Below, piece by piece: positions 1 through 42,754 of a stretch of DNA of 42,754 bases. The translations under genes and the position numbers were made by a program. The stretch lies in IMG/VR virus record IMGVR_UViG_3300018423_000017, positions 1-42,754 of that record, one strand, 5' to 3'. The notes under the pieces are model-generated. The model was not told the origin of the DNA. It searched no databases and saw only the letters and a program-made list of their open reading frames with translations. Source of the DNA: a virus. Every line of letters starts with the position of its first letter. Position 1 is the first letter of the stretch.

Positions 1-6912: not shown

Positions 6913-7161
6913 ATGATACTACGAGAATTATTTTATTTTGATAAAGAAACTTTAGAGCCTACTGAGGATAACAGCTATGATCCTACGTATGATGATAGTA
7001 TCTTGAACTTTGACGACACACGTAAAACAAGATTAACACTGCGTCAAATTAACCGTGCAAGGAAAGCAAGTGAGCTACATAATGTTGAGAAGTCTAAAGA
7101 ATTAGACTTTATCAGACAGATGTATGGAATAGCAGCACAAGCAGCCGCTGCCGGGGTATAA
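6913..7161 (+). CDS. Small protein at the gp67 position (prohead core candidate)
   Basis: This 82-residue protein directly follows gp20. The first half is acidic (FDKETLEPTEDNSYDPTYDD). The second half is basic and helical (TRKTRLTLRQINRARKASEL), ending in an Ala-rich tail. In T4 the gene after 20 is 67, an 80-residue prohead core protein; position and length fit, but I cannot confirm homology from the sequence. There is no Shine-Dalgarno: the ATG lies just after a perfect late promoter, so a transcript from that promoter could be nearly leaderless, and read-through mRNA from gp20 also covers it. Its stop overlaps the start of the next gene (TAATG). Confidence 0.8.
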   Translation: MILRELFYFDKETLEPTEDNSYDPTYDDSILNFDDTRKTRLTLRQINRARKASELHNVEKSKELDFIRQMYGIAAQAAAAGV

Positions 7162-7898
7162 TGGCAAAAATTGACAAGTCTAAACTTACAAAAGAGGAAT
7201 GGAAAATTCTTCGGGATCGCAGACGTCTTGAAAAAGAGGCTGCACAGTTCCAAAAAGAAAATCAAAAAATAATATCTAATTCTGTTAAAGAAGAAAATCA
7301 TATATCTGTAAAAGGTAACACTGCTTTTGTGTTAGGCAACGGTGTAAGCAGACAGCCAGTTGACGTTAACGAACTACAAAAATTTGGCCCTATTTATGGC
7401 TGTAATGCTCTGTATAGATCATTTAATCCCGACTATCTTGTAGCAGTAGATACAAAAATGATTTTAGAGATTAACAAGTCCGGTTATCAAAAAAAGAATA
7501 CTGTTTGGACAAATCCAAACAAAGCATATACTAGGATGGAAGGATTTAATTTTTTTAGTCCATCAAAAGGTTGGAGCAGTGGACCAACAGCATTGTGGCT
7601 TGCAAGCCAACATGGGTATGATACTATATATATTTTAGGTTTTGATTATAGAGGTTTAGACCAAGGCAAACGCTTTAACAACTTATATGCTGACACTATG
7701 AATTATAAAAAAAGTATAGACGGCGCTACTTTTTTTGGTAATTGGTTACGACAAACAAAGTCTGTAATAAAAGATCATCCAAAAATTAACTATGTTAGAG
7801 TTATACATCCTGATAATTACAAGCCCGAAGAACTAAATAATTTTGTCAATTTTAATACTATAACTGTGGATGTGTTTAAGAAAATCCATAACTTATAG
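7161..7898 (+). CDS. Glycosyltransferase-like (GT42 / DUF115-type fold) enzyme
   Basis: The protein has 245 residues. After a charged N-terminal helix (1-50) comes FVLGNGVSR (about 56-64), then IYGCNALYRSFNPDYLVAVD, and later SSGPTALWLASQHGYDTIYI followed by LGFDYRG. This arrangement, a GNGPS-like loop, GCN, then (S/T)SG, an Ala-rich helix and a GYxxIYLxGxD strand, resembles CMP-sialic-acid-type GT42 transferases and the MptE/DUF115 family. Both bind a phosphorylated nucleotide or sugar in a Rossmann-like fold. The substrate is unknown. The gene lies inside the capsid operon, coupled by TAATG overlap to the previous small gene, so late expression and modification of a virion component are plausible but inferred. 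A hairpin with a T-run follows at 7911. Confidence 0.5.
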   Translation: MAKIDKSKLTKEEWKILRDRRRLEKEAAQFQKENQKIISNSVKEENHISVKGNTAFVLGNGVSRQPVDVNELQKFGPIYGCNALYRSFNPDYLVAVDTKMILEINKSGYQKKNTVWTNPNKAYTRMEGFNFFSPSKGWSSGPTALWLASQHGYDTIYILGFDYRGLDQGKRFNNLYADTMNYKKSIDGATFFGNWLRQTKSVIKDHPKINYVRVIHPDNYKPEELNNFVNFNTITVDVFKKIHNL

Positions 7899-7910
7899 TT
7901 TATCTGTATA

Positions 7911-7926
7911 AAAACGGGCCGTTTTT
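7911..7926 (+). terminator. Possible weak terminator after the GT-like gene
   Basis: AAAACG and CGTTTT pair around GGGCC, and a run of five T follows the stem's G. The stem is short. The symmetry would let it act on either strand, but it lies inside a co-directional gene set, so it may only attenuate. Confidence 0.35.
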
Positions 7927-8011
7927 GGCCTATTTCTACGCATATTTTCTTCTATTTGTTAAATAATAGTGACAGCCTTACCATAGGTAAAACATTTATA
8001 GGAGAAAAGTA

Positions 8012-8962
8012 ATGGCAAATCGCAATAAATTTGAAGAAATGCTTGAGCGTCTCATCAACGAAGATAGAGAAGGCGCAGAAGAGTTATTTCATGAAATCGT
8101 AGTGGAAAAATCACGCGATATATACGAATCACTATTAGAAGCAGATCTAGAAGACGAAGAAGTAGATGAAGCTTCTGATGAAGAAGTTGATGAGTCAGAC
8201 GATGAAGAAGTAGATGAAGCTTCTGATGAAGACGATCTAGACGAAGATTTTAACCTAGACGAATTTGAAGTTGAAGCAGATCCAATGGACATGGATATCG
8301 AAATGGGCGGTGACGCTGGTGACGATATGATGGGTGACATGGGCGCAGACGACGGCATGGACATGGACATGGGCGACGAAGGCGAAGGTGACATGGAAGA
8401 CCGTGTTGAAGATCTAGAAGACGCACTAGACGAGCTAAAAGCAGAATTTGAAAAAATGATGGCTGGCGAAGACGGCGATGACGAAGGCGATGACATGGAC
8501 ATGGATATGGACATGGACGCTGGTGACGACGAAGGTGCTGATGACGATGGTGCTGATGACGAAGAAATGGAAGCTACAGAAGAAACTGACGAAAAAGTTG
8601 ACGAAAAATCAAGTGATCCAAAGTCTGAAGCAGAAACAATGAGAGAATATGTTGAAAAAGTAACTGCTAAAATGGGCGACAATGGTGCAAACACTAAGTC
8701 TCCAGTAGCTGGTAAAAACGATATGGGCGGAACAACTGCAAATATCGCAGCAGGTGGTGATGGCGGCACAGGCGGCACAGCAGGCGGTCTTGCAAATCCA
8801 TCATCTAAAGAAGATAACGCTGGTAACGTAAATGTTCCTGGCGCTAAAGGCGCAACAAGCATGCGCAACCAACCGGGACACGGTGCTGAAAAGAAAGGCA
8901 AAGCTCCAGAAAAAGCTGGTGCAGATAGCCCAATTAACGGTGTTAAATCTCGAGCAAAATAA
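8012..8962 (+). CDS. Highly acidic prohead core protein (gp68-like position)
   Basis: This 316-residue protein has an ordinary helical N-terminus (1-45, FEEMLERLINEDREGAEELF). A very acidic low-complexity body follows (about 46-200), with EEVDEASDEEVDESDD repeats and Met-Asp runs such as MDMDMDMD. One short coiled coil interrupts it (about 130-150, DRVEDLEDALDELKAEFEKM). The C-terminal third is Gly/Ala/Lys-rich and ends basic (GVKSRAK). It lies between gp20/gp67-position and gp21, where T4 has core gene 68. In T4-like phages the prohead core is built of charged proteins that gp21 degrades before packaging, so an acidic scaffold role fits. The sequence alone does not prove orthology to gp68. 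The RBS is AGGAG at about 8000. Confidence 0.8.
   Translation: MANRNKFEEMLERLINEDREGAEELFHEIVVEKSRDIYESLLEADLEDEEVDEASDEEVDESDDEEVDEASDEDDLDEDFNLDEFEVEADPMDMDIEMGGDAGDDMMGDMGADDGMDMDMGDEGEGDMEDRVEDLEDALDELKAEFEKMMAGEDGDDEGDDMDMDMDMDAGDDEGADDDGADDEEMEATEETDEKVDEKSSDPKSEAETMREYVEKVTAKMGDNGANTKSPVAGKNDMGGTTANIAAGGDGGTGGTAGGLANPSSKEDNAGNVNVPGAKGATSMRNQPGHGAEKKGKAPEKAGADSPINGVKSRAK
8156..8232 (+). repeat. 48-base in-frame direct repeat in the acidic core gene
   Basis: A 29-base sequence is repeated exactly at 8156-8184 and 8204-8232, a period of 48 bases or 16 codons, encoding EEVDEASDE twice. Identity down to third codon positions points to a recent slippage or duplication event. Confidence 0.85.
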
Positions 8963-8972
8963 GGACGTATGA

Positions 8973-9596
8973 ATGAAAAACTTACGAGAGCATTTGACAT
9001 TCGACCAAGCTAAAATTGTGGTTGAGAATGCCAACGAAGGAAAAGACTTGTATATGAAGGGTATTTGTATACAAGGCGGAGTACGCAATGCTAATCAGCG
9101 TGTGTATCCTATAAATGAAATTGGCAGGGCTGTCAAAACTCTCAATGATCAAATTAGCGGAGGTTACAGTGTTCTCGGCGAAGTAGATCATCCAGAAGGC
9201 CTTAACATTAACCTAGACCGTGTATCACACATGATTACAGAAATGTGGATGGATGATGCAAACGGTTATGGTAAACTTAAAATTTTACCTACTCCGATGG
9301 GACAACTAGTTAAAACAATGCTAGAAAGCGGCGTTAAACTAGGCGTTTCATCAAGAGGTAGCGGAAATGTTTCAGAAGACGGTAGCAATACCGTCTCTGA
9401 TTTTGAAATAATCACCGTGGACGTTGTGGCACAGCCAAGCGCTCCTGGTGCATATCCTACACCAATTTATGAACACTTAATGAATGCTCGTGGAGGATAC
9501 AAGGCATATGAACTAGCACAGGCAACAAAACATGACACTAAGGCACAAAAGTATCTAAAGGAATCGTTGATGAACATCATCAACAGACTCCAATAA
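8973..9596 (+). CDS. gp21: Prohead core protease gp21
   Basis: The 207-residue protein matches the T4 prohead endopeptidase gp21. Visible motifs include RVYP near 43-46, GEVDHPEG with the catalytic His73, and LGVSSRGSG with the catalytic serine at 126 or 127. The length is close to T4 gp21 (212 residues). In the phage it cleaves core and shell proteins after (L/I)-x-E during head maturation and then destroys itself. It is followed after 13 bases by gp22, with an AGGAG site. The ATG used is at 8973; an ATG at 8969 is out of frame and belongs to no gene. Confidence 0.95.
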   Translation: MKNLREHLTFDQAKIVVENANEGKDLYMKGICIQGGVRNANQRVYPINEIGRAVKTLNDQISGGYSVLGEVDHPEGLNINLDRVSHMITEMWMDDANGYGKLKILPTPMGQLVKTMLESGVKLGVSSRGSGNVSEDGSNTVSDFEIITVDVVAQPSAPGAYPTPIYEHLMNARGGYKAYELAQATKHDTKAQKYLKESLMNIINRLQ

Positions 9597-9609
9597 CAAG
9601 GAGAACGCA

Positions 9610-10707
9610 ATGATAGATGCACTAAAAACACTTTTCGAAAACGATGTAGTTTCTGAAGACGTGCGTCATGAAATTGAAGAAGCTTGGAATAAAAAAATCA
9701 AAGAGAACAAGCAGGCAGCGACTGCTGAACTCAGAGAAGAATTTGCTAAAAAATACGAGCATGATAAGTCAGTAATGGTTGAAGCGATCGATGCAATGAT
9801 TTCAGAGCGTTTAGCTGAAGAAATTGCAGAGTTTGCAGAAGATCGTAAACAATTGGCGGAAGCAAAAGCACATTATACTATGAAAATGCGTGAAAACGCA
9901 AAGTTAATGCAGCGTTTTGTTACAGACACGCTTGGCAAAGAAATTTCCGAACTTCATGAAGATCAAAAAGCAATAGCTGGAAAGTTTGAAATGCTTGAAA
10001 GTTTTGTTGTTGATGCACTTGCAAAAGAAATTGCTGAGTTCCACGAGGACAAGAAAGACCTTGCTGAAACAAAAGTAAAATTAGTTAAAGAAGCAAAAAC
10101 AAAATTTGCTGAAATTAAGAAAACTTTTGTAGAGTCTAGTGCAGAAAAAGTATCTGATCTTGTTGGCAAAAATCTTAAAAGAGAAATTAGTCAACTTAAA
10201 GAAGATATTGAAGAAGCACGTAGAAACGACTTTGGTCGTAAACTATTCGAAGCATTCGCTAACGAATACGCAACTAGCCACTTAAATGAAAAATCAGAAT
10301 CTGCAAAACTTCTAAAAGTTGTTGATCTTAAGAACAAACAACTAGCAGAAGCAGAAGCAAAAGCGGCTAAGATAAAACAATTGGCAGAAAGTAAAGAAGC
10401 TGAAATTAATAAAATGAAAGCAATTACTGAGCGTCAAAATACTATCAATGACCTTATTGCTCCTTTAAGCAAAGGACAAAAGGACATAATGATTGATTTA
10501 CTTGAATCGGTTCAAACAAACAGACTACGTTCTGCGTTTGATAAGTATCTACCGGCCGTTATCGACGGTAAGACACCGGCAAAGAAGGCAACACTTACAG
10601 AAGGCAAAGAAGTAACAGGCAACCGTGACGAAATGTCACAATCTAACGTTAGTAGTAAAGCAGATGACAATGTTTATGACATCCGTCGTCTTGCTGGTTT
10701 AAATTAA
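9610..10707 (+). CDS. gp22: Prohead core scaffold protein gp22
   Basis: This 365-residue, Lys/Glu/Ala-rich, almost wholly helical protein lies exactly between gp21 and gp23, as in T4. Several predicted coiled-coil stretches contain near-repeats (KEIAEFHEDKKDLAE, KEISELHEDQKAIAG), suggesting that it grew by internal duplication relative to the 269-residue T4 protein. Multiple L-A-E tripeptides are candidate gp21 cleavage sites, as expected for a core protein that is degraded to peptides. The C-terminus ends DDNVYDIRRLAGLN. It nucleates and shapes the prohead. The RBS is AAGGAGAACGCA. Confidence 0.9.
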   Translation: MIDALKTLFENDVVSEDVRHEIEEAWNKKIKENKQAATAELREEFAKKYEHDKSVMVEAIDAMISERLAEEIAEFAEDRKQLAEAKAHYTMKMRENAKLMQRFVTDTLGKEISELHEDQKAIAGKFEMLESFVVDALAKEIAEFHEDKKDLAETKVKLVKEAKTKFAEIKKTFVESSAEKVSDLVGKNLKREISQLKEDIEEARRNDFGRKLFEAFANEYATSHLNEKSESAKLLKVVDLKNKQLAEAEAKAAKIKQLAESKEAEINKMKAITERQNTINDLIAPLSKGQKDIMIDLLESVQTNRLRSAFDKYLPAVIDGKTPAKKATLTEGKEVTGNRDEMSQSNVSSKADDNVYDIRRLAGLN

Positions 10708-10717
10708 GGAGAATCAA

Positions 10718-11890
10718 ATGTCAGAACTACTAGAAAGTCGCTGGCAGGATACGAAGACAGCACTTCTTGAAGGCCTTCAAGGCACAAAGAAATCTGTAAT
10801 GGCTGCTACTCTTGAAAATACTCGCAAGTATTTGGCTGAGACAGCAACAGCAGGCGCTACTTCTGCCGGTAATGTCGCAACACTTAACCGTGTTATCCTA
10901 CCAGTTATCAGACGTGTAATGCCAACAGTGATTGCAAATGAACTAGTTGGTGTACAGCCGATGACCGGTCCTGTGGGTCAAATCCACACACTAAGAGTAC
11001 GCTACTCAGACACAGTTGGCTCAGGTGCCAGCGGTGCAGTAGCAGGTGAAGAAGCACTTTCACCATTCAAGATTGCTGAAAGCTACTCAGGTGACGGTAC
11101 AAATGCACCAGCACCAACAGCTTCATTAGAAGGCTCAGCTGGTAACAGACTAAGCATTCAGATCTTGAAGCAAACAGTCGAAGCTAAAACTCGTAAGCTA
11201 TCAGCTCGCTGGACTTTCGAGGCTGCTCAAGACGCACAGTCACAGCACGGCATCGACGTTGAAGCAGAAATCATGGCTGCTCTAGCACAAGAGATTACTG
11301 CTGAAATCGACCAAGAGATTATTTCATCTCTAACAACTCTAGCTGGATCAGCAGTTGAAACATACGATCAAGCAGCAGTTTCAGGTACAGCTACATTCGT
11401 TGGTGACGAGCATGCAGCACTTGCAGTTCAAATCAACCGTGCAGCAAACTTGATTGCACAGCGTACACGCCGTGGTGCTGGTAACTGGGCAGTTGTTAGC
11501 CCATTTGCGCTAACAATCCTACAGTCAGCAACAACTTCAGCGTTTGCTCGTACAACTGAAGGTACTTTTGAAGCACCAACAAACACCAAAATGGTTGGTA
11601 CACTAAACAACGCTATGAAAGTATATGTAAACACATATGCAGCAGATAGTGCAGGCGTACTAGTTGGTTACAAAGGCTCAAGCGAATCAGATGCAGCGGC
11701 ATTCTACTGCCCATACATCCCGCTAATGAGCTCAGGTGTTGTACTAGATCCAGGCACATTCGAGCCAGTCGTTTCATTCATGACACGCTACGGATATGTC
11801 GAACTAAGCAACACTGCGTCATCACTAGGTAACGCAGCTGACTACTTAGCACTAGTTGGCATTACAAACGGTAATGTAAGCTTCAGCTAA
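10718..11890 (+). CDS. gp23: Major capsid protein gp23
   Basis: The 390-residue protein is a clear T4 gp23 homologue (NRVILPVIRRVMPTVIANEL, then VGVQPMTGPVGQIHTLRVRY), shorter than T4's 521 residues and of the size usual in marine T4-like phages. An N-terminal propeptide ends in a gp21 consensus L39-A40-E41, so the mature chain probably starts at Thr42. The HK97-type shell fold is expected. Codon use is richer in G and C and more uniform than in the flanking genes, as is usual for the most abundant virion protein. The RBS is AAGGAGAATCAA. A strong terminator lies 20 bases after the stop. Confidence 0.97.
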   Translation: MSELLESRWQDTKTALLEGLQGTKKSVMAATLENTRKYLAETATAGATSAGNVATLNRVILPVIRRVMPTVIANELVGVQPMTGPVGQIHTLRVRYSDTVGSGASGAVAGEEALSPFKIAESYSGDGTNAPAPTASLEGSAGNRLSIQILKQTVEAKTRKLSARWTFEAAQDAQSQHGIDVEAEIMAALAQEITAEIDQEIISSLTTLAGSAVETYDQAAVSGTATFVGDEHAALAVQINRAANLIAQRTRRGAGNWAVVSPFALTILQSATTSAFARTTEGTFEAPTNTKMVGTLNNAMKVYVNTYAADSAGVLVGYKGSSESDAAAFYCPYIPLMSSGVVLDPGTFEPVVSFMTRYGYVELSNTASSLGNAADYLALVGITNGNVSFS

Positions 11891-11909
11891 GATTAGTTGA
11901 TAACTATTA

Positions 11910-11937
11910 AAATAGGCCCCGGCGGGGCCTATTTTTT
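11910..11937 (+). terminator. Strong Rho-independent terminator after gp23
   Basis: ATAGGCCCC, GGC, GGGGCCTAT forms a perfect GC-rich 9 bp stem (11912-11920/11924-11932) followed by seven T. It closes the capsid operon. Confidence 0.95.
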
Positions 11938-11940
11938 TGA

Positions 11941-12024
11941 CTAAATATTTTTACGTTCATCCTACGGGACGGAAGTAGCATAAAGCGAAGGAACGCACTT
12001 TAACCTTTAACGAGGAGAAGTGTT
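11941..12024 (+). promoter_or_regulatory. Weak late promoter and structured leader
   Basis: CTAAATAT at 11941 is a degenerate late element. The leader behind it folds with CGTTC (11954-11958) pairing GAACG (11991-11995) around an inner stem CTAC/GTAG (11962-11965/11975-11978). It ends in a strong GAGGAG (12012-12017) before the ATG at 12025. Confidence 0.4.
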
Positions 12025-12123
12025 ATGGATAGATTCACTTTTTGGTGCTTTCAAAAACTCATCAAACAGCATCATCAAAAAAAAGTTAATTTTTTCTTAG
12101 AAAAAATGCAAAAAAGTGGTTGA
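12025..12123 (+). CDS. Possible 32-residue ORF
   Basis: A 32-codon frame starts at an ATG eight bases after a very good GAGGAG ribosome binding site and ends at TGA 12121-12123. The peptide is basic and aromatic (MDRFTFWCFQKLIKQHHQKK and an FFLEKM stretch), with no recognised domain. It is preceded by a structured leader, and its stop codon overlaps the -35 box of the next promoter. It could be a real micro-protein or a leader peptide. The good RBS is the main support; the homopolymer runs inside it (A8, T6) count against strong coding constraint. Confidence 0.4.
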   Translation: MDRFTFWCFQKLIKQHHQKKVNFFLEKMQKSG

Positions 12124-12154
12124 CTTTTGTTGCAGTGATGTTATTATTAATACT
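12120..12154 (+). promoter_or_regulatory. Sigma70-like promoter of the second structured RNA
   Basis: TTGACT (12120-12125) is a near-consensus -35. It is followed after 17-19 bases by the AT-rich ATTATTAATACT, which contains several -10-like hexamers (ATTATT at 12143, TATTAA at 12145). Unlike the late promoters nearby, this would be read by unmodified host polymerase. Confidence 0.5.
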
Positions 12155-12398
12155 GTAGCAAGACGTTGTTACAAGGGTTGGCGCTAATAATCCTGTTTCT
12201 AGAGAGGATAAGCGCACTTGTTAGGGGTAGTGCCCGGCGTAGAGTTTGGAGACAAGCAGTGCGCTCACTGTCATACTAGACAGAGCAAGGTGCTAGACGT
12301 AACAGATGAAAGGTATCTAGACGTTTAGTTGGAGGTAAACCCAAGTCCTTCACCCACTTTTATTATAAAGCCCGATGCTTAACTGTGTCGGGCTTTTT
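12155..12398 (+). ncRNA. Structured RNA between gp23 and the tail genes, family unknown
   Basis: No open frame fills this stretch. Its composition is richer in G and C than its surroundings, and it is bracketed by a sigma70-like promoter and a strong terminator, as expected for an independently transcribed RNA of about 240 bases. Visible helices include a long hairpin 12171-12221 built of ACAAG/CTTGT, GCGCT/AGCGC (12181-12185/12211-12215) and TCCT/AGGA. Others are GGG/CCC near 12224-12235, CTGTC/GACAG (12268-12272/12279-12283) and GTTTA/TAAAC (12323-12327/12336-12340), which shows GGAGG in its loop, plus the terminator stem. It matches no tRNA, tmRNA, 6S, SRP or RNase P pattern I know. The start at 12155 is approximate. 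Confidence 0.6.
12367..12398 (+). terminator. Rho-independent terminator
   Basis: AAAGCCCGA (12367-12375) pairs perfectly with TCGGGCTTT (12388-12396), and the T-run continues into TTT. It ends the second structured RNA. Confidence 0.9.
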
Positions 12399-12406
12399 CC
12401 TTTTGT

Positions 12407-12509
12407 GATAAATACTTGTGTTAAAGAGCGAACCTCTATAACGAGGACTTATGCGGATCCTACCGCGTAGACCCTAGAACGGCAATGTTAAAACAAAAGG
12501 AGATATAAC
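12407..12509 (+). promoter_or_regulatory. Late promoter GATAAATACT with structured leader
   Basis: GATAAATACT at 12407-12416 is followed by a leader of about 90 bases with two hairpins, CCTC/GAGG and GCGG/CCGC (12453-12456/12463-12466). A CTAC/GTAG pairing overlaps the second. An 8-codon ORF (12451-12477) with a CGAGG site sits on the second hairpin. AAGGAGATATAAC serves the gene at 12510. Confidence 0.55.
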
Positions 12510-12911
12510 ATGGGACGCCCACTCAATAAAAGATACTTCGGTAGCCTTGCAACAGCAGACCAACGTGCAGCAGGTACAGAAACTCAAGAAAATATTCGTG
12601 CAGAAGCAAACCTAAATACAACTGGTCGTGTTGATGATGCATTTATTGTTTCACAAAAAGGTTCAAACAAATTTATTTTAAGAAATAAAGCTGGAGATGC
12701 AAACTCACAAACTGTTTGCCGTCTAGTAAATAAAACAACTGCAAATATAGCCTTAGGTGAAATGGTTTTATTTGGTACTGACGGAACAGGAAGTAGAATT
12801 CCTTTGAAAAAAATTACAGCACGTAGAGCTACTGATTATAATAACAATAGATACACATGGGAAGTGCAAGACGACTCTACTGAAACTGTAATTGTTCTTA
12901 CAGCACTATAA
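12510..12911 (+). CDS. Small virion structural protein (MGRPLNKRYFG family)
   Basis: The 133-residue protein begins MGRPLNKRYFG, a beginning I associate with a small structural protein common in marine T4-like phages. An Ala/Glu-rich N-terminal region (about 15-40) is followed by a beta-rich body ending YTWEVQDDSTETVIVLTAL, compatible with a small beta-barrel or sandwich. No catalytic motif is visible. It has its own late promoter, structured leader and a strong RBS, and it opens the long tail-fibre gene run, so a tail or decoration role is likely. The exact position in the virion is unknown. Confidence 0.75.
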   Translation: MGRPLNKRYFGSLATADQRAAGTETQENIRAEANLNTTGRVDDAFIVSQKGSNKFILRNKAGDANSQTVCRLVNKTTANIALGEMVLFGTDGTGSRIPLKKITARRATDYNNNRYTWEVQDDSTETVIVLTAL

Positions 12912-12930
12912 GATAATAAGGTAATAATAT

Positions 12931-13971
12931 ATGTCAAAAGTAGTTAGAGTAACAAATGGCAATTATAAAGTTGTAGTAGATAATCCAGGAGATGCATCTG
13001 GAGGACTAATAACACTTGACACTACTGGCGGCTATACCACAGACAGAGGTAAAGTAGTGATCACTGGAGACTTAGAAGTCAAAGGTATCACTACAACTGT
13101 CGAATCAACTGTAACAACTATTGCAGACAATATTATTACTCTTAATGAAGGGCAAACCGGAGCAGGTATAAGTGCTTCACTAGGATATCAAGCTGGTATT
13201 GAAGTTGACAGAGGTAGTTACCCCACTGCAAGGATGGTATTTGATGAGAGTATTCCGTATGTAACTGGTGGTTCTAGTGGGACAGGATCTTGGATTTTTG
13301 AAAACAATGCGGGACAATATCTTCCTGTAAGTTTTAATAGTTTAAATTCTCAAGGAACGTTATATATTACTACACCTGGTAGTGCAATTAATGTTGCAGG
13401 AACTGTTGATTATGAAGAAAATGTTTTTACATATACAGGCGGCGTAATAGTTGACGGTGGCAGTGGTGTTGTTGTTAACAATGATCATGTACCTAATGCA
13501 AAAGCAGTAGTGGATTATGTTGATTATGCACTAGCAACTAACCTACAAGATGCTATTCAGGAAGGTGATACTAGTGTTGCTACTGAAGATTTTGATGAAA
13601 CAGGAGTAGAAAGTAGAGTTAAAGTTACGGTTGATGGAATAGTAAGTGCAGAGTTCTTTTCTAATAGACTAACACTATCAGACCTACAAATTATTGGTAA
13701 TGAAATACAAACAACAGATTCGTTAAATCAAAATCTAGTATTAAGTGCTAACGGTACTGGCACTGTAAAAGTAAAAGATGTTTTAGAAATTACTGAAACA
13801 CCAGGAGATAATGATAGTTTATTAGATCCTACAGCACCAGATGAAGGTATTAAAGTATATTCTAAACCAGAAGCAGGTGGTAATACAGGACTTTATTTTG
13901 TAAATAAAGATAATACCACAGATGAAATAATAAGTAGAAATAGATCACTAGTTTTTAGTATGCTATTCTAA
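12931..13971 (+). CDS. Tail-fibre-like structural protein
   Basis: The protein has 346 residues. Near 45-75 is GDLEVKGITTTVESTVTTIA followed by DNIITLNEG, a segment typical of trimeric fibre shafts in marine myoviruses. Near 245-275 it has one copy of the shaft repeat (GNEIQTTDSLNQNLVLSANG, then TGTVKV) that recurs many times in the two 1300-residue fibres downstream. The C-terminus (about 325-346, NKDNTTDEIISRNRSLVFSM) is a short conserved-looking tail. It was probably built from the same module pool as the large fibres. Its role would be tail fibre or baseplate-attached connector; no enzyme motif is visible. Confidence 0.75.
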   Translation: MSKVVRVTNGNYKVVVDNPGDASGGLITLDTTGGYTTDRGKVVITGDLEVKGITTTVESTVTTIADNIITLNEGQTGAGISASLGYQAGIEVDRGSYPTARMVFDESIPYVTGGSSGTGSWIFENNAGQYLPVSFNSLNSQGTLYITTPGSAINVAGTVDYEENVFTYTGGVIVDGGSGVVVNNDHVPNAKAVVDYVDYALATNLQDAIQEGDTSVATEDFDETGVESRVKVTVDGIVSAEFFSNRLTLSDLQIIGNEIQTTDSLNQNLVLSANGTGTVKVKDVLEITETPGDNDSLLDPTAPDEGIKVYSKPEAGGNTGLYFVNKDNTTDEIISRNRSLVFSMLF

Positions 13972-13982
13972 AAGGAAACAAA

Positions 13983-14339
13983 ATGGCTATAGTAAATCAA
14001 AGACTTACAACAACACAACTAGATATTTTAACTGTTCCGGCAGGTAAATCATATGCAGTAACAAACATTATGGTTTGTAATTCTTACGATCCAGATGCAG
14101 TAGATGCTGCTAGTCATGATGCAAAGTTTGATTTACACCTAATACCAAGCGGAACATCGCTAAGTCAAACAAGAACCATAGTTGTAAATCAATTAACTTT
14201 ACCAGCAGGTGAAACATTTACTTTTGATAGCGAACGTATAGTTCTAGAAGCAGGAGATATAATTGCATTTATAGCAGAACCGGATGTAGGAAGTTCTAAT
14301 ACTGATTTGGCTGCTACAGTAAGTTATTTGGAAGTTTAA
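13983..14339 (+). CDS. Small beta-protein of the fibre cluster (copy 1 of 3)
   Basis: The 118-residue protein is an all-beta domain: DILTVPAGKSYAVTNIMVCN, then LPAGETFTFDSERIVLEAGD, then IIAFIAEPDVG. The pattern (VPAG, a strand ending in N, LPAG, a strand with GD/GE, a closing strand) also fits the proteins at 23271 and 38096, each lying right after or between large fibre genes. No motif identifies a function; an adaptor, decoration or fibre-capping domain is possible. Its stop overlaps the next start (TAATG), so the two are probably co-translated. Confidence 0.7.
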   Translation: MAIVNQRLTTTQLDILTVPAGKSYAVTNIMVCNSYDPDAVDAASHDAKFDLHLIPSGTSLSQTRTIVVNQLTLPAGETFTFDSERIVLEAGDIIAFIAEPDVGSSNTDLAATVSYLEV

Positions 14340-15142
14340 TGAGACTAATAAAAGGACAAAATACAAACTTACGAAACATCTACGGTAAAGGTGTTAAGTA
14401 TGATGTCAATGACGAAGTTATTGTTGACAGTACTAACGTAATGCTTGTTCCTAAGGGAACAGAGAACCAACGTCCTGATAATCCTACCAACGGACATATG
14501 CGTTATAACACAGACGATAATGAGTTTGAATTTTATCAAAATAGTGCCTGGCGCAAAGTTAGATACAAAGAGCCTAGAACTATTGTACAACAAAACTTAG
14601 GTTCTGGTGATGCAGTAGAAACTATTTTTGGTCCATTAGATAATGGCGATACAGATTACCCAGATCCTCAAAACAGCGGAGGATCAACAGACATACTTGT
14701 ATTTGTAGAAAATGTCTTTCAAATATATGGTACAAATTATACTCTTACACAAAATCCTGGAAATAGATTAGAAGTAACAAGCATTGTAAGCGTTGGAGCT
14801 ACAACAGTTATAGAAGTATCAGGTACACATGGTTTAACGACAGGTGACCAAGTATACATTAGTGGAATAGAATCAGATATTGATGATGATTTAGAAAACC
14901 TAAACACAGATGATAGTTCTTCTCCAGGAAGTCACGGTGTTGTTAGTGCTCCAAGTGCAACACGTTTAGAAATAGCTGTTGATACTACTGGTGCTAACAT
15001 AGGTAACTATGTCAGCGGAACAGGTTTTATATTAAAAGTTGGCACAAGCACAGGCCCATATGTTCCAGGATGGTATTTGTCGTTTACATCTGCTGTAGAC
15101 TTAGACAAACCTGTTACAGTGCTACATAATTTCAACAAATAA
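14339..15142 (+). CDS. Tail protein with fibre N-cap motif and FCCH-like module
   Basis: The protein has 267 residues. Residues about 38-75 carry the widespread tail-fibre motif (LVPKGTENQRPDNPTNGHMR, then YNT.DNEFEFYQNSAWR), which recurs near the N-termini of the adhesin genes at 39384, 40275 and 42201. Residues about 146-235 form a beta module (TSIVSVGATTVIEVSGTHGL, then TTGDQVYISGIE) resembling the FCCH-type domain that phage proteins share. The same module recurs near the C-terminus of the next gene with most residues conserved but many silent changes. It is translationally coupled to the upstream small beta-protein by TAATG. It is a structural tail component; the exact position is unknown. 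Confidence 0.7.
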   Translation: MRLIKGQNTNLRNIYGKGVKYDVNDEVIVDSTNVMLVPKGTENQRPDNPTNGHMRYNTDDNEFEFYQNSAWRKVRYKEPRTIVQQNLGSGDAVETIFGPLDNGDTDYPDPQNSGGSTDILVFVENVFQIYGTNYTLTQNPGNRLEVTSIVSVGATTVIEVSGTHGLTTGDQVYISGIESDIDDDLENLNTDDSSSPGSHGVVSAPSATRLEIAVDTTGANIGNYVSGTGFILKVGTSTGPYVPGWYLSFTSAVDLDKPVTVLHNFNK

Positions 15143-15145
15143 TAC

Positions 15146-15153
15146 TATAAATA
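15146..15153 (+). promoter_or_regulatory. Perfect late promoter TATAAATA(CT) for the first large fibre
   Basis: TATAAATACT lies 20 bases before the GTG start at 15174, with AAGGAGATAT in between. The leader is short and unstructured, unlike those at 12407 and 19105. Confidence 0.75.
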
Positions 15154-15173
15154 CTGTGTCAAGGAGATATTAA

Positions 15174-18100
15174 GTGGCACAAGTAGGTAGAATTTCAGGT
15201 CCATTGCTATTTGCAAATTTAGAGCGTAACGGCATTGACCTTGCCTTTAGGAATACATTAAGCGACACACAACTTTTATATTTAAATGTAAACAACGGAA
15301 TCATTGGTGTTAATAAAGCTAATCCTGGAAATCAGCTAGATATTAGTGGCACTACAAAAACAACAAATTTAATTGCAGAAACAAATGCTCAGATAGCTGA
15401 CTTTGATATCAGTACAGGACAAATACAAAATTTGTCCGGAGATATTAATTTAAATGCAGCAAGTTCTATTAATTTAAGTAATTTTCAAACAGACAATGTA
15501 AAAATTACCGACAATACAATATCAACTTACAGATCAAATGCTAATATAGAATTAAAAACTAACGGAACTGGTACTATAGAATCTCTTTCTTCTGTAAATG
15601 TATACGGAGATATACATTCTACAGGAGATATAACAATGGACGGTAACATTGTTATAGGCGATGCTGCTGATGACTCTACATATCCTACAGATACAATTAC
15701 ACTTAATGCAGATATTGCAAGCGATATGTTACCTGATATTAATGTGACTTATGATATTGGATTGCCTAACAAACGTTTTATATTACTTGAAGCACAGTCA
15801 ATTAATGGAAATATTACAATTTCAGGAGGCATTGATGCCGCAGGAGCAGTATTAACAGAACGAGCAGGTAACATATTTTATGTTGCAGAAAATGGCGATG
15901 ATACTAATGTAGGAGATCATCCTAACGGTCCTTTCAAAACTTTGAAACATGCCCTGAGTGTTGCAGATGCAAGCATAGGCGGTCCAGTAACAATCTATGT
16001 TTATCCCGGCGGCTATGAAGAAGAGTTACCATTAGTCATTCCTACAAACACTAGTATAATTGGTTTAGATATGCGCAATACATTTATAAGACCAGAAAGT
16101 GCATATCAAAGTGAAGACGTATTTCATTTAAATGGCGAAACAACTATTCAAAACTTAACTGTTACAGATTTTTATTATGACAGTGTAGGAGACACCGGAT
16201 ATGCATTCCGCTTTGCACCTAATGCAGTTATTACATCTCGATCTCCATATGTACAAAACGTAACAGTTATAACAAAGGGTACAACAACAAGTGCAAGTGA
16301 CCCTAGAGGCTTTGCTAGTGGTGATGCAGGTAAAGGTGCATTAGTTGATGGCGGGGTAGTTCCTAGTGCAAGTGAAGAAGCAAGTATGCTCTTCCATAGT
16401 TGTACGTTTATTACTCCTGGTGTAGATGCAATTACAATGACTAACGGTGTTAGAGTAGAATGGTTAAACTCGTTTACCTACTTTGCTAACAGAGGATTAT
16501 ACGCTAAAAATGGAGTTACAGGTCATTTAAGTACAGATGGCTCAACAGTCAAGTACGGTGCAGAAATACGCTCTATTGGATCAGCAAACGTATACGGTAA
16601 CTATGGTGCTGTAGCAGATGGTGCAGATTGTTTAATGTATCTAATACAACACAACTTTGCTTACATTGGCGTAGGAAAATATGTTGACAATGATCCTAGC
16701 AGAGTTATACAAAGCCAAGAAGCTACAGAACTTAATAGTGGTAAAATATATTATCAATCAATTGATCATTTGGGTAACTTTAGGGTAGGTGACGACTTTA
16801 CTATTAATCAGGAAACTGGCGAAACAACATTAAATTTAACTGAAGCTGATATCGATTCTTTAAACGGTTTAACAATAACTACAAATAATCAAACTACCTA
16901 TATAGATGGTGAAAGAGTTCAAACCGGAAATATTAGACTTTCAGGAAATACGATTTCAAGTTTAGCAGGCGCAATTAATATTAGTGCAGCAAGTGGTAAT
17001 ATAAATTATCTAGATGACACATCTATAAGTAAAAATTTAGATGTTAGTGGCAATTTAAGCGTCGGCGGCGCATTGATAACTCTAGGAGATCAGCCTACAG
17101 ATACAATTAATTTTGAAACAGAATTTACACAAAATATTGTTCCTGATATTAGTGGTTTATATAACTTAGGATCTTCTTCTAAGACATGGAAAAACATATG
17201 GCTATCTCAAGCGCAGATATCAGATATAAAAATACAAGATAATTTTATAACTACATCAGCATCTAATGCTGATTTAGAACTTAGGGCAAATAGCACTGGT
17301 AAAATTTATATTCCTAATAATAATGTTAATTTTTTAAATGCATTGACAGTTAACGGCGATACTAGTTTAAAAAATACAACTATTACAGGAACATTTACTC
17401 CTATTGGCGATTTAGATTTTACAGGAAATTTTTCTACAACTAATCTCAATATTAGTGAAACATTAAATGTTAATCAAGTTGTAAATCTAGAATCAATAAA
17501 GATAGATGACAATTACATTACAACAACAGTAAGTAATGCAGATTTAGAATTTAGAGCAGCTGGAAGCGGTATAGTATTAGTTCCTAACAACAATGTAGAA
17601 ATAGATCAAAATTTAACAACCACAAATATAAACACATATGATTTAACTACAAATCAAAATATAACTAGTGTAGAATTGTACGCAAGCAATAATTTACACA
17701 TTAGAGACAACTATATAGAAACCACTGAGTCTAACAGCAACTTAGAACTAAGAGCAAATGGAACAGGTAAAGTTTTTATACCTAACCAAGTTTTAATAGA
17801 TAATAATCTTAGTGTGCTTAACAATCTTACCTTTATAGGAGATTTAGGCGCAGATGATATACTCGGTGTAACCAATGTTAACGGTGATCAATTTTATGCT
17901 GAAATATTACAAACAGACGATCAAATTAGAATTTGGGATAATAACATTGCTACTGTTGTTTCAAATGCAAATTTAGAACTTAGAGCAAATGGTACTGGTG
18001 CTGTTTTATTAGAACAACTACAATTTAATGATGGTACAATAATAACAGGAAACTTAGATAGTTCCGATGTTGATTTAAATTTAACAGCAGATAATATAAA

Positions 18101-19082
18101 CATTACATCCACAGCATCTTTACAAATACCTGTAGGAGACACTTCAGAAAGAGATACTAAATTAGGTGATTTGAGATTTAATTCTGATGATAATGTTTTT
18201 GAGGGTTATAACGGAACGTCATTTACTGGTTTTGGCGGTGTTTACTCAGATGATAGATTAACAAGTGTAACCGTAGATGCATTTTCTAACAACATTAGAA
18301 TGATTGTTGGCGGAGGTTACAGTCCTTTAGATTCTACTGATTTAAGAGTAGAAATCACTGACAAACTTGTAGCAAATAGAATTGATGTTGATGATATACG
18401 AATTAACAGTAATGTAATCACAACAACATTAAGCAACAGTAATTTAGAATTTGTTACTAATGGCACAGGTGACTTAGTAATAGATGATGTAAGTTTTGAA
18501 AATAATTTAATAAAAAACAATGCAACTTCAGGAACAAGTTTATTAATAGGAAACACTGGACAAGGTAAAGTTAAGTTTGACGGCACATATGGTGTAGTTG
18601 TACCATACGGTGAAACTAAAGACCAACCTATTTATTCTGGTAGATTAAACATTACAAGCATTGTTAGCGTAGGGTCTACGACGGTTATTGAAGTAGCCAG
18701 TGCGCATGGATTGACAACTGGTGATCAAGTTTATATAAGCGGTGTTGAAAGTGCGCCTGATGATGCATTAGAAAATCTTAACACAGATGATAGTACATCT
18801 CCAGGAAGCCATGGTGTTGTTAGTGCGCCTACTACAACAAGATTGGAAATTGCTGTTGATACTTCGGGCGCAGTAATAGGTAATTATGTTGCTGGTACAG
18901 GTTATGTGTTAGGTAGAAATTCTGTCAATCCGCCAGTTGGTGACACAAGATGGAATACAGAAACAAGAATATTAGAGACTTGGGACGGTGATGTGTACAT
19001 TGCATCTGCAGGTGTGTTTACTGCTATTACTCAGTCCGAATTTGACGACTTACTTTTAGAATATACTCTAGCACTAGGGTAA
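15174..19082 (+). CDS. Large tail fibre with beta-helix and shaft repeats (paralogue 1)
   Basis: The 1302-residue protein starts at GTG (AQVGRISGPLLFANLERNGI), preceded by AAGGAG. Residues about 232-510 form a pectin-lyase-like right-handed beta-helix of DUF1565 type: GNIFYVAENGDDTNVGDHPN, then GPFKTLKHAL and a series of short V/I-rich turns ending YGNYGAVADG. Around it and downstream are six copies of a shaft repeat with the core D-N-x-I-x-T-T-x-S-N-x-x-L-E-L-R-A-N-G-T-G, spaced roughly 65-130 residues. Near 980-1000 the fibre motif LPVGDTSERDTKLGDLRFNS appears. Residues about 1158-1245 are an FCCH-like module shared with the preceding gene. It is a probable trimeric fibre or tailspike-like protein. 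No glycosidase active site is evident, so binding rather than cleavage is the safer reading. Confidence 0.85.
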   Translation: MAQVGRISGPLLFANLERNGIDLAFRNTLSDTQLLYLNVNNGIIGVNKANPGNQLDISGTTKTTNLIAETNAQIADFDISTGQIQNLSGDINLNAASSINLSNFQTDNVKITDNTISTYRSNANIELKTNGTGTIESLSSVNVYGDIHSTGDITMDGNIVIGDAADDSTYPTDTITLNADIASDMLPDINVTYDIGLPNKRFILLEAQSINGNITISGGIDAAGAVLTERAGNIFYVAENGDDTNVGDHPNGPFKTLKHALSVADASIGGPVTIYVYPGGYEEELPLVIPTNTSIIGLDMRNTFIRPESAYQSEDVFHLNGETTIQNLTVTDFYYDSVGDTGYAFRFAPNAVITSRSPYVQNVTVITKGTTTSASDPRGFASGDAGKGALVDGGVVPSASEEASMLFHSCTFITPGVDAITMTNGVRVEWLNSFTYFANRGLYAKNGVTGHLSTDGSTVKYGAEIRSIGSANVYGNYGAVADGADCLMYLIQHNFAYIGVGKYVDNDPSRVIQSQEATELNSGKIYYQSIDHLGNFRVGDDFTINQETGETTLNLTEADIDSLNGLTITTNNQTTYIDGERVQTGNIRLSGNTISSLAGAINISAASGNINYLDDTSISKNLDVSGNLSVGGALITLGDQPTDTINFETEFTQNIVPDISGLYNLGSSSKTWKNIWLSQAQISDIKIQDNFITTSASNADLELRANSTGKIYIPNNNVNFLNALTVNGDTSLKNTTITGTFTPIGDLDFTGNFSTTNLNISETLNVNQVVNLESIKIDDNYITTTVSNADLEFRAAGSGIVLVPNNNVEIDQNLTTTNINTYDLTTNQNITSVELYASNNLHIRDNYIETTESNSNLELRANGTGKVFIPNQVLIDNNLSVLNNLTFIGDLGADDILGVTNVNGDQFYAEILQTDDQIRIWDNNIATVVSNANLELRANGTGAVLLEQLQFNDGTIITGNLDSSDVDLNLTADNINITSTASLQIPVGDTSERDTKLGDLRFNSDDNVFEGYNGTSFTGFGGVYSDDRLTSVTVDAFSNNIRMIVGGGYSPLDSTDLRVEITDKLVANRIDVDDIRINSNVITTTLSNSNLEFVTNGTGDLVIDDVSFENNLIKNNATSGTSLLIGNTGQGKVKFDGTYGVVVPYGETKDQPIYSGRLNITSIVSVGSTTVIEVASAHGLTTGDQVYISGVESAPDDALENLNTDDSTSPGSHGVVSAPTTTRLEIAVDTSGAVIGNYVAGTGYVLGRNSVNPPVGDTRWNTETRILETWDGDVYIASAGVFTAITQSEFDDLLLEYTLALG

Positions 19083-19104
19083 CAAGCACTTATTTTCTTA
19101 ATCC

Positions 19105-19216
19105 GATAAATACTATTAATGCTACAAAGGACGACCAATCCGTAGCAGGACGAACTGTGGTCAACCCGCAATGTAAGGTGGTTGGAGGGACAGGATCCCC
19201 GTATTGAGGAGAAGAG
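19105..19216 (+). promoter_or_regulatory. Late promoter GATAAATACT with structured leader
   Basis: GATAAATACT (19105-19114) is followed by a leader of about 100 bases, richer in G and C than the genes around it. TGCTAC (19120-19125) pairs with GTAGCA (19142-19147), with GGA/TCC stacked inside. CGACC/GGTC can form an alternative pairing. GAGGAGAAGAG precedes the ATG at 19217. It is the third leader of this kind in the window. Confidence 0.6.
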
Positions 19217-22200
19217 ATGGCTGTTGGTCGTATATCAGGTCCGCTCTTAAAGTCTAACTTGATCCGTAATGGGATTGATTTAGCCTTTGAGACAGACTTA
19301 CTGTATCTAGATGTTAATAATCAGCGCATCGGCATAAAAAGAAGCGCACCTCAATACGAATTAGACATAAACGGTACTACACGCACAACTAATTTAATTG
19401 TTGATACAGAAGCAGATATTGCTGATATTAACATAGTTGGCAACACTATAAGTACTACAAATCCGTACTTAAACTTAGGTACACTTGATACCGTAGTTTA
19501 TCAAAACAAAGCACGTATTGATAGCATTGATATCGAAGGCAATGTTATTAGTACTAATAATTCTAATGCAAATCTAGAATTCCGTCCAAACGGCACTGGC
19601 ACTGTAGAAGTGTTTAGTAATATGAATGTTGATGGAAACATACATGCAACAGGAAATATAACTGCTGACGGCAATATTACTTTAGGTGACGCAGATACAG
19701 ATAGTATTACTATTAATGCAGAAATTGCAAGTGATATTATCCCAGACTTACATCAAACATATACATTAGGTAGTCCATCTAAAAAATGGAAAGATGTATG
19801 GGTAAATCAAATTACAACAGATTCTTTAACAGTAGGCGATCTTACTGTAGACGGAATTGATCTAATACTTAGACAAGGAAACATATATTATGTTGCTGAA
19901 AATGGCAGCGATACTGCAAGTGGTGATCACCCACAAGATCCCTTTGCTAGTATAAAACATGCATTGAGTCAATCAACTGCCGGCGATCTTGTATATGTTT
20001 ATCCTGGAATATACACAGAAGAATTTCCTTTAACTGTTCCAGTTGGTGTAACACTTAAAGGTACAGGTTTAAGAGCTGTAACAATCCAACCAACAACAGA
20101 TACACGATATAATGACGCAATCATTGTTAACGGAGAAAGTACTGTTGAAGATTTAATGTTAACAGGATTTTATAGTGGTAAAAAATTATATGAAGTAACA
20201 CAAATTGACAACAGCACCACAATTAGAATCAATGTAGGCACTGCACCGTTTGCTCATACATATGTAAGTGGTGGTACTATAAATGCAGACGATAGTACAT
20301 CGTTGATTGCAAATGTAACAAATGCTGTTTATGATCACACAACAGGCGAAATTGTAATTACTACAGATGTTGCCCATGATACTTACGTTGGTGCAAACTT
20401 ATATTTTGGTGGACTAGTTTTTAGTTGCAATGGAGGAAATAGAACATTTCCTGATAACGGTTACGGTTTTCGATTCGCTACAGATTTTGAAGTAACAACT
20501 CGTTCTCCTTACATCAGAAACGTAACAGTAATTACAAATGGTAGCACAACAACCGCAGATGATCCTAGAGGTTACTTGTCAGGCGATGCAGGTAAAGGAG
20601 CATACATTGACGGGGCATATGCAACAGCAAATTCTAAAGAAGCAAGTATGTTGTTCCATAGTGCAACATTTATTACTCCAGGTGTAGAATGTATTACAGC
20701 AACAAACGGAGTTAGAGTAGAATGGTTAAACTCATTTACATATTTTGCAGAAAAGTCTGTTTATGCATTTGATAGCAACGACGGATTAGCTGGAGATGGT
20801 AAAACCCGTATAAGATTAAGCGGCATAAGCGGCCCGGGATTTGCTGCATCAGACACAGTAACATTTACTTCAACAGACGCTTCTACTGTTGTAAACATAA
20901 CTGTAGAAAGTGTAGAAGATTCCGACATACTAATAGTAGACGGAAAGAATGTAGATCTACTAGACTTTGACACAACTCCAGCAAGTATATCTAATGGTAG
21001 TGGAACAACTGCAACAACAATAGAGTTTGTAGATGTAAGAGATTTTGGTGCAGAGATACGCATGATAGGTTCTGCTTCAGTTTACGGTAACTATGGATTA
21101 TATGGTGACGGCCCTGGTGTAATTGTTTATGCAATAGGACAAAATTTAGCATATATTGGAAATGGCAAAGAAGTTACTAATGATGCAGAAAGCGTTGATC
21201 AAACCAAAGAAGTTACAGAATTAAATGATGCAAAAATAAGATATAATTCTGTTGATCACAAAGGTGATTTTAGAGTTGGAGACCTTTTTTATGTAAATCA
21301 AGAAGATGGAACAGTTAGTTTTGTTGCTAGTGCATTAAACATTGATCTAACATCTGGGGCAACATTTACAACAGGATCTAGCACAACATTTATAAATGGT
21401 GAAAGAATTGACACCGGCAATTTAAGAATAAGCGGAAATACAGTATCTAGTACATCTGGCGATATAAACTTTGATGCAACAAGTGATCAAATTAATTTAC
21501 AAAATAATGTTAGCGTAACAGGAAATTTAGATGTAACAGGCGATGTAAGTATAGGTGGTAACATTACCATTGGCGATGAAGCATCAGATAGCTTACAAAT
21601 TATTGCCGGTATAAACAGTAATCTAATACCAGCAACCACAAGCACATACTCTTTAGGTATATCAACTAACACATGGTCAAATCTTTTTGTTGACCAAGTT
21701 AATGTAGACAATATAAAAATAGATACAAATTATATAACAACTACAGAATCTAATAGCGATTTAGAATTACGGGCAAATGGTACAGGTGAAGTACTTGTAC
21801 CAACAAACGATGTACAAATAGATAATAATTTAAATGTTGATGGAACAACAACCTTATCAGATACTACTATCAACGGAACATTTACACTTGTAGGAGATAT
21901 TAACCAAACAGGTGATACTAATGTAACAGGAAATGTTACTGTAACACAAGATATAGACGTTGCAGGTGCAGCACAATTTGAAGATATTTTAATAAATGAC
22001 AATTATATAACAACAACATCTTCAAATGCAAATTTAGAATTAAGAGCAAGCGGCTCTGGTGTAATTAAAGTTCCAAGCAATAATGTTACATTTAGTCAAG
22101 ACTTAACTGTAGGGCAAAACATTTCTGTTGTAAATGTTACTGCAAGCAACACAGTTACTTCTAATAATTTTAATATAAGCGATATTAAAATAGACGACAA

Positions 22201-23266
22201 CTATATCGAAACAACAGTATCAAATGCTGATTTAGAATTACGAGCAAATGGTACAGGTAAAGTTTACATCCCAAACAACGATGTTTTGATTGATAATAAC
22301 TTAACTGTTAACGGAAATGTTACAGTAGGTAATGATTTGACAATATCTGGAGACTTTACAGCAGACGATATCACACTTACAGGCACTGCTACTGCAAACG
22401 AGTTTAATACTGGCGATATAAAGATATTCCAAAATGTGATTACTACAACAAATAGTAATTCTAACTTAGAATTGAGATCAAATGGTACAGGGTATATTAG
22501 TGCTGAAGATTTTGTAATACAAGAAAACGATATTTCAACTTCTGGAGATATGATATTATCTCCAGGCAGTGAGCATGTAATCATAAACTCAACTGGTGCA
22601 TTAAAACTGCCGGTAGGTACAGAAGCACAAAGACCAACAGCAGTATCAGGGCAAATTAGATTTAATAGCGATCTTAATATATTTGAAGGGTATAATGGTA
22701 CTACTTGGATACAACTAAGCGGAGTAATTGATTCTGACAGAGACACCAGTGTAACCGCAGAATTAACACCGGGTGCTAACGATAATGTTATTAGATTTAC
22801 AGTAAACAATCAGGTAATTGCAGATGTTAATTCCACTAGATTAAGAGCAAACAAAATTATAGTAGATGACATAAGCATCGATGGCAATGTGATAAGTACA
22901 CATACAGCTAATACAGATCTTGAGCTAACAGCAAACGGAACTGGTGATGTTATTATTGAAAACTTTGCGTTTAGCAATAATACAATTACAAATAGTGTAG
23001 CAGATAGTGTAACAACTTTCCAAAACACTAACAACGGATATGTTAAGTTTGCTGGAACGTATGGAATGGTTATTCCGGTCGGTACAGATGCAAATAGACC
23101 TGGATTAGCATATACTGAAACAGGGCAAATGCGCTGGAATACTACGTCTGCAAGGACAGAAATTTGGGACGGTCAGAACTGGGTGTCTGTTGCAGGTACA
23201 AACACTGGTATTTCTCGTGCAGAAGCTGAAGAATTAGCACTAGGAATAGTATTAACATTGGGATAA
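19217..23266 (+). CDS. Large tail fibre with beta-helix and shaft repeats (paralogue 2)
   Basis: This 1349-residue paralogue of the preceding fibre has the same N-terminus (VGRISGPLL, then RNGIDLAFE), the same beta-helix entry (GNIYYVAENGSDTASGDHPQ at about 219-238) and six copies of the SN-x-x-LELRANGTG shaft repeat. It differs by two insertions in the beta-helix: one of about 85 residues (about 320-405, YEVTQIDNSTTIRINVGTAP) and one of about 90 (about 520-610, KTRIRLSGISGPGFAASDTV), both beta-rich. It lacks the C-terminal FCCH-like module and instead ends with a second fibre motif (IPVGTDANRPGLAYTETGQM, then RWNT) and a helical tail. Two different fibres of one architecture suggest a heteromeric fibre or alternative receptor specificities. 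It has its own late promoter and structured leader. Confidence 0.85.
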   Translation: MAVGRISGPLLKSNLIRNGIDLAFETDLLYLDVNNQRIGIKRSAPQYELDINGTTRTTNLIVDTEADIADINIVGNTISTTNPYLNLGTLDTVVYQNKARIDSIDIEGNVISTNNSNANLEFRPNGTGTVEVFSNMNVDGNIHATGNITADGNITLGDADTDSITINAEIASDIIPDLHQTYTLGSPSKKWKDVWVNQITTDSLTVGDLTVDGIDLILRQGNIYYVAENGSDTASGDHPQDPFASIKHALSQSTAGDLVYVYPGIYTEEFPLTVPVGVTLKGTGLRAVTIQPTTDTRYNDAIIVNGESTVEDLMLTGFYSGKKLYEVTQIDNSTTIRINVGTAPFAHTYVSGGTINADDSTSLIANVTNAVYDHTTGEIVITTDVAHDTYVGANLYFGGLVFSCNGGNRTFPDNGYGFRFATDFEVTTRSPYIRNVTVITNGSTTTADDPRGYLSGDAGKGAYIDGAYATANSKEASMLFHSATFITPGVECITATNGVRVEWLNSFTYFAEKSVYAFDSNDGLAGDGKTRIRLSGISGPGFAASDTVTFTSTDASTVVNITVESVEDSDILIVDGKNVDLLDFDTTPASISNGSGTTATTIEFVDVRDFGAEIRMIGSASVYGNYGLYGDGPGVIVYAIGQNLAYIGNGKEVTNDAESVDQTKEVTELNDAKIRYNSVDHKGDFRVGDLFYVNQEDGTVSFVASALNIDLTSGATFTTGSSTTFINGERIDTGNLRISGNTVSSTSGDINFDATSDQINLQNNVSVTGNLDVTGDVSIGGNITIGDEASDSLQIIAGINSNLIPATTSTYSLGISTNTWSNLFVDQVNVDNIKIDTNYITTTESNSDLELRANGTGEVLVPTNDVQIDNNLNVDGTTTLSDTTINGTFTLVGDINQTGDTNVTGNVTVTQDIDVAGAAQFEDILINDNYITTTSSNANLELRASGSGVIKVPSNNVTFSQDLTVGQNISVVNVTASNTVTSNNFNISDIKIDDNYIETTVSNADLELRANGTGKVYIPNNDVLIDNNLTVNGNVTVGNDLTISGDFTADDITLTGTATANEFNTGDIKIFQNVITTTNSNSNLELRSNGTGYISAEDFVIQENDISTSGDMILSPGSEHVIINSTGALKLPVGTEAQRPTAVSGQIRFNSDLNIFEGYNGTTWIQLSGVIDSDRDTSVTAELTPGANDNVIRFTVNNQVIADVNSTRLRANKIIVDDISIDGNVISTHTANTDLELTANGTGDVIIENFAFSNNTITNSVADSVTTFQNTNNGYVKFAGTYGMVIPVGTDANRPGLAYTETGQMRWNTTSARTEIWDGQNWVSVAGTNTGISRAEAEELALGIVLTLG

Positions 23267-23270
23267 AAAT

Positions 23271-23600
23271 ATGGCAACACTTTTTGAAAATAAGGTAATA
23301 AAAAATGTAGGTACAAAACCTGTTTTGATTCTAGAAACAGACGCATCTACAAGAAACACTGTGGTAGGACTAAGTTTAACTAACTTAACCTCAGAGTTTT
23401 GCTATTGCGATATTATATTAGAAGATAACACAAGTGTTGCAGGATATTATTTGAAAGATACAGTTTTACCAGCGAATACAAGTTTACGAGCAGTAAGCAC
23501 AGGTGAAAAATTAATTATTGCACCTAATAACAGATTGTTAGTTCGTTCTAGCGTGGACGACAGCATTGATGTTATTTTAAGTGTTGTTGAAATAACATAA
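23271..23600 (+). CDS. Small beta-protein of the fibre cluster (copy 2 of 3)
   Basis: This 109-residue all-beta protein (NTVVGLSLTNLTSEFCYCDI, then LPANTSLRAVSTGEKLIIAP and a closing strand DVILSVVEIT) begins four bases after the second large fibre. Strand order and motif spacing match the proteins at 13983 and 38096, though identity is low. The function is unknown; its constant position after a fibre gene suggests an accessory or capping role for that fibre. Confidence 0.65.
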   Translation: MATLFENKVIKNVGTKPVLILETDASTRNTVVGLSLTNLTSEFCYCDIILEDNTSVAGYYLKDTVLPANTSLRAVSTGEKLIIAPNNRLLVRSSVDDSIDVILSVVEIT

Positions 23601-23609
23601 GGAAGAAAG

Positions 23610-23990
23610 ATGACTTATTTTATAGGTAGTAATCCACAGGACGTTTTAAACGGAATCATAAAAAGATATTTTTACGGCCTACGTAGAAATGATGATGGAG
23701 AATTATTTCTTATAAGGGTTGATCAACTTCAAGGCGGTGCAGACGCTAGTGTTACTATAAACGAATTAGGAGACCCGGAAGAAAACTTTCCAGATTTTGA
23801 AGAAGGTATAGATTTCTTAGACGGAATAGATCAGGATCATAATATTGTATATGATAATTTAAGATACCAACAGCTTAGATGGGATGGAAGAAGTTTGTTA
23901 TATTATATAGAACCTGACACAGGCACATTTGTACAATTAATCAATGAAGGATATTCGTATCCTGAAAACATATCGTCGCCAGGATATTAA
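23610..23990 (+). CDS. Small virion-associated protein, unknown function
   Basis: The 126-residue, acidic, aromatic-rich protein starts MTYFIGSNPQDVLNGIIKRY followed by FYGLRRNDDGELFL, and contains DFEEGIDFLDGIDQDHNIVY and a RWDGRSLLYYIEPDTG strand pair. I recall similar small proteins among the tail-fibre genes of marine T4-like phages but know of no defined role. No enzyme motif or membrane segment is visible. The RBS is GGAAGAAAG. It is sandwiched between the small beta-protein and the first giant CBM-repeat protein in a tightly packed gene run. Confidence 0.65.
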   Translation: MTYFIGSNPQDVLNGIIKRYFYGLRRNDDGELFLIRVDQLQGGADASVTINELGDPEENFPDFEEGIDFLDGIDQDHNIVYDNLRYQQLRWDGRSLLYYIEPDTGTFVQLINEGYSYPENISSPGY

Positions 23991-24000
23991 GGAGCAGTAA

Positions 24001-27000
24001 ATGGCAGAGTTTAAACTAGAAAGATTTAAATACAACTGGAAAGGTACTTGGGTTACCGGTACTACATACAATCGAGACGATGTTGTATTATATGGTGGTA
24101 GAAGTTATGTGTGTCTAGTAGGACATACGGCATCGGCAATTTTTAACACAGACAAAGACGCTACAGTTCCTGGGTCAAATCCTCCAATTCCTGCTCCACG
24201 TTGGGTGGTTATGACTGCTGGTTTTACATTCCGCGGAGAGTGGGCTACTAGCACAACATATGCTGAAGGCGACATTGTACTAAAAGACGGTTACTTATGG
24301 GTATGTATAATAAACGTTCCTAATTCTAGTGACTGGTATGTTGACGAAGCAAATTGGAATATTTACGCAACTGGTATAGATTTTAAAGGTAACTGGACAT
24401 CTTCTCAAGATTACGGCAAAGGTGCATTAGTAAAATATAATGGCATTGTGTACAAATGTATAGTATCACATGTTTCTGGAGCAATACTAGAAGATAATGA
24501 AGATGACTGGGAAGTTTTCCACGACGGAGTAGAATATGTAGGCCAATGGGCGCCTGCTACTCTATTTAGAAAAAATGATTTAGTACAGTACGGTGGATCA
24601 ATTTATAGATGTACAGAAACGCACACTAGTTTGGTGTTTGCAGATCCTGACGAGAATCCTGTAATAGATTTAGTAAGATTTGATGTAGAATTTCCGGGGT
24701 TCGAATTTGAACAGGAATGGTCTAGTACAATTCAGTATCAAACAGGAGATGTAGTTAGACATGGTGGCTATGTATGGTATGCTATAAATGATAGTTTTGA
24801 TAGTAATCCAACACTAAATGACAGTACTAGCAACTGGATTCCTTTTGCCCACGGATTTTCTTTCTTAGGTGATTGGCAAACACAAGGGTATTACAGACCA
24901 GGAGACTTAGTCCGCAGGGGCGGAAACATATATGTCGCAAGAGATGCTATAAATGCAGAAGCAAATGACGGATCTACTATTGATTATTTGGATCCAAGTC
25001 AATGGGAATTAGTTTTTTCTGGATTAGCTTGGTCTAAACAACATTCTTGTATAGAATACAGGGTAACTATAGAAAATAGATTTGAAGAAGGTAATAAGTA
25101 TATTCTTGATACAGCTTACCACCCTCCATTAGAATTTAAAGTAGGTAATACTTATATTTTCAATCAAAATAATTTAGAAAATGTATATTATCCTAATCAA
25201 ATTGGTGGTGGCATAACCAATCCACACCAATTAAATTTTAGTTCTAATAATATCAACGGTGAGTTAGTAGACGGTGGCGATGTTTATCTTGAGAATGTGC
25301 GCTATTACTTAGACAATATTCCTGTAACATATGCAGAGTATTCTGATAATGATACATTTATCGCTGCAACATATAGAAGAGTTGAAATAACTATAACAGA
25401 AAACACTCCTACAACTTTATATTATTGGTGTAGTAACCATACAGACATGGGTGCTAAAATAACAATTGATGTAGACACAAGCTCTAGCACAGGATCTTGG
25501 ATACAAAACAAAGAATATTTTGTAGGAGAAGTTATAACTTTCTTTGGAGATACTTGGAAATGTTTACAACAGCATACAAGCAGCAGCAGAAATTATCCTG
25601 GAGATAATGGTAGCGGATTTGTATACTGGGAATTAATTATTGAATCGCCAAACGAAGTAGGTATGAATGCAAAGGGCGATTTGCTAACTTACAATCTAAG
25701 TCAAACACTTAAAGGTGACGGAAGTACTTATGGATTAACAAATGTGCCTATAGGCTCAAATGCGCAGGTGTTGAGTGTAATAGATGACGATACAGTTTTT
25801 TGGAGGAATTACCTTAGCGACACTGATGTTATATATGTTGCATCAAATGGAACAGACGCAGATGGGTTTGGTACACATCCACACAGACCATTTAGAACAG
25901 TACGTCATGCTGTAGAATATGTTGAAGATAATTTTAGTGCATTAACTCCTGTAAAAGTAAAAGTTGCTACAGGAAGATATGAAGAAATTGGACCTATGAC
26001 AATTCCGGCAGGATGCGTAGTAATGGGCGACGAATTAAGATCTACACTAATTGTTGCTAATGATATATTACCAGAGTATACAGGCGATTTGCCATACGTA
26101 AAACAGTATCTTGCACACTTTGAAACAATATTATTTGATATTTTAAACAACAATGCTTATATAACGCAGCCAGGAAATGACGTACCGAGAGATTTAACTC
26201 AACTTCCAGCAGGTACAGGTGCCGGTGCTGTAATTGCATCTTTAATCGATGACTGGGAATCTTATTGTGATTTTAGAATTAACAGCACAGGTGTTGACCC
26301 AACAATAAGTGGAACAAATACTTTATCTGATGACATTTCAAGAGGTAGAGCTGCAACTTGTTTACTAGCCAATAAAAACTTTATTGCTAGAGAACTTTCA
26401 CTCTTTTTAGAAACATCCAATCCTGGAGTTACATTTACAAGATCAAGAGTAGAAGAAGATGTAAGACATTTATTAAGAGCAATTGCTTATGACTTAAAAT
26501 ATGAAGGAAATTACAAAACAGTTCTTAGTGCGAGAAGATACGTAAACGCTACATTAGGAAGCCAATTAGACGATATGTTCTGGTTGAGAGATGTAACGGG
26601 ATTAAGAAGTTGTACAGTCCAAGGACTTAGAGGAGTACTTAATCCTCCAGGTGTTTATGATTTATATAGACGTCCTACAGGGGGTGCATTCTGTGCATTA
26701 GATCCTGGATGGGGACCAGATGACAATAGAACTTGGATTAACACACGTTCTCCTTACATCCAGGGTGTAACAACAATAGGAAACAGTTGTGTAGGACAAA
26801 AAATTGACGGATCATTGCACAACGGTGGTAACAAATCATTTGTGTCTAATGACTTTACACAAGTATTAAGTGACGGTATCGGTGCCTGGGTTTCTAATAA
26901 CGCTAGGGCAGAACTTGTGTCTGTGTTTACATATTATTGTTCAGTTGGTTACCTTGCAGATAATGGTGGCGTTATTAGAGCAACAAATGGTAATAACTCT

Positions 27001-29973
27001 TATGGACTATACGGATCTATTGCAGACGGTATTGATGACACGGAAATTCCTGCAACAGCAACTATAGATAACAGAAGCCAAAATGAAGCTACAGTTGTTT
27101 CTGCATTTGCTGGAGAATTTTCCGATGAAATCTTTATGTTAGAATTTGATCATTTTGGAGAAGAATACACCAGTGCATCTGCAAACTTTATCGGATCAGG
27201 TGTTAATGTAGAGGTAGAATTTACAGATTTTAGAGACGGTGCAATAAAAGAACTTAGATTAACAAACCCAGACGGATCTAGCGACCCAGGCGGATTAGGA
27301 TATACAAATGTTTTTGATAATGCAGCAAACGGTGATACAACCACAATAACTCTTGCACCAGATGAAGATATCACTGCTCCTCAAGCAATTGGTCAAAGAA
27401 TAACAATTGTTGGAGGCGACGGAACAGGTCAATTTGGTTATATAAATGCATATAGTTCTGCTACAAAAATTGCACAAGTATATAAGATTTCAGATAATAC
27501 GCCAGGATGGGATCATGTTGTTCCGGGAACAACAATTGCTAGTGTATTGTCAGGAAATACACAATATAGAATAGAGCCTAGAATAACAATACCTCATCCT
27601 GGATTTTCCGATCAACCTTACGATTTGCCAGGAAGTAATAGCATTGCAGATGCCACTTATGGTGAAACAACAGAAACATATACAGGACTACAAGGTCAAT
27701 TAGGTACTGGAGAAGTGATTGACAATGACGGACTTGTACCCTCAGAAGCAGAATTTACTGTTGTGAAAAGAGGAAAAACTTATGAAGTTACCATTACAGA
27801 CACAGGTGCAGGCTATGCTGTGGGAGACACTATAACCATTACAGGAGATTTACTTGGAGGATCAACCCCTACTAATGATTTAACAATTAGAGTGCTTACT
27901 ACAACAGAAGATAGTACCAATGCTATTGCAACTATCTATAGTGAAGGCACAGGACAATATGGAAAGTTTGTCGTTCTTGACACTACAAATGGTAATGCGT
28001 TTTACAGTGCTGATGGCCAAACATGGGGAACAGGCACACTACCGTTAACAGGAAATTGGAAAAAAGTTAAAGGAGCAGATAATAAGTTTGTAGCCTTAAG
28101 GACAAACAGTTCTAACGGAGCATATTCTTTAGATGGAATAAACTGGACTATAAACAATATGCCAACAGCAGGTGATTGGGTAGACGTAGAATATGCTAAT
28201 GGTAGATGGATAGCTATTGCAGAGAATAACAACGATGTTGCTATTAGCACTAACGGTAGCACATGGTCTACATCATCAATACCAGATGATACAGTTGGAG
28301 ACAGTACTGCTACCCAATGGCAAGTTATTGCATATGGTGGAGGTACATGGTGCGTTGTAGGAAGTGAAAGATTTACAGCTACTAGCACAGACAACGGAAC
28401 TACATGGACTAGAAATACTAATGCTATACCTGCAGGAGATTATGATTTTAAATCATTAGTTTATGGTAACGGTAAATTTATATTAATGACTGCTGATGGT
28501 GATGTTTGGTATAGCTTTGATGGAGTTACATGGACAGCAACCAATGACATGCCAAAAGAAGATGGTAGTACAACAATGGTTTGGGAAAAAATGGAATACT
28601 ATCAGGGTGTATTTTTTGCAGTTTGTAATACAGGAAGTAAGGTTATAGGTTCGGACCCTACAACAGGTCCTACAACCTATCTAGCAACAAGCGAAGATGG
28701 ATTACTATGGACAGAACGTACTGTAACAGAACCTAAAGAATGGAAAACCCTTGCAGCAGGAAACCCTAATAATCAATTAAGTTTCTTAATGGTAGGCGAT
28801 GGTACAGGAACCAATGCTATAAACAAAGTTGCTACAGGCTGTAGAGCGAAAGCGCGATCTTCTCTAAACAGTAACGGTGGCTTCAACAACATTAAACTAT
28901 CTGATCCTGGTAGTGGGTATAATCCAGCATCTCTTCCAGAAGTAGATATTATTGACAACCAAGTTTCAACAGAAATAGGAATAGATGTACGAATAGGATA
29001 CGGTTCTTTGAGTCAGCCGGAATGGGTGAATAGAGGTCAAGGTTATAGGACCTCTAGTACGAACGTTACAATTACAGGAAACGGCTATGCAGATAAAATT
29101 CCAGAAGATAGATATATTGTTTTAGAGAATCTTGAGAGGCTTCCTGGACCAGGTGCTCAAATATTAATTGAAGGAATCCTAAATGAAATTACAGAAGAAC
29201 CGGATGATCTAAAAATATTTACAGCGGTTGTAGTGACAGACTTAGGCGATGATGGAACCGGTAGGTCTAGATCTAGAGCACGTATTCAAGTTTCTCCTAG
29301 TATAGAACATGAGTACAACTTAGCACATGCAACAAATGTTTCTATAAGAGAAAGATATTCGCAATGTAGAATTTCAGGGCACGATTTCCTAGATATAGGT
29401 ACAGGCAACTTTACTCAAACTAACTATCCTGACTTATATGCAGGAGGAGCATATTTTGTAAGCGCACCAGAAAATGAAATATTGGAACAAAACGGCGGTC
29501 GTGTGTTCTACACAAGTACAGACCAAAACGGTAACTTTAGAACTGGAGAATTATTTGCAGTTGAGCAAGCAACCGGTATTGTTACTATTAGTGCTGACTT
29601 CTTTGATCTAGACGGTCTTTCAGAACTTGCACTCGGTGGTGTTAGACTAGGCGGATCAGGTGCAGTAATTAGAGAATTCTCAACTGATCCTACTTTTAGT
29701 GCAGACTCTAACAATATTGTTCCTACACAACGAGCTATTGCAACATTCTTAGCAGACAGGTTAAGTGTTGGAGGATCTGATTTAGAAACAAATGCTTTGG
29801 TCGCCGGCGGAATATTTGTTGGTGGCGAAAATAATGAAATAGGAAATCCGCAAGGAAATACTATACAAGTTCTATCTCCTGTAGTTTTTGATGGCGCAGG
29901 AGCTGGATTAGCAGGAAGCTTGTTAGGACAACAAATGTTCCACAGGGATGCATTTGATCCAACCATGCAATAA
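24001..29973 (+). CDS. Giant adhesin: CBM5/12 repeats, cupredoxin-like domain, beta-helix, Asp-box propeller
   Basis: The protein has 1990 residues. Residues 11-340 hold six CBM5/12-like repeats (pattern W-x-Y-x3-D-x-V-x-Y/G-G-x2-Y-x-C, e.g. GNWTSSQDYGKGALVKYNG). About 350-492 is a cupredoxin-like domain with His409, Cys477, His480 and Met483, and a seventh CBM-like repeat follows (498-527). A DUF1565-type beta-helix begins near 609 (VIYVASNGTDADGFGTHPHR). It is interrupted near 780-870 by one helical repeat of the kind that is six-fold in the next gene. The helix resumes with LDPGWGPDDNRTW and NGNNSYGLYGS. About 1320-1590 has at least six Asp-box-like turns (S-x-D-x-G-x-x-W, as in STDNGTTW), indicating a small propeller. 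The C-terminus carries GHDFLDIGTGNF and GGRVFYTSTDQNGNFRTGEL. Likely role: carbohydrate-binding tail fibre or spike. Confidence 0.85.
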   Translation: MAEFKLERFKYNWKGTWVTGTTYNRDDVVLYGGRSYVCLVGHTASAIFNTDKDATVPGSNPPIPAPRWVVMTAGFTFRGEWATSTTYAEGDIVLKDGYLWVCIINVPNSSDWYVDEANWNIYATGIDFKGNWTSSQDYGKGALVKYNGIVYKCIVSHVSGAILEDNEDDWEVFHDGVEYVGQWAPATLFRKNDLVQYGGSIYRCTETHTSLVFADPDENPVIDLVRFDVEFPGFEFEQEWSSTIQYQTGDVVRHGGYVWYAINDSFDSNPTLNDSTSNWIPFAHGFSFLGDWQTQGYYRPGDLVRRGGNIYVARDAINAEANDGSTIDYLDPSQWELVFSGLAWSKQHSCIEYRVTIENRFEEGNKYILDTAYHPPLEFKVGNTYIFNQNNLENVYYPNQIGGGITNPHQLNFSSNNINGELVDGGDVYLENVRYYLDNIPVTYAEYSDNDTFIAATYRRVEITITENTPTTLYYWCSNHTDMGAKITIDVDTSSSTGSWIQNKEYFVGEVITFFGDTWKCLQQHTSSSRNYPGDNGSGFVYWELIIESPNEVGMNAKGDLLTYNLSQTLKGDGSTYGLTNVPIGSNAQVLSVIDDDTVFWRNYLSDTDVIYVASNGTDADGFGTHPHRPFRTVRHAVEYVEDNFSALTPVKVKVATGRYEEIGPMTIPAGCVVMGDELRSTLIVANDILPEYTGDLPYVKQYLAHFETILFDILNNNAYITQPGNDVPRDLTQLPAGTGAGAVIASLIDDWESYCDFRINSTGVDPTISGTNTLSDDISRGRAATCLLANKNFIARELSLFLETSNPGVTFTRSRVEEDVRHLLRAIAYDLKYEGNYKTVLSARRYVNATLGSQLDDMFWLRDVTGLRSCTVQGLRGVLNPPGVYDLYRRPTGGAFCALDPGWGPDDNRTWINTRSPYIQGVTTIGNSCVGQKIDGSLHNGGNKSFVSNDFTQVLSDGIGAWVSNNARAELVSVFTYYCSVGYLADNGGVIRATNGNNSYGLYGSIADGIDDTEIPATATIDNRSQNEATVVSAFAGEFSDEIFMLEFDHFGEEYTSASANFIGSGVNVEVEFTDFRDGAIKELRLTNPDGSSDPGGLGYTNVFDNAANGDTTTITLAPDEDITAPQAIGQRITIVGGDGTGQFGYINAYSSATKIAQVYKISDNTPGWDHVVPGTTIASVLSGNTQYRIEPRITIPHPGFSDQPYDLPGSNSIADATYGETTETYTGLQGQLGTGEVIDNDGLVPSEAEFTVVKRGKTYEVTITDTGAGYAVGDTITITGDLLGGSTPTNDLTIRVLTTTEDSTNAIATIYSEGTGQYGKFVVLDTTNGNAFYSADGQTWGTGTLPLTGNWKKVKGADNKFVALRTNSSNGAYSLDGINWTINNMPTAGDWVDVEYANGRWIAIAENNNDVAISTNGSTWSTSSIPDDTVGDSTATQWQVIAYGGGTWCVVGSERFTATSTDNGTTWTRNTNAIPAGDYDFKSLVYGNGKFILMTADGDVWYSFDGVTWTATNDMPKEDGSTTMVWEKMEYYQGVFFAVCNTGSKVIGSDPTTGPTTYLATSEDGLLWTERTVTEPKEWKTLAAGNPNNQLSFLMVGDGTGTNAINKVATGCRAKARSSLNSNGGFNNIKLSDPGSGYNPASLPEVDIIDNQVSTEIGIDVRIGYGSLSQPEWVNRGQGYRTSSTNVTITGNGYADKIPEDRYIVLENLERLPGPGAQILIEGILNEITEEPDDLKIFTAVVVTDLGDDGTGRSRSRARIQVSPSIEHEYNLAHATNVSIRERYSQCRISGHDFLDIGTGNFTQTNYPDLYAGGAYFVSAPENEILEQNGGRVFYTSTDQNGNFRTGELFAVEQATGIVTISADFFDLDGLSELALGGVRLGGSGAVIREFSTDPTFSADSNNIVPTQRAIATFLADRLSVGGSDLETNALVAGGIFVGGENNEIGNPQGNTIQVLSPVVFDGAGAGLAGSLLGQQMFHRDAFDPTMQ

Positions 29974-29993
29974 AACAGAAAGATAAAAATAAA

Positions 29994-30002
29994 CTAAATA
30001 CT
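29994..30002 (+). promoter_or_regulatory. Degenerate late promoter (CTAAATACT)
   Basis: CTAAATACT matches the extended local consensus [T/G]ATAAATACT except at its 5' end. It is followed by GCGGAG and the ATG at 30021. It is weak evidence by itself. Confidence 0.3.
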
Positions 30003-30020
30003 GTAGCGGAGTACAAATAA

Positions 30021-33000
30021 ATGGCAGAATTTAAACTAGGTAGAATTAGATTTGTATGGAAGGGCGACTGGGCAACTTCCACAACTTATTATAAGGATGA
30101 CGTTGTAGCGGTTGGCGGACGTATGTACATATGTACAATAGGTCACAGCAGCTCACCAGATTTCTTTACAGATTTTGATATAGTTCCACCAAAATGGAAT
30201 CTTGTAAGTGACGGTTTAAACTGGAGCGGAACATGGCAAACAGGCACAGCGTATTCTTACAATGATGTTGTAGAATACGGTGGACGTTTATATATTTGTA
30301 ATACTGTACATACATCCGCAGACGACAGTACACAAGGTTTAGAAGCAGATAGTGCAAATTGGACTATATTTTCCGAAGGGCTTGCTTGGAAGGGAGACTG
30401 GACACCTGCTACCCGTTACATAGAAAATGACCTAGTAAAGTATGGTGGCCAAACATTTGTTTGTAACACTTATCATACTTCGGCAGCTACAGAAGCACTC
30501 GGTTTAGAACAAGACATAGGAAACTGGGACTACTTTAATAGAGGGCTAGAATACAAAAGCTCTTGGACTCCTGATACAAAATGGAAAATTAATGATGTAG
30601 TAAACTATGGCGCTGTTTTGTGGATTTGTACAACAGATCATAGCGGTACCACAAGTTTTGCAGCTGATAGTTCTAATTGGGAACAATTCGTAAGAGGCTT
30701 CCAGTTTGAAAACGATTGGTCACCTAATATTACTTATAATGTAGGCGATGTTGTAAGATACGGTGGCAACCAGTATATTGCAAAAACCAATCACATTGCA
30801 CAAAATCCATTCTCTCAAACAGACGACTGGGATATATTCTTAGAAGGGTTGCGCTGGAAAGGAGAATGGGGCGATGACTCTGCTAACCAAGATTATAGAG
30901 CAGGTGATTTAATTAGTCATAGCGGTTATAATTACATTTGTATAGCAGATAATTCAAATCAAGAACCGCCAAATGCTACATACTGGAATGTATTTTCTTA
31001 TGGTATTAAATGGCGCGGAGAATGGTTAGACGACCAAAAATATTATGCAGGTGACGCAGTACGTTACGGTTCTAATTCCTATATTTGTATACAAGGACAT
31101 ATATCAGAAGGTGATGATTTCTCAACTGAAACACCTACAGATCCAGGCGGCGGTGCACAAAATTCTCGTCCAGACTTAGATGTAAATCAAACATACTGGA
31201 ACATATTATCTATAGGTAGCGAACAAAGTGTTCTTACAACTACAGGTGACATGGTTTACTATAGTGGATCAGGTCCAGCTAGATTACCAGTTGGTGAAAA
31301 TGGACAAGTATTAACTGTAAATTCAGATAGTATACCAGAATGGGCGTACTTAGGTGCAGCCGACGATGTGTATTATGTTGCAGAACATGGCGTTGATAGT
31401 CCATTTCCAGAATATGGCAGAACATTAGACCGTCCATTTGCAAGCATTAGGTACGCAGCGAAACAAGTGGAACAAGGTGCAAAAAATCCTAATGCACGTA
31501 GATTACTAGAAGCTAACAGAAGATTCATTCAGAGAGAAATTGTAGAATGGATCGAATATCAAATTGATAACGCAGGTGTTGGCTCTATATGGGAAAATTT
31601 TGACTACGACACTAAAAAATGTGAAAGAGATATGGGCCTGATTGTTGATGCAGCAGTTTGGGATATTACACACGGCGGTAATGTACGTTCCAGAGAAGCA
31701 GCATTGTCATACATAAATGACACTACTGGATCTCCGTATCTAACACAAAAAGCTCAAACTACTGCGGCAATTAATTACGGTTTAACTGTTATTCAGGCAG
31801 TGCTTAATCAAACAGCACCCACAACCAACTACCAGGTAACAAACGGTGACAATTCTACAGCTATTGTTACACAAGATGTTACAGGAACAGCATCCGAATC
31901 TGGCGTTTACACAGAAATAGCAGGATTAGTTGGAATAATTACAGATGCAATTACAGCAGGTAATGACGATGATCTTCCTGTAAGACTAGAAAGAACTACG
32001 CTTATAAAAGTGTCTACAGGAAAATACTATGAAATGCTTCCTATTATTGTTCCTGCACTTTGTTGTGTAATGGGTGACGAATTAAGAGCAACCAATGTAC
32101 AGCCTAGAAAAGAAAGTAACACAACCCTTACTCCAAAAACAGACGCAATTTATAGCATACAGTCTTTTAATAGATTAGAAGAAATTATCGGAGATATTGT
32201 AAGAGGTGTTTCTGTTACGCCAACAACTGGTAATACTACCACTCAAAGTGCAGAATTTCCATTCGGTGAAGCTGACCAAGAAGCTGCGGTTAAACAACTT
32301 GCTCGTGTTATAAAAAATAATGCAAACTTTGGTATTAGCGAAAAGAATAATGTTACATTTCCTGGTGTAGATACAATTCATGATGCAAATTATGCATACG
32401 CTAGAGATTTGATCATTGCTAACAAAGATTTTATTAAGGAAGAAGTAACAGGATATATTGCTGATCAATATCAGTCAGATCCTACCTCTGCAAGTTATTT
32501 GTACTACAGTAAAACAAAATGTAAACAAGATGTAGGATATATTATAGATGCTATATGTTACGATTTGTCATACCAAGGTAACTGGCAAAGCGTTAATGCA
32601 GGATTGGCTTATTTTAACGGAAACAGCGGAACACTACAAATTGCAGGATCAGAAAAAACTGCAACATTAGCTGCATATGCTTTCCTAAGCAACTTGTTAC
32701 AAACAATTTCAAGAAATATTACAGTAACACCTTTGTATAATACAAAAGGATTAACACAAACTAACGGTGAAGCAGGAAGTGCAGCGGCTGCAACTACAAT
32801 ATCAAACCTAATGACTAATATCACAGATATTATAAATTTAGGTCCAGGCAGTGCTCCTACTATTACATATCCTGATTTATCTGGTGTAAGTATTCCTTTA
32901 CAGACAGCAGGCGATGCTTGCTTAAATGCATTACCAAATATACAAGAACAAACTATTGATTTTATAAGTAAAAACTTTGGTAGTTTCAAATATAATAGTG

Positions 33001-36000
33001 CTCAGTGTCGTAGAGATTTACGTTTAATTATGAATGACATATCCTACGGTGCTGCACTAGGTAGTAACTTTAACAGTGTGCAAAATGGTATTGCATATAC
33101 TAGAGCATATGCAAGCACAGTATTAGCTGATCAATTGGTAGAAACTACTGGCGCACTAGCAGAAGCAAAACGCCTAGTAAATATTAGTGTTACTACAGAC
33201 GGGTCTAGTGCAACTGGATCTAGTACATTTGCTACAAGAACAGATGCAGCATTTGACGAAATTATAGACATTTTAGAAAACGGCGTTGCAGCAGCGGATG
33301 CAATAACATATCCAGATCATGCAGGTGTTGTACAAAATCGCAAAGATGCTAAAGATAACTTAGTTGCAAACAGACAGTTTTTGATTGATGAAACTGTTGG
33401 CTGGATAAATGCCCAGATTGCAGGCGCTGCAGGAATATGGGCTGGATTTACATACAACCAAGATAAATGCGCAAGAGATTTAGGTTATATTGTAGACGGT
33501 TTAGCATATGATATAATGTATCAAGGTACATTAGCTACTACAAGAATTGCCCAAAGTTATTTTGACGACGATGGCAATATCCAAATTGCAGGTCAAGAAG
33601 CACAGCATGTAGCTATGTTTACGCAGTTGGCTTCAGTTATTGAAGATGTTGTGCAAGAAACAACTGTTACACCAACTTATAGTGCAACAGCTCAAACAAA
33701 ACCTGGAACTCCTGCTACAGGCACAGAAGCAACAGAGTTAACAGCAAAAGTTACAATTGTTTCTAATGTTATCAATGCAGGTAATTTGACAGGACTGCCT
33801 AGTATTGTATATCCAGACATTAGTAGTGAAACAGCAGAATTACAAGATGCTGTAAGCAATTTACAAAGCGATGCTGAAGATATTATACCTGATGTTATCC
33901 AATATATCAATACTACATACAATGATTTTAATTACGATCATGATAAGTGTCAACGAGATTTAAGAATTATACTTGATGCTGCTAGATATGACTGGATGCT
34001 AGGATCGACATTTGCTTCAACTGTTGCTGCATGGTCATACTTGCGTAGACCTAGTGCAAAAGTTGTTGGTAATCAGAAAGAAGCTACTATTGCAGCTAAT
34101 GAGTTTGCGAGAGTGCAATTGATATCGGCAATAACAAGCGCAAACAATAATAGTACTGCAAAAGACGGATTAAATGCAACATGGAAGTTAGTTCAAGATA
34201 CAGTATTTGGTGGTTCTAACGAAGGTGGCACACGCCAAGTAGAAGATGTAAATAGTTATAATGCTATATTACAACTAGAACGTAACAAAGAATTTATCGT
34301 AGACGAATTGCTTGCATATGTAGATAACTATTTCAAAACAACAGTTACAGATCAAAACGGCACTACTGATGTATTCACAGCTACAAGCACAGCGTGGATG
34401 AAACAGAACATGCCAATTAAGTTTGTAAATCCTGATGATAGCAGTGCGTCTGTTAGTGATGCTGGATTAAGTACATCAACTACATACTATGTGAGAGATA
34501 TCTTAACTCCTACTACATTTACTATATCAACCACAATAGGTGGTTCTAAACTAGATGTTGAAGATCACGAACATACTATGATTGTTCAGAAAGCCTACGA
34601 ATATAACAGAACTCTTTGTGCAAGAGATGTAAGAGAATATGTAGATGCTATGAAATGGGATTTAACATGGCCTCAGGAATTTGTAAGAGAATATACTGAT
34701 AGCATCTCTATAACACTACCATCTAACTATAAAACAAATCTTGCTACAAGATATTATGTAAACAGTGTAATAGGCTGTCAAGAAGAAGATTTCTATTACT
34801 TAAGAAATGGCACAGGTCTACGTTTACAAACATTAGACGGATTACAAGGAGACTTAGGGCCAAGAAATAGTTACGGTACAAGTCGTCCAACAGCAGGTGC
34901 ATATGCATCTCTAGATCCAGGTTGGGGACCAGACGATACTCGTGCATGGATTATAGATCGTTCTCCATATGTACAAAACTGCACAACGTTTGGTTATGCA
35001 GCAGTTGGTCAAAAGATTGACGGTGCGTTACACAACGGCGGCAACGATTCGATTGTGTCAAACGACTTTACACAGGTTATATCTGATGGTATTGGGGCTT
35101 GGATCACTAACAACGGTAGAGCAGAACTTGTGTCTGTGTTTACATACTACTCACATGTTGGTTATCTAGCAGAAAACGGTGGACGTATACGTGGTACTAA
35201 CGGTAATAACTCATACGGTGACTTTGGTTCTGTAGCAGAAGGTGTTGATCCAGAAGAAACAGCAGTAACAGCAGTAGTTGACAATGACAGTCAGTATAGA
35301 GCAACAGTTGCTTCAGTTGTTACAGATCAAGTAGATGAAATACTACAAATAGAATATGAACATGCTGGTAATGATTATACTCAAGTAAGTATTAGTTTCT
35401 TTGGTCCGGGCGACAACGAAGAAGTTGAAGAAGACGAATTTAGAGATGATGGTATCAACAACGTTAGGATATTAGACTCTGATGATAGTACTGGCTCTGA
35501 TCAAGGAGGCAGCGGATATACACTAGTATCTAATACAGCACAAGCTGGAACTAGTTCCAGCATAACAATTGCTGCTACAGACTCAAATTTGTCTACTGCA
35601 TATCCAGGAATGATGCTATATATCATAGGCGGCTCAGCAGTTGGTCAGTTTGGTGTTATTGATACATATGATTCTGGAACTAAAATTGCTACAGTTGTTA
35701 GAGAATCAGATGGAGCAGCAGGTTGGGATCATATGATTCCTGGTACAACTATAGTAAGTCCTACTTCTACTAGTGTATACCAAATCGAACCTAGAGTGCA
35801 ATTTGATGCACCACCAAGTGTCGACTCTGGTCATACATTACCTGCAGGAAATACTTGGAATGACATAAAATATTTTGAAACTACAAAACTTTATGAAGGT
35901 GTAAGTTCTACTACAACTTCTACTACAGGTAGTGGTGCAACTTTTGACGTTGAAAAAGTTTATACAAAATACTTTATAACTATAGATAGTGCAGGAACAA

Positions 36001-42754: not shown

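Follow-up and report, generated by a model that had tools for sequence, protein, structure and literature searches.

Organization of the locus downstream of gp23

The window, that is, the whole stretch of DNA analysed here, is the complete virus record IMGVR_UViG_3300018423_000017 with a length of 42,754 bases. An Rfam scan revealed three RNAs between the gene for the major head protein and the open reading frame (ORF) at 12510-12911: a glutamine riboswitch aptamer, manA and freshwater-2. The features of this region are as follows:

10718-11890, upstream of manA: gp23, major head protein (match to PHROG 138)
11911-11937, + strand: terminator of gp23, AATAGGCCCC..GGGGCCTATTTTTTT, upstream limit of the cassette site (from the sequence)
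11952-11999: glutamine riboswitch aptamer (Rfam scan)
12120-12147, + strand: sigma70-type promoter of the manA RNA, TTGACT-16-TATTAT (from the sequence; at the same place in relatives)
12154-12173, + strand: P1, 5' hairpin of 8 bp, begins at the predicted +1 (fold; the Rfam model starts at 12156)
12156-12360, + strand: manA RNA (RF01745), full-length model match (81.2 bits; alignment; covariation)
12175-12178, + strand: 5' strand GGGU of the closing helix P2, partner ACCC at 12352-12355 (predicted fold; helix 1, 97.4% of cells paired across relatives)
12331-12351, + strand: P9, 3' hairpin, GGAGG at 12331-12335 paired with CCUUC at 12347-12351 (predicted fold; helix 6, 100% paired across relatives)
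12367-12396, + strand: intrinsic terminator of the manA RNA (from the sequence; 32 of 38 gp23-linked relatives)
12407-12415, + strand: late-promoter-like box GATAAATAC of the next unit, so labelled for its resemblance to the T4 late consensus
12432-12512, + strand: freshwater-2 RNA, leader of the ORF at 12510-12911, outside the manA unit (50.6 bits, cut-off 49.9)

The first-pass annotation had placed the RNA between head and tail genes. The head gene upstream is gp23, while the next gene after manA, the ORF at 12510-12911, gave no match in the PHROG comparison. The Rfam scan did not find wcaG RNA (RF01761) in the window, and no family of the 6S-like, pRNA or put type reached a gathering-score match there. 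ARAGORN predicted no tRNA or tmRNA gene within the window. When we searched phage records for DNA related to the whole region, the match was limited to the part with the glutamine riboswitch (4 Methylophilales phage records). Glutamine aptamers were present in 5 of 20 manA-positive gp23 loci scanned versus none of 20 manA-negative loci. In the window the aptamer is followed by a 32-codon ORF (12025-12123, within the region 11952-12123), whose stop codon overlaps the -35 box of manA.

The RNA is a member of the manA family

The RNA was identified as manA (RF01745): it scored 81.2 bits, above the cut-off of 55.2, and the match covered positions 1-192 of the 192 positions of the model. The first-pass annotation had described about 240 bases of hairpins and proposed an Rfam search, which now assigned them to a catalogued family that the annotation did not know. 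The 245 nt from 12154 to 12398 have a predicted folding energy of -91.9 kcal/mol (z = -5.46), and none of 200 shuffled sequences was equally stable. The predicted fold of this stretch reproduced the arms of the comparative model. As a full-length match above the cut-off with the same arms, the same closing helix and the same branched core, the RNA of the window agrees with RF01745. It differs from the catalogued 5'-UTR element in being an autonomous unit of promoter, RNA and terminator.

In the 2010 description, manA was rated certain as an RNA, cis-regulatory and a probable switch, and the discoverers marked its pseudoknot with "?" (PMC2864571). The Rfam type of RF01745 is Cis-reg, and its alignment was corrected in release 14.3 (PMC7779021). 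Together with manA, wcaG RNA was described as another structured RNA found in T4-like marine phages (PMC2864571); in S-CREM1 it lies near manA (PMC9964418). In the open-access literature searched, as far as its text was accessible, we found neither a ligand or function for manA nor a reading of it as a stand-alone unit.

Distribution of manA in relatives

The promoter proposed by the first-pass annotation (TTGACT with an AT-rich -10 region) consists of TTGACT at 12120-12125, a 16-nt spacer and TATTAT at 12142-12147, has 10 of 12 consensus matches and ends about 7 nt 5' of the RNA. In 7 kb we counted 26 promoter-like sites compared to 20.1 +/- 4.4 in shuffled sequences. Since a single site of this kind was not above chance, relatives were gathered.

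We collected 80 gp23 relatives, 49 of which, together with phage Melnitz, were subjected to the Rfam manA search. Matches were obtained for 17 of these 50 records, 4 over the cut-off and 13 below it; most of the marine relatives found lie below the Rfam cut-off and form divergent subtypes. A search for the core pattern yielded at least 120 virus loci, of which 101 were kept. The 19 dropped loci comprised 5 that were not the RNA (4 without a model match, 1 judged by eye) and 14 that were cut at contig ends or failed the 3'-end rule. Together with 4 copies found by Rfam this gave 105 copies, which were reduced to 68 non-redundant ones; 57 of the 68 were aligned to build the covariance model R1.

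R1 matched downstream of gp23 in 24 of the 80 loci; of the 45 for which 1.5 kb or more of downstream sequence was available, 18 matched. It also matched 96 of the 100 loci L100-L199, many of which had been used to build it. Among phage records, 37 matched the Rfam manA consensus (about 23 distinct cyanophages by a count of names), and Pelagibacter phage Mosig matched a marine manA subtype; one of these records, AG-345-L05, showed a weak R1 match of 21.8 bits. Carriers of manA are phages of Prochlorococcus, Synechococcus and Pelagibacter; those in culture include cyanophages and a SAR11 phage. Two phages with gp23 identities of 71% (Sinorhizobium phage Phosso) and 66% (Escherichia phage EC22.5-2) gave no significant R1 match within 4 kb of gp23.

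From the 38 phage records (the 37 and Mosig) 13 were examined in detail. The gene just upstream of manA was gp23 in 5 of them, pstS in 2, and regA, a ferredoxin gene, a bilin gene and an NAD-synthetase-like gene in 1 each; the remaining 2, P-RSM6 (nrdB region) and Mosig, have hypothetical ORFs upstream. The genes downstream showed no common theme, and in P-TIM68 the next gene lies on the other strand.

Cellular carriers appear to be rare. A genome collection of 84,980 species gave 27 pattern matches, all with at most 19 bits for R1. The Rfam cut-off was passed by none of 386 genomes from the phylum of a cyanobacterial MAG (2 weak matches below the cut-off) and by none of 369 from the class of Halomonas, and R1 matched none of 385 from the class of an alphaproteobacterial MAG. 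These searches considered only a small number of candidates in each genome and lacked a positive control of cellular origin, and so speak for rarity and not for absence.

Short hypothetical proteins are annotated over manA in P-HM1 (PHM1_121), P-SSM4 (PSSM4_169.1), P-HM2 (PHM2_011/012) and S-SSM5 (SSSM5_127), corresponding to loci L220, L222, L223 and L225. These proteins are probably spurious, and expression counts assigned to them may report the manA RNA instead. A strand-specific RNA-seq time course of infection exists for P-HM2 on Prochlorococcus MED4 (PMC5082946).

Conservation of the stems

In the 57 aligned manA sequences, changes on both sides were seen at 24 of 30 base pairs, and 93.4% of the paired cells were able to pair, compared to 72.6% in shuffled alignments. 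The covariation score was 0.547 versus 0.166 in shuffles (none of 500 as high) and at most 0.162 when the structure was slid along the alignment, a comparison that is biased in favour of the structure because it was derived from the same alignment. The covariation analysis proposed by the first-pass annotation therefore strongly supported the stems.

We also tested pairing between the loops of P5 and P7 as a pseudoknot, which may or may not be the one that the discoverers had marked as questionable. The effect was modest: the mean run of complementarity in 34 distinct loop pairs was 3.29 versus 3.02 after shuffling, and 12 of 2000 shuffles were as high. In the window, the two loops carry UAGU and ACUA.

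A loop exposing GGAGG, able to pair with the anti-Shine-Dalgarno sequence or with a pyrimidine-rich mRNA, had been suggested as the means of action. The motif does occur at 12331-12335. It forms the 5' arm of the last hairpin, P9, and is paired with CCUUC at 12347-12351. Only 11 of the 57 aligned relatives have GGAGG at this position; others have UGUAGG, UGUUGG, UGUGGG and similar sequences, with co-changed partners. Since GGAGG is an arm of a covarying stem, the anti-Shine-Dalgarno idea fails, and we regard this mechanism as hardly credible.

The promoter is conserved at the 5' end of the RNA

Among the matches listed, a promoter with 10 or more of the 12 consensus positions adjoins the 5' end of the RNA in 62 of the 68 non-redundant virus loci. 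The best site within 95 nt upstream scored on average 10.56 of 12 in these 68 loci, compared to 8.37 in shuffled sequences and 7.90 elsewhere in the same contigs. Spacers were 16-18 nt long, and a TG precedes the -10 region in 53 of the 68. All 13 of the phage-database copies examined have a site with at least 10 matches directly 5' of the RNA, including copies that follow pstS, regA or ferredoxin and those in the nrdB region. P-HM1 is irregular: by eye, TATAAT lies 14 nt from TTGACA, while the scorer took a 19-nt spacer. The RNA thus has its own promoter at its 5' end, as is expected of an independent small-RNA gene. Stems and promoter are both conserved in the relatives, and the lack of conservation that the first-pass annotation had named as evidence against its proposal was not observed.

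Terminator and sequences following the RNA

The strong terminator noted in the first-pass annotation is a 12-bp stem followed by a T run at 12367-12396. For the survey of terminators, 80 of 81 copies were long enough. Among the matches listed, a terminator was present in 32 of 38 gp23-linked copies versus 9.9% in shuffles, and in 7 of 29 non-redundant copies outside the gp23 context versus 0.9% in shuffles. For the phage-database copies the count was 4 of 13 (3 of 5 gp23-linked, 1 of 8 others). An earlier finder restricted to perfect stems had detected terminators in 21 of 81 copies (0.4% in shuffles) and was replaced because it missed stems with a mismatch. At the locus of the window the RNA therefore has a terminator of its own, a further feature of independent small-RNA genes.

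The median distance from the end of the RNA to the terminator is 11 nt. In its pairing with the RNA, the 5' arm of the terminator did not surpass shuffled arms (mean z = -0.21; z below -2 in 2 of 39 copies). A riboswitch acting through a terminator switch was rejected for the locus of the window, as the terminator has no overlap with the fold and does not compete with it.

Outside the gp23 context, TATAAATA follows directly 3' of the RNA in 14 of the 29 copies among the matches listed, and in most of those inspected a gp32-like gene follows about 75 nt further on. In L107, L108, L140 and similar loci, TATAAATA forms a late-promoter box about 5 nt after the end of the RNA and just 5' of the gp32-like gene. 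This arrangement may possibly represent a hand-over from an early to a late promoter at one gene. In 2 of 118 copies the 3' end of the RNA directly adjoins a tRNA-Gly (L028, 4499-4570; L071, 4366-4436), which precedes a terminator-like hairpin. Because the tRNA begins where the RNA ends, RNase P would be expected to trim the transcript there.

The cassette is modular

The cassette sits between the gp23 terminator and the late-type box of the next gene, and there are relatives that have both of these flanking elements but no cassette. Both loci that carry the cassette and loci that lack it have a hairpin with a T run of the same kind 3' of gp23. In the manA-less loci the gp23 terminator is retained, as is a box resembling a late promoter (GATAAATAC or a close variant). 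These loci often also have the freshwater-2 leader, and the distance from gp23 to the leader is sometimes below 140 nt. Freshwater-2 was detected in 9 of 20 manA-positive and 10 of 20 manA-negative loci scanned. Both kinds of loci keep the leader together with a gene start of the type ATGGGA(C/A)G(T/A/C)CC.

On a quick gp23 tree with 49 rows and many weak forks, the presence of manA required 10 changes, at least 4 of which are forced by starred branches. The RNA of the window is 94.6% identical to that of L083, which is on the same contig as L027 (gp23 88% identical), and 44% identical to the RNA on the contig of L003, its gp23 sister (gp23 94%). The cassette therefore appears to have been exchanged, which is not as expected for a cis-element tied to its neighbour.

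In the manA-less loci L029, L007, L038, L058 and L079, other small genes are located between gp23 and the freshwater-2 leader, including genes for IscU/NifU-like and cold-shock-like proteins as judged by eye. As the slot holds differing small genes, it looks like an insertion hotspot.

Interpretation of the manA unit

The element of the window is real: adjoining its major capsid gene, this marine virus has a small and complete gene whose product is a folded RNA, and its promoter, fold, terminator and modularity are features of the sequence itself. The manA family was already known, filed as a switch on an mRNA. The layout in the window and in the relatives suggests instead a stand-alone unit, with an RNA that is produced on its own as soon as infection begins. 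We consider it probable that manA is a stand-alone phage small-RNA gene that is expressed early and acts in trans as a folded RNA. Other small RNAs of phages (6S-like, pRNA, put) likewise are compact folded RNAs with their own promoter. Of the first-pass annotation, the core reading of a self-contained RNA gene with a host-type promoter, unlike its neighbours with late promoters, is supported by the comparative evidence, and the GGAGG mechanism is not.

The host polymerase (a sigma70-type holoenzyme) would start at about 12154 and produce a discrete transcript of about 215-245 nt that stops at the terminator at 12367-12396. The early timing is deduced from the promoter type. The transcript would fold into a closed, many-armed structure with a 5' hairpin, a closing helix, a junction and a possible loop-loop contact of two arms. 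It would be separate from the gp23 mRNA, which has its own terminator upstream, and from that of the next gene, which is equipped with a late-type promoter and a leader of its own. Its action in trans would most likely depend on attachment to a protein or ribonucleoprotein within the gene-expression machinery of the infected cell, and not on a conserved base-pairing stretch.

A cis-regulatory leader or riboswitch, in which the RNA would respond to a metabolite or protein and so regulate the gene downstream, would agree with the Rfam type and with the 2010 verdict "cis-reg Y, switch y" (PMC2864571). It would also agree with the terminator-less copies that directly precede genes of the gp32, rubrerythrin, peroxiredoxin and purL types. 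At the locus of the window, however, the autonomous terminator (12367-12396), the late-type box at 12407 and a leader intervene, so that the RNA is not placed in a 5'-UTR, and a downstream gene of the same kind retains its leader when manA is absent. Pairing of the terminator arm with the body of the RNA, tested in 39 copies, gave no sign of a terminator that competes with the fold as an expression platform (z = -0.21). The lack of a common theme among the genes downstream, and the reversed neighbour in P-TIM68, also speak against such control. We therefore consider a cis-regulatory role unlikely. The weakest point of our preferred reading, an independent RNA gene, is the gp32-type context, where promoter, RNA and gene can possibly also be read as a regulated leader; one RNA could serve as both.

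By analogy to HK022 put and the EAR element, the RNA might also act on the polymerase that made it, as a processive antiterminator that allows early transcription through downstream terminators. An ornate fold that begins at the +1 position of a strong promoter, in varied gene surroundings, would fit such an action, as would the many copies without a terminator after the RNA. In the gp23 context, however, 32 of 38 copies have a terminator directly after the RNA, which would serve no purpose if transcription did not pass it, and we judge antitermination to be quite improbable. That the element is a dead or incidental structured spacer would explain its patchy presence (18 of the 45 gp23 loci with sufficient downstream sequence), but strong covariation at low sequence identity and the retained promoter leave very little room for it.

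For the family as a whole, it is conceivable, though we put this forward only tentatively, that manA, instead of being a riboswitch, is an early RNA that acts in trans and is common to T4-like phages infecting cyanobacteria, SAR11 and further marine hosts. It would be a swappable cassette, often beside the major capsid gene, whose compact fold seizes the gene-expression machinery of the host within minutes after infection starts. Since 2010 manA has been counted among the riboswitch candidates (PMC2864571). Should it prove to be a separate early RNA and not a leader, the hunt for its ligand and for the gene it regulates would be misdirected.
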